Origin: Mediterranea massiliensis
GTDB lineage: Bacteria; Bacteroidota; Bacteroidia; Bacteroidales; Bacteroidaceae
Reading direction: 5' to 3'
Length of the DNA: 64,000 bases
NCBI RefSeq assembly: GCF_900128475.1
Contig: NZ_LT635837.1
Span: forward strand, 355,615 to 419,614
Part shown: positions 1-64,000 of the stretch, piece after piece
Layout: every line of letters starts with the position of its first letter
Position numbering within the stretch: the stretch's first letter is position 1
The notes under the pieces: model-generated
The model's input: only the letters and a program-made list of their open reading frames with translations
Databases searched by the model: none
Told to the model about the DNA's origin: nothing
Made by a program: the position numbers and the translations under genes

Positions 1-89
1 TGTCCCACTGCCCGCAGAGCATCGACATCCCCGAAGAGCTGCACCGCATCGACCGCTATGTAGAACAACTCAAGCAAGGAACGCTGTAA
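1..89 (+). CDS. Aldo/keto reductase, C-terminal end only (partial)
   Basis: The reading frame is open from the window edge (first full codon at base 3) to a TAA at 87-89. The visible tail contains CPQSIDIPEELHRIDRYVEQ. That pattern, a Cys-Pro followed by an I-x-IP-E stretch and an amphipathic helix, is typical of the C-terminal ferredoxin-like segment of Bacteroidales aldo/keto reductases that carry 4Fe-4S cysteines. Only 28 codons are visible, so substrate and start cannot be judged. The next gene starts 15 bases downstream on the same strand and may be co-transcribed. Confidence 0.6.
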   Translation, partial: SHCPQSIDIPEELHRIDRYVEQLKQGTL

Positions 90-104
90 CCCCGGAAAAC
101 AAGC

Positions 105-524
105 ATGAAAGAACTCATAGACATGCTTCACGCAGGAGGATACTCCTGCGTGATAGCCAACGGTGACCGCACCCGTACGTTCACACGGCGGGGTGTGGCC
201 GACCTTTACGACCTGCTGGTGCAGGAACCCGACTTCCTGCACGGAGCGTCCGTAGCCGACAAGGTCATCGGCAAGGCCGCCGCCTCGCTCATGGTACTGG
301 GCGGCGTACACGAAGTGTATACCCACATCATCAGCCGTCCCGCCCTCCGGCTGTTGCAGGAAGCGGGCGTCGCAGTGAGCTGCGACGAAGTGGTGGACCA
401 CATCATCAACCGCGACCGCACGGGCTGGTGCCCGCTGGAGCAGGCCAGCCGCGACCTTCACTCGGCCAAAGAGATTTTCCCAGTTATCGAAACATTTATC
501 GCCAACCAGAGAAAAAACGCATGA
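105..524 (+). CDS. DUF1893 domain protein
   Basis: A 139-residue cytoplasmic protein with no signal peptide or membrane segment. The run from HAGGYSCVIANGD through GKAAASLMVLGGV to the C-terminal CPLEQ region matches the DUF1893 family, whose structural member from Thermotoga (TM1506) has a cytidine-deaminase-like fold; no biochemical role is established that I know of. The conserved DKVIGKAAA segment lies at about residues 52-60. The stop codon overlaps the start of the following TonB-dependent receptor in an ATGA arrangement (521-524), which suggests translational coupling. It follows the aldo/keto reductase by 15 bases, so the two probably share a transcript. Family assignment is fairly firm; function is unknown. 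Confidence 0.75.
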   Translation: MKELIDMLHAGGYSCVIANGDRTRTFTRRGVADLYDLLVQEPDFLHGASVADKVIGKAAASLMVLGGVHEVYTHIISRPALRLLQEAGVAVSCDEVVDHIINRDRTGWCPLEQASRDLHSAKEIFPVIETFIANQRKNA

Positions 525-2404
525 AAGAACGAAACCTGACAGGAGGCCTGCTGGCCCTCCTGCTGCTGACCGCACCTGCTGCCCGCGGACAGGAGGACAG
601 CGTACGCATTGCCCGCAACCTAACCACCGACGAGGTGGTGGTGACCGGCACCCGCAATGAAACAGACATCCGACACCTGCCCATGACCATCTCCGTCGTG
701 GATCGGAAGCAGTTGGAAAGCAATTACCAGCCCTCCGTACTGCCCACCCTGACCGAACAGGTGCCCGGCCTCTTCACCACCAGCCGTGGCATCATGGGCT
801 ACGGCGTGTCGACCGGCGCTGCCGGAGGCATGAGCCTGCGCGGCATCGGCGGCAGTCCTACGGCCGGCCTGCTAGTGCTCATCGACGGCCACCCGCAGTA
901 CATGGGACTGATGGGCCATCCCATCGCCGACGCCTACCAGACGATGATGACCGAACGGGTGGAAGTGCTGCGCGGCCCTGCCTCGGTGCTCTACGGCTCG
1001 AACGCCATGGGCGGCGTCATCAACATCGTCACCCGGCAGATGAAGGAAGAGGGGTCTAAGACCGACATACAGGCCGCCTACGGTTCCTACAACACCCTGC
1101 AAACCGAGGTGACCAACCGCCTGAAGCGCGGACGCTTCAGCAGCATCGTCACCGGCTCGTACAACCGCAGCGACGGACACCGGCCCGACATGGACTTCGA
1201 GCAGTATGGCGGCTATGCCAAGCTGGGCTATGACTTCAATGACCGGTGGAAACTGTGGGGCGACGTCAACGTGACCCACTTCAACGCCTCCACCCCCGGC
1301 ACCGTCGCGGCTCCCTACATCGACAACGACTCGCGCATCACCCGCGGCATGGCGTCGGCCGCCCTCGAGAACCACTACCGGCGGACCTCGGGCGCACTGA
1401 GCTTCTTCTACAACTGGGGCCGACACAAGATAAACGACGGTTACCACCCGGGCGAAGAACCGCAGACGGCCCACTTCAACTCCAAGGACCGCATGATGGG
1501 AATCTCGTGGTACCAGAGCGCCTCGCTCTTCGAAGGAAACCGTATCACCGCTGGCTTCGACTACCAGCACTTCGGCGGCGAGTCGTGGTACAAGGTACTG
1601 GCCACGGGCGAGAAGCAGCCGCAGGTAGACAAGCAGCTGGACGAGCTGGCCGGATACGTGGACTTCCGGCAGAACATCGGCAGCTGGCTGTCGCTCGATG
1701 CCGGTCTGCGCGTGGACCATCATTCGCACACAGGCACGGAGTGGATACCCCAAGGCGGACTGGCCTTCCACCTGCCCCGCCAGGCCGAACTGAAAGCCAT
1801 GGTAAGCAAGGGCTTCCGCAACCCCACCATCCGCGAACTGTTCATGTTCTCCAAGAACCCCGACCTGCTGCCCGAGAGCCTCGTCAGCTACGAACTGGCC
1901 TACACGCAGCGCCTGTGTGACAACAGCCTGACTTACGGACTCAACCTCTACTACATCAACGGGAAGAACATCATCCAGGTAGACCCCGCCCAGCGCAAGA
2001 ACGTGAACACGGGCCACATCGAGAACTGGGGCGCGGAGGCCACCGTGGCCTACCGCTTCAACGCCCACTGGCAGGCCGATGCCAACTACAGCTGGCTGCA
2101 CATGGAACACCCCGTACTGGCTGCCCCCGAACATAAGCTGTACGTCGGTGCCAACTACCAGCAGGGACGGTGGACAGCCGCCAGCGGCGTGCAATATATC
2201 CGCGGACTCTACACCTCCGTGACGCAGGGACAGGAAAAGCAGGAAACTTTCGTGCTCTGGAATTTGAATATCAGCTACCGCCTGTGTAACTTTGCAAGCC
2301 TCTTCGTGAAAGGCGAGAACCTGCTGGCACAGCGTTACGAAATCAACGCGGGCTATCCCATGCCGAAGGCCACCTTCATGGGAGGTGTACACGTGAACTT
2401 CTGA
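521..2404 (+). CDS. TonB-dependent outer-membrane receptor
   Basis: A 627-residue outer-membrane receptor. Residues 1-23 form a signal peptide (MKERNLTGG, a Leu-rich core, then ARGQ), a TonB box (DEVVVTGT) follows at about residues 38-45, then a plug domain with the typical VEVLRGPASVLYGSNAMGG block, then a beta-barrel ending in aromatic FMGGVHVNF. I chose the ATG at 521 rather than the upstream open frame (428) because it opens the signal peptide and overlaps the preceding stop as ATGA. The plug resembles siderophore/cobalamin (FepA/BtuB-like) receptors, not SusC: it is short and lacks the SusC N-terminal extension and a SusD partner. No riboswitch precedes it, so the ligand is not known. 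Confidence 0.9.
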   Translation: MKERNLTGGLLALLLLTAPAARGQEDSVRIARNLTTDEVVVTGTRNETDIRHLPMTISVVDRKQLESNYQPSVLPTLTEQVPGLFTTSRGIMGYGVSTGAAGGMSLRGIGGSPTAGLLVLIDGHPQYMGLMGHPIADAYQTMMTERVEVLRGPASVLYGSNAMGGVINIVTRQMKEEGSKTDIQAAYGSYNTLQTEVTNRLKRGRFSSIVTGSYNRSDGHRPDMDFEQYGGYAKLGYDFNDRWKLWGDVNVTHFNASTPGTVAAPYIDNDSRITRGMASAALENHYRRTSGALSFFYNWGRHKINDGYHPGEEPQTAHFNSKDRMMGISWYQSASLFEGNRITAGFDYQHFGGESWYKVLATGEKQPQVDKQLDELAGYVDFRQNIGSWLSLDAGLRVDHHSHTGTEWIPQGGLAFHLPRQAELKAMVSKGFRNPTIRELFMFSKNPDLLPESLVSYELAYTQRLCDNSLTYGLNLYYINGKNIIQVDPAQRKNVNTGHIENWGAEATVAYRFNAHWQADANYSWLHMEHPVLAAPEHKLYVGANYQQGRWTAASGVQYIRGLYTSVTQGQEKQETFVLWNLNISYRLCNFASLFVKGENLLAQRYEINAGYPMPKATFMGGVHVNF

Positions 2405-2422
2405 CCCCTACAAGCTACTGAA

Positions 2423-3223
2423 ATGATGAACGAACTGGAATGTGACCGCACCGCCCGCCGGTGCATCTTCTTCAAGGACAACCTGCTGATGCAGAAACAA
2501 CCCGACGGTACCTGCACCCTGCCCACAGGCGAGAGCCTGCCCGTAGCCCCCGCAACGGGACAGACGGTACACCGCGTCACCCTGCCTACGGGGGAGCAGG
2601 TCTATGCGTTTGCCATCGACTACCCCGTGGCCGAGACTGCCGAATGGATGATGACCGGCCTGCGTGCCTCGTTCGACCACCTGCCTCTGCCAGACTACAA
2701 GGCGGCCGGCAAGGCCTACCAGATACTTTACTGGGACCGGCAAAGCCGCTACTGCCCTGCCTGCGGCACACCTACCGAACAAAAGACCGACATCATGAAG
2801 AAGTGTCCCCGCTGCGGCAACGAACTCTATCCGCCCATCTCCACCGCCATCATCGTACTGGTGCGCCGCGGCGACGAGATACTGATGGTGCATGCCCGCA
2901 ACTTCCGCGGCACCTTCTATGGCCTTGTAGCCGGTTTCCTCGAGGCGGGCGAAACACTGGAGCAGTGCGTCCGCCGCGAAGTGATGGAAGAGACAGGACT
3001 CACCATCCGCAACATCACCTACTTCGACAGCCAGCCCTGGCCCTACCCCAGCGGCCTGATGGTGGGTTTCTTTGCCGACTACGAGAGCGGCACCATCAAG
3101 CTGCAGGAGGACGAGCTCACGGCCGGCGCCTTCTACCACCGCAACAACCTGCCCGAACTGCCGCGCAAGCTGAGCATCGCCCGCCGCCTCATCGACGCCT
3201 GGCTGGAAGGCAAGGACCGCTGA
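2423..3223 (+). CDS. nudC: NAD(+) diphosphatase, NudC family (Nudix hydrolase)
   Basis: A 266-residue cytoplasmic Nudix hydrolase. It has an N-terminal region, then a zinc ribbon with Cys111/Cys114 and Cys128/Cys131, then a Nudix box at about 171-193 (G-x5-E-x7-REVMEETGL), then SQPWPYPSGLM at about 203-213, the signature separating NADH pyrophosphatases from other Nudix enzymes. The family cleaves NAD(H) to NMN(H) and AMP, and some members remove NAD caps from RNA. Start could be 2423 or 2426 (two adjacent ATGs). It lies 18 bases after the TonB receptor, in the same direction. All key metal-binding residues look intact. The region just downstream is a 22-bp tandem array with no clear terminator on this strand. 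Confidence 0.92.
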   Translation: MMNELECDRTARRCIFFKDNLLMQKQPDGTCTLPTGESLPVAPATGQTVHRVTLPTGEQVYAFAIDYPVAETAEWMMTGLRASFDHLPLPDYKAAGKAYQILYWDRQSRYCPACGTPTEQKTDIMKKCPRCGNELYPPISTAIIVLVRRGDEILMVHARNFRGTFYGLVAGFLEAGETLEQCVRREVMEETGLTIRNITYFDSQPWPYPSGLMVGFFADYESGTIKLQEDELTAGAFYHRNNLPELPRKLSIARRLIDAWLEGKDR

Positions 3224-3242
3224 CATACAGGCAGCGTTTCCT

Positions 3243-3395
3243 CATGACGCGGGCAAACCGTCCGAATAAGCTGGGCAAACGGTCTGTATAAGCTGGGCAA
3301 ACGATCTGCACAAGCTGGGCAAACGATCTGCACAAGCTGGGCAAACAACTTGCATAAGCTGGGCAAACGATTCACACAAGCCGGATAACCATTCG
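3243..3395 (+). repeat. 22-bp-period tandem array A, seven units
   Basis: Seven consecutive units begin at 3243, 3265, 3287, 3309, 3331, 3353 and 3375, exactly 22 bases apart (the last unit is 21 long). The core AAGCTGGGCAAACGAT is nearly invariant in the five central units, and the outer two are decayed. The array lies between the 3' ends of nudC (+) and the phosphohexomutase gene (-). A related core in both orientations occurs at 31824-31933. No protein-coding reading is sensible, because 22 is not a multiple of three. Confidence 0.95.
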
Positions 3396-3410
3396 TTTTT
3401 CCGTATTTCA

Positions 3411-3450
3411 CAAAACAAAAGAGGCTGCCTCTTAAAAAAGAAGCAGCCTC
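3411..3450 (-). terminator. Rho-independent terminator of the phosphohexomutase gene
   Basis: The arms GAGGCTGC (3421-3428) and GCAGCCTC (3443-3450) form an 8-bp stem. Read on the minus strand the stem is followed by a TTTTGTTTTG tract. It lies 32 bases past the stop of the minus-strand gene that ends at 3482. Confidence 0.85.
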
Positions 3451-3481
3451 TCACTTTCTCAACAGAGTATTATATGTCGTC

Positions 3482-5221
3482 TCAAATGCCCAGCGACGCA
3501 CGTACGGCCTTCACCTTCTCTTCAGCATCGGCATTGGCTCCGGCGTAGCACTTGGGGCAACCCATCTGGCCCTTCACCTCGATGTAGAACTTGATCTTCG
3601 GTTCCGTACCCGAGGGACGAACGGAAATCTTCGTACCGTCTTCCGTGAAGTACTGGAGCACGTTTGAGGGTTCGGGCATGTGCAAGTCGCTGACGTGACC
3701 GGCTGCGTCGGTCATCTTCAGTGTCTTGTAGTCCTTCACCACGCATACCTTCGAACCTCCGATTTCCTTCGGCGGGTTGGCACGGAAGTTGTCCATCATG
3801 GCCTTGATTTCCTCGGCACCGCTCTTGCCCGGCTTCACCACGTTGACGGTCGTCTCTTTCGAGAAGCCATATTCCACGTAGATGCCCATCAGCACGTCGT
3901 AGAGTGTCTTGCCCTGATCCTTGGCCCAGGCACAGATTTCAGCCAGCAGCGAGCAGGCCGAAACGGCATCCTTGTCGCGCACGAAGTCTTCAGCCAGGAA
4001 GCCATAGCTTTCTTCACCGCCACCGATGTACTGCTGCTTGCCTTCACGCAGACGGATTTCGCGGGCAATCCACTTGAAGCCCGTGTAGCAGTCGAGCATC
4101 TCGACATGATTCTTGTCGGCCACAGCCTTGATAAGTTCGGTGGTCACGATGGTCTTCACAATGAAGTCGCCCGGCTGCATCTTGCCCGTAGCCAGACGGT
4201 TCTTGATGATATAGTAGAGGAAAATCAGGCAAGTCTGGTTGCCGTTGATGAGCACCCATTCACCCTTGTCATTCTTGCAGGCCATGCCCACACGGTCGGC
4301 ATCGGGGTCACTGGCCATCACAATGTCGGCATCGATTTCCTTGGCCAGCTTGATGGCCAGAGTCAGCGCTTCGGCATTCTCGGGATTGGGCGAAACCACC
4401 GTTGGGAAGTTACCGTCCTTCACCATCTGCGACTCCACGCAATGTACGTTCTCGAAGCCCCACAGCTTCAGCGAAGCAGGGATAAGCGCACGTCCGGCAC
4501 CGTGGAGCGGCGTGTAGACAATGCTCAAGTCCTTCTGGCGCTTGATGACTTCGGGGTCGATGGAGATGGAGTGTACCTTTTCCAGATAAACCTTGTCTAC
4601 ATCCTCGCCGATAATCTGGATGAGTTCCTTGTTGCCGTGGAACTTGATGTCGGCCACCTTCACCTTGTTCACCTCGTCGATGATGGCCGTGTCGTGCGGA
4701 GCCAACACCTGTGCACCGTCGTCCCAATAGGCCTTGTAGCCGTTGTACTCACGCGGATTGTGGCTGGCAGTGATGTTGATACCGCTTTGGCAACCCAGGT
4801 GACGGATGGCAAAAGACACTTCGGGTGTAGGACGCAGGTCGTCGAACAGATAGACCTTGATGCCGTTGGCCGAGAAGATGTCGGCCGATATCTCGGCAAA
4901 CTTGCGGCTGTTGTTGCGGCAGTCATGACCTACGACTACCGATATAGGCTGACCGGCAAAGCACTTGTTCAGATAGTTGGCCAATCCCTGCGTAGCGGCG
5001 CCTACGGTATAGATGTTCATGCGGTTGCTACCGGCACCCATGATGCCGCGCAGACCGCCCGTACCGAACTCCAAGTCCTTGTAGAAGCTCTCTATCAGCT
5101 CCGTTTTGTCGTCACTCTCCAGCATGCGCTTCACTTCTGCCTGAGTTTCGGCATCAAAGGCCGGTCCCAGCCACTCCTGGGCTTTCGCGGTCACTTGTTT
5201 GATCAGTTCTTGATTTTCCAT
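3482..5221 (-). CDS. Phospho-sugar mutase (phosphoglucomutase/phosphomannomutase, alpha-D-phosphohexomutase family)
   Basis: A 579-residue cytoplasmic enzyme interconverting hexose 1-phosphate and 6-phosphate. The family landmarks are in order: GTGGLRGIMGAG near residue 55, the active-site serine loop TASHNPREYNGYK near 145, the metal-binding loop DPDADRVG near 300, the sugar-binding GGEESYG near 395, and the phosphate-binding RPSGTEPKIKFY near 535. The length fits the long PGM/PMM class common in Bacteroidales. The start MENQELIKQ at 5221 is preceded by an AT-rich leader and a promoter at 5278-5308. The gene has its own promoter and terminator and looks monocistronic. Substrate preference between glucose and mannose phosphates cannot be read from the sequence. 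Confidence 0.93.
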   Translation of the reverse strand: MENQELIKQVTAKAQEWLGPAFDAETQAEVKRMLESDDKTELIESFYKDLEFGTGGLRGIMGAGSNRMNIYTVGAATQGLANYLNKCFAGQPISVVVGHDCRNNSRKFAEISADIFSANGIKVYLFDDLRPTPEVSFAIRHLGCQSGINITASHNPREYNGYKAYWDDGAQVLAPHDTAIIDEVNKVKVADIKFHGNKELIQIIGEDVDKVYLEKVHSISIDPEVIKRQKDLSIVYTPLHGAGRALIPASLKLWGFENVHCVESQMVKDGNFPTVVSPNPENAEALTLAIKLAKEIDADIVMASDPDADRVGMACKNDKGEWVLINGNQTCLIFLYYIIKNRLATGKMQPGDFIVKTIVTTELIKAVADKNHVEMLDCYTGFKWIAREIRLREGKQQYIGGGEESYGFLAEDFVRDKDAVSACSLLAEICAWAKDQGKTLYDVLMGIYVEYGFSKETTVNVVKPGKSGAEEIKAMMDNFRANPPKEIGGSKVCVVKDYKTLKMTDAAGHVSDLHMPEPSNVLQYFTEDGTKISVRPSGTEPKIKFYIEVKGQMGCPKCYAGANADAEEKVKAVRASLGI

Positions 5222-5277
5222 AATCTATTATTATATTAAAGATGAATACTTCACATTCTGTTCGTTCTTACTTCCGA

Positions 5278-5308
5278 CAAAGATAAAAAGATAAAACGAA
5301 CCAGCCAA
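5278..5308 (-). promoter_or_regulatory. Bacteroidetes-type promoter for the phosphohexomutase gene
   Basis: On the minus strand a TATCTTTG -7 box (5278-5285) is preceded by TTG at 5306-5308 with a 20-bp spacer, matching the Bacteroidetes sigma-ABfr pattern. It leaves a leader of about 50 bases. Confidence 0.65.
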
Positions 5309-6952
5309 TTATTCAGGAATTTTATATCGGTCGCCCGTCTGTTTAACATATTCCTCGAGAAATTCCTTCGGATAGCCCGGACGGATAACGCCAGCCGGCT
5401 GGCCGATGGCATTGCGTTCGAACTTGCCGTCCTTCACGCGCTTCACTACCCCGTCATTATACTTGACAATCAGGAATTCGCCCAGTCGCTTCCAGGCGTC
5501 GTGTGTGCTCTGCGCCGTCATCACGGTATAGTTTGTCAGGAATTCCTTGGCTTGAGCCGGATCGGTTTCCAGCATCTTGACGGCAACGGCCTCGATGCCT
5601 TCCTGTGCCTGGTTGAAGGTGGTTTCAATCTCGGTTTGCACGGCCCGAACATCGTCTATCATCAAGTCGTAACGCGGATATACCATGTTGGCAATCCAGT
5701 TGAACACCCAGAAGGAGGATTTCCACGAGAAGGTGATGTAGTCGGCACCGTCCACACGGGTGTAGCATTCGGGCACACGGGTGGCGCAGCAGTAAACGGG
5801 CGTGAATACCGTCATGTTGGCATCGTCCAGGCCGAACCACAATACGCCGCCCACAGCATCCGGCAGGTTTTCACGCATCTGTGCCACAAAGACGAAACCG
5901 CTCTGCTGGGTGGAAATGGGGCGTTCGTTGAAGTATTTCTGTCCGTTTACCTCAAACTCCAGCGGCGAGAGGCGGTAGGGTGTGTGATAGGGACCGGCAC
6001 CGAAGTCCTTCGTGATGTCGAGCGCCGTGCCTTCGTAGTGGTCGCGCATGGCGTTCTTCACGTCCTGCACGGAGATTTTACGGTTCGGCTTCACGTAGAG
6101 CGGCATCGGCTCGTCGGTTGTTCCCTGGATATAGGGCAGCAGCTCATCACCACGGTCGGTAAACATATTGAAGTAGCTCCACACACGGGCCTCGCAATAG
6201 CGGCGGGCACCGAAGTCGAGCGGCGCATAGGCTTTGGAGAAGCTGAAATCCTTGTTCACTCCATTGAAGTAACCCTTCTCGCGGGCAAAGGAAATGACAT
6301 CGGGCGCATACATGCAGTTCTCCTTGTCGCTCGTGTCAAACTGATGGATGCGGCTATGGTTGGCGTGAGCCGAAATGCAGTCGTCGGGCACACGGACAGC
6401 CACCCACACGGCACCGCGCACGCCGGGACCTTTACCAATCATTTCCATAATCCACACTTCATTGGGGTCGGCGATGGTGAAAGACTCGCCACTGCTGCAG
6501 TAGCCATACTCCTGCACCAGGTCGGTCATCACCTTGATGGCCTCGCGTGCCGTACGCGAACGCTGCAAGCCCAGATAAATCAGGCTGCCGTAGTCGATGA
6601 CACCCGTCGTGTCCACCAGTTCGGGACGCCCTCCGAAGGTCGTCTCGCCGATGGTCAGCTGGAATTCGTTCATGTTGCCCACCACGTTGTACGTCTGGCG
6701 CGCCTGCTCTATCTGTCCCAGGTACTTGCCCGTGTCCCACTCGTAGACATTAATCATCGTCCCCTTCTTGTGTAGGCCTGCGGGATAGTGATACAACTCG
6801 CCGAACAAGGAGTAGGAGTCGGCCGAATAGGAAATGATGGTCGAACCGTCGGCCGATACGTTCTTGCCTACAATGAGGTTGGTACAGGCCAAAGCATCGG
6901 CCACAGCTGCCGCCATGCAAACGACGGCAAGGGTCAATCTTCTAATCTTCAT
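5309..6952 (-). CDS. Secreted C69-family dipeptidase
   Basis: A 547-residue exported peptidase of the C69 (PepD-like, Ntn-hydrolase) family. A signal sequence at residues 1-22 ends ALA, directly followed by Cys23-Thr-Asn. In C69 enzymes cleavage exposes such a Cys as the N-terminal nucleophile. The flanking CTNLIVGKNVSADGSTIISYSADS block and the later TTDEPMPLYVKPNRKISVQDV region match the family. The Cys could be mistaken for a lipobox, but the -3 position is Ala, so I prefer Ntn processing. It lies 48 bases after the M23 peptidase in the same direction, so both probably share a transcript and act in the periplasm on peptides. The exact substrate is unknown. Confidence 0.88.
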   Translation of the reverse strand: MKIRRLTLAVVCMAAAVADALACTNLIVGKNVSADGSTIISYSADSYSLFGELYHYPAGLHKKGTMINVYEWDTGKYLGQIEQARQTYNVVGNMNEFQLTIGETTFGGRPELVDTTGVIDYGSLIYLGLQRSRTAREAIKVMTDLVQEYGYCSSGESFTIADPNEVWIMEMIGKGPGVRGAVWVAVRVPDDCISAHANHSRIHQFDTSDKENCMYAPDVISFAREKGYFNGVNKDFSFSKAYAPLDFGARRYCEARVWSYFNMFTDRGDELLPYIQGTTDEPMPLYVKPNRKISVQDVKNAMRDHYEGTALDITKDFGAGPYHTPYRLSPLEFEVNGQKYFNERPISTQQSGFVFVAQMRENLPDAVGGVLWFGLDDANMTVFTPVYCCATRVPECYTRVDGADYITFSWKSSFWVFNWIANMVYPRYDLMIDDVRAVQTEIETTFNQAQEGIEAVAVKMLETDPAQAKEFLTNYTVMTAQSTHDAWKRLGEFLIVKYNDGVVKRVKDGKFERNAIGQPAGVIRPGYPKEFLEEYVKQTGDRYKIPE

Positions 6953-7000
6953 AATCGATATTTTTATTAATAGAGAATTTATCTTTTACATTTATCATTT

Positions 7001-8671
7001 TTACCACACAAAGCGGTACTGGCGGGTGGTGACGTTGCCGCAACCGTCGGTGACGCTCATCACCAGTACGTGGCGGCCGCCCTTCTTCACATGACGCGGA
7101 TCGAGCCGGCACACCAGTTCTCCCTTTACGGAGTTCGGCTTGCCAAAGAGGGCATACTGCCCGTCGATGGTACCGCGATAGGAGGCGATACCAGTCTGCG
7201 CGTCCTTTGCCTTGAAGACGATGCGGCCCGAGCGTCCCCAGCCGGCTTGGCCGACAGGGGTCAATACGGGTGGCACGGTGTCGATGGCCACGGTATAGGT
7301 AGCCAGGTCGCGCACCTTCACTTCCATATAGCCGTCCACGTAGCGGCCACCCATGTTGTACTTGCGACCATTGGCACTGACGCTGGCCACGTAGTACTTC
7401 GTGCTGTCGGCCAGCGGACGGCGGCGCAGCCCGATACGCAGGTTGCACGCCTTGTGCAGAGGAATGTTTCGGTCGTTCAGCTGATAGGTGAAGGCAATGT
7501 CGCCGCTGTCGGCACGGACGGCATAATTCAGGTAAGCATCTTCGTAGAGCACACCGCGGGGCAGCACCAGTTCCAGGCCGGGTTCCTGCAGATAGTTCAC
7601 CTTGTCCCAACGGAAATGGTACTTCTCTCGATGCTCCACCGCAGGAATGTCGCTCCGACGGCCCTGCACGGTGAAGCGCACCTTCGACTCGTTGCCCAAG
7701 GCATCGCGCAGCGTATAGACAAAGCGGTAGGGACGCTCTTCGTTGATGGTCACCAGCCCACGGTTGCCGTTGGAGGCGTGCAGCAGGCGGAGGCGGTTGC
7801 CGGGGTCGATGAACGACTTCATATATTGCCCGTAGGTCCAGGAGTTGATATAGCGGTTTTCTTCGTAGGCAAAGCGGTCTACCACGCTGCGGAACACTTC
7901 CTTCCCGTCCACTTCGAGGATGACCGTATGCACGCCGTAGCGGTTGTGCACCCCGTCCATGTAATCGTAGGCACGGATGCCTGCCCCTATCTCACCCCAG
8001 GCCGTGATGCCCGCCGTCTGGTTCACGCCGAAAGCCTGCCTCATCGTCTTGCCGTTCACCACGCCCCGGCCGGCCTGCGGGAAGAGCATGATGCCCTGTA
8101 CCCGCGGTGCCGTGTGGTCCTTTACCTGCCCGGCAAAGAAAGGCAACGGGTCCACATAGTCGTCCGTGGCCGTCTCGATGACGTCCAGATGCAGATGCGG
8201 CCCGAACGAGTAGCCCGTATTGCCGCTATAGGCGATGACCTGTCCGCGGCGGACGGGATATTCTCCCGCTTCGGGCACAATCTCCACCTCCCAGCTCTCC
8301 TGATCGTATTGCAGGTTCTCCACCCTCCGAGCAATGTCGCCCGCAAAGGCTTCCAGGTGACGGTTGATGGTGGAATAGCCGTTGTTGTAGACCACGTCGA
8401 GCACATAGCCCGAACCGTGCGTCACACGGATGCGCGAGATGTAGCCGTCGGCCAAGGCACGCACCGGCTTGCCCGTCACCCCTCCCGTCTTGAAGTCGAG
8501 TCCTCCGTGGAAGTGGTTGGCCCTCAGTTCCCCAAAGTTCCCGCTGAACGTGATGGGATGGGCAAAAGGATTGGCAAAAGACACCGAATCGGCCGGCACC
8601 GCCGCCTCCAGCGAAGCGGCCCCGCACAGCCATCCGGCGCATAGTAATAAGGATATATAATGCTTTATCAT
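7001..8671 (-). CDS. Secreted M23-family metallopeptidase
   Basis: A 556-residue exported protein. A signal peptide (residues 1-24) is followed by a LytM/M23 domain. The zinc ligands are His55 and Asp59 in HGGLD, and the HLH motif in FGPHLHLDV near 160. After the catalytic domain there is a long C-terminal region of about 350 residues, probably beta-rich (Ig-like), which is usual for Bacteroidales M23 proteins. The family cuts peptidoglycan cross-links or other Gly-containing peptides. It heads a probable two-gene operon with the C69 dipeptidase. Start MIKHYISLLL at 8671 is chosen because it opens the signal peptide. Confidence 0.9.
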   Translation of the reverse strand: MIKHYISLLLCAGWLCGAASLEAAVPADSVSFANPFAHPITFSGNFGELRANHFHGGLDFKTGGVTGKPVRALADGYISRIRVTHGSGYVLDVVYNNGYSTINRHLEAFAGDIARRVENLQYDQESWEVEIVPEAGEYPVRRGQVIAYSGNTGYSFGPHLHLDVIETATDDYVDPLPFFAGQVKDHTAPRVQGIMLFPQAGRGVVNGKTMRQAFGVNQTAGITAWGEIGAGIRAYDYMDGVHNRYGVHTVILEVDGKEVFRSVVDRFAYEENRYINSWTYGQYMKSFIDPGNRLRLLHASNGNRGLVTINEERPYRFVYTLRDALGNESKVRFTVQGRRSDIPAVEHREKYHFRWDKVNYLQEPGLELVLPRGVLYEDAYLNYAVRADSGDIAFTYQLNDRNIPLHKACNLRIGLRRRPLADSTKYYVASVSANGRKYNMGGRYVDGYMEVKVRDLATYTVAIDTVPPVLTPVGQAGWGRSGRIVFKAKDAQTGIASYRGTIDGQYALFGKPNSVKGELVCRLDPRHVKKGGRHVLVMSVTDGCGNVTTRQYRFVW

Positions 8672-8728
8672 TGGCAGCTATGGTTTGTGTACAAACTTAC
8701 ATGATAGAACGCCACAAGTCTTGGCCCA

Positions 8729-8736
8729 CAAAGGTA
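8729..8736 (-). promoter_or_regulatory. Possible -7 box for the M23-C69 operon
   Basis: TACCTTTG on the minus strand, about 58 bases upstream of the M23 start. I do not see a convincing -33 TTG at the right spacing. Confidence 0.4.
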
Positions 8737-9061
8737 GTATTTTTCCTTTGTATTGCGGATGATTCGGGCAAAGTTTCTGAACATACCTACAAAGCCTTAC
8801 CTACACTACCCCCAAGCATCTGCTGTGCGTCCCTGCCATCGGGGCATGACCCATTAAACAATCCTTGCCGAGCATGCTACAAAAGCCATAACTGTCTTAA
8901 AATGGAAAGTATCCATGTTTTGTCATCCCGCACTCGATGCGGGATCCACATGCCACAGGTTGTGTGCAATGAATCCCGGCTCAAGGCCGGGATGACGTTG
9001 TATCAGCTTCTTCATTCCTAATTTTGACGCAGACGCTTTGACTTAGGATCAAGATAGCAGA
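8737..9061. other. Intergenic region between M23 gene and lipoprotein operon
   Basis: About 325 bases without a supportable gene. It holds the pair of inverted GC-rich palindromes at 8922-8996. An open frame over 8671-9021 (+) has no family features, no ribosome-binding context and runs through the palindromes, so I do not call it. Confidence 0.6.
8922..8996. repeat. Pair of inverted REP-like palindromes
   Basis: GTCATCCCGCACTCGATGCG at 8922-8941 continues to 8947. An inverted relative, GAATCCCGGCTCAAGGCCGG, starts at 8971 and ends ...GATGAC at 8996. Each contains its own hairpin: CCCGCA/TGCGGG at 8927-8943 and CCCGGC/GCCGGG at 8975-8991. The two face each other across 23 bases, so the outer GTCATCCC/GGGATGAC ends could also pair. 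They lie 66 bases past the 3' end of the lipoprotein operon and may serve as its terminator or mRNA end. Confidence 0.8.
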
Positions 9062-11800
9062 TTACTGTTTCTGATGAAACTCCATGATACAAGCCGCATA
9101 AAAGTTCCTTCCCAGAAATTTAACACGGGTTTCTCTTGTGACGGTCTTGCCAAACGAGGTATCTTCAATCACAGTATTGAATGCTCTCTCAGGCAAATAA
9201 TCCAAAAAATTGATTCGTATGCCATCTATGACCAGAAACTGGTCATAGCATCTTAGATGCATAAACATCCTATATAGAGATGCAATGTAATCTTTATAAT
9301 ATACTTTAGTGATATCAGCTTTTTCTGTGAAACCCTGAAAATACCATCCACTCGGCAAATCGCAACTTTCGTAAGAAGATGTAGCTAAACCTGGGTCAAC
9401 TGGCGTATAGACACCTTCGTCATACGTTTTTCCGGTAACATAGCAACTCCATTTTCCTGGATAACCGTCTCCGTCTGGTGACGGATGAAAATCCTCTTTC
9501 ACTTCTATCGCATCCAAGTCATCTACTTCAACAATGGATGTCATTGTTCTGATACTATCATTAGGTTCACCATTCATTGTACCCTTATGGAAAACAACAA
9601 CGTCTTCATCACTATACCGATATTCGCCCTCAGCAAGAAAAGCATCATCATTATAAGCAATACATCCGAATCCTAAGCTTATTTCTATCGGATGTCCATT
9701 ATCCACAAACTCGTCCGTAAAGACTTCCCCATTGCTATAATATCTGTCGCGATAAACCTTGGCATAGTACAGCAGGGGCAGATTGTGATGAGGTTCTTCC
9801 CAAACGTATCCCGTGCGGTATTCAACCCTTACGAGTTCCGGCTCGTCCTTTTCCGTGACTACAGCACCGATATAAGATGCTATCAATTCTATGACCTGCC
9901 TGTTCTCCTCAACAGTGCCTACGTTAACCGTTTCAAGCCTGATGGGTACCTGAACCTGATAGAACGTCGTATCGGCCTTGGTCCCGGTGGAGGTGGAGAG
10001 TTCGCTGACAGAAACAGCGCTTGCCGCAGCTGAATGGAACTTCAAATACGGCATCGCAATGTCATTCTCCTCCGCATCCTTTTGGGTATAGGTTTCATAG
10101 GACAGCTCCAGCTGTATGGCTTGCGTTCCATGCTCAAACAGCTGGACGGCTGAATACCGGACAGGATTGTCACCGGCAGAATCGAACACAGGCGTTTGGC
10201 CGGAAGGAGTGCCTTCAAGTTCATCTCTCGTCTGAACATAAACAGTATGCTGCTGTGCAAAAAGGTGAATCCGTGCTTCCGGGTGACAGCTTATCCTATT
10301 GCCATAGGAATCGGTGTAGCTGCTGTTCTGCACAAACAACAAATCGAGGGTATCTCCCAGTTCCACCCGGAAAGGAGACGATGTACTTTCTGTACCGCCC
10401 AACACCTTGATCGTGTCAGACAACGCCTTGACCGGATCACTTAATTCCATTTCTGTCACAACGGCTCCTACATAGGACACCACAAACTCGAGAGTCTGCC
10501 GGTTCTCGTCTGCCGTGCCGACCTGTATGACATCGAGTCTTACCGGAACCTGGACATCATAGAAGGCCGTATCCGTCTTTATCACGGACTTGGTCGCACG
10601 CTCGTTCATGGAAAGCTCGCCGACACTGACATTTTCAAACTTCAGGTATGGCATCTCTATTTCCTGATTGTCCCCATCGGTTGTAGAGAAGGTCTCATAC
10701 GACATCTCCAACCGAATGGCTTGAATTCCGGCTTTAATCGACTGGATTGCCGAATAGAGAATCGGATTTTCTCCGCTGGCCTCGAATGCCGCCTCTTCGG
10801 TACTTGGAGTCCGGGCAATCTCATCTGCTGTCCGGGCGTAAACGGTATCCAGCTGTGCGAAGAGATTGATTCTCGCTTCCGGTTCACAGCTCATCCGGTT
10901 CCCATAGGCATCGGTATAACTACTATGCTGCCTGAAGAGCAAGCTTAAGGTATCCTGAGGATTGACCAGGAAAGGAGAGGCGACACTGCTCGTTCCCCCC
11001 AGGACATCCATGGCAGCGGACAGCTCCTTAACAGGATCAGCCAACTCGACTTCAGTGGTAACCGCCCCCAGGTAGGTAACAGAAAAGGTAAGGTTCTGCT
11101 TGTTTTCAGTCTTGGTGTTTACGCTTTCAATATCAAGGTTAAAGGTTGCATTGACTTCGTACCAGGTCGTATCGCTGACAGTGGCTCTTGTTTGTGGCAG
11201 CGGCCTGACTGTAATCGATCTGACTACCGCTCCGCACCGTGTGCCCGGTCCTGTTTCTTCCGTCACTCCAGAATTTCCAAAGTTTGCCTGATTCAGCTTG
11301 ATGTAGGGCATCTCGATCGTTTCACCACCAGCCGTGGTATAACCATACACTTCGTATGCCAGATCAAAGTTGACAGACTGTTCGCCGATGAGGAACTTCT
11401 GATCAATCTTATTGACTACAGGATTATCGCCTTCAGTGGAAGTCTGGATTTCCGTTTTTTCCTGAACGCCGGTCAGTTGGTTCAACTGTTCCACATACAC
11501 CGTATCCAGTTGGGCGAAAAGCTCAATGGTGGCTTCCGGCTCGCATTCAAACGTGATGCCATTGGAGTCGGTATAGCTGCTCTTCTGACTGATGACCATA
11601 TTGAGCGTATCCCCTTGGGAGACCACGACAGGAGAGGCACTGGTGCCGGTACCCGTTCCACTTTCATTGCTAATCTCAAACGACACTTCCCCGCTGCCGT
11701 CCTTCTGGCCCTGACCTGTGGAGGCAGGGTTGTCATCGCTACACGATGCCAACGCACCTGCGGTCAGAAATGCCAGCATACAGATAATCAGATTTTTCAT
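9062..11800 (-). CDS. Large lipoprotein with three internal repeats, function unknown
   Basis: A 912-residue predicted lipoprotein. MKNLIICMLAFLTAGALASC gives a signal peptide with lipobox Cys20; the start at 11800 is chosen because it opens that signal (an in-frame ATG at 11830 adds only ten polar residues). Three related blocks of about 190-200 residues follow (roughly 57-255, 265-455, 465-660). Each contains a DTL..SSYTD.YGN/NG..CEPEA....FAQ.DTVY stretch, then DNP..., then a (E/A)MPY(L/I)K strand, and ends in a V.YxGAV(T/V)TE strand with DPVK. A different C-terminal domain (about 665-912) is rich in aromatic residues. I recognise no family. It is cotranscribed with the 176-residue lipoprotein upstream (5 bases between them). 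A cell-surface or periplasmic binding or structural role is an inference only. Confidence 0.85.
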   Translation of the reverse strand: MKNLIICMLAFLTAGALASCSDDNPASTGQGQKDGSGEVSFEISNESGTGTGTSASPVVVSQGDTLNMVISQKSSYTDSNGITFECEPEATIELFAQLDTVYVEQLNQLTGVQEKTEIQTSTEGDNPVVNKIDQKFLIGEQSVNFDLAYEVYGYTTAGGETIEMPYIKLNQANFGNSGVTEETGPGTRCGAVVRSITVRPLPQTRATVSDTTWYEVNATFNLDIESVNTKTENKQNLTFSVTYLGAVTTEVELADPVKELSAAMDVLGGTSSVASPFLVNPQDTLSLLFRQHSSYTDAYGNRMSCEPEARINLFAQLDTVYARTADEIARTPSTEEAAFEASGENPILYSAIQSIKAGIQAIRLEMSYETFSTTDGDNQEIEMPYLKFENVSVGELSMNERATKSVIKTDTAFYDVQVPVRLDVIQVGTADENRQTLEFVVSYVGAVVTEMELSDPVKALSDTIKVLGGTESTSSPFRVELGDTLDLLFVQNSSYTDSYGNRISCHPEARIHLFAQQHTVYVQTRDELEGTPSGQTPVFDSAGDNPVRYSAVQLFEHGTQAIQLELSYETYTQKDAEENDIAMPYLKFHSAAASAVSVSELSTSTGTKADTTFYQVQVPIRLETVNVGTVEENRQVIELIASYIGAVVTEKDEPELVRVEYRTGYVWEEPHHNLPLLYYAKVYRDRYYSNGEVFTDEFVDNGHPIEISLGFGCIAYNDDAFLAEGEYRYSDEDVVVFHKGTMNGEPNDSIRTMTSIVEVDDLDAIEVKEDFHPSPDGDGYPGKWSCYVTGKTYDEGVYTPVDPGLATSSYESCDLPSGWYFQGFTEKADITKVYYKDYIASLYRMFMHLRCYDQFLVIDGIRINFLDYLPERAFNTVIEDTSFGKTVTRETRVKFLGRNFYAACIMEFHQKQ

Positions 11801-11805
11801 AAATA

Positions 11806-12336
11806 TCAGTCTTTGTTGATTATATCCCATTCTTCTTGTGGCGGCATGACATCACTTTTCGAGAGTACTCTGCCGTCATAGGTCATGACCTGCCATGTGT
11901 TGCCCACCTGCAAGCAGATGGCATGTTTCCCCATCTTGACATGCTCGGAACGAAGCAGGAGGTCATTGTGCGGAAAATACAACGTTGTTGTACGATACTT
12001 TGTACCGACATAGAAGCCGCGCTTGAATCCGGTAAATGTGTCAAATCTTCCAATATATTTTCCATCTGTTTTCCACACTTCATGACTATAAGCACTTTTG
12101 CTTGCAATAATAAAACAACTGTCGGCCGTTACAGACGCGTATGATGAAGGAGAAACAATTATCTTTCCATCTGTTCTGCGTTTTACCCCTTTCAGGCTGC
12201 TGCCGTCATCATCGTATTCCGTGAAACAGACAAGATCATACCCCATATTCTTTTCTTCCCTGCCCGGCTTACATCCTACTATATGGCAAGCGATACAAAT
12301 CAGTAGCAATATATTCCTGAAGTTTTTTACATTCAT
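11806..12336 (-). CDS. Small lipoprotein, function unknown
   Basis: A 176-residue protein with a short signal peptide and lipobox ending in Cys22 (IACHIVGC). The remainder alternates short strands with WKTDGKYIGRFDTFTG and LYFPHNDLLLRSEHVKMG, suggesting a small beta-rich domain. No known family is recognised. It precedes the 912-residue repeat lipoprotein by 5 bases, so the two genes are almost certainly one transcript and may act together at the envelope. Confidence 0.75.
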   Translation of the reverse strand: MNVKNFRNILLLICIACHIVGCKPGREEKNMGYDLVCFTEYDDDGSSLKGVKRRTDGKIIVSPSSYASVTADSCFIIASKSAYSHEVWKTDGKYIGRFDTFTGFKRGFYVGTKYRTTTLYFPHNDLLLRSEHVKMGKHAICLQVGNTWQVMTYDGRVLSKSDVMPPQEEWDIINKD

Positions 12337-12377
12337 AGTCTATAAAATCCATTATTCATGATGCTTTCTACGTGCAA

Positions 12378-12385
12378 CAAAGATA
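12378..12385 (-). promoter_or_regulatory. -7 box for the two-lipoprotein operon
   Basis: TATCTTTG on the minus strand, leaving a leader of about 36 bases to the start at 12336. The -33 element is not obvious. Confidence 0.5.
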
Positions 12386-12686
12386 ATGGTTTCCTTTGTA
12401 TTATCGATAATTCCACCATTCTTTTTAAAACATACGCACAGCAAAAACCGGAAAAAGTACTCTAAAAATAAAAACAACGTATTCAGACTTTTTACTTCGC
12501 ATGCAGGCAAAAGAATCGCCTTTCCCCCAGCAGCCTCTGGAGAAGCGTCTCCTCGCCAGCCGGAAGAAGGGGAACTGGAAGCGTAAGAAAGATAATCGGA
12601 AATGCTGCAAAACATACACCGGGCAAAGACATTCTGTCAGCTTTTTCACTATATTGCGCCATGTTTAACCCCTAACACTTTACATT
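12386..12686. other. Intergenic region before alanine dehydrogenase
   Basis: About 300 bases with no supportable gene. Short open frames on both strands over 12352-12615 lack family features. A GC-rich patch at about 12527-12580 sits inside AT-rich sequence. A weak -7-like TATATTGC precedes the alanine dehydrogenase start. I see no 22-bp array here. Confidence 0.5.
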
Positions 12687-13793
12687 ATGGTTATTGGTGT
12701 ACCGAAAGAAATAAAAAATAATGAGAATCGTGTCGGCATGACGCCGGCCGGAGTGGCCGAACTCGTCAAACATGGACACACCGTATACGTGCAGCAAACG
12801 GCAGGCGCCAACAGTGGATTTGCCGATGAAGACTACGTGAATGCAGGTGCACGAATGCTGCCCACCATCGAAGAAGTCTATGCCGCCGCTGAGATGATTG
12901 TCAAGGTCAAGGAACCCATCGCCCCCGAGTACAAACTCATCCGCCACGGACAGGTGGTGTTCACTTACTTCCACTTTGCCGCCGACCGTGCCCTGACCGA
13001 AGCCATGATAGAAAGCGGAGGTATCTGTATCGCCTACGAAACCGTCGAGCTGCCTGACCGCTCGCTGCCCCTGCTCATCCCCATGAGTGAAGTGGCCGGC
13101 CGTATGTCCGTACAGGAAGGTGCCCGTTTCCTTGAGAAGCCTCAGGGTGGCAAGGGCAAACTGCTGGGAGGCGTGCCGGGCGTACGTCCAGCCCGCGTAC
13201 TGATACTGGGCGGAGGCATCGTGGGATGCAACGCCGCACAGATGGCTGCCGGCATGGGTGCCGAGGTAATGATTACGGACATCAACCTGCCCCGCCTGCG
13301 CTACCTCAGTGAAGTGCTGCCCAAGAACGTGAAGACCCTTTACTCCTCGGAACACAACATCCGCCAGGAACTGCCCACCATAGACCTGGTTATCGGCTCC
13401 GTCCTCATCCCCGGCGACAAGACGCCACACCTCATCACCCGCGACATGCTCCGCCTGATGAAGCCCGGCACGGTGCTCGTCGACGTAGCCATCGACCAGG
13501 GCGGTTGCTTCGAGACGTCGCACCCCACCACACACAGCGACCCGACGTACGTCGTGGACGGCATCGTACACTATGCTGTAGCCAACATCCCCGGCGCCGT
13601 ACCCTTCACCTCGACCATGGCACTGACCAACGCCACCCTGCCCTACACCATCGCGCTGGCAGACAAGGGCTGGCAGAAGGCCTGCAAGGACAACCCCGCC
13701 CTGGCACTCGGCGTAAACGTGGCCGACGGCAAAGTGGTCTACAAAGCCGTGGCCGATGTCTTCGGCCTGCCTTACGAGGAGCTTATGCTCTAA
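12687..13793 (+). CDS. ald: Alanine dehydrogenase
   Basis: A 368-residue cytoplasmic NAD-dependent enzyme converting L-alanine to pyruvate and ammonia and back. The N-terminus MVIGVPKEIKNNENRVGMTP is the alanine dehydrogenase/transhydrogenase signature. The substrate-binding region YFHFAADRALT lies near residue 92, and the nucleotide-binding Rossmann motif VLILGGGIVGCNAAQMAAGMGA lies near 172. The NIPGAVPFTSTMAL segment near 297 is also typical. The length matches the family (about 370). It is followed by a strong terminator and has no clear operon partners. Confidence 0.95.
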   Translation: MVIGVPKEIKNNENRVGMTPAGVAELVKHGHTVYVQQTAGANSGFADEDYVNAGARMLPTIEEVYAAAEMIVKVKEPIAPEYKLIRHGQVVFTYFHFAADRALTEAMIESGGICIAYETVELPDRSLPLLIPMSEVAGRMSVQEGARFLEKPQGGKGKLLGGVPGVRPARVLILGGGIVGCNAAQMAAGMGAEVMITDINLPRLRYLSEVLPKNVKTLYSSEHNIRQELPTIDLVIGSVLIPGDKTPHLITRDMLRLMKPGTVLVDVAIDQGGCFETSHPTTHSDPTYVVDGIVHYAVANIPGAVPFTSTMALTNATLPYTIALADKGWQKACKDNPALALGVNVADGKVVYKAVADVFGLPYEELML

Positions 13794-13815
13794 AGACATA
13801 CCTTTGAAAAAGAAA

Positions 13816-13862
13816 TCAGGCACGGACCTCATCGATATGCGAGGCCGTGCCTGATGTTTTTT
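13816..13862 (+). terminator. Rho-independent terminator after ald
   Basis: The arms TCAGGCACGG (13816-13825) and CCGTGCCTGA (13845-13854) pair perfectly, with a second CCTC/GAGG pairing inside. A TGTTTTTTAT tract follows. It also lies just beyond the 3' end of the minus-strand HdeD-like gene. Confidence 0.9.
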
Positions 13863-13877
13863 ATCGTCTCTTTCTGA

Positions 13878-14450
13878 TCAGTTCAAGATTTCAGCATCCT
13901 CTGCATGATCCTTCAAGGCTTCCACGTCGCGGGGCTGCGGACGATGGCGGGTAAACTTCATCCAGTTCACCAGCTCGGACAAGGCATAGACGAGGCACGT
14001 CACACCAATAATGATAAAGGCCGTCGAACGTACCCCCGTGGGGTTGAACAAGGTCACAATACCAGCTATCAGAATCAGCAACGGCACCACATAAAATCCG
14101 CCGGGCACCTTCATCCAGCTTCGTGCCGCCATGAGCGAAGCCATCTGCTGGACACCTCCCATCATCAGAATAAAGCCCAATACAAAGGTCAGCAGATCGG
14201 CAAAAAAGCCGGGCATGACAACCAACCATAAGCCGAAGAGCAGACTGCCCAATCCCTCTACAGGAAACCGACGGCGCAGCTCGGCCTTCTGTACCAGATA
14301 ACCGATCAGACTGATGAGCGAAGGCACCAGAAAGACCACACCGATGGTAATCACCAGATACTCGCCTGCCTGTACCGGGAACAGGACCAGCAGCAGTCCG
14401 ATAATCAAAGCGCAAATGATGCGCATCAATGAATAATTCAATCCTTTCAT
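13878..14450 (-). CDS. HdeD/DUF308-family membrane protein
   Basis: A 190-residue integral membrane protein with about six hydrophobic segments (for example ICALIIGLLLVLFPV, YLVITIGVVFLVPSLISLIG, FADLLTFVLGFILMMGGV, VVPLLILIAGIVTLFNP, STAFIIIGVTCLVYALSELV). The pattern of paired helices around short loops with NP is that of the HdeD/DUF308 family, linked to acid resistance in E. coli but of unclear role elsewhere. The start MKGLNYSLMRI at 14450 is preferred over upstream ATGs because it begins just before the first helix and fits the promoter at 14512-14542. The C-terminus is charged and cytoplasmic in appearance. Confidence 0.85.
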   Translation of the reverse strand: MKGLNYSLMRIICALIIGLLLVLFPVQAGEYLVITIGVVFLVPSLISLIGYLVQKAELRRRFPVEGLGSLLFGLWLVVMPGFFADLLTFVLGFILMMGGVQQMASLMAARSWMKVPGGFYVVPLLILIAGIVTLFNPTGVRSTAFIIIGVTCLVYALSELVNWMKFTRHRPQPRDVEALKDHAEDAEILN

Positions 14451-14511
14451 ATCTTTCAAATCAATATAGTTGTACAACATTCGGGAAGGACGATTGGTTC
14501 GCCCTTCCCTG

Positions 14512-14542
14512 CAAAGATAGGTCTTTTGAAGCACACCTGCAA
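14512..14542 (-). promoter_or_regulatory. Promoter for the HdeD-like gene
   Basis: On the minus strand TTG (14540-14542), a 20-bp spacer, then TATCTTTG (14512-14519). It gives a leader of about 55 bases. Confidence 0.65.
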
Positions 14543-14605
14543 CGAAAACCTGTCCAAATGCAATGCCCAAATACCAACCAGAACATTCCCCGGTCATTAG
14601 AAGAA

Positions 14606-14636
14606 TTGTATATCTTTGAATAAATCCGTATCTTTG
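14606..14636 (+). promoter_or_regulatory. Promoter for the asparaginase gene
   Basis: TTG (14606-14608), a 20-bp spacer, then TATCTTTG (14629-14636), 33 bases before the ATG. A second TATCTTTG lies at 14611-14618. Confidence 0.65.
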
Positions 14637-14669
14637 CGTCATCATTCACCCCAAACAACGGAATGCGAA

Positions 14670-15716
14670 ATGAAAACAGCAGATTGCCCTTCAGTATTAT
14701 TGATTTATACCGGCGGTACCATCGGCATGATTGAGAATCCCGAAACAGGTGCTCTGGAAAGCTTCAACTTCGACCAGCTGCTCAAGCATGTGCCCGAACT
14801 GAAACGCTTCAACTGCCACATCTCCACCTACCAGTTCAACCCACCCATCGACTCGTCGGACATGGAACCGGAACTCTGGGCCAAGATTGTGAAAATCATC
14901 AGCAGCCACTACAACGACTACGACGGCTTCGTCATCCTGCACGGCACCGACACCATGGCCTACACGGCCTGTGCTCTGAGCTTCATGCTCGAAAACCTGT
15001 CGAAACCCGTCATCCTGACCGGCTCGCAACTGCCCATCGGCATGCTGCGTACCGACGGCAAAGAGAATCTCATCACCGCCATCGAGATAGCCTCCGCCCG
15101 CCGCTCTGACGGCACGCCCATGGTGCCCGAAGTCTGCATCTTCTTCGAGAACGAGCTGATGCGCGGCAACCGCACCACTAAAATCAATGCGGAGAATTTC
15201 AATGCCTTCCGCTCGTTCAACTATCCTCCGCTGGCCAAGGTGGGCATCCACATCCGTTACGAGGAACACCTCATCCGACGCCCCGACCCGTCGCGCCCGA
15301 TGAAGCCCCACTACCTGTTCGACACCAACGTCGTGGTGCTTACCCTCTTCCCCGGCATCCGCGAAAGCATCGTCAGCTCCGTACTCCACGTGCCCGGCCT
15401 GAAGGCTGTTGTGCTCAAGACTTTCGGTTCGGGCAATGCCCCGCAGAAAGAATGGCTCATCCGACAGCTCACGGAAGCCAACGAACGGGGCATCGTCATC
15501 GTCAACATCACCCAGTGCCAACGGGGTGTGGTCGAGATGCAACGCTACGGCACCGGCCTGCAGCTGCTCCAGACAGGCGTCATCAGCGGCTACGACAGCA
15601 CGCCCGAGTGTGCCGTCACCAAACTGATGTTCCTCCTGGGCCACGGCCTGAACCAGCAGGAAGTGCGCCGCCTCATGGACTCCAACCTGGCAGGAGAGAT
15701 TACCAAGACTTGCTGA
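14670..15716 (+). CDS. ansA: Type I (cytoplasmic) L-asparaginase
   Basis: A 348-residue enzyme that hydrolyses L-asparagine to aspartate and ammonia. Both catalytic triplets are intact: Thr14 in LIYTGGTIGM and Thr93-Asp94 in LHGTDTMAYTA. No signal peptide is present, so it is the cytoplasmic AnsA type rather than the secreted AnsB type. The start at 14670 (MKTADCPSV) is chosen over the ATG at 14616 because the latter adds residues foreign to the family and lies upstream of the best promoter at 14606-14636. It appears monocistronic. Confidence 0.95.
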   Translation: MKTADCPSVLLIYTGGTIGMIENPETGALESFNFDQLLKHVPELKRFNCHISTYQFNPPIDSSDMEPELWAKIVKIISSHYNDYDGFVILHGTDTMAYTACALSFMLENLSKPVILTGSQLPIGMLRTDGKENLITAIEIASARRSDGTPMVPEVCIFFENELMRGNRTTKINAENFNAFRSFNYPPLAKVGIHIRYEEHLIRRPDPSRPMKPHYLFDTNVVVLTLFPGIRESIVSSVLHVPGLKAVVLKTFGSGNAPQKEWLIRQLTEANERGIVIVNITQCQRGVVEMQRYGTGLQLLQTGVISGYDSTPECAVTKLMFLLGHGLNQQEVRRLMDSNLAGEITKTC

Positions 15717-15806
15717 CGAACATCAGCATGTCAATCAAAAAAGTTACAGATTGTAGAAATAGATACAAAAAAAACGAGCTTGTTCTCACGAACCGCCCGT
15801 CCACAT

Positions 15807-15831
15807 AAGAAAAGCCCGAATGGCTTTTCTT
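15807..15831 (+). terminator. Hairpin after ansA, probable terminator
   Basis: AAGAAAAGCC (15807-15816) pairs with GGCTTTTCTT (15822-15831) around a 5-base loop. The following GTTATT is only moderately T-rich, so termination may be weak or bidirectional. Confidence 0.6.
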
Positions 15832-15876
15832 GTTATTCGTCAATTGTTACCCAAAAATCAATCTTTCTTTTTACTC

Positions 15877-15968
15877 AAAAAAAAAATCCAATACACTATG
15901 AAAACACTTAAAAAATAGCCTATGAAAAAACTTTTATTGTTTTATGTCTTCTGCGGTTTCACAACCAC
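15877..15968 (-). ncRNA. Candidate small RNA from an orphan promoter
   Basis: An optimal Bacteroidetes promoter on the minus strand (15973-16003) points into a region without a gene. The predicted RNA would begin near 15968 with GTGGTT-GTGA-AACCGC, a 6-bp stem closed by a GNRA tetraloop (15953-15968). It is then AU-rich and reaches a run of ten U at 15877-15886. I see no stem directly before that run, so the 3' end is uncertain and transcription could continue to about 15810. No open frame of note lies in it. This is inference from promoter and fold only. Confidence 0.35.
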
Positions 15969-15972
15969 ACTG

Positions 15973-16003
15973 CAAAGGTAGCGCTTTTCCTGCAATCTGC
16001 AAA
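15973..16003 (-). promoter_or_regulatory. Orphan consensus promoter on the minus strand
   Basis: TTTG (16000-16003), a spacer of exactly 19 bp, then TACCTTTG (15973-15980) on the minus strand. The next minus-strand gene in that direction is more than 1.2 kb away (the HdeD gene, beyond ansA in the opposite sense), so the promoter does not serve a known gene. Confidence 0.65.
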
Positions 16004-16246
16004 CATTCGGCAGAATAAAACCTGTTATATAACATATTTTTCAAGAACAATAGCTCTGTTTACACTTTTGGGATATCCTTACAGATTTTTTAAGGAAAAC
16101 AATAAAAACAAGCCACCGAAATATCTGCTTCAGACATTCCGATGGCCGTCCCCTTTAAACACCTTTAAACAAAATGAAATTTCCAATTCATGCCGGAAGG
16201 ACGGATGGACCGAACCACCCTCCCCTCCGGCCGCTTATACAGCTTA
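16004..16246. other. Intergenic region between the orphan promoter and eda
   Basis: AT-rich, about 240 bases, with the eda terminator at 16095-16145. Small plus-strand frames here (16068-16271) have no recognisable features and overlap the 3' end of eda. Confidence 0.5.
16095..16145 (-). terminator. Strong terminator of the kdgK-eda operon
   Basis: On the minus strand the arms at 16131-16145 and 16113-16127 pair over 15 bp with three G-U wobbles and a 3-base loop. CTTGTTTTTATTGTTTT follows. It lies about 100 bases past the eda stop. Confidence 0.9.
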
Positions 16247-16915
16247 TTACTTTCTGGCCTCAGCGATATAGCCCAAAGCCTCCTTGCATTTTTCTGTAAT
16301 GTATGTCCAGTCTTCAGCTGCTACCTTATCCTTCGGGAACAGCTTGGAACCCATACCTACGCAGAACACACCGGCCTTGATCCAGGAAGTAAGATTCTCC
16401 TGAGTCGGCTCTACACCGCCGGTTACCATCAACTTGGACCACGGCATCGGAGCCAGCATGCCCTTGACAAGCTTCGGTCCCAGTACGTCGCCCGGGAAAA
16501 TCTTGCACAGGTCGCAACCTACTTCCTGGGCGAAACCTACCTCGGACACGCTGCCGCAACCCGGCGTATAGGGCACCAGACGACGGTTACAAACCTTGGC
16601 AATCTCGGGATTGTACAACGGACCTACCACGAAATTGGCACCCAGCTGAATGTAAAGAGCCGCAGTAGCAGGATCCACTACAGAACCCACGCCCATTGCC
16701 ATTTCAGGACATTCCTTGGCAGCAAACTTCACCACTTCGGCAAAAACCTCGTGGGCGAAATCACCGCGGTTGGTAAACTCGAAAGCACGGACACCACCGT
16801 CATAACATGCCTTCACTACTTTCTTTGCCACTTCTGCGTCCTTGTGGTAGAACACAGGAACCATGCCCGTAGAACCTATCTTGTTCAATACGGCTATCTT
16901 GTCAAATTTTGCCAT
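16247..16915 (-). CDS. eda: KDPG/KHG aldolase
   Basis: A 222-residue cytoplasmic class I aldolase that splits 2-keto-3-deoxy-6-phosphogluconate into pyruvate and glyceraldehyde 3-phosphate. The Schiff-base lysine is Lys138 in [10 protein letters not shown]. The proton-transfer Glu46 and substrate Arg50 lie in AFEFTNRGD, and GVGSVVDP near residue 75 supplies the next loop. Length is near the E. coli enzyme (213). It follows kdgK by 36 bases on the same strand and ends in a strong terminator. Together with UxaA and KdgK it completes the lower hexuronate route encoded here. Confidence 0.95.
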
Positions 16916-16951
16916 TTTACTATGATCGTTTTTCGGTTATTCTGAAAGAAA

Positions 16952-17977
16952 TTATCTCTGAACACGTCCGCTGGCATCACCACCGGCCAAGGCTTCCACT
17001 TCTTCGGCAGAAACCAAGTTGAAGTCACCGTTGATGGTATGCTTCAGGGCAGAAGCGGCTACGGCAAATTCCAGTGCCTCACCCTGAGTGGCCTTCGTCA
17101 GCAGTCCGTGGATGATACCACCCGAAAAGGAATCACCACCACCCACACGGTCTACGATAGGGTTGATATCGTAACGCTTGGACTCGTAGAACTCCTGGCC
17201 GTTGTAAATCATGGCCTTCCAACCGTTGTGGCTGGCAGAGAACGATTCGCGGAGGGTAGAAATGACATACTTGAATCCGAACTCCTTGGCCATGGCCTTG
17301 AAGATACCCTTGTAGCCTTCGGCGTCTGTCTTGCCGCCTTCCACGTCGGCATCGGGCTTGAAGCCCAGGCAAAGCTCCGCATCTTCTTCGTTACCGATGC
17401 AGACATCCACGTATTTCATCAAAGGTTTCATGATAGACTGTGCTTTCTCCTTGGTCCAAAGTTTCTTGCGGAAGTTCAGGTCCACAGAAACCGTCACGCC
17501 GTGACGCTTGGCAGCCTCGCAGGCCAGACGGGTCAGCTCAGCAGCCTTATCCGAAATGGCCGGTGTAATGCCCGACCAGTGGAACCAGTCGGCACCTTCC
17601 ATGATGGCATCAAAATCAAAATCAGAAGGATCGGCTTCTGCAATGGCCGAATGGGCACGGTCGTAAATCACCTTGCTGGGACGCATGGAAGCACCTGTTT
17701 CCAGATAATAGATACCTACACGGTCACCACCGCGGGCAATATAGTCAGTCTTCACGCCATATTTGCGCAAGGCATTGACAGCCGACTGGCCGATTTCATG
17801 CTTCGGCAACTTGGTTACGAAATAAGCGTCATGTCCGTAGTTGGCACAGCTGACAGCCACATTGGCCTCACCGCCGCCATACACGACATCAAACGAATCG
17901 GACTGCACAAAACGAGTATTGCCCGGAGTAGACAATCTCAGCATGATCTCACCCAGTGTTACGACTTTCTTTCCCAT
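16952..17977 (-). CDS. kdgK: 2-keto-3-deoxygluconate kinase (PfkB family)
   Basis: A 341-residue sugar kinase. MGKKVVTLGEIMLRLSTPG is a PfkB N-terminus. YGGGEANVAVSCA near residue 35 binds the sugar, and DRVGGGDSFSGG near 280 carries the catalytic Asp and anion hole. Its place upstream of eda and opposite uxaA makes 2-keto-3-deoxygluconate the best substrate call over other sugars. It heads a two-gene operon. Its promoter region overlaps a candidate LacI operator (18114-18128), so it is probably controlled by the divergent regulator. Confidence 0.9.
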   Translation of the reverse strand: MGKKVVTLGEIMLRLSTPGNTRFVQSDSFDVVYGGGEANVAVSCANYGHDAYFVTKLPKHEIGQSAVNALRKYGVKTDYIARGGDRVGIYYLETGASMRPSKVIYDRAHSAIAEADPSDFDFDAIMEGADWFHWSGITPAISDKAAELTRLACEAAKRHGVTVSVDLNFRKKLWTKEKAQSIMKPLMKYVDVCIGNEEDAELCLGFKPDADVEGGKTDAEGYKGIFKAMAKEFGFKYVISTLRESFSASHNGWKAMIYNGQEFYESKRYDINPIVDRVGGGDSFSGGIIHGLLTKATQGEALEFAVAASALKHTINGDFNLVSAEEVEALAGGDASGRVQR

Positions 17978-18113
17978 AATCTTTTTTATTTTAGGATTAA
18001 ATTGTTATTTTATAATACTTTGTTTCAAATTATAATCCACACGAAGAAAAAGCAATCAAACATCTGACAATCTGCACATTATATCTACATCATCAGAATT
18101 CATGCATACTTCC

Positions 18114-18128
18114 GTGTGCGGGCACAAA
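18114..18128. promoter_or_regulatory. Candidate LacI-family operator 1
   Basis: GTGTGCGGGCACAAA shares 12 of 15 bases with a second site at 18196-18210 and has dyad arms TGTG/CACA. It overlaps the -7 box of the kdgK promoter. The regulator gene lies next door. Confidence 0.5.
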
Positions 18129-18153
18129 GATACAACAATTTTTGGAATACAAA
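18125..18153 (-). promoter_or_regulatory. Promoter for kdgK-eda
   Basis: On the minus strand TTTG (18150-18153), a 17-bp spacer, and TATCTTTG (18125-18132). It overlaps the divergent promoter at 18141-18170. Confidence 0.6.
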
Positions 18154-18170
18154 AAATTATCATATATTTG
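18141..18170 (+). promoter_or_regulatory. Promoter for lacI-uxaA-nhaC
   Basis: TTTG (18141-18144), an 18-bp spacer and TATATTTG (18163-18170). The transcript would start near 18176, just before candidate operator 2. Confidence 0.6.
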
Positions 18171-18195
18171 TGACGAAAATATTAAGATTATTATT

Positions 18196-18210
18196 GTGTA
18201 CGCACACAAA
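18196..18210. promoter_or_regulatory. Candidate LacI-family operator 2
   Basis: GTGTACGCACACAAA, part of the near palindrome TTGTGT-ACGC-ACACAA. It lies just downstream of the predicted lacI transcription start, where bound repressor would block elongation. It is 82 bp from operator 1. Confidence 0.5.
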
Positions 18211-18242
18211 TAGAGTCTGTACACCATCAATAGAACCAACAG

Positions 18243-19304
18243 ATGAGCAGAATCAGAATCAAAGATATCGCACAAATGGCCGATGTCTCGGTGGGCACCG
18301 TAGACCGGGTGCTGCACGGACGTAGCGGCGTATCGGAAGCCAGCCGAAAACGAGTGGAAGAAATACTGAAGCAACTGGACTACCAGCCCAACATGTATGC
18401 CAGCGCCCTGGCCTCCAACAAGCAGTACACCTACGCCTGCCTGCTGCCCCAGCACGAAGCCAGCGAATACTGGACCGACATCGAAGCAGGCATTCGCGAA
18501 GCCACCCTTGCCTACTCGGACTTCAACATCCAGGCCGACGTTACCCACTACGACCCTTATGACTATCACTCGTTCGAACAGGCTTCGCAACAGATTGTAG
18601 AGAAACAGCCGGACGGGGTACTGCTGGCACCGACGGCTCCCCAGTATACGTGCCCCTTCGTCGAGCAGCTGAACCAGCTCCATATACCTTATATATATAT
18701 AGACTCGAATATCCAGGAACAGCCGGCCCTTTCGTTCTTCGGTCAGCACTCCCACCAAAGCGGATTTTTTGCCGCACGCATGCTGATGCTGCTGGCCGGC
18801 AAGAATGCGACTGAAATAGTCATCTTCCGCAAGATAAACGAAGGAGTGGTTGGCTCCAACCAGCAGGAGAGGCGCGAAATCGGGTTCCGCGAATACATGG
18901 AACGCCATCACCCCACCTGCCACATCTGGGAACTGGACCTGCATGCCAAACGCGACACGGAAGACACCCAGATGCTGGACGATTTCTTCAAGGCCCACCC
19001 CACCCTGCACAACGGCATCACTTTCAACTCGAAAGCGTACATCATCGGCGAATACCTGCACAAGAGAGGCATCGCCGACTTCAACCTGATGGGCTACGAC
19101 CTGCTGAAGCGCAATGTGGAATGCCTGAAGGGAGGTACCATCTCCTTCCTCATCGCCCAGCAACCTACCCTGCAGGGATTCAACGGCATCAAAACCCTGT
19201 GCGACCACCTGATTCTGAAGAAGGAGGTCAACCGCATCAACTTCATGCCTATCGACCTGCTGACGCGGGAAAACATCGAATTCTACTACAAACCGATAAA
19301 CTAA
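18243..19304 (+). CDS. LacI-family transcriptional regulator of the hexuronate locus
   Basis: A 353-residue regulator. The N-terminal helix-turn-helix and hinge (IKDIAQMADVSVGTVDRVLH at residues 5-24, then SEASRKRVEEIL) are typical of LacI/GalR. A periplasmic-binding-protein-like sensor domain fills the rest and probably binds a sugar acid. It is transcribed away from kdgK-eda and followed by uxaA after 17 bases. That makes it the likely local repressor or activator of both arms, with candidate sites at 18114-18128 and 18196-18210. The effector (galacturonate, tagaturonate, altronate or KDG) is not evident from sequence. Confidence 0.9.
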   Translation: MSRIRIKDIAQMADVSVGTVDRVLHGRSGVSEASRKRVEEILKQLDYQPNMYASALASNKQYTYACLLPQHEASEYWTDIEAGIREATLAYSDFNIQADVTHYDPYDYHSFEQASQQIVEKQPDGVLLAPTAPQYTCPFVEQLNQLHIPYIYIDSNIQEQPALSFFGQHSHQSGFFAARMLMLLAGKNATEIVIFRKINEGVVGSNQQERREIGFREYMERHHPTCHIWELDLHAKRDTEDTQMLDDFFKAHPTLHNGITFNSKAYIIGEYLHKRGIADFNLMGYDLLKRNVECLKGGTISFLIAQQPTLQGFNGIKTLCDHLILKKEVNRINFMPIDLLTRENIEFYYKPIN

Positions 19305-19321
19305 CACTCAACCCCAGTAAC

Positions 19322-20812
19322 ATGGAAACAAAGTTCTTGAAAATCAATCCGGCAGACAATGTAGCGGTAGCCATTGCACCGCTGTCGGCAGGTGAAAAAA
19401 TAAATGTAGACGGACAGGAAATTACCCTGAACGAAGATATCCCGGCCGGTCATAAATTCGCACTGAAGAATCTGGCCGAAGGTGAAAACGTCATCAAATA
19501 CGGATACCCCATCGGGCATGCCCGCGAAGCCCGCAGACAGGGCGACTGGATGAACGAACACAACATACAGACCAATCTGTCCGGCCTGCTGGAATACACC
19601 TACCATCCGGTAAAGGCAGACCTGGACATTGCCGACCGGCACCTGACCTTCAAGGGCTACCGCCGCAAGAACGGCGACGTGGGCGTACGCAATGAAATCT
19701 GGATCATCCCGACCGTGGGCTGCGTGAACGGTATTGCCAACCAACTGGCCGAAGCCCTGCGTGCCGAAACGGGCGGCAAAGGCGTAGACGCCATCATGGC
19801 CTATCCGCACAACTATGGTTGCTCCCAGCTGGGCGACGACCACGAGAACACCAAAAAAATACTGCGCGACATGGTGCTCCATCCCAATGCCGGAGCCGTG
19901 CTGGTCGTCGGCCTGGGTTGCGAGAACAACCAGCCGGACGTCTTCCGCGAGTTTCTGGATGAGTATGATACAGACCGTGTCAAGTTTCTGGTGGCCCAAA
20001 AAGTGGACAACGAATTTGAAGAAGGCATGAAGCTGCTGCGCGAACTCTATGCCAAAGCTTCGCAGGATGTACGCGAGGACGTTTCCCTGAGCGAGCTCCG
20101 CGTGGGACTGAAATGTGGTGGCTCCGACGGCTTCTCGGGCATCACGGCCAATCCGCTGCTCGGCCTGTTCTCCGACTTTCTGGTAGCCCAGGGAGGCACC
20201 ACCGTCCTGACGGAGGTACCCGAAATGTTCGGCGCAGAAACCATCCTGATGAACCGCTGCCGCAACCGGGAACTGTTCGACCAGACGGTCAAGCTCATCA
20301 ACGACTTCAAGGAATACTTCCTGAGCCACGGAGAACCCGTCGGAGAGAATCCCTCGCCGGGCAACAAGGCTGGCGGTATCTCCACACTCGAAGACAAGGC
20401 GCTAGGCTGCACGCAGAAATGTGGCAAAAGCTACGTCGAGGGAGTGTTGTCCTATGGTGAACGCCTCCACACGAAGGGGCTCAATCTACTGTCGGCTCCG
20501 GGCAACGACCTGGTGGCTGCCACCGCACTGGCTTCCAGCGGTTGCCACATGGTTCTCTTCACAACGGGCCGCGGAACGCCCTTCGGCACTTACGTCCCTA
20601 CCATGAAGATATCCACCAACTCCAATCTGGCCAAGCACAAGCCGGGATGGATAGACTTTAACGCCGGTGTCATCCTCGAAGACGAACCGATGCAGCAGAC
20701 GTGCGAACGCTTCATCGACTATGTCATCCGTGTGGCCAGCGGCGAACTGGTCAACAACGAGAAAAAAGGTTATAAGGAAATAGCCATCTTCAAGAATGGA
20801 GTGACACTTTAA
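19322..20812 (+). CDS. uxaA: Altronate dehydratase
   Basis: A 496-residue enzyme of the UxaA/GarD family that dehydrates D-altronate to 2-keto-3-deoxygluconate. It has an N-terminal SAF domain (about 1-90, with GHKFALKNLAEGENVIKYG), then the dehydratase body with GVRNEIWIIPTVGCVN near 120, HNYGCSQLGDDH near 160, GLKCGGSDGFSG near 260 and GCTQKCGKSY near 360. The length matches E. coli UxaA (495). The start at 19322 is chosen because the longer frame overlaps lacI in another frame. It sits between lacI and an NhaC antiporter. UxaB and UxaC are not in the window. Confidence 0.95.
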   Translation: METKFLKINPADNVAVAIAPLSAGEKINVDGQEITLNEDIPAGHKFALKNLAEGENVIKYGYPIGHAREARRQGDWMNEHNIQTNLSGLLEYTYHPVKADLDIADRHLTFKGYRRKNGDVGVRNEIWIIPTVGCVNGIANQLAEALRAETGGKGVDAIMAYPHNYGCSQLGDDHENTKKILRDMVLHPNAGAVLVVGLGCENNQPDVFREFLDEYDTDRVKFLVAQKVDNEFEEGMKLLRELYAKASQDVREDVSLSELRVGLKCGGSDGFSGITANPLLGLFSDFLVAQGGTTVLTEVPEMFGAETILMNRCRNRELFDQTVKLINDFKEYFLSHGEPVGENPSPGNKAGGISTLEDKALGCTQKCGKSYVEGVLSYGERLHTKGLNLLSAPGNDLVAATALASSGCHMVLFTTGRGTPFGTYVPTMKISTNSNLAKHKPGWIDFNAGVILEDEPMQQTCERFIDYVIRVASGELVNNEKKGYKEIAIFKNGVTL

Positions 20813-20842
20813 GGAAAGCATCAACAGACTGAATACCATTTT

Positions 20843-22135
20843 ATGCAAGAAACCATCCAATCCCGCCGGGGAAGCTGGTGGGCGCTGAGTCCGCTCGTCG
20901 TGTTCCTCTGCCTCTACCTGGTGACCTCCCTGCTGATGAACGACTTCTACAAGATGCCCATCACCGTGGCCTTCCTGTTCTCGTCGTGCTATGCTGTGGC
21001 CATCACCCGCGGCCTGAAACTGGAGGAACGCATCTACCACTTCTCTGCCGGGGCCAGCAACAAGAATATCCTGATGATGATCTGGATATTCGTACTGGCC
21101 GGAGCCTTTGCACAGAGCGCCAAGCAGATGGGCGCCATCGACGCAACGGTCAACCTGACCCTTCACGTCCTGCCGGACAACCTGCTGCTGGCAGGTATCT
21201 TTCTGGCTGCCTGCTTCATCTCCCTCTCCATCGGCACCAGCGTCGGCACCATCGTTGCCCTGACTCCGGTGGCGGTGGGGCTGGCTGAAAAGACCGGAGT
21301 CGACCTGGCCTATATGACGGCCATCGTCGTGGGAGGCTCCTTCTTCGGCGACAATCTGTCGTTCATTTCCGACACCACCATCGCCTCCACCCGTACGCAA
21401 GACTGCGTCATGACAGACAAGTTCCGCGTGAACTGCCTCATCGTGGTACCCGCAGCCATTGTGGTACTGGGAGTCTATGTCTTTCAAGGATTGAGCGTCA
21501 GTGCACCGCCACAGACCGAGACCATCGAATGGATCAAAGTACTGCCCTACCTCATCGTGTTGGGTACCGCCGTTGCAGGCATGAACGTCATGCTTGTGCT
21601 GATGCTGGGCATCGTGTCTACGGGACTCGTCGGTTTCCTCACCGGCATGTCGTTCTTCGACTGGTTCGGAGCCATGGGGGCGGGCATCACCGGCATGGGC
21701 GAGCTCATCATCATCACCCTGCTCGCCGGAGGCATGCTCGAACTGATACGCTACAACGGCGGCATCGACTTCATCATCACCCGACTCACCCGTCATGTAC
21801 ACGGCAAGCGGGGAGCCGAGCTGAGCATTGCCGCCCTGGTGAGCATCGCCAACCTCTGTACGGCCAACAACACCATCGCCATCATCACCACCGGCCCCAT
21901 CGCCCGCGACATTGCCCGGCGTTTCCATCTGGACCGCCGCAAGACGGCCAGCATCCTCGACACCTTCTCGTGCCTGACGCAGGGCCTCATCCCCTACGGC
22001 GCACAGATGCTCATTGCTGCGGGGCTGGCTTCCATCTCGCCGCTGGACATCATCGGAAATCTGTATTACCCCTTCTGCATGGGGGCCTTTGCCCTGCTGG
22101 CCATCCTGCTGAGGTATCCGCGGAAGTATTCATAA
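20843..22135 (+). CDS. NhaC-family Na+/H+ antiporter
   Basis: A 430-residue polytopic membrane protein with about eleven hydrophobic segments. The segments FISLSIGTSVGTIVALTPVAVG, VVGGSFFGDNLSFISDTTIAS and CTANNTIAIITTGPIARDIA are characteristic of the NhaC family. It begins 30 bases after uxaA on the same strand and is likely co-transcribed. NhaC members exchange Na+ for H+, and some exchange organic acids such as malate for lactate. Because it lies in a hexuronate operon, a role in moving a sugar acid or in balancing the ion load of uronate uptake is possible but only inferred. Confidence 0.88.
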   Translation: MQETIQSRRGSWWALSPLVVFLCLYLVTSLLMNDFYKMPITVAFLFSSCYAVAITRGLKLEERIYHFSAGASNKNILMMIWIFVLAGAFAQSAKQMGAIDATVNLTLHVLPDNLLLAGIFLAACFISLSIGTSVGTIVALTPVAVGLAEKTGVDLAYMTAIVVGGSFFGDNLSFISDTTIASTRTQDCVMTDKFRVNCLIVVPAAIVVLGVYVFQGLSVSAPPQTETIEWIKVLPYLIVLGTAVAGMNVMLVLMLGIVSTGLVGFLTGMSFFDWFGAMGAGITGMGELIIITLLAGGMLELIRYNGGIDFIITRLTRHVHGKRGAELSIAALVSIANLCTANNTIAIITTGPIARDIARRFHLDRRKTASILDTFSCLTQGLIPYGAQMLIAAGLASISPLDIIGNLYYPFCMGAFALLAILLRYPRKYS

Positions 22136-22186
22136 GCAACGGCTGGCCAAATGTGGAGGTATTGCACACATTTTGTGGACTTTTGC

Positions 22187-22217
22187 TTGGCCGACCGGAA
22201 GAAAATGCTTACCTTTG
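22187..22217 (+). promoter_or_regulatory. Promoter for rpsP
   Basis: TTG (22187-22189), a 20-bp spacer, then TACCTTTG (22210-22217), giving a leader of about 53 bases. Confidence 0.65.
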
Positions 22218-22274
22218 CGCCCGCCATTACGAGCTAATGGCATAATTCAAATCAAATTAACTAATTAAACATTT

Positions 22275-22829
22275 ATGGCAACAAAAATCAGATTGCAAAG
22301 AAATGGACGTAAGAGCTACGCTTTCTACTCCATCGTAATTGCTGACGTAAGAGCACCACGTGATGGTAGATTTATTGAAAAAATCGGTACTTACAACCCG
22401 AACACTAACCCTGCCACAGTAGATTTGAAGTTCGACCGCGCACTCGACTGGGTACTGAAAGGTGCACAGCCTACTGACACAGTACGCAACATCCTTTCCC
22501 GCGAAGGTGTCTACATGAAGAAGCACCTCTTGGGCGGTGTAGCCAAAGGCGCATTCGGCGAAGCAGAAGCAGAAGCCAAATTCGAAGCTTGGAAGAACAA
22601 CAAGCAGAACGGTCTGGCTGCCCTGAAGGCAAAGCAGGAAGAAGCCAAGAAGGCTGAAGCCAAAGCACGCCTCGAAGCCGAAAAGAAGGTGAACGAAGAA
22701 AAAGCCAAAGCACTGGCTGAAAAGAAAGCCGCTGAAGAGGCTGCCAAAGCTGCTGAAGAAGCTGCCAAGGCCGCTGAACAAGCTGCAGAAGCTCCGGCTG
22801 CAGAAGCTGAAGCACCCGCTGCCGAATAA
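22275..22829 (+). CDS. rpsP: 30S ribosomal protein S16 with long Ala/Glu/Lys tail
   Basis: A 184-residue protein. Residues 1-85 are the S16 core ([20 protein letters not shown], then [16 protein letters not shown] and [21 protein letters not shown]). The remaining 100 residues are highly charged and helical, rich in [19 protein letters not shown] and ending in [13 protein letters not shown]. Most bacterial S16 proteins are 80-90 residues; extended tails are usual in Bacteroidetes. Codon use differs from neighbours (more A-ending and T-ending codons in the core), as expected for a highly expressed gene. It has its own promoter and terminator and is not beside rimM/trmD/rplS as in many other phyla. 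Confidence 0.97.
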
Positions 22830-22874
22830 AGCACGCGGACAACTAAAGAACGCTTATTTCAAACAAACAACCCC

Positions 22875-22909
22875 ATCCCTTCAAGCTTGCCGGCTTGAAG
22901 GGATTTTTA
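22875..22909 (+). terminator. Terminator after rpsP
   Basis: The arms ATCCCTTCAAGC (22875-22886) and GCTTGAAGGGAT (22893-22904) pair perfectly, followed by TTTTTATTTTC. Confidence 0.92.
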
Positions 22910-23018
22910 TTTTCTATATTTCCCCCAGCGCCGTGTTAGAGTGTCAAATTATATAACCAACCGTCTACTCTTGGAGAGCAACCGCAATTCAAAGGCAGAA
23001 AAAGTACCGCCAGGGAAT

Positions 23019-23106
23019 GTTTCAAACATAGAGGCCTTATGTTTCAAACATTCCCCCCTTGGGTTTGAAACATAGGCCCTTTGGGGTTTAAACCCATTTT
23101 CTACAC
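23019..23106 (+). repeat. 22-bp-period tandem array E, four units
   Basis: Units start at 23019, 23041, 23063 and 23085, exactly 22 bases apart. The core is GTTTCAAACAT or GTTTGAAACAT, a GTTTnAAAC palindrome; the fourth unit carries GTTTAAAC shifted by one base. The 11-base linkers differ but tend to end in CCTTAT/CCTTGG/CCTTTGG-like sequence. Confidence 0.9.
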
Positions 23107-23209
23107 ATAGCCGCTCCACTCTTCCGGCAGGCACCCATCTGTAATTATCTTTCACAATTCGTTATTTTCTTTACCCTGCTTGAACCATTTAAAAGGAAGA
23201 AAAGCGATA

Positions 23210-23350
23210 CCTCGGAAGTGCAAGGCTGAAAACTGCGTTTTCGCTTTGCACTTCGCTTGGTTTGCACTACTTTCAAGAAGATAGGCTGCACCTCGGAAGT
23301 GCAAGGCTGAAAACTGCGTTTTCGCTTTGCACTTCGCTCGGTTTGCACTA
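23210..23350 (+). repeat. Duplicated 60-bp hairpin element carrying promoter sequence
   Basis: Two copies, 23210-23269 and 23291-23350, are identical except one base (C/T at 23257/23338) and 81 bp apart. Each starts CCTCGGAAGTGCAAGGCTGA and ends CGGTTTGCACTA (or TGGTTTGCACTA). Each folds as AAGTGCAA...GAAAAC-TGC-GTTTTC...TTGCACTT. The distal copy is completed by TATCTTTG to make a full promoter; in the proximal copy that box is TACTTTCA. Confidence 0.95.
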
Positions 23351-23356
23351 TCTTTG
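23326..23356 (+). promoter_or_regulatory. Promoter for the TlpA-like gene, built into the repeat
   Basis: TTTG (23326-23329) lies inside the second 60-bp copy, then a 19-bp spacer, then TATCTTTG (23349-23356). This is a full match to the Bacteroidetes promoter. Confidence 0.75.
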
Positions 23357-23384
23357 CCCAGCTAATTTTAAAACCATAGAAACA

Positions 23385-24482
23385 ATGAAAAAACTTACTT
23401 ATCTGCTTGCCGCAGCTGCCGTACTGGCCGCTTGTAACGGCAACAAAGGTTACACCGTAACCGGTACCGTAGAAGGAGCCTCTGACGGCGATACCGTATA
23501 TCTGAAAAAAGTGGAAGGCCGCCAGCTCGTCAGCCTCGACTCGGCTGTCATCAGCAACGGAACATTTACCTTCAAAGGCGTACAGGACACAGCTGCCAAC
23601 CGCTACATCACCTACGCCGCACAGGACAAGGAACCTCTGATGATGGATTTCTTCCTGGAAAATGGTAAAATCAACGTAAGCCTGACCCGCAACAACGACT
23701 CGGCTACCGGCACGCCCAACAACGACGCCTACCAAGCCGTACGCAGCCAGCTCAACGGACTGAACGCCCAAATCAACGCCATCTACGAAAGCGTATCGAC
23801 CGACACCACCTTCACCCAGGAGCAACGCGAAGCCAAAGGACAGGAAATTGAAGCACTGCAAGACAAATCCATCTCCATTCTGAAGGACGCCATCAAGCAG
23901 AACATCACCAATGCCGTAGGTATCCACCTGCTGAAACAGAACTTCTACTATATGGACGTAGAAGATCTGGATCCGCTGATGCCCCAGATTCCGGCTGCAT
24001 ACGACAACGATGAGACCATCGCAAAAATCAAAGCCAATGTAGAAAAGATGAAAGCTACCGCCGTAGGTCAGAAGTTCACGGACTTCGAAATGCAGACACC
24101 TGACGGCCAGAACGTCAAGCTGTCCGACTACGTAGGAAAAGGCAAAGTGGTGCTGGTAGACTTCTGGGCCAGCTGGTGTGGTCCCTGCCGTCGCGAAATG
24201 CCCAACCTGGTAGAAGCCTACAAACAGTACAAGAACAAGAACTTCGAAATTGTCGGTGTATCGCTCGACCAGAACGGAGACGCCTGGAAAGCTGCCATCG
24301 AGCAACTCAACATTACATGGCCGCAGATGTCCGACCTGAAATACTGGAACTGCGAAGGCGCCCAACTGTATGCCGTAAGCAGCATCCCTCACACGGTATT
24401 GATTGACGGCGAAGGTACCATCATCGCCCGCGGCCTGCATGGCGAAGACCTGCAAAAGAAGCTGGCTGAAGTATTGAAATAA
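23385..24482 (+). CDS. TlpA-like thiol-disulfide oxidoreductase lipoprotein with DUF4369 domain
   Basis: A 365-residue envelope protein. The signal peptide MKKLTYLLAAAAVLAAC gives lipobox Cys17. A DUF4369 domain (about 22-125, GYTVTGTVEGASDGDTVYLKK) is followed by a helical linker, then a TlpA/AhpC-TSA thioredoxin domain (about 225-365) with the redox motif Cys265-Gly-Pro-Cys268 in DFWASWCGPCRREMPN. It probably reduces periplasmic thiols or supports cytochrome maturation; the partner is unknown. The start at 23385 is chosen because the longer frame runs into the repeats. The gene is monocistronic between a repeat-borne promoter and a strong terminator. Confidence 0.92.
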   Translation: MKKLTYLLAAAAVLAACNGNKGYTVTGTVEGASDGDTVYLKKVEGRQLVSLDSAVISNGTFTFKGVQDTAANRYITYAAQDKEPLMMDFFLENGKINVSLTRNNDSATGTPNNDAYQAVRSQLNGLNAQINAIYESVSTDTTFTQEQREAKGQEIEALQDKSISILKDAIKQNITNAVGIHLLKQNFYYMDVEDLDPLMPQIPAAYDNDETIAKIKANVEKMKATAVGQKFTDFEMQTPDGQNVKLSDYVGKGKVVLVDFWASWCGPCRREMPNLVEAYKQYKNKNFEIVGVSLDQNGDAWKAAIEQLNITWPQMSDLKYWNCEGAQLYAVSSIPHTVLIDGEGTIIARGLHGEDLQKKLAEVLK

Positions 24483-24506
24483 TACTCCATACGACCGATA
24501 TCATGA

Positions 24507-24540
24507 AAAGCCTCCGGAACATACCGGAGGCTTTTTTATT
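24507..24540 (+). terminator. Terminator after the TlpA-like gene
   Basis: AAAGCCTCCGG (24507-24517) pairs with CCGGAGGCTTT (24524-24534), followed by TTTATT. Confidence 0.93.
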
Positions 24541-24579
24541 TCATCAAGTTTACCATATTAGAAAACATATGCACAAACG

Positions 24580-24657
24580 AAGTTTTCCAAAATAAACAAT
24601 GCACCTACTGATTATAAACGACTTAACAATTTTTACAGACATAAAAGTTTTCCAAAA
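24580..24657. promoter_or_regulatory. Direct repeats upstream of nrdD, possible regulator sites
   Basis: AAGTTTTCCAAAA occurs at 24580-24592 and again at 24645-24657, 65 bp apart. A third, inverted-looking GAAAAC lies at 24661. Identical 13-mers this close upstream of nrdD suggest a binding site, but no known consensus (such as NrdR) matches. Confidence 0.4.
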
Positions 24658-24682
24658 CAGAAAACTTTCGGATAAGTTTGAT

Positions 24683-24690
24683 AACTTTGC
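24683..24690 (+). promoter_or_regulatory. -7 box for nrdDG
   Basis: TAACTTTG, 46 bases before the nrdD start. The -33 element is not clear. Confidence 0.5.
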
Positions 24691-24735
24691 ATCATCCAAA
24701 AAGCATATTTCATCACCCCAAACATCACCATAGTT

Positions 24736-26943
24736 ATGATACAGACTGTTATCAAACGAGACGGCCGCATCGTCGGCTTCAACGAAGAGAAAATCGCTAC
24801 CGCCATCCGCAAAGCCATGCTTCACACCGACAAAGGGGAAGACCTGCAACTGATTCACCAGATAACGGACCACATTGCTTTCCGCGGCGCCTCACAGATG
24901 ACCGTAGAAGCCATCCAGGACATGGTCGAACTGGAACTGATGAAAAGCAGCCGCAAGGACGTTGCCCAAAAATACATTGCCTACCGCAACCAGCGCAGCA
25001 TCGCCCGCAAAGCCAAGACACGCGACATGTTTCTGGAAATCATCAATATCAAGTCCAACGACATCACCCGCGAAAATGCCAACATGAATGCCGACACTCC
25101 GGCCGGCATGATGATGAAATTCGCCAGCGAAACCACCAAGCCTTTCGTGGACGACTACCTGCTGAGCGAAGAAGCCCTGAACGCCGTAAAGGGGAATTAT
25201 CTGCATATCCACGACAAGGACTATTACCCCACCAAGAGCCTGACGTGCGTGCAGCATCCGCTGGACCGCATCCTCACTCATGGATTCTCTGCCGGACACG
25301 GCGAATCCCGTCCGGCCAAACGCATCGAAACGGCCAGCATCCTGGGCTGCATCTCGCTGGAGACCGCCCAAAACGAAATGCATGGCGGGCAGGCCATCCC
25401 TGCCTTCGATTTCTACCTGGCCCCCTACGTGCGCCACAGCTTCATCGAAGAGATCCAGACGCTCGAACAATTGAACGGTGCCGACTATTCACACCTCTAT
25501 CAGAAAGAACTGGACGACTATCTGCAACGTCCGCTCGAAGGGCTGCAGGGCGAAGAACGCCTGGTACAGCATGCCGTCAACCAGACCGTGGCACGCGTAC
25601 ACCAGGCCATGGAAGCCTTCATCCACAACATGAACACCATCCACTCGCGCGGTGGCAACCAGGTGGTGTTCAGCTCCATCAACTATGGCACCGATACCTC
25701 GGCCGAAGGTCGCTGCATCATCCGCGAACTGCTGAACAGCACCTACCAGGGAGTGGGCAACGGTGAAACGGCCATCTTCCCCATTCAGATCTGGAAAAAG
25801 AAACGCGGCGTCAGCTACCTGCCCGACGACCGCAATTACGACCTCTACCGCCTGGCCTGCAAGGTGACCGCCCGGCGCTTCTTCCCCAACTTCCTGAACC
25901 TGGACGCCACGTTCAACCAGAGCGAGGACTGGAAGGCCGACGACCCGCAGCGCTACCTGCACGAAGTGGCGACCATGGGCTGCCGCACGCGTGTCTTTGA
26001 GAACCGCTTCGGCCCCAAGACATCGGTAGGCCGGGGCAACCTTTCGTTCTCCACCATCAACATCGTCCGTCTGGCCATCGAGTGCATGGACATTGCCAAC
26101 CCGGAAGAGCGCATCGCCCGCTTCTTCGCCAAGCTGGATGCCATGCTCGACATCACAGCCCGTCAGCTGCACGAACGCATGGAGTTCCAAAAAACAGCCT
26201 TTGCCAAGCAGTTCCCCCTCCTGATGTCGTCTTTATGGCTGGGATGTGAAAAGCTGAAGCCAAACGACACCATAGCCTCCGTCATCAACCAGGGCACTTT
26301 GGGCATCGGCTTCATCGGTCTGGCCGAGTGTCTGGTAGCCCTCACCGGACGACACCACGGCGAATCGGCCGAAGCCCAAGAGCTGGGTCTGAAAATCGTG
26401 ACCTACATGCGCGACCGTGCCAACGAGTTCTCTGACCGCTACCAGCACAACTACAGCATCCTGGCCACGCCGGCCGAAGGCCTCTCCGGCAAGTTCACCC
26501 GTGCCGACCGCGAGAAGTTCGGCCAGTTGCCCGGCATCACCGACCGCGAATACTACACCAACTCCAACCACGTACCGGTGTACTACAAATGCAGTGCCCG
26601 CCACAAGGCCGAAGTGGAAGCTCCCTACCACGACCTGACCCGCGGAGGCCACATCTTCTATGTGGAGATAGATGGAGACGCCACCCACAACCCCGAAGCC
26701 ATCATGCGCGTAGTAGACATGATGGACCGCTACAACATCGGCTATGGTTCCGTGAACCACAACCGCAACCGCTGCATGGATTGCGGATACGAGAATTCGG
26801 CCGAACATCTGGACGCCTGCCCCAAATGCGGCAGCACGAACATCGACCGCCTGCAACGCATCACAGGCTATCTGGTCGGCACGACCGACCGTTGGAACAA
26901 AGCCAAACTGGCCGAACTGAACGACCGCGTCATCCACCAATAA
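24736..26943 (+). CDS. nrdD: Anaerobic ribonucleoside-triphosphate reductase
   Basis: A 735-residue class III ribonucleotide reductase that makes dNTPs without oxygen. An N-terminal ATP-cone (about 1-95, VIKRDGRIVGFNEEKIATAI) senses ATP/dATP. The catalytic barrel follows. Four zinc cysteines are Cys680, Cys683, Cys695 and Cys698. The glycyl radical site is Gly711 in RITGYLVG near the C-terminus. Length is near other NrdD (about 710-740). Its activase gene nrdG starts 10 bases downstream. The arrangement fits a strict anaerobe. Two 13-bp direct repeats lie in the promoter region. Confidence 0.97.
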   Translation: MIQTVIKRDGRIVGFNEEKIATAIRKAMLHTDKGEDLQLIHQITDHIAFRGASQMTVEAIQDMVELELMKSSRKDVAQKYIAYRNQRSIARKAKTRDMFLEIINIKSNDITRENANMNADTPAGMMMKFASETTKPFVDDYLLSEEALNAVKGNYLHIHDKDYYPTKSLTCVQHPLDRILTHGFSAGHGESRPAKRIETASILGCISLETAQNEMHGGQAIPAFDFYLAPYVRHSFIEEIQTLEQLNGADYSHLYQKELDDYLQRPLEGLQGEERLVQHAVNQTVARVHQAMEAFIHNMNTIHSRGGNQVVFSSINYGTDTSAEGRCIIRELLNSTYQGVGNGETAIFPIQIWKKKRGVSYLPDDRNYDLYRLACKVTARRFFPNFLNLDATFNQSEDWKADDPQRYLHEVATMGCRTRVFENRFGPKTSVGRGNLSFSTINIVRLAIECMDIANPEERIARFFAKLDAMLDITARQLHERMEFQKTAFAKQFPLLMSSLWLGCEKLKPNDTIASVINQGTLGIGFIGLAECLVALTGRHHGESAEAQELGLKIVTYMRDRANEFSDRYQHNYSILATPAEGLSGKFTRADREKFGQLPGITDREYYTNSNHVPVYYKCSARHKAEVEAPYHDLTRGGHIFYVEIDGDATHNPEAIMRVVDMMDRYNIGYGSVNHNRNRCMDCGYENSAEHLDACPKCGSTNIDRLQRITGYLVGTTDRWNKAKLAELNDRVIHQ

Positions 26944-26953
26944 ATCCGGAATC

Positions 26954-27451
26954 ATGCTCTCCATACTCGATATACTCGAAGATACCACCGCAGACGGTCC
27001 GGGTTTCCGCACCTCCATCTACGCCGCCGGATGCCCGAACGCCTGTCCCGGGTGTCACAATCCCGAATCATGGGACATCCGCCATGGACGTCGGATGACT
27101 ACGGATGAAATCCTGCAAAAGGTGCTCGACGACCCTTTCGCCGATGTCACGTTCAGCGGAGGCGACCCTATGTTCCAGCCCGAAGGCTTTGCCGAACTGG
27201 CCCAAGCCATCAAAGAGAACAGTAACAAAAATATTTGGTGCTACACAGGATATACGTTCGAACAGCTATTGAACAACACCCGGTATACCCGCCTCCTGCA
27301 ATACATAGACGTACTGGTGGACGGCCGCTTCCGGCAGGAACTGCGGGACGAATCACTTTATTTCCGCGGCAGCAGCAACCAGCGCCTGATAGACGTCCCC
27401 GCCTCCCTGAAGAACAGGAAAGCCATAGCATATAGCTATCGGCCCGAATAG
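26954..27451 (+). CDS. nrdG: Anaerobic ribonucleotide reductase activating protein (radical SAM)
   Basis: A 165-residue radical SAM enzyme that generates the glycyl radical on NrdD using S-adenosylmethionine and a 4Fe-4S cluster. The cluster ligands are Cys27, Cys31 and Cys34 (AAGCPNACPGCHNPESWD), followed by VTFSGGDPMFQPEG, the SAM-binding GGE-like motif. The length is typical for NrdG. It is directly downstream of nrdD and ends in a bidirectional terminator. Confidence 0.96.
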   Translation: MLSILDILEDTTADGPGFRTSIYAAGCPNACPGCHNPESWDIRHGRRMTTDEILQKVLDDPFADVTFSGGDPMFQPEGFAELAQAIKENSNKNIWCYTGYTFEQLLNNTRYTRLLQYIDVLVDGRFRQELRDESLYFRGSSNQRLIDVPASLKNRKAIAYSYRPE

Positions 27452-27463
27452 AAGTACACTGAT

Positions 27464-27510
27464 AAAAAAACTACCCGAAACGCCGGTATCAAATCCGACG
27501 TTTCGGGTAG
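27464..27510. terminator. Bidirectional terminator between nrdG and the ThrE-like gene
   Basis: The arms CTACCCGAAACG (27471-27482) and CGTTTCGGGTAG (27499-27510) form a perfect 12-bp stem. A run of seven A precedes it on the plus strand (U tract for the minus strand); on the plus side it is followed by CCATTTATCTTTC. Confidence 0.85.
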
Positions 27511-27535
27511 CCATTTATCTTTCGTTTTTGAAATC

Positions 27536-28882
27536 CTACCATTCTATAAACTTGCCACGTTCTTTCCGCTTCTGCAGCTCTTCAGCCAAGAAGCGCTGCC
27601 TGTCCTTGGCAATGTAGCGGCGTGCAAAGATGTTGGGTACAGCTACGCCCAACGATATGCAAAGGATGATGAGCGAAGCATTGATGCCGTTGGAAACCGC
27701 GATGGTCACCTCGCCCACGACACCGTTCATATTGATCAGTGCCATCAACGACCGATACATCAATACACCGGGAATCATCGGGATGACCGATGGAATGGTC
27801 AGCACATGGTTGGGAACATGGAACCAGTGTACTGCCTTTACAGCCACCAGGCTCACCACCAGCGCTCCCATGAAGGAACCTACTACCGGACCGAAGCCCA
27901 GCTCGAAGTTGACGAAATTTCGGGTACAGACAGCCAGCATACCGCCGATGGCCACTACCCACAACAACCGGCGCTGGATATTGAAAATCATGGAGAAGCC
28001 CATAGCAGCAATAGCTGCCGCAACAGCATACGTCAAGTACGTGTCGTGCGGAACAATGCTCAGTTCGCTGAATTTCCTGTCGATGACCAGGTCTTCCATT
28101 ACCAGGACACGCATGGCCAATACAATGCCGAATGCCATCGCCACCACCATCAAGGCCGTATTCACAGCCCGGACGATGCCCACCTGTATGTAGTTGTCTA
28201 TCATATCGTCCACAAAGTTGATAAGCGGAACTCCCGGCACAATGAACAATGCACAAGCCAACAGAGGATGATACGGAGTATCCGACCAGCCGGAAAAAGT
28301 CGTAATATAAGCCAGGCACGTGGAGATAAAAGCCGCAATGGCGATGCTCATATAATGATTGATACCGAACTCATTGCAACGCGCACGCACCCGAAATCCG
28401 GCAAAAGCACAAATGGAAGCAAACAGAAAAGCAATCCAGTCACCGCCGAACAGTTTGCAGAATCCGCCACAGGCAAAACCGGCACCGATAGCCACCACAT
28501 AGGGCACATAATTGCGCTTCTTTGAACGGATGCGCTCCAGTTCCTCTTCATACTGGTCCAGTGAATAGTCGTTCTCGATGGCCCGCCACGACAACTTGCT
28601 GATTTCAGAAATCGCCGTCATGTTGATGCCATGCTTCTCGCATTTCTGAAACTTGGAGAACGAATGCGAGCCGTCGCTCACGTTCACCATCAGCATGGTA
28701 TAACTCACATCGATATGCAGCTTCTCTTCGGGTAGTCCCAAATAGGCTGCCACGCGGTTCATGTTACGGACAATGCGGTTTGTATCGGCGGCACTCTCCA
28801 CTAATAATTTTCCTGTACGGAGCAACAAATCAAGTTTCCTTCTCAACAAGGCCACTTCTTGGTCAGTCAATGCTTTAGCCAT
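27536..28882 (-). CDS. ThrE-family threonine/serine exporter, both halves fused
   Basis: A 448-residue membrane protein. The N-terminal cytoplasmic part (about 1-130, with DTNRIVRNMNRVAAYLGLPEEKLHIDVSYT) is the ThrE/DUF1212 domain. About ten membrane segments follow, with the ThrE_2 (DUF3815) half at the C-terminal end. Many bacteria encode the halves as two genes, so this is the fused form. The likely role is export of L-threonine or L-serine driven by proton-motive force. The start at 28882 (MAKALTDQEV) is chosen because it fits the promoter at 28912-28942 and the upstream ATG lies in the promoter. The gene is monocistronic. Confidence 0.88.
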   Translation of the reverse strand: MAKALTDQEVALLRRKLDLLLRTGKLLVESAADTNRIVRNMNRVAAYLGLPEEKLHIDVSYTMLMVNVSDGSHSFSKFQKCEKHGINMTAISEISKLSWRAIENDYSLDQYEEELERIRSKKRNYVPYVVAIGAGFACGGFCKLFGGDWIAFLFASICAFAGFRVRARCNEFGINHYMSIAIAAFISTCLAYITTFSGWSDTPYHPLLACALFIVPGVPLINFVDDMIDNYIQVGIVRAVNTALMVVAMAFGIVLAMRVLVMEDLVIDRKFSELSIVPHDTYLTYAVAAAIAAMGFSMIFNIQRRLLWVVAIGGMLAVCTRNFVNFELGFGPVVGSFMGALVVSLVAVKAVHWFHVPNHVLTIPSVIPMIPGVLMYRSLMALINMNGVVGEVTIAVSNGINASLIILCISLGVAVPNIFARRYIAKDRQRFLAEELQKRKERGKFIEW

Positions 28883-28911
28883 CTTCCAGCAATCGTTAAT
28901 TTTTCGGACTG

Positions 28912-28942
28912 CAAAGATAGTGCAAACGGAGTGAAACACAAA
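28912..28942 (-). promoter_or_regulatory. Promoter for the ThrE-like gene
   Basis: On the minus strand TTTG (28939-28942), a 19-bp spacer and TATCTTTG (28912-28919), a full match to the consensus. Confidence 0.75.
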
Positions 28943-29023
28943 GTGAAAACGGAGTTTTCAAGTTTTGAAATTCAAGACTTCACATATATCCTTTAATTAG
29001 AATACGACCAATAATCATAGACA

Positions 29024-29053
29024 TAAAAAAAGCCGTCCCAGTCGGGACGGCTT
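29024..29053 (-). terminator. Terminator of fba
   Basis: AAGCCGTCCC (29030-29039) pairs with GGGACGGCTT (29044-29053). On the minus strand the stem runs into TTTTTTATG. Confidence 0.93.
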
Positions 29054-29078
29054 CCTTTGTCATATACCGGTGAAGAAA

Positions 29079-30083
29079 TTATTCGGCCAACTTGTTGTTT
29101 GAACCCAGCACGTTGATGATTTTGTGCTTGTACAGTTTCTCCATTTCGTCACGAGCCGGACCCAGATACTTACGGGGATCGAACTCAGCGGGTTTCTCAG
29201 CGAATACCTTGCGGACAGCAGCTGTCATAGCCAGACGAGAGTCTGAGTCGATGTTGATCTTGCAGACAGCAGACTTGGCAGCCTTACGCAGCTCGTCTTC
29301 GGGAATACCGATAGCAGCTTCCAGCTTGCCACCATACTGGTTGATCATGTCAACATATTCCTGAGGAACGGAAGAAGATCCGTGGAGTACGATGGGGAAG
29401 CCCGGCAATTTCTCCATAACGGCGTCCAGAACATCGAATGCCAAAGGAGGAGGTACCAGACGGCCTGTCTTCGGATCTACGTGGCACTGTTCGGGTTTGA
29501 ACTTGTAGGCACCGTGAGAAGTACCGATAGAGATAGCCAAGCTGTCGCAACCTGTACGAGTAGCAAAGTCGATTACTTCTTCAGGGTTTGTATAAGTGTG
29601 ATGTTCAGCAGATACTTCATCTTCTACACCAGCCAATACACCCAGTTCACCTTCAACTGTTACATCAAACTGATGAGCATATTCAACAACCTTCTTAGTC
29701 AGAGCGACATTCTCTTCGTAAGGCAGATGAGAACCGTCGATCATTACAGAAGAGAAGCCCATGTCTACACAAGACTTGCACAGTTCGAAGCTGTCACCGT
29801 GGTCCAGGTGCAGAACGATTTCAGGATGTTCGCATCCCAATTCCTTTGCATACTGAACGGCACCTTCGGCCATGTAGCGCAGCAAAGTCTGGTTGGCATA
29901 GTTGCGGGCACCCTTAGAAACCTGCAGGATAACCGGGCTCTTCTCCTCAGAAGAAGCCTTGATGATGGCTTGCAACTGCTCCATATTGTTGAAGTTGAAT
30001 GCCGGAATGGCATAACCGCCCTTGATGGCACGCGCAAACATCGCTTTGGTGTTTACGAGACCTAAATCTTTGTAATTAACCAT
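29079..30083 (-). CDS. fba: Class II fructose-bisphosphate aldolase
   Basis: A 334-residue zinc-dependent aldolase of glycolysis and gluconeogenesis, cleaving fructose 1,6-bisphosphate. Zinc ligands and catalytic residues are visible in VLHLDHGDSFELCKSC near residue 90, DGSHLPYEENV near 115 (catalytic Asp and loop), GTSHGAYKF near 188 and LHGSSSVPQEY near 235. Codon use is biased toward a small set, in keeping with high expression. It is monocistronic with its own terminator. A class II enzyme of this size fits the Bacteroidales housekeeping aldolase. Confidence 0.96.
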   Translation of the reverse strand: MVNYKDLGLVNTKAMFARAIKGGYAIPAFNFNNMEQLQAIIKASSEEKSPVILQVSKGARNYANQTLLRYMAEGAVQYAKELGCEHPEIVLHLDHGDSFELCKSCVDMGFSSVMIDGSHLPYEENVALTKKVVEYAHQFDVTVEGELGVLAGVEDEVSAEHHTYTNPEEVIDFATRTGCDSLAISIGTSHGAYKFKPEQCHVDPKTGRLVPPPLAFDVLDAVMEKLPGFPIVLHGSSSVPQEYVDMINQYGGKLEAAIGIPEDELRKAAKSAVCKINIDSDSRLAMTAAVRKVFAEKPAEFDPRKYLGPARDEMEKLYKHKIINVLGSNNKLAE

Positions 30084-30122
30084 TTTGTTTAAAAGTTTAT
30101 TGTTAGTGAATCAAATTCTGTG

Positions 30123-30130
30123 CAAAAGTA
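30123..30130 (-). promoter_or_regulatory. -7 box for fba
   Basis: TACTTTTG on the minus strand, about 40 bases before the start. The -33 element is weak. Confidence 0.5.
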
Positions 30131-30278
30131 CACATTCTCCTTTAAAAAGCGGTCACAAGGTCTATAAAAAAACTCTCCGAACACAAAGAAAAACAAAAAT
30201 TTTTCATGTGTTTGAAGAGTTTTAACAAAAGATTGCAATGTCTACGTTGCAAACCCGATCCGAAAATCGGCATGCGAC

Positions 30279-31286
30279 TTATTTCTTCAGATAGATGATG
30301 GTAGGCAGGTGGTCGCTGTAACCGTTCAGCCACGTACGGCCGCCGTGGGTACGCAAGGGCGAACCCTTGTACTTGCCGTCCTGCTGGATGAGGTAATCGC
30401 GGCGGAACACTTCATGATGGTCATAACGCAATCCCCTGCGCTTTTTCAGCAAAGGTTTTGACAGAACTATCTGGTCGAACAGGTTCCATTTACCCCGATA
30501 CAGCAAGGTACCTACCCCGTCGTCCTGCAGGGTTTCCCACCACGGATTATAGAAATCGGCCTTCTTCACCTCTTTTTTATACTTGCAGGCGCCCAGCGTC
30601 TGCATACTCTCGTCCATGGGGTCGTCGTTCATGTCGCCCATCACGATCAGCTTCAGCCTCCGGTCGCTGCGTTGCAGGGAGTCGGCCAGCGCCCGTACTT
30701 GGCGGGCTGCATGCACCCGCACCGGCGACTTGGCACCGCGCGAAGGCCAATGGTTGACGATGACACAGACACGCTCACCGGCCATCCGCCCGTCCACAAT
30801 CAGAAAGCCGCGCGTCAGGTGTACCGTGTCGCCCTGATAGGGTTCGGACAAGACCAGCCTGGAAGCCGTCACTTCATATTGCTGCGGGTCGTAAAGCAAG
30901 GCACAGTCGATACCCCGCTTGTCAGGCCCTTCGTAATGGATAAACTTGTATTGGGAAAGGGAAGGCTGCTCCAGCAAGTCGGTCAGCACCCGGTCGTTCT
31001 CCACTTCGGCCACACCGATAAAGGCCGGTCCCTGGGGCACCTCGTCGCGCGACAGGGACGAAAGCACCCGTGCCATATTCGCCAGCTTGGCTTCATACTT
31101 CTGCGATGTCCACTTGTAGCTGCCCCCTGGCAAGAAATCATAATCGTTCTTGCCGGCATCGTGAATGGTATCAAACAGATTCTCAAGATTGTAGAACGCC
31201 ACGCTATACAAGCCGCGCTTTCCGTTCTGCGCCCCCACGCCGACGGCAAAGAGGCAGAGAGTCATTAGGAAGAATAGTTTTTTCAT
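30279..31286 (-). CDS. Secreted endonuclease/exonuclease/phosphatase family protein
   Basis: A 335-residue exported protein with a signal peptide ending VGVGAQ (residues 1-20). EEP-fold catalytic motifs are present: YNLENLFDT near 32 (Asn), VAEVENDRVL near 93 (metal Glu), VNHWPSRG near 172, MGDMNDDP near 215 (Asp/Asn) and YSDHLPTI near the C-terminus (Asp-His). The family includes DNases, sphingomyelinases and inositol phosphatases; the substrate cannot be told apart here. Bacteroides often carry such secreted EEP proteins. It is separated from fba by a 195-base AT-rich gap without a gene and seems to be its own unit. Confidence 0.88.
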   Translation of the reverse strand: MKKLFFLMTLCLFAVGVGAQNGKRGLYSVAFYNLENLFDTIHDAGKNDYDFLPGGSYKWTSQKYEAKLANMARVLSSLSRDEVPQGPAFIGVAEVENDRVLTDLLEQPSLSQYKFIHYEGPDKRGIDCALLYDPQQYEVTASRLVLSEPYQGDTVHLTRGFLIVDGRMAGERVCVIVNHWPSRGAKSPVRVHAARQVRALADSLQRSDRRLKLIVMGDMNDDPMDESMQTLGACKYKKEVKKADFYNPWWETLQDDGVGTLLYRGKWNLFDQIVLSKPLLKKRRGLRYDHHEVFRRDYLIQQDGKYKGSPLRTHGGRTWLNGYSDHLPTIIYLKK

Positions 31287-31380
31287 AATTATGCGAATGG
31301 TTTCGGCTGCAAAAGAAAGAAATAAAACGAGATAAACCTATTTTTTCAGCAAACTTTTTTTCTGTTTCAATAAATAGCAC

Positions 31381-31388
31381 TATCTTTG
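31381..31388 (+). promoter_or_regulatory. -7 box for rpmE2
   Basis: TATCTTTG, about 90 bases before the L31 start, with a T-rich stretch upstream. The AT-rich leader (31390-31477) has no recognisable L31 autoregulatory fold. Confidence 0.5.
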
Positions 31389-31477
31389 CACCCTGAAAAG
31401 TTAAAAAGACCATTACACACCACTATTTGTTACCAAGCATATAGTAACCGAAATAAAAAATTAAAAACAATATCGAA

Positions 31478-31732
31478 ATGAAAAAAGGTATTCATCCCGA
31501 AAATTACCGTCCGGTAGTATTCAAAGATATGTCGAATGGCGACATGTTCCTGTCTCGTTCTACTGTCAACACGAAAGAGACAATCGAATTCGAAGGCGAA
31601 ACTTATCCGTTGGTAAAACTGGAAATCTCCAGCTCTTCCCACCCGTTCTACACCGGTAAGTCCAAGTTGGTCGATACAGCCGGTCGCGTAGACAAGTTCA
31701 TGAGCCGCTACGCCAAGAGCCAGAAGAAATAA
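31478..31732 (+). CDS. rpmE2: 50S ribosomal protein L31, type B (zinc-free form)
   Basis: An 84-residue ribosomal protein. [21 protein letters not shown] and [28 protein letters not shown] are diagnostic of type B L31. No cysteine is present, so it is the zinc-independent (C-) paralogue that in many bacteria replaces the zinc form under zinc starvation; in Bacteroidetes it is commonly the main L31. It has a promoter, an 89-base leader and a strong terminator of its own. Confidence 0.97.
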
Positions 31733-31760
31733 TCATTTCTTTATTTGAAAAGACTAAAAA

Positions 31761-31795
31761 AGAGGATGCGCACCTGCGCATCCTCTTTTCTTTTT
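31761..31795 (+). terminator. Terminator after rpmE2
   Basis: A perfect 12-bp stem, AGAGGATGCGCA (31761-31772) with TGCGCATCCTCT (31775-31786), followed by TTTCTTTTTATT. Confidence 0.94.
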
Positions 31796-31823
31796 ATTAA
31801 TGATGAACCTAAGCATCCCTTTA

Positions 31824-31933
31824 CCCAGCTTAAAGCGCTTGTTTGCCCAGCCCAAATGAATCATTTAAGCTGGGTAAAGCCCTGCTTTAAGCTGGACAAA
31901 CGATTGCTTTAAGCCGGACAAACAAGACTTCTA
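31824..31933. repeat. 22-bp-period array B, two inverted and three direct units
   Basis: The core AAGCTGG(G/A)(T/C)AAA occurs on the plus strand at 31867, 31889 and (as AAGCCGG) 31911, exactly 22 apart. On the minus strand equivalent units AAGCTGGGTAAAG and GGGCTGGGCAAAC are also 22 apart (31831 and 31853 as their 5' ends). The units face away from a centre at about 31860. The core is the same family as array A, and the GCTTTA/TAAAGC pieces recall array C. It lies between the 3' ends of rpmE2 and gcvT. Confidence 0.9.
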
Positions 31934-31941
31934 CCCAGAAC

Positions 31942-33027
31942 TTACTTCCGGAAAGGCGGCTTCACGACTACAGCCTTCAGCTTGCGGCCGCGCATATCGA
32001 TGCAGATTTCCGTTCCAGGCTTGCTGAATTCGGTCTTCACATACCCCATACCGATACCGATCTTTCGCATGGGAGACATGGTACCCGAAGTCACCATACC
32101 AATCGGATGACCTTCCGCATCCATCAGTCCGTATCCATGACGGGGAATGCCTCGGTCTATCATCTCAAAGCCTACCAGCTTGCGGGCCACACCTTCGGCC
32201 TTCTGCTTCTCCAGCATCGGACGGTTGATGAAGTTCTTGCCGTCCACAAACTTGGTGATCCAGCCCAGGCCGGCCTCGATGGGCGATGTGGTGTCATCGA
32301 TGTCGTTGCCATACAGGCAAAAGCCCATCTCCAGGCGAAGCGTATCGCGGGCTCCCAAGCCAATGGGCTTGATGCCAAACTCAGCACCGGCCTCGAACAC
32401 CGCATCCCAGATTTTCAGGGCAGCTTCGGGATAGAAGTACAACTCAAAGCCACCGGCTCCCGTATAGCCGGTATTCGAAATGATGACATCCTTCTCACCC
32501 GCAAACTCGCCGTGGGTAAAGGTGTAATAAGGCAGTGACGACAAATCGATGGACGTCAGTTTCTGCAAGGCCAGAATGGCTTTCGGGCCCTGTACGGCCA
32601 ACTGGGCCATGCGGTCGGAAGCGTTTTCAAGCTCGGCCCCTTCGGTATTGTGGGACACGCACCAGTTCCAGTCTTTCTCTATGTTGGCCGCGTTCACAAC
32701 CAGCATATACTTTTCGGGTTCGTAACAATAGACCAGCAGGTCGTCCACAATGCCTCCCGTTTCGTTAGGGAAACAAGTGTACTGCACCTTGCCGGGAGTG
32801 AGAGCAGCCACATTGTTGGAGGTTACCTTCTGGAGGAAATCCAGCGCATGCGGACCCTTTACCCAAAATTCGCCCATGTGCGACACGTCGAAGACGCCCA
32901 CACCGTGGCATACGGTCAGATGTTCGTCGATGATGCCCGAATATTCAATCGGCATATTATATCCCGCAAACTCGTGCATCTTGGCACCCAGCGAGATATG
33001 TTTTTCAGTAAATGGAGTGGTTTTCAT
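31942..33027 (-). CDS. gcvT: Aminomethyltransferase (glycine cleavage T protein)
   Basis: A 361-residue cytoplasmic protein that transfers the methylene unit from aminomethyl-H protein to tetrahydrofolate. [31 protein letters not shown] is the GcvT N-terminus, with FDVSHMGE near 45, the folate-binding Asp/Asn region [11 protein letters not shown] near 215, and [17 protein letters not shown] near 245. The length is typical. It follows pepT by 36 bases on the same strand. GcvH and GcvP are not nearby. No glycine riboswitch is seen. Confidence 0.96.
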
Positions 33028-33063
33028 GAAACTAATATTTAAGCATTCAGTATTTTTATCTCA

Positions 33064-34287
33064 TCAGCGTGCGGCCACCAGCTCGGCAATCTTCACCACC
33101 ACCTTCATGGCTTTTTCCATGCTCTGGATGGGCACGAACTCATAACGGCCGTGGAAGTTGAGTCCGCCGGCAAAAATGTTGGGGCAAGGCAATCCCTTGA
33201 ACGAAAGCTGCGCTCCGTCCGTACCGCCACGAATGGCTTTTACATGAGGCTCCACACCGGCATCCTTCATGGCCTGGAAAGCGATGTCGATGACATGCAT
33301 CACCGGCTCTATCTTCTCGCGCATGTTGTAGTACTGGTCGTGCAGATCGAGCGTGGCCGTACCCTCACCATATTCAGCATTGATTTTACGGACAAGGTGT
33401 TCCATCTCCCGCTTGCGGCTCTCGAAGCGAGTACGGTCATGATCGCGGATAATATAAGAAACCACCGTCTGCTCTACTTCGCCGCTGATACCTACCAGGT
33501 GATAGAATCCTTCGTAACCTTCTGTATGCTCGGGCGTCTCGTGACTGGGCAACATGGCCATAAAACGGTTAGCCACCCGAATAGAGTTGATCATCTTGTG
33601 CTTGGCATAGCCCGGATGCACGTTGCGGCCCTTGAACGTAATTTTGGCCGAAGCAGCGTTGAAGTTCTCAAACTCCAGTTCGCCTACCTCACCGCCGTCC
33701 ATCGTGTAAGCCCAGTCGCAACCGAACTTCTCCACATCGAACTTATGGGCACCGAGGCCTATTTCCTCGTCAGGATTGAAGCCGATGCGTATCTTTCCAT
33801 GCTTGATTTCAGGGTGTTCCTGCAAATAGACAATGGCCGAAACGATTTCGGCAATACCAGCCTTGTCATCAGCTCCCAGCAAAGTCTTTCCGTCGGTCAC
33901 AATCAAGTCCTCCCCCTTGTGTTCGAGCAGTTCGGGGAATTGAGAGGGAGACAGCACTATATTTTCTTCGGTACAAAGCACAATGTCCTTACCGTCGTAA
34001 TTCTCTACCTTACGCGGCGACACATTCTTGCCGCTCATATCGGGACTCGTGTCCATGTGAGCAATAAAACCTACCGTAGGAAGAGGCTTGTCCGTATTGG
34101 CGGGAAGCGTGGCAAACAGGTAACCGTTGTCATCCAACGTGACATCCTCCAACCTCAAGGATTCCAATTCTTCCTTCAAATAGCGGGCAAACACCATCTG
34201 CCCCGGCGTACTGGGAGTGACACCCGTCTCTTCGCTCGACTGGGTATCAAAGCTGACATACTTTAAAAAGCGTTCTACTAAAGTCAT
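33064..34287 (-). CDS. pepT: Peptidase T (tripeptide aminopeptidase)
   Basis: A 407-residue M20B metallopeptidase that removes N-terminal residues from tripeptides. The metal ligands lie in [10 protein letters not shown] near residue 78, [16 protein letters not shown] near 138 and [14 protein letters not shown] near 172; [20 protein letters not shown] follows. C-terminal [24 protein letters not shown] carries the last zinc His region. The length matches E. coli PepT (408). The start at 34287 ([10 protein letters not shown]) is chosen on family length and because the longer frame extends through the promoter. It heads a pepT-gcvT transcript. Confidence 0.96.
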
Positions 34288-34336
34288 ATCATTCAAAATA
34301 AAATTGAGATTCAACAATATTTGTTCATTGTGCCCG

Positions 34337-34367
34337 TAAAGGTAGGAAAAGGGGCGTGAATTGCCAA
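34337..34367 (-). promoter_or_regulatory. Promoter for pepT-gcvT
   Basis: On the minus strand TTG (34365-34367), a 20-bp spacer, then TACCTTTA (34337-34344, one base off consensus). It overlaps the hairpin at 34351-34381. Confidence 0.5.
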
Positions 34368-34381
34368 GCAATCCACGCCCC
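34351..34381 (-). terminator. Hairpin terminating the PurF-like gene
   Basis: GGGGCGTG (34351-34358) pairs with CACGCCCC (34374-34381). On the minus strand it is followed by only TTTTCC; on the plus strand by TTTTTTATT. Confidence 0.7.
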
Positions 34382-34411
34382 TTTTTTATTTCTATTTTAA
34401 CTATTTGTCAA

Positions 34412-35821
34412 TCAGAAACAGCTGCTGCCGTCAAAACAATGCGTACAAAGCTTGCACTTGGGCAGGCCGATGCTCTCGACCAGCGTCTCCAGCGTATTGA
34501 AACGCAAGGAAGTGAAGCCAAAACGCTCGCGCATGATTTCGACCATACGGTTGTATTCGGGCGAACCGGTCGTAGCATATTTCTCAAGATTCTTGTTTTC
34601 GTCGCCTTCCAGTTCCTTGATGATGCGGCGTGTAATCAGTTCAAGCGGACTCTTGGATGCCGTAAACCCAATGAACGGACAAGAGTAGATGAGCGGCGGA
34701 CAAGCTATGCGGATGTGCACTTCCTTGGCACCATACTCATAGAGCACCTTGACATTGTCGCGGAGCTGTGTACCACGTACGATGGAATCGTCGCAGAAGA
34801 GAAGGCGCTTGCCCTGAAGCATCGCACGATTGGGGATAAGCTTCATCTTGGCTACAAGATTACGCATCTCCTGCCGACTGGGAGTGAAGCTGCGCGGCCA
34901 GGTCGGAGTATACTTGGCAATGGCACGATGATAGGGAATGCCCTTGCCTTCGGCATAACCCAAAGCCATACCTACACCCGAATCAGGAATGCCACAAGCA
35001 CAATCTACTTCAGACGAGTCGGTCTGCCCCATTTTCAAACCGCTGGTGAATCGGACCTCTTCGACATTGCGTCCTTCGTAACACGACGTAGGGAAACCAT
35101 AATAAACCCACAGGAACGAACAAATCTGCATCTTCTCTTCCGGCTTACGCATCTGCTCGATACCTTCGGCCCGCAAACGAACGATTTCGCCCGGCCCCAG
35201 ATAGCGCTCCACTTCGTAGTCGAGGTTGGGAAAACAGCTCGATTCGCTGGTGGCAGCATAGGCACCGTCCTTGCGTCCGATGACAATCGGCGTACGCCCC
35301 CACTTGTCGCGGGCGGCAATGATACCGTCTTCTGTCAGAAGCAACATGGAGCAGGAACCCTTGATGTGCCTGTAGACATTTTCGATACCTTCGACAAAGT
35401 TCTTGCCTTGGATGATGAGCAGGGCTATCAGTTCCGTCTGGTTGGTCTGGCCGGAGCTGAGCTCGGAGAAGTGCATGTTCTGCTTGAGCAAATCGGCCTC
35501 CAGCTCGGCTATGTTTACAATCTTGGCTACTGTCACAATGGCGAAACGCCCCAGGTGGGAGTTCAGGATAATGGGCTGCGCGTCCGTATCGCTGATGATG
35601 CCGATACCCGAATTGCCCTTGAACTTATCCAGCTCGTCTTCGAACTTCGTACGGAAATAGGTGCTTTCCAGATTGTGGATAGAGCGGTTGAAGCTTTGGG
35701 TCGCGCCGTCGTAAGTAGCCATACCACCCCGTTTCGTACCTAAATGTGAATTGTAGTCTGTACCATAAAACAAATCAGTCACACAACTTTCTTTGGCGAC
35801 TGTACCGAAGAAACCTCCCAT
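34412..35821 (-). CDS. Amidophosphoribosyltransferase-like protein with degenerate glutaminase domain
   Basis: A 469-residue PurF paralogue. The C-terminal phosphoribosyltransferase half is well kept: PRPP loop CDDSIVRGTQLRD at 343-355, and cysteines placed like those that bind the 4Fe-4S cluster in Bacillus-type PurF (Cys234, Cys381 and Cys456/459/462). The N-terminal Ntn glutaminase half is not: canonical PurF starts MCGI with Cys nucleophile at position 2, but this begins MGGFFGTV, and the Gln-binding GHVRYPT and HNGNL motifs read GIISDTD and TVAKIVN. It therefore probably cannot use glutamine. It could use ammonia, pair with another glutaminase, or be regulatory. The gene is monocistronic between its own promoter and hairpin. 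Confidence 0.88.
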   Translation of the reverse strand: MGGFFGTVAKESCVTDLFYGTDYNSHLGTKRGGMATYDGATQSFNRSIHNLESTYFRTKFEDELDKFKGNSGIGIISDTDAQPIILNSHLGRFAIVTVAKIVNIAELEADLLKQNMHFSELSSGQTNQTELIALLIIQGKNFVEGIENVYRHIKGSCSMLLLTEDGIIAARDKWGRTPIVIGRKDGAYAATSESSCFPNLDYEVERYLGPGEIVRLRAEGIEQMRKPEEKMQICSFLWVYYGFPTSCYEGRNVEEVRFTSGLKMGQTDSSEVDCACGIPDSGVGMALGYAEGKGIPYHRAIAKYTPTWPRSFTPSRQEMRNLVAKMKLIPNRAMLQGKRLLFCDDSIVRGTQLRDNVKVLYEYGAKEVHIRIACPPLIYSCPFIGFTASKSPLELITRRIIKELEGDENKNLEKYATTGSPEYNRMVEIMRERFGFTSLRFNTLETLVESIGLPKCKLCTHCFDGSSCF

Positions 35822-35874
35822 ATATGTATATTCTTTAATATATTATGTATAGTGTCCGCTTATAAAAACGATTG

Positions 35875-35901
35875 CAAAGGTACAAATAAGTCGGCAGGCA
35901 A
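35875..35901 (-). promoter_or_regulatory. Promoter for the PurF-like gene
   Basis: TACCTTTG (35875-35882) on the minus strand with TTG at 35899-35901 (16-bp spacer, short). It gives a leader of about 50 bases. Confidence 0.5.
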
Positions 35902-35927
35902 CATTCGGAAATGCCCAGTTTTTTTCA

Positions 35928-35965
35928 GCAAAAAACGCCCTGCAAGCATAAAAACTCGCAGAGCG
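35928..35965 (-). terminator. Terminator after the GH97 gene
   Basis: On the minus strand the arms at 35955-35965 and 35936-35946 pair over 11 bp with two G-U wobbles, followed by TTTTTTGC. Confidence 0.88.
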
Positions 35966-36001
35966 CTTACCAACACCTATGAAGCTATCTTCTTACCTTT
36001 T

Positions 36002-38826
<2,825 letters not shown>

Positions 38827-38916
38827 AGCCCATTTTTTCAGATACGGACACGGAAATTTAGAGTATTTAATAGAAAATACCTACCACTTGCGAGTCTATA
38901 TTCGGAAGAAAGTCCG

Positions 38917-38924
38917 TATTTTTG
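38917..38924 (+). promoter_or_regulatory. Possible -7 box for nagA
   Basis: TATTTTTG fits TAnnTTTG, 65 bases before the nagA start. The -33 element is unclear. An inverted pair (CAGATACGGAC near 38837 and GTCCGTA/TATCTG at 38912-38930) flanks it. Confidence 0.4.
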
Positions 38925-38989
38925 TATCTGAATAATCTTTGTTACAACAATGACTGAAAAGAAAACAATATAACTAACCACTAAATCCT

Positions 38990-40153
38990 ATGCTGACTCA
39001 ACTCATCAATGCCCGCATCCTCACCCCACAGGGGTGGCTGAAGGATGGTTCCGTCCTGATCCGCGACGGAAAGATTCTGGAAGTAACTAACTGCGACCTG
39101 GCCGTTATCGGCGCTACGCTCATCGACGTCAAAGGCATGTACGTACTGCCTGGCGGCATCGAGATACACGCGCATGGCGGCGGCGGACGCGACTTCATGG
39201 AGTGTACTGAGGACGCATTCCGCCAGGCGGTAGCAACGCACATGAAATATGGTACGACGAGCATCTTCCCCACGATGTCGTCGTCGACTGTCCCCATGAT
39301 CGAGCAAGCAGCCGAAACCTGTACGAAGTTGATGGCCGAGCCCGACAGCCCCATCATGGGCCTGCACCTCGAAGGCCATTACTTCAACCCGGCCATGGCA
39401 GGCGGACAACTCCCCGAAAACATCAAGAACCCCGACCCCAACGAATACATCCCGCTGGTAGAACGCTGGTCGTGCATCAAGCGCTGGGACGCCGCTCCCG
39501 AACTGCCGGGTGCCATCCAGTTCGGCAAGTACATCGCCGGAAAAGGCATCCTGGCCTCTGTGGGACACACACAGGCCGAGTTTGAAGACATCCTGGCCGC
39601 CTACGAAGCCGGATATACCCACGCCACGCACTTCTACAACGCCATGCCGGGCTTCCACAAGCGCCGCGAATACAAGTACGAAGGCACCGTGGAGAGCATC
39701 TACCTGCTGGACGACATGACGGTGGAAGTCGTAGCCGACGGCATCCACGTGCCGCCCACCATCCTGCGACTGGTCTACAAGATAAAAGGTGTGGAGCGCA
39801 CATGCCTCATCACCGACGCCCTGGCCTGCGCCGCCAGCGACAGCAAGGAGGCCTTTGACCCCCGCGTCATCATCGAAGACGGTGTCTGCAAACTGGCCGA
39901 CCGCTCGGCACTGGCCGGAAGTATCGCCACGATGGACCGCCTGATCCGCACCGTGGTACAGAAAGCCGACATACCGCTGGCCGACGCCTCGCGCATGGTA
40001 TCCGAGACACCTGCCAAGATCATGGGCATATACGACCGCAAGGGCTCGCTGCAGAAAGGCAAGGACGCCGATATCATGGTGATGGACGAGAACCTGAACG
40101 TTCGCGCCGTATGGGCCATGGGCAAGCTTGTTCCCGACACCTATACCATCTGA
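38990..40153 (+). CDS. nagA: N-acetylglucosamine-6-phosphate deacetylase
   Basis: A 387-residue amidohydrolase-superfamily enzyme that deacetylates GlcNAc-6-phosphate. Metal and substrate motifs are in order: EIHAHGGGGRDFME near 57, GLHLEGHYFNP near 123, SVGHTQAEFEDIL near 188, THATHFYNAMPGFHKR near 210, LITDALACAASDS near 270 (catalytic Asp). The C-terminal strand GSLQKGKDADIMVMD is typical. The length matches NagA. It lies 33 bases before a NagB/PIG-L fusion, forming an amino-sugar operon. Confidence 0.95.
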   Translation: MLTQLINARILTPQGWLKDGSVLIRDGKILEVTNCDLAVIGATLIDVKGMYVLPGGIEIHAHGGGGRDFMECTEDAFRQAVATHMKYGTTSIFPTMSSSTVPMIEQAAETCTKLMAEPDSPIMGLHLEGHYFNPAMAGGQLPENIKNPDPNEYIPLVERWSCIKRWDAAPELPGAIQFGKYIAGKGILASVGHTQAEFEDILAAYEAGYTHATHFYNAMPGFHKRREYKYEGTVESIYLLDDMTVEVVADGIHVPPTILRLVYKIKGVERTCLITDALACAASDSKEAFDPRVIIEDGVCKLADRSALAGSIATMDRLIRTVVQKADIPLADASRMVSETPAKIMGIYDRKGSLQKGKDADIMVMDENLNVRAVWAMGKLVPDTYTI

Positions 40154-40186
40154 AATAACGTCATACACTTATAATACAATCAATTT

Positions 40187-42178
40187 ATGAAGACCAATCT
40201 AAGCTCACAAATCACGCTGAACCGAGTATCCCCCCGATACTACCGCCCGGAGAACGCCTTCGAACGCTCCGTACTGACCCGTCTGGAGAAAGTACCCACC
40301 GACATCTACGAGACTCCTGAAGAAGGAGCCGACCAGATAGCCCGCGACATCGCCCAGCTGATACGCGACAAGCAGAAGGCCGGACGCTTCTGTGTACTGG
40401 CCCTGGCAGGCGGCAATTCGCCCCGCAACGTATATGCCCACCTGGTACGCATGCACCAGGAAGAGGGACTGAGCTTCCGCAACGTCGTCGTGTTCAACCT
40501 CTACGAATACTATCCGCTGGCTCCCGATGCCGCCACCAGCAATCTGAATGCCCTGAAGGAGATGCTCCTCGACCATGTGGACATCGACAAGCAGAACGTC
40601 TTCAGCCCCGACGGCACCATCGCCAAGGATACCATCTTCGAATACTGCCGCCTGTACGAACAGCGCATCGAGAGCTTCGGCGGACTGGACGTGGCCCTGC
40701 TGGGCATCGGCCGCGTAGGCAACATCGGCTTCAACGAACCGGGTTCGCGACTGAACTCCACCACCCGCCTCATCCTGCTGGACAGCGACTCGCGCAACGA
40801 TGCGGCCAAGCTGTTCGGTACGATTGACAATACTCCCGTCAGCTCCATCACGATGGGTGTATCGACTATCCTAGGTGCCAAGAAGGTGTACCTCATGGCC
40901 TGGGGCGAGGAAAAGGCAAAGATGGTGAAAGAATGCGTGGAAGGCAACATTACGGACACCATCCCCGCCTCCTACCTGCAGACGCACAACAACGCCCACA
41001 TTGTAATCGACCTCTCGGCCGCCTCCAACCTGACTCGCATCCAGCGTCCCTGGCTGGTGACGTCCTGCGAATGGAACGACAAGCTCATCCGCAGTGCCAT
41101 CGTATGGCTGTGCCAGCTCACGGGCAAACCCATCTTGAAGCTGACCAACAAGGATTACAACGAGAACGGCTTAAGCGAACTGCTGGCTCTCTACGGTTCG
41201 GCCTACAATGTGAACATCAAGATATTCAACGACCTGCAGCACACCATCACGGGATGGCCGGGCGGCAAGCCGAACGCCGACGACACCTACCGTCCCGAAC
41301 GTGCCAAACCTTTCCCGAAGCGCGTCGTGGTATTCTCTCCGCACCCCGATGACGATGTCATCTCCATGGGCGGCACCATCCGCCGCCTGGTAGAGCAAGG
41401 TCATGATGTGCACGTAGCCTACGAAACCAGCGGCAACATTGCCGTGGGCGACGAAGAGGTGGTTCGCTTCCTGCACTTCATCAACGGCTTCAACCAGCTG
41501 TTCAACAACAGTGCCGACCAGGTCATCAACGAGAAGTATGCCGAGATCCGCAAGTTCCTGCGCGAGAAGAAGGACGGCGACATGGATACGCGAGACATAC
41601 TCACTATCAAGGGCCTTATCCGCCGCGGCGAGGCACGTACGGCCTGCACCTACAACAACATCCCGCTGGACCACTGCCACTTCCTGGACCTGCCCTTCTA
41701 CGAGACCGGCAAGATCAAGAAGAACCCCATCAGCGAGGCCGACGTGGAAATCGTACGCAACCTGCTGCGTGAAGTGCAGCCCCATCAGGTATTTGTGGCC
41801 GGCGACCTGGCCGACCCGCACGGCACACACCGCGTCTGCACCGACGCCGTATTCGCCGCCATCGACCTGGAGAAGGAAGAAGGGGCCGAATGGCTGAAGG
41901 ACTGCCGCATCTGGATGTACCGTGGTGCCTGGGCTGAATGGGAAATCGAGAACATCGAGATGGCCGTGCCCATCAGCCCCGAAGAACTGAGAGCCAAACG
42001 AAACTCCATCCTGAAGCACCAGAGCCAGATGGAAAGCGCTCCGTTCTTGGGCAACGACGAACGTCTCTTCTGGCAACGAAGCGAAGACCGCAACCGCGGC
42101 ACAGCCAACCTGTACAACAGCCTGGGTCTGGCCAGCTACGAAGCGATGGAAGCGTTTGTGGAGTATATTCCGCTGTAA
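40187..42178 (+). CDS. Fusion of a NagB-like domain and a PIG-L deacetylase-like domain
   Basis: A 663-residue cytoplasmic protein usually annotated glucosamine-6-phosphate deaminase. Residues 20-300 align with NagB, but active-site motifs are altered: NMDEY reads NLYEY (catalytic Asp replaced by Tyr106), and GNDGHIAFNEP reads GRVGNIGFNEP (Asp to Val177, His to Asn179; Glu184 kept). Residues 375-640 form a PIG-L/LmbE-type domain with intact metal motif SPHPDDD (384-390) and downstream DPHGTHRVCTDAVF. So deaminase activity is doubtful, while a hydrolase acting on an amino-sugar or amide is plausible. It follows nagA by 33 bases. Many Bacteroidales keep a separate short NagB, which would be consistent with a new role. 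Confidence 0.85.
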   Translation: MKTNLSSQITLNRVSPRYYRPENAFERSVLTRLEKVPTDIYETPEEGADQIARDIAQLIRDKQKAGRFCVLALAGGNSPRNVYAHLVRMHQEEGLSFRNVVVFNLYEYYPLAPDAATSNLNALKEMLLDHVDIDKQNVFSPDGTIAKDTIFEYCRLYEQRIESFGGLDVALLGIGRVGNIGFNEPGSRLNSTTRLILLDSDSRNDAAKLFGTIDNTPVSSITMGVSTILGAKKVYLMAWGEEKAKMVKECVEGNITDTIPASYLQTHNNAHIVIDLSAASNLTRIQRPWLVTSCEWNDKLIRSAIVWLCQLTGKPILKLTNKDYNENGLSELLALYGSAYNVNIKIFNDLQHTITGWPGGKPNADDTYRPERAKPFPKRVVVFSPHPDDDVISMGGTIRRLVEQGHDVHVAYETSGNIAVGDEEVVRFLHFINGFNQLFNNSADQVINEKYAEIRKFLREKKDGDMDTRDILTIKGLIRRGEARTACTYNNIPLDHCHFLDLPFYETGKIKKNPISEADVEIVRNLLREVQPHQVFVAGDLADPHGTHRVCTDAVFAAIDLEKEEGAEWLKDCRIWMYRGAWAEWEIENIEMAVPISPEELRAKRNSILKHQSQMESAPFLGNDERLFWQRSEDRNRGTANLYNSLGLASYEAMEAFVEYIPL

Positions 42179-42205
42179 CGCTATCTCCTTATACATCTAT
42201 TATTA

Positions 42206-42235
42206 TTGGAGGGTGTGCTGTGGCACACCCTCCAA
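42206..42235. terminator. Bidirectional terminator between the NagB-like gene and the AraC gene
   Basis: The arms TTGGAGGGTGTGC (42206-42218) and GCACACCCTCCAA (42223-42235) pair perfectly over 13 bp with a TGTG loop. The flanks are AT-rich on both sides without long U tracts. Confidence 0.8.
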
Positions 42236-42245
42236 TGTTATTATA

Positions 42246-43133
42246 TCATCCCTTCTTTGAGTTCCGATATTCCTTAGGAGACATTCCCATAATCTTACTG
42301 AACAGACGCGAAAAGTAAAACATGTCTTCCATCCCCACCTTGTAACAAATCTGATTCACCTTCATATCTGTTTTATCCAGCAATGAGCAAGCATATTGGA
42401 CCTTCAGCAAATTAAAGTAGGCGGACGGACTATGCCCTGTTTTCTGCCTGAACAGCGCCGAAAAGTGTGAAGACGAATATCCCGTATGCAAAGCCATATC
42501 CTGTAAAGACAAGCGTTTCTCCATATTCTCTTTCATATAATGAATGGCCTCCTCCACTACATCCGTTTCATCATGTCTGTTACCATTGGCATTGCGATAC
42601 GGCTGTACATAACGCAAAGAACCCAGGAAATAATGGAAAAGAGAAGATACATACCGCAAATTTTCGTTGCTATAACCAGACTTCAGGATGGTGAACATCT
42701 CTTCGAAAAGTCCGATACGGTCACTGATACGTGAACGGTTCCCAGGCCGTATATCCATGGGAATAGCGGCATCCTTGGCATAATAAACTGCCATATCGCC
42801 TTTAAAGTGTATCCAATAAATAGTCCATGGAGCGGATTCATCGGCTCCATAAGCATGGGGGACTCCAGCCGGAAGAATGAAATACTGATTGGCAACCACC
42901 GGATGGGTATGCCCGCCCAAGCGATACCAGCCTTCACCATCTGTACAATAGATAAAGACATACTGATTGATGGGCACTTTACGTTCCCTGTAATGATGCA
43001 AGGCCCGCGGGAAATAGCCGATATCCGTAATATGAAGCCTGGAAAGCAATGGATCGGCCTCCATAGACTCCACAATCAGTTTGGGAAGCACCAGTAACTG
43101 CTCCCCCTGAAATCCGTCCTTCAATTCAATCAT
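42246..43133 (-). CDS. AraC-family transcriptional regulator
   Basis: A 295-residue regulator. The N-terminal cupin-like sensor (about 40-125, with VPINQYVFIYCTDGEGWYRLGGHTHPV and QYFILPAGVPHAYG) probably binds a sugar. The C-terminal pair of helix-turn-helix motifs (about 190-292: LSLQDMALHTGYSSSHFSALF and VNQICYKVGMEDMFYFSRLF) is typical of AraC/XylS and ends with MSPKEYRNS. It is divergent from the sugar porter at 43292 and likely activates the porter/DUF5107/GH2 genes in response to a sugar. Confidence 0.93.
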   Translation of the reverse strand: MIELKDGFQGEQLLVLPKLIVESMEADPLLSRLHITDIGYFPRALHHYRERKVPINQYVFIYCTDGEGWYRLGGHTHPVVANQYFILPAGVPHAYGADESAPWTIYWIHFKGDMAVYYAKDAAIPMDIRPGNRSRISDRIGLFEEMFTILKSGYSNENLRYVSSLFHYFLGSLRYVQPYRNANGNRHDETDVVEEAIHYMKENMEKRLSLQDMALHTGYSSSHFSALFRQKTGHSPSAYFNLLKVQYACSLLDKTDMKVNQICYKVGMEDMFYFSRLFSKIMGMSPKEYRNSKKG

Positions 43134-43157
43134 ATAGACACGTTTTTAGTCCGGAGG

Positions 43158-43188
43158 CAAACATACACAACAAAAATGGAATGCGCAA
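43158..43188 (-). promoter_or_regulatory. Promoter for the AraC-family gene
   Basis: On the minus strand TTG (43186-43188), a 20-bp spacer, then TATGTTTG (43158-43165). Confidence 0.6.
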
Positions 43189-43253
43189 GTAAAATCGTAA
43201 GATTGTCCATATACAGAATAAGACTTTCTATTTTTCAGTTCGTTGGTAGTTGT

Positions 43254-43261
43254 TACTTTTG
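43254..43261 (+). promoter_or_regulatory. -7 box for the sugar porter gene
   Basis: TACTTTTG, with a TTTTT tract about 20 bp upstream as a possible -33 region; 30 bases before the ATG. Confidence 0.5.
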
Positions 43262-43291
43262 CAGCAGAAAACAAAAAGTTCATCTGATAAC

Positions 43292-44650
43292 ATGAAAACG
43301 TACAACAAAGGATTCATCTACTTCATCTGCCTGGTGTCTGCCATGGGCGGACTGCTGTTCGGTTACGACTGGGTCGTCATCGGCGGTGCCAAGATTTTCT
43401 ACGAACAGTTCTTCGACATTGCTGGTGATCCTGGCATGCAAGGGCTGGCCATGAGCATTGCGTTGGCCGGATGCCTCATCGGAGCCCTGACAGCCGGTAT
43501 GCTGGCCGACAAATTGGGACGCAAGCCGCTGCTTCTGCTTTCGGCCCTCATCTTTGTACTGACAGCCTACGGGACGGGAGCTTTCAGCAATTTTCACCTT
43601 TTCCTATTGGCACGCTTCTGCGGGGGCATTGCCATCGGCATCGCTTCGGGCCTGTCGCCCATGTACATTGCTGAAGTGGCTCCTACACACATTCGCGGCA
43701 AGCTGGTATCACTCAATCAGTTGACCATCGTTATCGGCATTCTGGCCGCCCAGATAGTCAACTGGCTGCTGCTCAGCGACGATACGGCATGGAATGTTGC
43801 CATGGCCTGGCGCTGGATGTTCTGGGCCGCTGCCTTCCCCGCCTTAGCCTTTTTGGTACTGGCAGCATTCATTCCCGAAAGTCCCCGCTGGCTGGCCATG
43901 ACCGGACAACGGGAACGGGCCCTCGAGACGTTGGCCCGTATCGGCGGAAACGACTATGCCCGCAACGAGCTGAACACCTTGCAGACTGATATGCAACGCA
44001 AACAAACTCAGGGCGGCCTCGCGCTGCTCTTCAGCAAGCCCTACCGACGGGTACTGATGCTGGGCATCATCGTGGCCATGTTTCAGCAATGGTGCGGCAC
44101 AAACGTCATCTTCAACTACGCTCAGGAGGTTTTCCAGTCGGCTGGTTACGATGTGGACAATACGTTCATCAACATCGTCGTGACGGGCATCGCCAACTTG
44201 GTCTTCACGTTCGTGGCCATCTATACCGTCGACCGCCTGGGACGCCGCGCACTGATGCTTCTTGGAGCGGGCGGACTGGCCGGCATCTACCTGATACTGG
44301 GCACCTGCTATTACTTCGAGGTAAGCGGCATTTTCATGGTCGTACTGGTAGTAACCGCCATTGCCTGTTATGCCATGACGCTGGGACCTGTCACGTGGGT
44401 ACTGTTGTCCGAAATCTTCCCCAACAAAGTGAGGGGTGTGGCCGTGGCTACCGGTACGTTTACCCTGTGGGTGGCCAGCTTCATCCTGACCTACACCTTC
44501 CCCTTCCTGAACAAAGCACTGGGGACGGCCGGTACTTTCTGGATCTATACAGCCATCTGCGCCGCCGGTCTTGTCTTCTTCCTCTTCCGCATGCCCGAAA
44601 CCAAAGGCAAATCGCTGGAGCAGCTGGAAAAGGAAATGGTAGATGAATGA
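43292..44650 (+). CDS. MFS sugar porter (sugar:H+ symporter)
   Basis: A 452-residue inner-membrane transporter with about twelve helices. Sugar-porter signatures are in place: GGLLFGYDWVVIGGA near residue 20, DKLGRKPLL near 70, FCGGIAIGIASGLSPMYIAEVAP near 108, IPESPRWL near 193, DRLGRRALM near 312, GPVTWVLLSEIFPNKVRG near 370 and PETKGKSLEQLE at the end. Similar proteins carry xylose, arabinose, galactose or glucose. Start 43292 (MKTYNKGF) is chosen over the ATG at 43250 because the latter lies upstream of the -7 box. It is divergent from the AraC regulator and upstream of DUF5107 and GH2 genes, so it imports the sugar they release or sense. Confidence 0.92.
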   Translation: MKTYNKGFIYFICLVSAMGGLLFGYDWVVIGGAKIFYEQFFDIAGDPGMQGLAMSIALAGCLIGALTAGMLADKLGRKPLLLLSALIFVLTAYGTGAFSNFHLFLLARFCGGIAIGIASGLSPMYIAEVAPTHIRGKLVSLNQLTIVIGILAAQIVNWLLLSDDTAWNVAMAWRWMFWAAAFPALAFLVLAAFIPESPRWLAMTGQRERALETLARIGGNDYARNELNTLQTDMQRKQTQGGLALLFSKPYRRVLMLGIIVAMFQQWCGTNVIFNYAQEVFQSAGYDVDNTFINIVVTGIANLVFTFVAIYTVDRLGRRALMLLGAGGLAGIYLILGTCYYFEVSGIFMVVLVVTAIACYAMTLGPVTWVLLSEIFPNKVRGVAVATGTFTLWVASFILTYTFPFLNKALGTAGTFWIYTAICAAGLVFFLFRMPETKGKSLEQLEKEMVDE

Positions 44651-44706
44651 CGAAGGAAACGGCAGAACCAAACCAAAGGTTATTTCCTTGCCATTACTTT
44701 ACAGAC

Positions 44707-44816
44707 TTTAAAGCAATGCTTTAGTCCGATTAAAGCAATGCTTTAAAAGCATTAAAGCGATGCTTTATCCGGAGTAAAGCAACACTTTATTTCCGGTAAA
44801 GAAAAACAAAGCAATA
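44707..44816 (+). repeat. 22-bp-period tandem array C, four units plus a decayed fifth
   Basis: Units start at 44707, 44729, 44751, 44773 and 44795. The core TAAAGCAATGCTTTA (with variants GATG and AACA) is an almost perfect palindrome, so each unit can form a small hairpin; linkers of about 7 bases vary. It lies between the sugar porter and the DUF5107 gene, so it would be within their shared transcript if they form one operon. Confidence 0.92.
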
Positions 44817-44857
44817 TCAATCTGAAAATTAAACACTTAACATATCACCTTCCGCTT

Positions 44858-47800
44858 ATGGGAAGTGAACTAAAAACAACACATACAACTATGGTTAAAG
44901 CCTGGAAAGAACAAGTAACCATCCCTACCTACGAAGTGGGGAAACCCGAAAAGAGCCCGATGTTTCTGGAGAAACGTGTCTATCAGGGCAGCAGTGGTGT
45001 AGTCTATCCCTATCCGGTCATCGAGTCCATTGCCGACGAGAAGACCGACAAGACCTACAACGCCGTATTCATCGAGAACGAATACATCAAAGTCATGATT
45101 CTGCCCGAGCTGGGTGGACGTGTACAGATGGCTTACGACAAGATAAAGCAACGCCATTTCATCTACTACAACCACGTCATCAAGCCTGCATTGGTAGGCT
45201 TGGCCGGTCCCTGGATTTCGGGCGGCATCGAGTTCAACTGGCCTCAACACCACCGCCCCAGCACCTATATGCCCGTTGACACCACCATCGAAGAGAATGC
45301 CGACGGCAGTGTCACGGTATGGGTCAGCGAGATGGAGCGCATGTTCCATCAGAAAGGTATGGCTGGTTTCACCCTTCGGCCGGGACATGCCTTCCTCGAA
45401 ATCAAAGGCGTGCTCTATAACCGAACGGAAGTGCCGCAAACTTTCCTGTGGTGGGCCAATCCGGCCGTAGCCGTCAACGACTATTACCAGAGCGTCTTCC
45501 CACCCGATATCAACGCCGTGTTCGACCATGGCAAGCGGGCCGTCAGCAGCTTCCCCATCGCCACAGGTACATATTACAAGATGGACTACTCGGCTGGCGT
45601 GGACATCTCGAACTACAAGAACATCAAGGTTCCTACGTCCTACATGGCCGTCAACTCGCGCTTCGACTTCGAGGGCGGTTACGAAAACGATACTCAGGCC
45701 GGCATGCTCCACGTAGCCAGCCATCACGTATCGCCAGGCAAGAAGCAATGGACATGGGGCAACGGCGACTTCGGTCGTGCCTGGGACCGCAACCTCACCG
45801 ACGAAGACGGCCCCTACATCGAACTGATGGCGGGCGTCTATACCGAAAACCAGCCCGATTTCACCTGGCTGCAACCCTACGAGGAAAAGAGCTTCGTACA
45901 ATACTTCCTGCCCTACCGTGAGCTGGGTATCGTAAAGAACGCCACCAAAGACCTCCTGCTGAACATCGACCCCGAAGGCGAGGGACGCGTACGCTTCAAG
46001 CTGTTCGCCACCTCGCGCCAGGCCATCCACATCACTCTGCGGAGCGACGGAGGGCGTATCTACTACGACCGCAACGTAACGGTATGCCCCGAAGAAGTGC
46101 TCAACGAAGTGGTAGATGTCCAAGGCGAAGCCTTCAACCGGCTGACTCTCGACATTACTGCCGGAGGACGAGAACTGCTGAGCTGGCATGCCGAGTCCGA
46201 CGAAGTGAAGCCCATCCCCGACGCAGCCGAAGCAGCCCTGCTCCCTGCCGAAATCAAGACGACAGAGCAGCTCTACCTCACCGGCCTACATCTGGAACAG
46301 TACCGCCACGCCACATACAACCCCGTGGACTATTATGAAGAAGCCCTGCGCCGCGACCCCATCGATGTACGAAACAACAACGCACTGGGCCTGTGGTACA
46401 TCCGCAAAGGCCGCTTCCAGAAGGCTGAGCAGTACCTGCTCACGGCCGTCAAGACCTTGCAGAAACGCAATCCCAACCCCTACGACGGCGAGCCCCTGTA
46501 CAACCTGGGCCTTGCCTTGAAATATCAAGGACGTATCGACGAAGCCTACAACCGCTTCTATAAGTCGTGCTGGAATGCTGCCTGGCAGGATGCCGGTTAC
46601 CTGGCCTGCGCACAAATCTCCACTTGGCAGAACCGTCTGGAGGATGCCCTCTACGAGATAGACCATTCGCTCATCCGCAACTGGCACAACCACAAGGCAC
46701 GCGCCCTGAAAGCAACCCTCCTGCGCCGCAACGGCCAGTCTGAAGCTGCCCGGAAGCTCATCGAGGAATCATTGGCCATCGATGCCTTCAACTTCGGATG
46801 CCGTTACGAGCTGTATCTTCTCACACACGACGAACAGACCTTACAGACCTTCCAAGAAATGATGCGCGGCGAAGCCCACAACTACGACGAGATAGCCCTC
46901 GACTATTGTGCCGCCGGCTGTTGGGACGAGGCCATCTCCCTCTGGCAACTGGCCATCGGCCAGCAGGCCGTCAGCCCCATGACCTATTATTACATGGGCT
47001 GGTGCATGAAGCAGGGTGGCAAAGAGGGATACGCCGACATCTTTGTACAAGCCTCGCAGGCCTGTCCCGACTATTGCTTCCCCAACCGTCTGGAAGCCAT
47101 CCTGGCCCTGCAATGTGCCATGGAAGTCAATCCGTCCGACGCCAAGGCCCCCTACTACCTGGGCAACCTGTACTACGACAAACGCCAATACGACCTGGCC
47201 GTCCAGGCCTGGGAAGCGTCCGTTCAGAAAGATGACACCTTCCCCATTGCCTGGCGCAACTTGGCCCTGGCCTACTTCAACAAGCAGCAGGACGAAGAGA
47301 AAGCCGTATCGTGTATGGAGCGTGCTTTCCGCCTCGACCCCACCGATGCCCGTATCCTGATGGAACTCGACCAGCTGTACAAACGCCTGCACCGTCCGCA
47401 CGGACAGCGCCTGGCCTTCCTGCAACAATATCCGGAACTGATAGCCCGCCGCGACGACCTCATCCTTAAAGAAGCGACCCTTCTGAACCAGACCGGCCGT
47501 TACGAAGAAGCCAAACAAATCGTAGATAGCCACCACTTCCATCCTTGGGAAGGCGGTGAAGGCAAGGTTTCCGGCCAATACCAGTTTGCCCGCATCGAAC
47601 TGGCCAAGCAAGCTCTGGCCGACGGCAAAGCCTCCGAAGCCATACACCTGCTTGAAGAATGTCTGGTCTACCCGCACAACCTGGGCGAAGGGAAACTCTA
47701 TGGCGCACAGGAAAACGACTTCTACTATTTCATGGGATGTGCCTACCAGTCCATGGGAAACCAGGAAAAAGCTGTCGAATGTTGGGAAAAAGCGACAAAC

Positions 47801-48184
47801 GGACCAACCGAACCTGCTGCCGCCCTCTACTACAACGATGCCAAGCCCGACAAAATCTTCTACCAGGGCATGGCCTTGCTAAAGCTGGGACGTACCGACC
47901 AGGCCAAAGGCCGCTTCCACAAACTCGTATCCTATGGCGAGAAACATCTCTTCGACCAGGTACGGATGGACTATTTCGCCGTATCACTGCCCGACCTCCT
48001 CATTTGGGACGACAGCCTCGATACGCGCAACATCGTCCACTGCAAATACATGATGGCTTTGGGACACTGGGGACTGGGCGAACGAAAAAAGGCCCTGCAC
48101 CTGCTGGACGAAGCCGCCGCACTGGACAACAATCACCAAGGAATTTATAGTACACAAACTCTAATCAAACTCCAATTGTCATGA
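44858..48184 (+). CDS. DUF5107 and TPR-repeat protein
   Basis: A protein of 1108 residues (1097 if the in-frame ATG at 44891, MVKAWKEQV, is the true start, which fits the homologous N-terminus I would expect and the A-rich bases before it). Residues about 15-400 form a DUF5107 domain, a beta-sandwich resembling galactose mutarotases (LPELGGRVQMAYDK, GGIEFNWPQHHRPS). The rest is helical with TPR-like units (for example VRNNNALGLWYIRKGRFQKA, and PIAWRNLALAYFNKQQDEEK). No signal peptide is seen, so it is cytoplasmic. It overlaps the GH2 gene by ATGA, indicating coupled translation. A role in sugar binding or epimerisation with partner assembly is inferred. Confidence 0.85.
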   Translation: MGSELKTTHTTMVKAWKEQVTIPTYEVGKPEKSPMFLEKRVYQGSSGVVYPYPVIESIADEKTDKTYNAVFIENEYIKVMILPELGGRVQMAYDKIKQRHFIYYNHVIKPALVGLAGPWISGGIEFNWPQHHRPSTYMPVDTTIEENADGSVTVWVSEMERMFHQKGMAGFTLRPGHAFLEIKGVLYNRTEVPQTFLWWANPAVAVNDYYQSVFPPDINAVFDHGKRAVSSFPIATGTYYKMDYSAGVDISNYKNIKVPTSYMAVNSRFDFEGGYENDTQAGMLHVASHHVSPGKKQWTWGNGDFGRAWDRNLTDEDGPYIELMAGVYTENQPDFTWLQPYEEKSFVQYFLPYRELGIVKNATKDLLLNIDPEGEGRVRFKLFATSRQAIHITLRSDGGRIYYDRNVTVCPEEVLNEVVDVQGEAFNRLTLDITAGGRELLSWHAESDEVKPIPDAAEAALLPAEIKTTEQLYLTGLHLEQYRHATYNPVDYYEEALRRDPIDVRNNNALGLWYIRKGRFQKAEQYLLTAVKTLQKRNPNPYDGEPLYNLGLALKYQGRIDEAYNRFYKSCWNAAWQDAGYLACAQISTWQNRLEDALYEIDHSLIRNWHNHKARALKATLLRRNGQSEAARKLIEESLAIDAFNFGCRYELYLLTHDEQTLQTFQEMMRGEAHNYDEIALDYCAAGCWDEAISLWQLAIGQQAVSPMTYYYMGWCMKQGGKEGYADIFVQASQACPDYCFPNRLEAILALQCAMEVNPSDAKAPYYLGNLYYDKRQYDLAVQAWEASVQKDDTFPIAWRNLALAYFNKQQDEEKAVSCMERAFRLDPTDARILMELDQLYKRLHRPHGQRLAFLQQYPELIARRDDLILKEATLLNQTGRYEEAKQIVDSHHFHPWEGGEGKVSGQYQFARIELAKQALADGKASEAIHLLEECLVYPHNLGEGKLYGAQENDFYYFMGCAYQSMGNQEKAVECWEKATNGPTEPAAALYYNDAKPDKIFYQGMALLKLGRTDQAKGRFHKLVSYGEKHLFDQVRMDYFAVSLPDLLIWDDSLDTRNIVHCKYMMALGHWGLGERKKALHLLDEAAALDNNHQGIYSTQTLIKLQLS

Positions 48185-50988
48185 AAATACACCACCTCTT
48201 ACTCCAATTGTTATGCGTGACTTTCTGCATCTCGGTCCACGCCCAAGTAATGGATCTGTCGGGAACCTGGCGTTTTGCCGTCGACCGCAACGACCAAGGT
48301 ATATCCGACCGATGGTACCTCCGTTCATTGGACGACCACGTCCAGCTGCCAGGCTCCATGATTACCAACGGGAAAGGTGACCCCGTAGACCTGAACACCC
48401 CGTGGGTAGGCAGTTTCAACGACCAGACTTTCTTCAAACTGGATCGCTATGCTCCCTACCGCACCCGCGAAAACTTCAAGATTCCCTACTGGCTGCAACC
48501 CGACAACTATTATTCCGGTGTAGCTTGGTACCAACGCGACATCGAAATACCCAAATCGTGGAAGAAGAAAAGTATCCATCTCTTCTTCGAACGCTGTCAT
48601 TGGGAAAGCCGCGTATGGATAGACGGCAAGGAAGTAGGCATGCAGAACGCCTTGAGTGCTCCGCAGCAATACGATTTGACGGACTACCTCACCCCAGGCA
48701 AACACACCCTCTCCGTCCGTGTGGACAACGCTGTGCACGATATCGATCCGGGTGAGAACTCCCATTCCATCTCCGACCACACACAAGGAAACTGGAACGG
48801 CATTGTCGGTGCCATGTACCTGGAAGCCAAGGGAAGTTCCTACTACAAACAGTTGCATGTCTTCCCCCAGATCGAAAAAGGCAGCCTGACAATAAAAGCC
48901 AATGTATGCAACACAACCGACAAACGCCGGAAAGTAACGCAGACTTTCAGTCTGCAAGGAAAAGAAACCAAGCAATCCTTTACCCTGCAACCGGGTGAAA
49001 ACCAGCTGGAGGTAACCCTTGCTCTTCCCAAAGACGTAAAGACTTGGGACGAGTTCAACCCCAATCTCTACACGCTGTTCTGTTCCCTCCAAAGCGGTAA
49101 AGAGGAGCTGGACAACCGGAAAGTCACTTTCGGCTGCCGCACCTGGAGTGTGAACAACGGCCGGCTCTACCTCAACGGTACTCCCGTCTTTCTGCGCGGC
49201 ACCCTCCATTGTGCATCCTTCCCCCTGACCGGCTATCCCGCCACCGACAAGGAAGAATGGATGCGCGAACTGCGTATCTGCAAACAATATGGAATCAATC
49301 ACATCCGTTTCCACTCCTGGTGTCCGCCCGAAGCAGCCTTCCAAGCCGCCGATGAACTGGGCATGTATTACATGATAGAGTGTTCTTCCTGGGCCAACCA
49401 GTCAACGACTATCGGCGATGGGAAACCCATCGACGAGTTCATCCGCCAGGAAGCCGAACGTATTGTCAACGCCTATGGCAACCATCCTTCGTTCTGCCTG
49501 ATGGCTTATGGTAACGAACCTGCCGGAAAGCATTCCAACGACTACCTGACCCGTTTCGTCAGCGAATGGAAAGAACGCGATCCGCGCCGCCTCTATACTT
49601 CGGCCGCCGGTTGGCCCAACCTGCCGGTCAATGATTTTCTCAGCGACGCCAATCCCCGCATCCAGCAATGGGGAGCCGGAGTAAAGAGTATTATCAATGC
49701 CCAAGCCCCCTCCACCACTTACGACTGGCGGGAGTATACCGGCAAGTTCACCCAGCCGTTCGTCAGCCACGAAATCGGTCAGTGGTGCGTATATCCCAAC
49801 TTCCGCGAAATGCAGAAATACACCGGAGTCTATAAAGCACGCAACTTCGAGATTTTCCAAGAAAGCCTGAAGGAAAACGGTCTTATCCAGCTGGCAGACA
49901 GATTCTTGTATGCATCGGGAAAGTTGCAGACCCTCTGTTACAAAGCCGACATTGAAGCTGCCCTGCGCACTCCGGATTTCGGAGGTTTCCAGTTGCTGGG
50001 ACTCAATGACTTCCCCGGCCAGGGAACGGCGCTTGTAGGTGCACTCGACGTGTTCTGGGAAGAGAAAGGTTATGTCACAGCCAAAGAATACAGCCGTTTC
50101 TGCAACAGTCTCGTTCCGTTGGCGCGCATCCCCAAACTGGTACTCGAAAATAGCGAGACTTTTATCGCCACGGTCGAAGTGGCCAATTTCTATCGTCCGA
50201 TTACACAGCCTAAAGCCGAATGGACCATCCGTGACGCCTCCGGCCGCAAACTGGGACAAGGCAGCTTCGATGTAGCCCGCCTGGACATTGGCAACTGCCT
50301 GCCCCTGGGGAACATCTCATTCAATCTGAGCGACATCCACAAGGCCAGCCAACTGAAACTGGAAGTCACCGTAGACGGGCACAGCAACGACTGGGACTTT
50401 TGGGTTTATCCGTCGCAAAAGCAAGTCTGGGACGAGACCTTGCTGCTGACCGATACACTCGACCAGACAGCCCTCGACCGGCTGCAAGCCGGCGGTAAAG
50501 TACTGCTCTCGCTCAAGAAAGGTTCACTGATCAAAACGATGGGCGGTGAAGTAGCGGTAGGATTTTCCAGCATCTTCTGGAACACGGCTTGGACCAACGG
50601 ACAAGCCCCTCACACCTTAGGCATCTTGTGCGATCCCGCTCACCCGGCTCTCCGCTACTTCCCGACCGACTACTACAGTAACTATCAATGGTGGGATGCC
50701 ATGAGCCATTCAGACGCCATCCACCTCAGCAAGCTGTCGAAAGACATCCGTCCACTGGTGCGCGTCATTGACGACTGGGTGACTAACCGCTCGCTGGGCC
50801 TGCTTTTCGAAGTAAAGGTAGGTAACGGCAAACTACTGGTATCGGGTATCGACTTTCACCAAGACATGGAACGTCGGCCGGCTGCACGCCAACTGCTCTT
50901 CAGTCTGAAGCAATACATGCTGAGCGATGCCTTCCAGCCAACGGTCAGCCTACAACCCGAAAGTATTCTGAAATTGACCCAACCTTAA
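48181..50988 (+). CDS. Secreted glycoside hydrolase family 2 enzyme
   Basis: A 935-residue exported enzyme. A signal peptide (residues 1-21, ending SVHAQ) precedes a jelly-roll domain (MDLSGTWRFAVDRNDQG, GVAWYQRDIEIP), an Ig-like domain, a TIM barrel (RGTLHCASFPLTGYPATDKEEW) and extra C-terminal domains. The acid/base is Glu446 in MAYGNEPAG and the nucleophile is Glu531 in VSHEIGQW, the usual GH2 pair. GH2 covers beta-galactosidases, beta-mannosidases and glucuronidases; specificity is not clear here. Its ATG overlaps the preceding stop (ATGA). It closes the AraC/porter/DUF5107/GH2 sugar locus. Confidence 0.9.
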   Translation: MKIHHLLLQLLCVTFCISVHAQVMDLSGTWRFAVDRNDQGISDRWYLRSLDDHVQLPGSMITNGKGDPVDLNTPWVGSFNDQTFFKLDRYAPYRTRENFKIPYWLQPDNYYSGVAWYQRDIEIPKSWKKKSIHLFFERCHWESRVWIDGKEVGMQNALSAPQQYDLTDYLTPGKHTLSVRVDNAVHDIDPGENSHSISDHTQGNWNGIVGAMYLEAKGSSYYKQLHVFPQIEKGSLTIKANVCNTTDKRRKVTQTFSLQGKETKQSFTLQPGENQLEVTLALPKDVKTWDEFNPNLYTLFCSLQSGKEELDNRKVTFGCRTWSVNNGRLYLNGTPVFLRGTLHCASFPLTGYPATDKEEWMRELRICKQYGINHIRFHSWCPPEAAFQAADELGMYYMIECSSWANQSTTIGDGKPIDEFIRQEAERIVNAYGNHPSFCLMAYGNEPAGKHSNDYLTRFVSEWKERDPRRLYTSAAGWPNLPVNDFLSDANPRIQQWGAGVKSIINAQAPSTTYDWREYTGKFTQPFVSHEIGQWCVYPNFREMQKYTGVYKARNFEIFQESLKENGLIQLADRFLYASGKLQTLCYKADIEAALRTPDFGGFQLLGLNDFPGQGTALVGALDVFWEEKGYVTAKEYSRFCNSLVPLARIPKLVLENSETFIATVEVANFYRPITQPKAEWTIRDASGRKLGQGSFDVARLDIGNCLPLGNISFNLSDIHKASQLKLEVTVDGHSNDWDFWVYPSQKQVWDETLLLTDTLDQTALDRLQAGGKVLLSLKKGSLIKTMGGEVAVGFSSIFWNTAWTNGQAPHTLGILCDPAHPALRYFPTDYYSNYQWWDAMSHSDAIHLSKLSKDIRPLVRVIDDWVTNRSLGLLFEVKVGNGKLLVSGIDFHQDMERRPAARQLLFSLKQYMLSDAFQPTVSLQPESILKLTQP

Positions 50989-51027
50989 AATGCTCCCTTT
51001 AAGAAGCAAATCATTTTATACAATATC

Positions 51028-51073
51028 CAGCGTTGCCATATCTTCCCATACAAGGTGGCAACGCTGTTTTTTT
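51028..51073 (+). terminator. Terminator after the GH2 gene
   Basis: CAGCGTTGCCA (51028-51038) pairs with TGGCAACGCTG (51056-51066), followed by TTTTTTTAT. Confidence 0.92.
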
Positions 51074-51117
51074 ATAAGAATTTCGGGTACGAATGATGTA
51101 ATGTATCGTGAAAACAC

Positions 51118-51125
51118 TATCTTTG
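51118..51125 (+). promoter_or_regulatory. -7 box for the small-protein/YgiQ operon
   Basis: TATCTTTG, 40 bases before the first start codon. The -33 element is unclear. Confidence 0.5.
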
Positions 51126-51165
51126 CTGCAACTGAAAAGAATGTTGAACCTATAAAACCAAAGAT

Positions 51166-51486
51166 ATGTACACCATACAAGCCAACACAAGCGGCACACG
51201 CAGCATCAATGTTTCGGACGAAAACCTGGCCACCATACAGAAGTACGGACTGTTCCAACATCTGATTGACAGCAATGGCATCGTGGACGAAACCGTACTC
51301 GACAAACTGAAACTGAACATCCGCTCGCTCATCGCCGCGCAGGTGGAAGACAGCAAAGACCTGCTCGACCTCTGTATCGACGTCATCTATCACAATAACA
51401 TGAAAGCCTTCGGACTGCAGCAGCTCATCCGACTTTACCTGGAATGGTTGCCCGCCCATCCGCTGGAAGAAGAAGAGGAAGAATGA
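51166..51486 (+). CDS. Small acidic helical protein, unknown
   Basis: A 106-residue cytoplasmic protein, predicted mostly helical, ending in a run of glutamates. I recognise no domain. The segment DETVLDKLKLNIRSLIAAQVEDSKDLLDL may form an amphipathic helix pair. Its stop is one base away from the start of the TusA-like gene, so the two are cotranslated. Its place before a TusA-like protein and a radical SAM enzyme hints at, but does not prove, a sulfur- or Fe-S-linked function. Confidence 0.7.
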   Translation: MYTIQANTSGTRSINVSDENLATIQKYGLFQHLIDSNGIVDETVLDKLKLNIRSLIAAQVEDSKDLLDLCIDVIYHNNMKAFGLQQLIRLYLEWLPAHPLEEEEEE

Positions 51487-51487
51487 C

Positions 51488-51700
51488 ATGAAGACCATCA
51501 ACACCTGCGGCCCCCTGCCCTACAGCCCGCTCATACCGGCGGTCATAGCCCTGTGTGAAGCTCGCCCCGGCGAAGTTCTGGAAATCGTCATGGACAATGC
51601 CGGCGCCTTCAACGACCTGAAAGAATATTTGGCCGAACAGGGCATCGGTTTCCGCGAAATCTACGAAGGCGAACGGATGACTGTACAATTTACGAAATAA
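51488..51700 (+). CDS. TusA-like small sulfur-carrier/sulfurtransferase protein
   Basis: A 70-residue protein of the TusA/SirA/YedF size and shape: an N-terminal Cys-Gly-Pro-Leu-Pro segment, then PAVIALCEARPGEVLEIVMDNAGAFNDLKEYL and a final strand. Canonical TusA has Cys-Pro-x-Pro; here it is CGPLP, a variant, so the assignment is by overall pattern. Cys7 would be the sulfur-bearing residue. It lies between an unknown helical protein and ygiQ on the same strand. Confidence in the family is moderate. Confidence 0.6.
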   Translation: MKTINTCGPLPYSPLIPAVIALCEARPGEVLEIVMDNAGAFNDLKEYLAEQGIGFREIYEGERMTVQFTK

Positions 51701-51705
51701 GGTCG

Positions 51706-51713
51706 TATCTTTG
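51706..51713 (+). promoter_or_regulatory. -7-like box immediately before the YgiQ start
   Basis: TATCTTTG ends 5 bases before the ATG at 51719. If active, it would produce an mRNA with almost no leader. Confidence 0.35.
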
Positions 51714-51718
51714 TACCC

Positions 51719-53542
51719 ATGAAAGAATACAGACTGACAGACTGGTTGCCCACCACCAAGAAAGAAGTGGAACTTCGCGGATGGGACGAATTGGACGTAA
51801 TCATTTTCAGCGGTGACGCTTACGTGGATCATCCCTCGTTCGGAGCCGCCGTCATCGGACGCATCCTCGAGGCCGAGGGGTTGCGGGTAGCCATCGTTCC
51901 CCAGCCCAACTGGCGCGACGACCTGCGCGACTTCAAGAAACTGGGCCGTCCGCGTCTGTTCTTCGGCGTATCAGCCGGCTGCATGGACTCCATGGTCAAC
52001 AAGTATACAGCCAACAAGCGCCTGCGCAGCGACGATGCCTATACACCCGACGCGCGCCCCGACATGCGTCCCGAATATCCGTCCATCGTCTATACCCAAA
52101 TCCTGAAGAAGCTCTATCCCGACGTACCTGTCTTTCTGGGCGGTATCGAGGCGAGCATGCGCCGCCTCACCCACTACGACTACTGGCAGAACCGCGTACG
52201 CCCCAGCATCCTGTGCGACAGCGGTGCCGACCTGCTTATCTATGGCATGGGCGAAAAACCGGTAGTCGAACTGGCACGCCGCATGCAGCAGGGACTGCCG
52301 CTGGACGATATACCCCAAATTGCCTACCTCACCCGCGAAGTCCATCCACAGGAGGATGATATCACCCTCTATTCCCATGAGGAATGTCTGAAGGACAAAA
52401 AGAAGGAAGCCGCCAACTTCCGCCACATTGAGGAAGAGAGCAACAAATATGCCGCCTCGCGTATCCTGCAAACGGTAGGCAAGCAGGTGGTCGTTGTCAA
52501 TCCGCCTTACCCGCCCCTCACTACCGAGGAGCTGGACCACTCATTCGACCTGCCCTACACACGCCTGCCCCACCCCAAATACAAGGGCAAGCGCATCCCC
52601 GCCTACGACATGATCAAGCACTCCATCAACATCCATCGCGGATGTTTCGGCGGTTGCGCCTTCTGCACCATCTCCGCCCACCAAGGCAAGTTCATCGTAA
52701 GCCGAAGCAAGGAAAGCATCTTGAAGGAAGTGAAGGCCGTCATGGAGCTGCCCGACTTCAAGGGCTATCTGAGTGATCTGGGCGGACCGAGTGCCAACAT
52801 GTATCGCATGCACGGCACCAACCAGGAACTGTGCAAGAAGTGCAAGCGCCCCTCGTGCATCCATCCCAAGGTATGCCCCAACCTGAACACCGACCACCGG
52901 CCCCTGCTCGACATCTACCACGCCGTGGACGCCCTGCCGGGCATCAAGAAGTCGTTCATCGGAAGTGGTGTGCGCTACGACCTGCTGCTCCACGAGAGCA
53001 AGGATCCGCAGGTGAACCAAAGTACCCGCCAATATACGCGCGAACTCATCGCCCGCCACGTCAGCGGCCGCCTCAAGGTGGCCCCCGAACATACCAGCGA
53101 CCGTGTGCTCAGCGTGATGCGCAAACCGCCGTTTGCCCAGTTCGAGACGTTCAAGAATATTTTCGACCGCATCAACCGCGAAGAAGGCCTGCGCCAGCAA
53201 CTCATCCCCTACTTCATCTCCAGCCACCCCGGCTGCCACGAAGAAGACATGGCCGAACTGGCCGTCATTACCAAACGGTTGGATTTCCATCTGGAGCAGG
53301 TGCAGGACTTTACGCCCACCCCCATGACCGTTTCTACCGAAGCGTGGTACACGGGCTACCATCCCTACACGCTCGAACCGGTGTTCAGCGCCAAGACGCA
53401 GCGCGAGAAGCTGGCCCAGCGGCAGTTTTTCTTCTGGTACAAGCCCGAGGAACGGCGCAACATCGTCAACGAACTGCGACGCATCGGCCGCACCGACCTG
53501 ATAGACAAACTGTATGGCGGGAACAGAGGAGGCAGGAAATAG
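51719..53542 (+). CDS. YgiQ-family radical SAM protein
   Basis: A 607-residue cytoplasmic protein. An N-terminal B12-binding-like region (about 25-200, DVIIFSGDAYVDHPSFGAAVIGR) precedes the radical SAM core with the cluster motif Cys309-x3-Cys313-x2-Cys316 (RGCFGGCAFCTIS). The extra cysteine group CKKCKRPSCIHPKVCPN near 378 and SGRLKVAPEHTSDRVL near 450 are typical of YgiQ. The reaction is unknown. It follows the TusA-like gene by 18 bases. The protein is of usual length, with all cluster residues intact. Confidence 0.92.
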   Translation: MKEYRLTDWLPTTKKEVELRGWDELDVIIFSGDAYVDHPSFGAAVIGRILEAEGLRVAIVPQPNWRDDLRDFKKLGRPRLFFGVSAGCMDSMVNKYTANKRLRSDDAYTPDARPDMRPEYPSIVYTQILKKLYPDVPVFLGGIEASMRRLTHYDYWQNRVRPSILCDSGADLLIYGMGEKPVVELARRMQQGLPLDDIPQIAYLTREVHPQEDDITLYSHEECLKDKKKEAANFRHIEEESNKYAASRILQTVGKQVVVVNPPYPPLTTEELDHSFDLPYTRLPHPKYKGKRIPAYDMIKHSINIHRGCFGGCAFCTISAHQGKFIVSRSKESILKEVKAVMELPDFKGYLSDLGGPSANMYRMHGTNQELCKKCKRPSCIHPKVCPNLNTDHRPLLDIYHAVDALPGIKKSFIGSGVRYDLLLHESKDPQVNQSTRQYTRELIARHVSGRLKVAPEHTSDRVLSVMRKPPFAQFETFKNIFDRINREEGLRQQLIPYFISSHPGCHEEDMAELAVITKRLDFHLEQVQDFTPTPMTVSTEAWYTGYHPYTLEPVFSAKTQREKLAQRQFFFWYKPEERRNIVNELRRIGRTDLIDKLYGGNRGGRK

Positions 53543-53554
53543 AAACAATCCTTT

Positions 53555-55126
53555 TCATTCCCTCTGCACCACTCCAAGTTCTTCGGGCAGCTGCAAATGC
53601 TTCACACCCCTCACGACTATCTGACCCTTGTACGAGGGCAGTTGCAGGCGTTCAAAAGTGACATCCTCCACATCGTCCAGCACAAAGGCGGGACGGAAGT
53701 CATCGGCAGCCAGCTGCAGCTTCACGTTCCTGAAGGCAATGCCCCGGACATGGCGCACGTAGAAGCCCCAAGCAGGCAACTCGCCGAACATCGAAAACTC
53801 CGGATAACCGTCCACTTCCTCGGGTACGGCATCGAGCCTCCACAGAGGCACGTAGGCCATGCCCTTCGTCGCCCGACCGGGATAGCGCACCGTCACGTCT
53901 TCTATCACCACGTTCTCGACCGCCGCATCGGGTATGCCCGTAATGGAGGCCGGTATCGGATTGTGGAAGAAGGTCAGAGCCGGCCCCCGCAGGTCATAGT
54001 CCTCGTCCGGCTGGCCGAAAGGAACCTCCACCTCCATCTGTCCGATATAAATGTTGCGCAGGAAGCCCGGCGCTTCGCCCGAACGGTGGCCCAGCCGGAT
54101 GAAAAGCGGATTGCCCGTATTCCGTGCCCGGACGCGAGTCACCCGCACGTCTTCCAGTCCGCCTCCATCCACCGTCTCGATGGCGATGGCCGAGCGGTAG
54201 GTGTCGTACACTTCCACGTTGTCGATGGTCACACGGCGGAAACCTCCGTGCGAAGCCGTACCGAACTTCACCGCGCTCGCGCTGGAGCAGATGCGGCAGT
54301 CGGCTATGTAGATGGAGTCGTTGGCACAGCCCGGATAATAGGACTTCAGGCAGATGCCGTCGTCGGCCGCATTGATGTCACAACGGGTGATGCGCACGTT
54401 GCGGCAGTCGGTGATGTCCAGCCCGTCGTTGTTCCAGTAGGCCCGGTTGTATACGGTAAGGTTGTCCATCACCACGTTGCGGCACAGCTCCAGCGTCACG
54501 CCCCAGCAGGCACTGTTACGCAGGGTTACGTCACGCAGCGTCACACCGTCCGCATGCGACAGACGGAACAGCTTGGGCCGTGCCGTCTCGCCCGGACGCT
54601 TGCGACGGTTGTTGTAGTTGGGGTCAATGCGCACACCCCGATGGTGCAAGCTGTCGATATTCAAGGCCAGCTCCAATCCCTGCCCGTCTATCACGCCTTG
54701 CCCCGTGACGCCGATGTTCCGTGCCCCGTTGGCCACAATCAGTGCCAGGGCCGAATTGTCCTTGGCGTTGGGCGACACCGGCTCGCCCGCCATGCGCTGC
54801 GGACGGTAGTCATCGGGGTTCGTACTGCCCAGCAATACCGCTCCCCGCTCCAAGTCCAGCCAGACATTGGACTTCAGTTCGATACACCCGGTGATGTAGG
54901 CTCCAGCCGACAGGCGGACGATGCCGCCTCCCCGGGCAGCCACATCGTCTATCATCCGCTGCAGCTGCTCGGTCTGCACCGTCTTCAGTCCGGGCTTCAC
55001 GCCCCAGTCTGCCGCATGATACAATTTTTCCTGTGCCGACACTGCCACCCACGCCAGCAGGCAGCAGCACAGCACTCCGACGCATCTTTTCCATTTCCCT
55101 CTATTTTTCCCTTTGATGTTGTCCAT
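53555..55126 (-). CDS. Secreted glycoside hydrolase family 28 (polygalacturonase-type)
   Basis: A 523-residue exported enzyme with a signal peptide ending VSAQ (residues 1-32) and a right-handed beta-helix. The GH28 aspartates are at Asp234 (WNNDGLD), Asp255 and Asp256 (NAADDGICLK), with His293 in ASHGG and the cationic RLG near 342. GH28 hydrolyses alpha-1,4-galacturonosyl or related bonds of pectin. Its galacturonate products would be used by the eda/kdgK/uxaA locus 33 kb away. The start at 55126 (MDNIKGKNRG) is preferred because longer frames add residues foreign to a signal peptide. It seems monocistronic, with no SusC/D partners nearby. Confidence 0.9.
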   Translation of the reverse strand: MDNIKGKNRGKWKRCVGVLCCCLLAWVAVSAQEKLYHAADWGVKPGLKTVQTEQLQRMIDDVAARGGGIVRLSAGAYITGCIELKSNVWLDLERGAVLLGSTNPDDYRPQRMAGEPVSPNAKDNSALALIVANGARNIGVTGQGVIDGQGLELALNIDSLHHRGVRIDPNYNNRRKRPGETARPKLFRLSHADGVTLRDVTLRNSACWGVTLELCRNVVMDNLTVYNRAYWNNDGLDITDCRNVRITRCDINAADDGICLKSYYPGCANDSIYIADCRICSSASAVKFGTASHGGFRRVTIDNVEVYDTYRSAIAIETVDGGGLEDVRVTRVRARNTGNPLFIRLGHRSGEAPGFLRNIYIGQMEVEVPFGQPDEDYDLRGPALTFFHNPIPASITGIPDAAVENVVIEDVTVRYPGRATKGMAYVPLWRLDAVPEEVDGYPEFSMFGELPAWGFYVRHVRGIAFRNVKLQLAADDFRPAFVLDDVEDVTFERLQLPSYKGQIVVRGVKHLQLPEELGVVQRE

Positions 55127-55147
55127 ATTTCCGTTCGTTTGATTTGA

Positions 55148-55155
55148 CAAATATA
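55148..55155 (-). promoter_or_regulatory. -7 box for the GH28 gene
   Basis: TATATTTG on the minus strand, 22 bases before the start, giving a short leader of about 15 bases. Confidence 0.45.
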
Positions 55156-55222
55156 GCAAGAAAAACTGAAAGATGGAGCGAGAATCGGATTTCCTCCGTT
55201 CAAAGAACACCGGACATAGCAA

Positions 55223-55332
55223 CAAACCACCAGTACTTCCAGCCAAGTACTCGAGTAATCCTATACAAGTACTTGAGTAATCCTACGCAAGTATTGGAGT
55301 ATTTACATGGAAGTACTGACAACAAAGTCAAT
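55223..55332 (+). repeat. 22-bp-period tandem array D, four direct units and one inverted
   Basis: Units start at 55245, 55267, 55289 and 55311, exactly 22 apart. The core is AAGTACT(C/T)GAGTA with a TACTCGAGTA palindrome; it is partly decayed in the third and fourth units. The two first linkers are almost identical (ATCCTATAC, ATCCTACGC). An inverted copy (GGAAGTACTGG on the minus strand) lies in 55223-55244. It sits just upstream of the B12-controlled promoter. Confidence 0.9.
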
Positions 55333-55360
55333 TCTCTGCCACAAAAAAACCGCTCTTCCA

Positions 55361-55391
55361 TTTGCCAATATAAATAATAGAAGTATATTTG
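55361..55391 (+). promoter_or_regulatory. Promoter of the cobalamin-controlled operon
   Basis: TTTG (55361-55364), a 19-bp spacer and TATATTTG (55384-55391). The transcript would begin near 55397, directly before the riboswitch. Confidence 0.75.
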
Positions 55392-55399
55392 CCCCCGGA

Positions 55400-55580
55400 A
55401 TTAGTAATCGACCAGACACATCCGTCGGCGATGCAAGGGAATCCGGTGAAAGACCGGAGCTGTACCCGCAGCTGTAACCTCCATTCCAACCAAGGTCTGC
55501 AACCGCAGAAGCCACTGTTGCCCACGGGCGATGGGAAGGCAAAGCAGACAGGAGGAAGCCAGAATACCTGCTAATGTCCA
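55400..55580 (+). promoter_or_regulatory. Cobalamin (adenosylcobalamin) riboswitch
   Basis: The segment has the conserved run of the B12 aptamer: GGGAATCCGGTGAAAGACCG (55438-55457), then GCTGTACCCGCAGCTGTAAC (55459-55478), GCCACTG with GGGCGATGGGAAGGC (55511-55540), and a B12 box AGCCAGAATACCTGC (55557-55571). The 164-base stretch from the B12 box to the btuB ATG (55744) may hold the expression platform. B12 would repress synthesis of the outer-membrane receptor. Confidence 0.95.
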
Positions 55581-55743
55581 CAACAAAAAGCACGGAGCTT
55601 CCGGGATCAGGAGCGAAGTATGGCATATATTGAAGAAGCAATCATCCGGTTCATGCCCCATCCATCCCTTGCGGAAACGGGAAATTGTCAGTCGTCCTTC
55701 TGAAGCAACGTGCGCATTATTTATTATCATTAAAACCTTACGC
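55581..55743 (+). other. Leader between riboswitch and receptor gene
   Basis: About 160 bases of untranslated leader. I see no strong terminator stem with U tract, so control may act on translation. A frame continuous with the receptor reaches upstream but overlaps the aptamer and is not used. Confidence 0.5.
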
Positions 55744-57801
55744 ATGATGCAGATGAAGGCAGGAATCATTGCGCTGTTGCTGTATGCAGTTCCACAGGTA
55801 TCGGCGCAGAGCATTTTGGAGGGCAAGGAGACGGAAGACCTCTCCCTGATGCTGGAAGAAGTGGTCGTGACAGGAACGGGGACCGAACATTATCTGAAGG
55901 ACGCTCCCGTACAAACCGAAGTCATTACAAGACGGGCTTTGGAACAGTTCCAGGCCCGTAGTATGGAAGAGCTGCTGGCAGGACTATCCCCTTCGCTCAC
56001 GTTCCACGACGGGAGTATGGGCAGCCACATCCAGCTCAACGGGCTGAACAACGACTACATCCTTATCCTGATTGACGGCAAGCGCATGAACGGCGATGTG
56101 GGTGGGCAGAACGACCTCAACCTGCTGAATCCGGCCAACATCGAGCGCATCGAGATTGTGAAGGGAGCCGCCTCGTCGCTCTACGGAAGCGACGCCATAG
56201 CCGGAGTAATCAACATCATCACGAAGAAGCATCACGACAAGACGGAATTCACCTCCACCAGCCGTGTGGGAGCGTACGGCGACGTGCGCGAAAGCGCGTC
56301 ATTGGGACTGACCATCGGACAGGTAAAGAGCATGACCGGCGTGAACTTCCACCACACGGACGGATGGCGCAACACCGACCTGCAATGGAACCAGCAGCAG
56401 CTGAAACCCGGCTCCACAATGAAGACCGTCAACCGCTCCACCAACTATACGCTGACCGAGAGCCTGGACTGGAACGTCAATGACCGCCTCTCGCTGACGG
56501 CATCGGGCTCCTGCTACGAACGCTGGGTGGTACGCCCGCACGGACCGTGGAGCTACCTGCCCAACGACTTCTATTACCGCAACTACGGCTTCGCCGCCGG
56601 AGGCAAATACCGGCTGGGCGGACGGAACTACCTGACGGCAGACCTCTCCTACGACCGCTACGGCTACTTCTACGACTACAAGCTGCAGGAAGTGACCGAC
56701 TACTTCAAGGACGGAGACCGCATCACCTATTTCCCCGGCCAACGCATCAAGCAAAGCGTCCAACGCCAGGTACTGGGACAGGCGAAAGGCGTGTTCTACA
56801 TCGGCGACCGCCACCTGCTGAACACGGGCTTCGAATACCTGTACAACCACCTCGAATCACCCCACCACATAGACGGAGACCGGGCCTCAGTCTACACACT
56901 GGCCGCATACGCCCAGGAAGAGTGGACGGCAGCCGACGATGTAGTCCTCACGGCCGGCGCACGCGGCACGGTACACAAGGAAACGGGCTTCAACCTCAGC
57001 CCCAAAATTGCGGTACTCTACAACAAGGGCGACTTCCGCCTGCGGGCCTCCTATGCCCTGGGATACAAGTCGCCTACCGTGAAGGAACTGTACTACAACT
57101 ACACCGCCACCCTGGGCGGAGGTTCCCTGACAGCCTACCACGGCAACAAGCACCTGAAAGCTCAGACTTCCCAGTATGCCTCCGTCGGAGTGGAATACGC
57201 GGGACGGAAGTTCCAGGCCAGCGTGACGGCCTATGCCAACTTCCTCCGCAACATGATCGAGCTGGTGGAAATCAACCTGACCGCCGAAGAGAAACTGAAC
57301 GAAATAGAGAAAAGCAAGATGTACCTCAATCTGACCCAGGCACGCATCTGGGGAGTGGACTTCACCTTCAACTACCAGCCCGTCCAGACCCTCACCGTGA
57401 GCGGCGGCTACAGCTTTTCCGACCCACGGGCGCAATATCCTGACCAGGGTGCCGACTACATGAAATACATTCCCATCGACGCCACCTCCCAACACAATGC
57501 CACGCTCAACGCTTCGTGGCACCATACGTGGAGCCGCTACCGGCTGGGGCTTGCCGTCTACGGGCGCTATCAGTCGGTTCGCCGCTACGTGGAAGACAAC
57601 GATGCGGACGCGTTCCAGACCTGGCGCATTAACACGGCCCATACCCTGCTGGGCATGAAAAAATGGACACTGACCCTGAACGTCGGTGTGGACAATCTGT
57701 TCAACTACGTCGACCGGACGCCATTCGGACGCAACCGGGGCACGACGACACCCGGCCGTACGGTCTATGCCTCGGCACTCGTCAAATTCAAGAACCGATA
57801 A
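55744..57801 (+). CDS. btuB: TonB-dependent receptor, cobalamin-regulated (BtuB-like)
   Basis: A 685-residue outer-membrane receptor. The signal peptide (MMQMKAGIIALLLYAVPQVSAQ) precedes the TonB box LEEVVVTGTG near residue 40, a plug (NDYILILIDGKRMNGDVGGQ, RIEIVKGAASSLYGSDAIAGVINII) and a 22-strand-type barrel ending in VYASALVKFKNR. A B12 riboswitch precedes it, so cobalamin or a corrinoid is the likely ligand. Start ATGs at 55744, 55747 and 55753 are possible. The next gene, an exported CbiK, lies 32 bases downstream. No BtuG is seen, but CbiK may act as surface partner. Confidence 0.93.
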   Translation: MMQMKAGIIALLLYAVPQVSAQSILEGKETEDLSLMLEEVVVTGTGTEHYLKDAPVQTEVITRRALEQFQARSMEELLAGLSPSLTFHDGSMGSHIQLNGLNNDYILILIDGKRMNGDVGGQNDLNLLNPANIERIEIVKGAASSLYGSDAIAGVINIITKKHHDKTEFTSTSRVGAYGDVRESASLGLTIGQVKSMTGVNFHHTDGWRNTDLQWNQQQLKPGSTMKTVNRSTNYTLTESLDWNVNDRLSLTASGSCYERWVVRPHGPWSYLPNDFYYRNYGFAAGGKYRLGGRNYLTADLSYDRYGYFYDYKLQEVTDYFKDGDRITYFPGQRIKQSVQRQVLGQAKGVFYIGDRHLLNTGFEYLYNHLESPHHIDGDRASVYTLAAYAQEEWTAADDVVLTAGARGTVHKETGFNLSPKIAVLYNKGDFRLRASYALGYKSPTVKELYYNYTATLGGGSLTAYHGNKHLKAQTSQYASVGVEYAGRKFQASVTAYANFLRNMIELVEINLTAEEKLNEIEKSKMYLNLTQARIWGVDFTFNYQPVQTLTVSGGYSFSDPRAQYPDQGADYMKYIPIDATSQHNATLNASWHHTWSRYRLGLAVYGRYQSVRRYVEDNDADAFQTWRINTAHTLLGMKKWTLTLNVGVDNLFNYVDRTPFGRNRGTTTPGRTVYASALVKFKNR

Positions 57802-57833
57802 ACCCTTATTATTAACCCCCAAAAATCAAACGT

Positions 57834-59024
57834 ATGAACAAAAGTTTCATTTCATCCAGCCGGATGGCAGTGGTCGCGGCAGCCATCCTGTGCACAGGCC
57901 TTGCCTCGTGCAGCGACAAAGACCATGAAGAAAGTACCCTGAACCCAGCCCAGCAAGAGGTCGCCCGGACCAAACGGCACGACACGGCTCTGCTACTCTG
58001 CACCTTCGGAAGCACCTACAACGAATCCCTTTCGGTGTACGACGACATCATCGGCGACTTCAAGGCTGCTTTCCCCGATGTAGACATCTACATGTCATTC
58101 ACCTCCCGCACCTGCATCAACCGTGTACAGGCTTCCACAGGCATCCAGCGCTATGAGCTGGACCAATGGCTGAAGGCCATCGGCAACGCCGGCTACACCC
58201 GCGTGGCCGTGCAGTCCCTCCACGTCATCCCCGGTGAGGAATACCTCTCGCTGATGAACACAGACATCAAGAAGTATTTCATGATTCAGTGGTTCCCGAA
58301 CATCGACGTGCTGAAAGGCGCCAACCTGCTGGCCGACGACGAAGACACCGAAGCCGTGGCCGACATCCTGTACAAGCATTATTCGTCCCAGTTGACCGAC
58401 CGCCACAGCATCGTCCTGCTGATGGGTCACGGTAATCCGGATGAAAACTACAGTGCCAACCACAAGTATGCCGACGTGCAGAAAGCCTTGCAGGACAAAG
58501 CGGACAACAAGAATATCTTTGTGGGCACCGTAGACTATGGAGACATGCTGTTCTGGCCCAAAGAAGTAGAGGAAAATCCGGCGAACCGCATTACCGATGC
58601 AGCCATCGTCCGCAGCCAATACCCCGACTGCATCTATTCCCAAGTGATGCAGTATTGCGACAACAACGGTCTGCAACCTGGCGACGTGAAGGTTTATATT
58701 GCCCCATTCATGTCCATCGCCGGAGACCATGCCCACAACGACCTTTGGGGACTGGAAGCCTTGGCTGAAAGTTCGAACATAAGTCAAGTGGACTTGAGCA
58801 CCAACAAGTTCAGTTGGCGCGAACGTCTGGAGAAGATCGGATTTCAGGTACAGGGAGAATTCGAGTCACACCCCATCGCACAGGCCGGAGCCGACCACGG
58901 CATTGCCGAAGGCTGTGGCATCCGTGCCCTGGGAAGCTATCCTGCAATCCGACAGATTTGGGTGAAGCATCTGCGTGAGCAATGGGATGCCAATGCCTGG
59001 GAAAACGGAAAAGACTACCAATAA
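57834..59024 (+). CDS. cbiK: CbiK-type chelatase anchored as a lipoprotein
   Basis: A 396-residue predicted lipoprotein. The signal peptide MNKSFISSSRMAVVAAAILC continues to TGLASC with Cys26. It is followed by a sirohydrochlorin cobaltochelatase (CbiK) domain of about 320 residues: LLLCTFGSTYNESLS, VQSLHVIPGEEY (metal His), LLMGHGNPDENY and PFMSIAGDHAHNDLWG (second metal His). CbiK inserts Co2+ into sirohydrochlorin in the cytoplasm; here the lipobox means it is outside the inner membrane. It may bind or process corrinoids or tetrapyrroles at the surface together with the receptor. Expression would be under the riboswitch. Confidence 0.88.
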   Translation: MNKSFISSSRMAVVAAAILCTGLASCSDKDHEESTLNPAQQEVARTKRHDTALLLCTFGSTYNESLSVYDDIIGDFKAAFPDVDIYMSFTSRTCINRVQASTGIQRYELDQWLKAIGNAGYTRVAVQSLHVIPGEEYLSLMNTDIKKYFMIQWFPNIDVLKGANLLADDEDTEAVADILYKHYSSQLTDRHSIVLLMGHGNPDENYSANHKYADVQKALQDKADNKNIFVGTVDYGDMLFWPKEVEENPANRITDAAIVRSQYPDCIYSQVMQYCDNNGLQPGDVKVYIAPFMSIAGDHAHNDLWGLEALAESSNISQVDLSTNKFSWRERLEKIGFQVQGEFESHPIAQAGADHGIAEGCGIRALGSYPAIRQIWVKHLREQWDANAWENGKDYQ

Positions 59025-59039
59025 TAAGGTAGCTTTCAA

Positions 59040-59097
59040 CCTGCCCGAAAGTTCACGATGCCATAGCTGTTCACATTCAAAAAGACTTTCGGGCAGG
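59040..59097 (+). terminator. Long hairpin after cbiK, uncertain terminator
   Basis: CCTGCCCGAAAGT (59040-59052) pairs with ACTTTCGGGCAGG (59085-59097) over 13 bp across a 32-base loop. No U tract follows on the plus strand. It may end or stabilise the transcript, and lies 41 bases before the dnaB 3' end. Confidence 0.45.
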
Positions 59098-59137
59098 AAT
59101 TGAAAAAAACTATTTCTTGCAGAGAGCTGCATCCGCA

Positions 59138-60694
59138 TCAGAAAGGAACAGATCCGTCGCTCCCTCCTCCACCGAACGGATTGAAGTCGGCCTCGGTAGG
59201 AGGCGGAGGCGTGGCCGGACTGCCAATCGGTGCATTCATACGCGAACCGAACGTGGTTCCGCCGCCCTCGCTGGGAGGAGGAATAACCAAGTCGTCCTCG
59301 GGATTCTGGAAACGGGTATACTGTCCGATAAACTTCAGGCGGACATCTCCCACCGCACCGTTACGGTGCTTGGCAATGATAATTTCAGCCATACCGCGCA
59401 GGTCGGTACCGTCGGCCGAAGTATATATCTTGTAGTACTCGGGACGATGGATGAAGCATACCATATCGGCATCCTGCTCGATGGCTCCCGACTCGCGAAG
59501 GTCGCTCAACTGCGGACGTTTTCCCTCCTCACCTTCACGATTCTCCACACCACGGTTCAACTGCGACAAGGCAATGATGGGAATGTTCAGTTCCTTGGCC
59601 AGTCCTTTAAGTGAACGCGAGATGGTGCTCACTTCTTCCTGACGACTGCCAAAAGACATGCCGCTGGCATTCATCAGCTGAAGGTAGTCGATGATGATGA
59701 GCTTCACACCATGCTCGCGCACCAGACGGCGGGCCTTGGTACGCAATTCGAAGACCGAAAGCGACGGTGTGTCGTCCACATAGAGCGGGGCGTCTATCAA
59801 GTCGCGCAGCTTGTAGTCCAGCTGCTGCCACTCGTAATCGGCCAGCTGGCCACTCTTGATTTTCTCGCTCGGGATCTCGCAGACGTTCGATATCAGACGG
59901 TTCACCAGCTGTACATTGCTCATTTCAAGCGAGAACAGAGCTACGGGATTATGATAGTTCACTGCAATGTTCTTGGCCATGGACAGCACAAAGGCCGTCT
60001 TACCCATGGCCGGACGGGCAGCGATGATAATCAGGTCGGAGTTTTGCCAGCCCGAAGTCATCTTGTCGAGCTTGGTAAATCCGCTTTCCAGTCCGCTCAG
60101 ACCATCGGTACGCGCGGCAGCCTTCTGTATCAGCTGATAGGCTTCGGAGATAACGGGATTGATTTGCGTATAATCCTTCTTCATGTTCTGCTGGGAAATC
60201 TCAAAAAGTTTTCCTTCAGCTTCCTGCATCAGGTCGTCCACATCGATGGTCTCGTCGAAAGCCTTCGTCTGGATGTTGCTTGTAAAGGTGATGAGTTCGC
60301 GGGCCAACGCCTTCTGCGCAATGATACGAGCATGGTATTCGATGTGCGCCGACGAAGCCACCTTGCTGCTGAGCTGTGCCAGATAGAAGGGGCCTCCCAC
60401 CTCGTCCAGCTCTCCCCGCTTGGAAAGCTGTTCTTTGACGGTCAGGATATCAACCGGCTTCTGGTTGATGGCCAGATCTGTAATGGCGGCGTAAATCAAC
60501 TGATGCCGATGTTCGTAGAATGACTCCGGCCGCAGGATTTCGCTCACCAGCGAATAAGCATCCTTCTCAATCATCAATGCACCCAGCACGGCCTCCTCCA
60601 GTTCGGTAGCCTGGGGTTGTATGCGCCCGTAGTCGGTCACCGGCTGCGGCGTCTTGCTTCGCGACGTGCGTATGTTTCGTTTCTGTTCTGCCAC
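59138..60694 (-). CDS. dnaB: Replicative DNA helicase DnaB
   Basis: A 518-residue hexameric helicase. The N-terminal DnaB domain (about 25-135) carries ATELEEAVLGALMIE, followed by a linker, then the RecA-type motor: Walker A ARPAMGKTAF near 230, FSLEMSNVQLVNRL, Walker B LIIIDYLQLM near 338, SQLNRGVENRE near 395 and the DQDADMV-type motif QDADMVCFIHRPEYY near 417. The C-terminal 50 residues are Pro/Gly/Ser-rich and end GGGGSDGSVPF, an extension absent from E. coli DnaB. No intein is present. It is divergent from ispE. Confidence 0.97.
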   Translation of the reverse strand: MAEQKRNIRTSRSKTPQPVTDYGRIQPQATELEEAVLGALMIEKDAYSLVSEILRPESFYEHRHQLIYAAITDLAINQKPVDILTVKEQLSKRGELDEVGGPFYLAQLSSKVASSAHIEYHARIIAQKALARELITFTSNIQTKAFDETIDVDDLMQEAEGKLFEISQQNMKKDYTQINPVISEAYQLIQKAAARTDGLSGLESGFTKLDKMTSGWQNSDLIIIAARPAMGKTAFVLSMAKNIAVNYHNPVALFSLEMSNVQLVNRLISNVCEIPSEKIKSGQLADYEWQQLDYKLRDLIDAPLYVDDTPSLSVFELRTKARRLVREHGVKLIIIDYLQLMNASGMSFGSRQEEVSTISRSLKGLAKELNIPIIALSQLNRGVENREGEEGKRPQLSDLRESGAIEQDADMVCFIHRPEYYKIYTSADGTDLRGMAEIIIAKHRNGAVGDVRLKFIGQYTRFQNPEDDLVIPPPSEGGGTTFGSRMNAPIGSPATPPPPTEADFNPFGGGGSDGSVPF

Positions 60695-60761
60695 GGTTTG
60701 AAATATAACGGTTTAGAAGATTGACATAGTTTGTTCCCGGCCCTTTCGGGCAAAGGGGAAA

Positions 60762-60769
60762 CAAAGATA
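60762..60769 (-). promoter_or_regulatory. -7 box for dnaB
   Basis: TATCTTTG on the minus strand, about 68 bases before the dnaB start. The -33 element is not clear. Confidence 0.5.
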
Positions 60770-60847
60770 CGGGAAATTCTCCATACTCTATCCTTTCAAC
60801 GATGTCTTTTTATGAAACGTTTATGTGGCAGTTCAATGGTTTATTGC

Positions 60848-60855
60848 TACATTTG
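60848..60855 (+). promoter_or_regulatory. -7 box for ispE
   Basis: TACATTTG, 23 bases before the ispE start at 60878. The -33 element is weak. Confidence 0.45.
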
Positions 60856-60877
60856 CACGTACAACCGCTAACATGAA

Positions 60878-61711
60878 ATGCGTATGATTACTTTTCCGAA
60901 TGCCAAAATAAATCTGGGACTGAACATCACGGAGAAACGTCCCGACGGATACCACAACCTGGAAACCATCTTCTACCCCATTCCACTGGAGGATGCCCTG
61001 GAAGCCTGTCCTCGCAAGGAAGGGCCGGGCAGCTATTCGCTCTCACAGAGCGGACTGTCCATCGAAGGAGATACGGAAAACAACTTGGTGGTAAAGGCCT
61101 ACAAACTGCTGGACGAAACCTACCACCTGCCTCCTGTAGACATCTATCTGCACAAGCACATCCCGTCGGGTGCAGGACTGGGAGGCGGTTCGGCCGATGC
61201 CGCTTTCATGCTGAAACTGCTGAACCGGATGTACCGGCTGAACCTGACAGACGACCAACTGGAAGCATACGCCGCCCGGCTGGGAGCTGACTGTGCCTTC
61301 TTTGTCCGCAACCAACCGACATATGCCGAGGGCATCGGGAATATCTTCTCGCCAGTAGAACTCTCGCTGACCGGCTGGCAGCTGCTGCTGGTAAAGCCGG
61401 ATATCTTCGTTTCCACCCGCGACGCCTTCGCCTGCATTCGTCCCCGCCACCCGGAACGCAATTTGAGAGACCTCATCAGCCAACCCGTGGAAAGCTGGAA
61501 GGACTATATGATAAACGACTTCGAGGAGAGTGTGTTCCCTCAATTCCCGGCCATCGGCGACATCAAGACAGAGCTCTACCGTCTGGGAGCCGTCTATGCC
61601 TCGATGAGCGGTTCTGGCTCTTCGGTCTACGGTCTGTTCGCTCCTGACGTTGTACTGCCAAATGTTGACTTCGGTACAGGCAGCCAAGTATTCAAGCTGA
61701 ATCTGAAGTAA
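60878..61711 (+). CDS. ispE: 4-diphosphocytidyl-2-C-methyl-D-erythritol kinase
   Basis: A 277-residue GHMP kinase of the non-mevalonate isoprenoid pathway. The substrate-binding [20 protein letters not shown] lies near residue 7, the ATP-binding [17 protein letters not shown] near 98 (glycine-rich loop), and [12 protein letters not shown] near 247. Its length is typical. The start at 60878 ([10 protein letters not shown]) has a second ATG at 60884. It is divergent from dnaB and followed by a small inverted-repeat element that may also terminate it. Confidence 0.96.
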
Positions 61712-61724
61712 TGGGAGAATAAAA

Positions 61725-61909
61725 AAGAGGCTGTCTCAAAATAGAAATTCAAAAGTAATAATCTTACAGATTGAAACTTAGTAATAAAAAGCCTCCTGCT
61801 TTAGCCCTTATTTATTGCAATTATAGGACTAAAAGCAGGAGGTTTTTATGTTGTAGCTTATAAATTGTAAGTAAACTTATCTCTGTTTTTAATTTTGAGA
61901 CAGCCTCTT
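61725..61909. mobile_element. MITE-like element with perfect 18-bp terminal inverted repeats
   Basis: AAGAGGCTGTCTCAAAAT (61725-61742) is exactly inverted at 61892-61909, enclosing a 185-bp AT-rich element without a coding frame. Inside, CCTCCTGCTTTAG (from 61791) pairs with a near match ending GCAGGAGG (to 61842), forming a hairpin with A/T tracts on both sides that can terminate transcription both ways. The end sequence GAGGCTGTCTCAAAA resembles IS termini, but no transposase is present. I do not see a clear target duplication. It lies between the 3' ends of ispE and purT. Confidence 0.75.
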
Positions 61910-61934
61910 CCCATTCAATGCTAAAGTATCTTTA

Positions 61935-63101
61935 TCAATACACCTCTACCTTGGCTGCCAAAGCCTTTGTCTTGTCGCGCAACGCATCGAGATCACTACC
62001 CAGCGGTGCATAGCAAAGTACCACACCCATACGGCGGTTGATGCGCGTAGTGGGCTTGCCGAAAATGCGCAGATACGTATCTTCCGCCTTTGTCACTTCC
62101 TCCATGCCACGGTAGTTGGGACGTTCCTGACTGGCTATGGGCGACAGGATAACTGCACTGGCTCCCATCCGCTCCAATTTGATGTTCGGAATAGGCAATC
62201 CCAAAACAGCACGCAGATGCAGTTCAAATTCGTTCAGATTCTGGGTACCAGCCAAGGTCACCATACCCGTATCGTGCGGACGGGGAGAAAGTTCGGAGAA
62301 ATAGACACCGTTCTCATGGCTCAGGAAGAATTCCACTCCCCACAGACCGGCACCTGTCAGGGCACGGGTTACTTTCTCTGCCATCTCCTGCGCTTCCTTC
62401 AGATGGGCAGGATCAATGTGGGCAGGCTGGAAGCTCTCCCGATAGTCACCACCTTTCTGCACGTGACCGATGGGCGGGCAGAACAGCGTAGGCCCGTTCT
62501 TCTGAGTGACCGTAAGCAAGGTAATCTCACTGTCGAATTTGATGAACTCTTCGATAATCAGTTCCTTGATGTCACCTCGACTTCCGTTGCAACCATATTC
62601 CCAAGCATGTTCCAGTTCATCGGCACTCTTCACCAACGACTGTCCTTTCCCCGAGGATGACATCAGTGGCTTCACAACGCAGGGGAAACCTATCTTAGCA
62701 GCTGCTTCCTTCAGTTCATCGAGCGACTTCGCATAGAAGTATTTCGCCGTTTTCAGCCCAAGTTCCTTGGCTGCTAAGTCACGGATAGCCTTACGGTTCA
62801 TGGTAAAGTTCACCGCACGCGCACTGGGCACCACCTGAATGCCTTCCTTTTCGAAATCGTAAAGGCGTTCGGTACGGATAGCCTCAATTTCGGGAACGAT
62901 AATGTCCGGCTGATGCTTGCGCACAACGCGTTCCAGAGCATCGCCATCGAGCATGCTGAATACTTCACACTCATCTGCCACCTGCATCGCAGGAGCTCCC
63001 GCATACGAATCGCAGGCAATGATATACTGTCCCTTGCGCTGGGCAGCAATCACAAATTCCTTGCCCAACTCACCGGAACCCAATAACAAAATTTTCTTCA
63101 T
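61935..63101 (-). CDS. purT: Formate-dependent phosphoribosylglycinamide formyltransferase
   Basis: A 388-residue ATP-grasp enzyme making N-formyl-GAR from formate, ATP and GAR. The N-terminal [17 protein letters not shown] lies near residue 5, [25 protein letters not shown] (ATP-grasp metal site) near 257, and the C-terminal strand [11 protein letters not shown] near 360. The length matches E. coli PurT (392). It uses formate rather than formyl-THF. Downstream, the element at 61725-61909 provides a terminator-like hairpin; upstream lies the terminator of the DUF4301 gene. Confidence 0.96.
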
Positions 63102-63147
63102 CGTACTATCTGTCTATTATAAAATGTATATATTCCAATAAAAGAAG

Positions 63148-63187
63148 AAGACCTTTCCAACAAGAATCATCTTGTTGGAAAGGTCTT
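63148..63187 (-). terminator. Terminator after the DUF4301 gene
   Basis: AAGACCTTTCCAACAAG (63148-63164) pairs with CTTGTTGGAAAGGTCTT (63171-63187), a perfect 17-bp stem with a 6-base loop. On the minus strand it is followed by CTTCTTTTATTGG. Confidence 0.9.
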
Positions 63188-63199
63188 CCAAAAAGTTTA

Positions 63200-64000
63200 T
63201 TACTGATGCTGTGCTCTCAACAAATCGTTGACTGTCTTCACGGGATTGAACGTACTCAAAGGTACTTCTACAAAGACAGTATTCCAATCGCTCATCGCTC
63301 CGTTCCACAGCCCTGGCAATTCGAGTGCCTTCAGATCCTTGCCATTTTTCGATTTATAGGAAATGAATCCTGTCGCCTTGTCGACGTACTTCACCAGGTC
63401 AAACTTATGACCTTTATAGTCGCGCACAGCGCACACCAGATCTACCGGATTGAAGTGAGTCCCCTTCTCGAACATTTCCTTCTTGGCCGGATCTTTCATA
63501 TCTATCTGAGAGCTTTCCAAAATTTGCAAAGAAATGGTACCGTCACTGTTATAAGCCAGAAACGGACCACCGCCAGGCTCGCCTACATTCTTCACCATAC
63601 CACAGACACGCATCGGGCGGTTCAGCTTTTTCTTCAAGTAAATGGCCAGTTCGGAGTCTTCGAGATTCTTCACTTCCGGATTCTTGCAATGCAGGTTCTT
63701 CTGCAAGAACTGAAGAATCTCAAGCACCTGGTCGTGGGTGTATTTCCCGCTGTCCAGCAATTGCAGATAGCTGAATGTCTTCTGCTGTAAAGCCACCAGC
63801 ACACCGGCAATCAATTTCTTGTAAAGAACGGTGTCCCCCTTCATCTTGTCGGGTACCACATTGTCGATGTTCTTGATAAAGATGATGTCAGCATCCAAGT
63901 CATTCAAGTTCTCAATCAAGGCGCCATGACCTCCCGGACGGAAAAGCAGTTTTCCATTGTCACGGAAAGGTTTGTTTTCCATATCCGCAGCGATTGTATC
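63200..64000 (-). CDS. DUF4301 family protein (partial, N-terminus outside the window)
   Basis: The frame is open to the window edge (267 codons visible), so the gene starts beyond base 64000; the ATG at 63982 is internal. The segments LLFRPGGHGALIENLNDLDADIIFIKNIDNVVPD, VCGMVKNVGEPGGGPFLA and the end PVKTVNDLL fit the DUF4301 family of Bacteroidetes. RPGGHGAL suggests a nucleotidyltransferase-like or sugar-phosphate binding fold, but function is unknown. A strong terminator follows at 63148-63187. Confidence 0.85.
   Translation of the reverse strand, partial: DTIAADMENKPFRDNGKLLFRPGGHGALIENLNDLDADIIFIKNIDNVVPDKMKGDTVLYKKLIAGVLVALQQKTFSYLQLLDSGKYTHDQVLEILQFLQKNLHCKNPEVKNLEDSELAIYLKKKLNRPMRVCGMVKNVGEPGGGPFLAYNSDGTISLQILESSQIDMKDPAKKEMFEKGTHFNPVDLVCAVRDYKGHKFDLVKYVDKATGFISYKSKNGKDLKALELPGLWNGAMSDWNTVFVEVPLSTFNPVKTVNDLLRAQHQ

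Follow-up and report, generated by a model that had tools for sequence, protein, structure and literature searches.

The gene under study occupies positions 40187-42178 on the plus strand of the window (the whole 64,000-nucleotide stretch of Mediterranea massiliensis DNA that was analysed). Its open reading frame encodes a 663-residue protein in which a NagB-like domain is fused to a PIG-L/LmbE domain. The NagB-like domain was matched by the Pfam family Glucosamine_iso over residues 43-269 (40313-40993, plus strand; E 3e-24). The PIG-L/LmbE domain spans residues 377-663 by fold (41315-42175, plus strand), with a Pfam match over residues 381-558 (E 9.6e-20) whose score of 71.8 bits exceeds the PF02585 gathering cut-off of 28.2. 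Between them lies a linker of residues 284-376 (41036-41314, plus strand), which contains an invariant GWPGGK motif at residues 356-361 and is missing in the unfused NagB and PIG-L pair of L172. The gene for N-acetylglucosamine-6-phosphate deacetylase, nagA, is located upstream on the same strand (38990-40153), separated from the fused gene by 33 bp. A first-pass annotation of the window had placed nagA there, and the assignment was confirmed by a TIGR00221 score of 261.7 bits (cut-off 225.65). TIGR00221 matches this neighbouring gene and was not among the 11 families matched by the 663-residue protein itself at E<=0.001. Downstream of the fused gene are an AraC-type regulator on the minus strand (42246-43133) and, after it, a sugar-porter MFS gene (43250-44650).

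The fused protein was assigned to NCBIfam NF002557 (PRK02122), a family of kind "subfamily" named "glucosamine-6-phosphate deaminase-like protein", with a score of 1093.2 bits (cut-off 384) over residues 9-661 of 663. Its closest named relatives are from Bacteroides, namely an uncultured Bacteroides (L069, 94%) and B. fragilis (91%). Of the genomes sampled, 121 of 296 in the phylum and 29 of 61 in the M. massiliensis family carried a member scoring over the cut-off. The NagB/PIG-L fusion is already known, as this curated subfamily. New are the death of the deaminase half in particular lineages, next to a PIG-L site that is kept in full, and the link to absent NagA across much of the phylum.

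In the NagB mechanism, His143 serves in ring opening and Asp72 in proton transfer, and these two are taken here to be the catalytic residues; NagB residues are numbered on the E. coli chain. Alignment to E. coli NagB placed Tyr106 (codon 40502-40504, plus strand) at Asp72, and Val177, Asn179 and Glu184 (codons 177-184, 40715-40738, plus strand) at Asp141, His143 and Glu148, respectively. The three substitutions and the kept glutamate that had been read from the letters in the first pass were thereby borne out. Its statement that the NagB fold is kept agreed with an AlphaFold2 model of the protein (mean pLDDT 88.3, pTM 0.79). The modelled NagB half matched E. coli NagB (1dea) with Z 35.8 and 1.7 Å over 251 residues, and B. 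subtilis NagB (2bkv), its best sequence and Foldseek match at 38% identity, with 1.2 Å over 242 residues. The linker was barely covered in the fold search; in the model, the folds of both halves are preserved.

The set of residues put forward as the sign of lost catalysis held for Asp72 and His143 but failed for Asp141. The latter is a weak marker: Asn occupies this position in B. subtilis NagB, and Thr, Ser or Asn does so in the 77 fused proteins that keep Asp72 and His143. It was therefore ruled out as a mark of lost catalysis. Judged from the alignments, Asp72 and His143 are the telling losses in the NagB half. Among the 76 fused proteins that have lost both, Asp72 is replaced by Tyr in 64 and His143 by Asn in 70, and these losses are not due to chance since the same replacements recur. 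Glu148 is retained in 53 of the 76, including the protein described here. GlcN6P deaminase activity of the NagB half is very probably absent on these residue changes, and the loss of deamination in the M. massiliensis fused protein is well supported. A sequencing error or pseudogene was ruled out, as the loss is common to 76 members and the NagB half is under purifying selection.

The states of Asp72 and His143 were determined across 165 fused proteins, representing 162 distinct sequences (rows L136 and L147 are from the same genome, and L149 and L173 are two copies of one genome). Both residues are kept in 77 proteins and lost in 76; seven have lost Asp72 only, four have lost His143 only, and one is partial. 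With 77 of the 164 complete members keeping both, loss as a general trait of the fused family was ruled out; it is confined to certain lineages. Named members with both residues lost include those of Bacteroides, Phocaeicola, Prevotella, Leyella, Dysgonomonas, Petrimonas, Proteiniphilum, Tannerella, Parabacteroides, Paludibacter, Barnesiella, Coprobacter and Muribaculaceae. Named members keeping both include those of Cytophagales, Chitinophagaceae, Flavobacteriaceae, Saprospiraceae, Balneolaceae, Prolixibacter and Odoribacter. No member from the M. massiliensis family is among the 77.

Trees were built from residues 283-663 only, leaving out the columns of the trait itself. The both-lost rows formed one clade with SH-aLRT 100, comprising 70 rows in one tree (built without L113, L127 and 12 further rows judged near-duplicates) and 74 in another (built without L107, L113 and L127); these were quick trees in which some long branches are unsure. 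Four state changes in all were placed on the tree: the both-lost clade, an Asp72-only group in family f37 with Ala, Ser or Asn at that position, the single row L128 with Glu there, and the group L030-L033 in which His143 is changed to Gln. A viral origin was also considered and rejected; a viral scan gave 41 pattern matches, one of which encoded a relative (L143, 53% identity over residues 378-419).

A search of the genome for a separate canonical nagB had been proposed in the first pass, and such a gene was found: a 270-residue NagB on contig C20 with all four of the aligned residues present. The fused protein scored 202.1 bits against the nagB equivalog TIGR00502, under the cut-off of 236.9. 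Given this score and the separate gene, the label "glucosamine-6-phosphate deaminase", already doubted in the first-pass annotation, is unfit for the fused protein. In two genome sets, fused proteins with the kept pair scored 241-291 bits and passed the TIGR00502 cut-off, and those having lost both residues scored 144-211 bits and failed. The cut-off is an imperfect marker, because a kept member (G224; best nagB match E 2.8e-65) apparently falls under it, seemingly the sole genome to do so (147 matched, 146 over).

A separate NagB over the TIGR00502 cut-off accompanied 53 of the 59 rows that had lost a residue (45/49 both-lost, 5/6 Asp72-lost, 3/4 His143-lost) versus 13 of the 73 that kept both, in counts for which rows L144-L173 were chosen partly for a second NagB match in the genome, and L144 (G121), L146 (G125) and L165 (G227) were given no value since no over-cut-off score was listed for the separate gene. 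The same association was observed in the first genome set (0 of 28 kept and 22 of 25 both-lost genomes, with weaker NagB homologues of up to 169 and 161 bits in two of the 28, G231 and G263) and in the named genomes (23 of 24 both-lost, 3 of 25 kept). The four both-lost rows without a separate NagB over the cut-off were G003, which has a fragment, and G006, G034 and L103, which have weak homologues. Taxon composition confounds these counts and those for NagA alike. A tree-corrected test comprised four independent pairs and was not significant, so that the association draws its strength from its pattern and from the residues rather than from how many events there were.

The three kept named genomes with a separate NagB are Prolixibacter, Bacteroidia MJ and Balneola. 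Prolixibacter and Bacteroidia MJ adjoin the lost clade (support 91). Each has a separate NagB alongside its kept fused copy, an arrangement suggesting that the separate NagB preceded the decay of the fused NagB half. A simple rule by which a spare NagB would force decay was ruled out by the 13 kept rows that coexist with one (12 genomes, L136 and L147 being the same; 10 of the 13 from the set picked partly for that feature). Such coexistence is seen in five genomes of family f13 and in some further ones.

Purifying selection acts on the NagB half, whose dN/dS against L069 was 0.073; in the same comparison the PIG-L half gave 0.035 and the linker 0.023. The amino-acid-site rate of the NagB half was 1.3 to 2.7 times that of the PIG-L half in nine both-lost pairs versus 1.0 to 1.2 times in four kept pairs, in a run of 14 pairs of which one (L112-L113) was identical and gave no value, and in which many dS values were saturated. 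One kept pair, L131-L142, gave dN/dS of 0.23-0.28 and looks like two paralogues. The dead NagB half is still constrained, less so than the PIG-L half.

The PIG-L half looks catalytically complete from its motifs. As the first-pass annotation had stated, HPDDD and DPHGTH are intact, and they were located at residues 386-390 (41342-41356, plus strand) and 543-548 (41813-41830, plus strand). HPDDD together with His548 provides the HXDD plus H motif for metal binding and general base, and HPDDD and HGTH were present in all 165 fused proteins. His386 and Asp389 are predicted metal ligands, His548 is the probable third, and Asp388 is the predicted general base; His545 would correspond to MshB His144. 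Arg479 (41621-41623, plus strand) is, by alignment position, the likely counterpart of MshB Arg68 and BshB Arg53, and it is invariant across the 77 aligned members of A2. By profile search the nearest solved PIG-L relatives are N,N'-diacetylchitobiose deacetylases. Fold matches of the PIG-L half ranged from Z 18.7 to 23.5 (BshB 23.5, diacetylchitobiose deacetylases about 23, MshB 18.8), and the values for BshB and the diacetylchitobiose deacetylases are within 1 of each other, such that fold similarity does not tell these two apart. A bacillithiol or mycothiol role was considered and found unsupported, with scores far under the equivalog cut-offs for BshB1 (TIGR04001, 32 bits against 182.5) and MshB (TIGR03445, 19.5 bits against 224.35).

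NagA was then counted across the phylum (best six candidates per genome scored). In the 296-genome draw, NagA over the cut-off was found in 24 of the 121 fused-bearing genomes, 16 of the 26 with a separate NagB only and 3 of the 149 with neither, a contrast with Fisher p 5e-5 that is not corrected for kinship. At the looser threshold of E<=1e-40, NagA-like genes were found in 30, 17 and 4 of these genomes, respectively. NagA over the cut-off was absent in 97 of the 121 fused-bearing genomes, and also in 10 of the 26 separate-NagB-only genomes. One of the latter, G279, showed no NagA even at E<=1e-20 and carries adjacent unfused genes, 23 bp apart and linker-less, for a NagB of 263 residues (Asp72 and His143 kept) and a PIG-L protein of 286 residues. 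In the 80-genome set, NagA occurred in 12 of 46 kept, 12 of 29 both-lost and three of four His143-lost genomes, and in the single genome with Asp72 changed to Glu.

Within the M. massiliensis family (f1), NagA was present in 10 of 25 both-lost genomes versus 5 of 11 that have a NagB match but lack the fused gene; since the two kinds are alike here, it is the remainder of the phylum that produces the contrast. NagA was found in 1 of 16 f1 genomes picked as having neither gene, and none was found in G059, which holds broken pieces of the fused gene. The M. massiliensis genome itself encodes two NagA genes over the cut-off, one being that beside the fused gene, and so the PIG-L half is not needed there as a NagA substitute. 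Three of the four genus genomes checked (G002, G032 and G055) showed no NagA at E<=1e-20, and none of the four, M. massiliensis included, has a PIG-L match other than the fused protein. At 80 named loci (L063-L142), some of which stop early at contig ends, genes lying no more than 4 kb from the fused gene were surveyed: canonical nagB was found at 13, a GKRP/MurQ-like SIS protein at 7, and a BadF-type kinase, a ROK kinase and nagA at 5 each, the MurQ and kinase roles being presumed ones.

The reading we favour, at a confidence just short of evenly balanced, is that the ancestral fused protein was a GlcNAc-6-phosphate deacetylase and deaminase and that the Bacteroidales protein is a working PIG-L de-N-acetylase with a pseudo-NagB domain. 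The ancestor would have been a two-step enzyme of amino-sugar breakdown. Its PIG-L half would remove the acetyl group of GlcNAc-6-phosphate, or a close relative, in a metal-dependent reaction to yield GlcN-6-phosphate and acetate, with the metal ion held by His386, Asp389 and His548, water activated by Asp388, and the sugar bound by His545 and Arg479. An intact NagB half would then convert GlcN-6-phosphate to fructose-6-phosphate and ammonia. In the core Bacteroidales ancestor, which probably already possessed a separate canonical NagB, the fused NagB domain would have lost Asp72 and His143, thereafter being non-catalytic and either structural or ligand-binding. In the M. massiliensis cell the deamination step would be carried out by the separate NagB. 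We infer both the activity of the PIG-L half and its substrate, and the present function of the pseudo-NagB domain is likewise a prediction. A broader proposal, more tentative than the first, is that the PIG-L half constitutes a second, non-homologous class of GlcNAc-6-phosphate deacetylase across Bacteroidota, the intact fusion carrying GlcNAc-6-phosphate through to fructose-6-phosphate within a single chain. The deaminase half would have died in gut Bacteroidales once a canonical NagB was present, and what remains would be a deacetylase whose pseudo-deaminase may act as its sensor or scaffold.

The strongest challenge to these proposals concerns the substrate. The PIG-L half may deacylate another amino sugar, such as a MurNAc or anhydro-MurNAc derivative, N-glycolyl-glucosamine-6-phosphate or a glycoside, and act beside NagA rather than replace it. 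We regard this as doubtful, if not by a wide measure. NagA is present in M. massiliensis and adjoins the fused gene, NagA is as common in f1 genomes with the both-lost fused gene as in those without a fused gene, and the GKRP/MurQ-like proteins and BadF-type kinases near the fused gene would suit such substrates. The known PIG-L enzymes also act on varied substrates (PMC4101496). These named neighbours occur in few loci, however, and the lack of NagA over the cut-off in most fused-bearing genomes of the phylum draw is a better fit to a NagA-like role.

The first-pass interpretation was supported in part: a lost deaminase and a complete PIG-L site agree with it, and the first domain may or may not still bind an amino-sugar phosphate, as had been suggested there. 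The remaining alternatives concern the NagB-like half. It could be a regulatory sensor of GlcN6P or GlcNAc6P that switches the PIG-L half on and off, which would account for the intact modelled fold and the purifying selection. Of the residues that we take to form the phosphate site, Gly42 is retained in 76 of the 76 both-lost proteins and Lys208 in 70, but Thr41 (22/76) and Arg172 (14/76) are mostly lost, and the PIG-L protein of the unfused L172 pair is a free-standing one; the sensor is thus unlikely. Arg172 is retained in none of the 77 fused proteins with Asp72 and His143, that is, even among plausible deaminases. Still less probable is that the half is not dead but a changed enzyme, for example a sugar-phosphate isomerase or lactonase, that uses the new residues Tyr106 and Asn179. 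Tyr and Asn are indeed the commonest replacements, and the selection and the retained Gly42 and Lys208 agree with this idea as well. A fixed new active site would nonetheless be expected to be conserved, and it is unlikely because Asp141, Glu148, Thr41 and Arg172 vary widely in the both-lost class and the NagB half evolves faster than the PIG-L half in the both-lost pairs. That the whole fused protein is still a GlcN6P deaminase is scarcely credible: the NagB fold and Glu148 are retained, but Asp72 and His143 are lost, the score is under the nagB equivalog cut-off and a canonical nagB lies elsewhere in the genome.

For Bacteroidota, GlcNAc is an important nutrient, obtained from mucin, chitin and peptidoglycan. 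If the PIG-L half does remove the acetyl group, as favoured here, it would supply a step of GlcNAc catabolism that is otherwise missing in much of the phylum, three of the four checked genus genomes (G002, G032 and G055) among them. No paper on a NagB/PIG-L fusion or on a PIG-L GlcNAc-6-phosphate deacetylase was found in the open PMC library, outside which most subscription journals lie. Echinicola vietnamensis is a member of Bacteroidota. In a study of five bacteria that included it as the fifth panel, NagA was reported to take part in the use of glucosamine by four of them, those of panels A-D (PMC9007349). A report on the Flavobacterium johnsoniae chitin locus describes a "NagB" (Fjoh_4557, a candidate for the fused type) that could not be expressed in E. 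coli and whose role was left open, and its section 6 names growth defects for other mutants and not for the nagB (Fjoh_4557) deletion (PMC5127042). This record would count against the favoured reading if Fjoh_4557 is of the fused type.

Among known systems, B. subtilis NagB (2bkv) is a monomeric, single-domain GlcN6P deaminase with equivalents of Asp72 and His143, both of which the 663-residue protein lacks. NagA is of the amidohydrolase type and belongs to a separate protein family, although the same reaction is proposed for the PIG-L half. The Pyrococcus N,N'-diacetylchitobiose deacetylases (8bgn, 3we7 and 3wl4), closest to the PIG-L half by profile, are archaeal and single-domain, in contrast to this fused candidate deacetylase. 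BshB and MshB, LmbE-like deacetylases of thiol biosynthesis, have the HXDD plus H metal motif in common with it, a motif described for LmbE-like enzymes (PMC4101496). PRK02122 itself spans, among 165 members, the 77 that keep Asp72 and His143 and the 76 that have lost both. One database family thus holds probable deaminases together with probable pseudo-deaminases, so that function is not transferable across it, and the fused family provides an example of a domain whose catalysis is lost while its job is performed elsewhere in the genome.

Within the genome that carries the window (G000), a second gene for NagA, the amidohydrolase-type GlcNAc-6-phosphate deacetylase, was identified at G000:C24:13572-14681 (244.9 bits), on a different contig from that of the window. 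In the window itself, positions 44858-48184 encode a 1108-aa protein containing a DUF5107 domain and many TPR repeats, and this gene is adjoined by a sugar porter gene.

Fused copies number up to four per genome in genus g35. Genome G266 of this genus, which holds locus L039 and further copies, yielded four matches to the nagB equivalog model TIGR00502, each within a reading frame 648-680 aa long. At G231:C62 (169 bits) and G263:C61 (161 bits), a separate homologue of NagB with a lower score is adjoined by a NagA-like match, and both genomes also contain fused copies in which D72 and H143 (E. coli NagB numbering) are kept. The lower-scoring homologue may act on another amino sugar.

Adjacent, unfused NagB and PIG-L genes were found on the minus strand of locus L172 (605-1465 and 1489-2280; genome G279, family f41). 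The linker of the fused protein is absent from this pair, and a NagA search of G279 returned none at E<=1e-20.

A divergent type of fused member within the window's own family (L030-L033) has H143 replaced by Gln in 4/4 loci with D72 retained. In family f37, D72 is replaced by Ala, Ser or Asn in all six loci (L164-L169) with H143 retained, and the genomes concerned also hold separate NagB ORFs. These six loci are a second lineage in which the equivalent of D72 has been lost.
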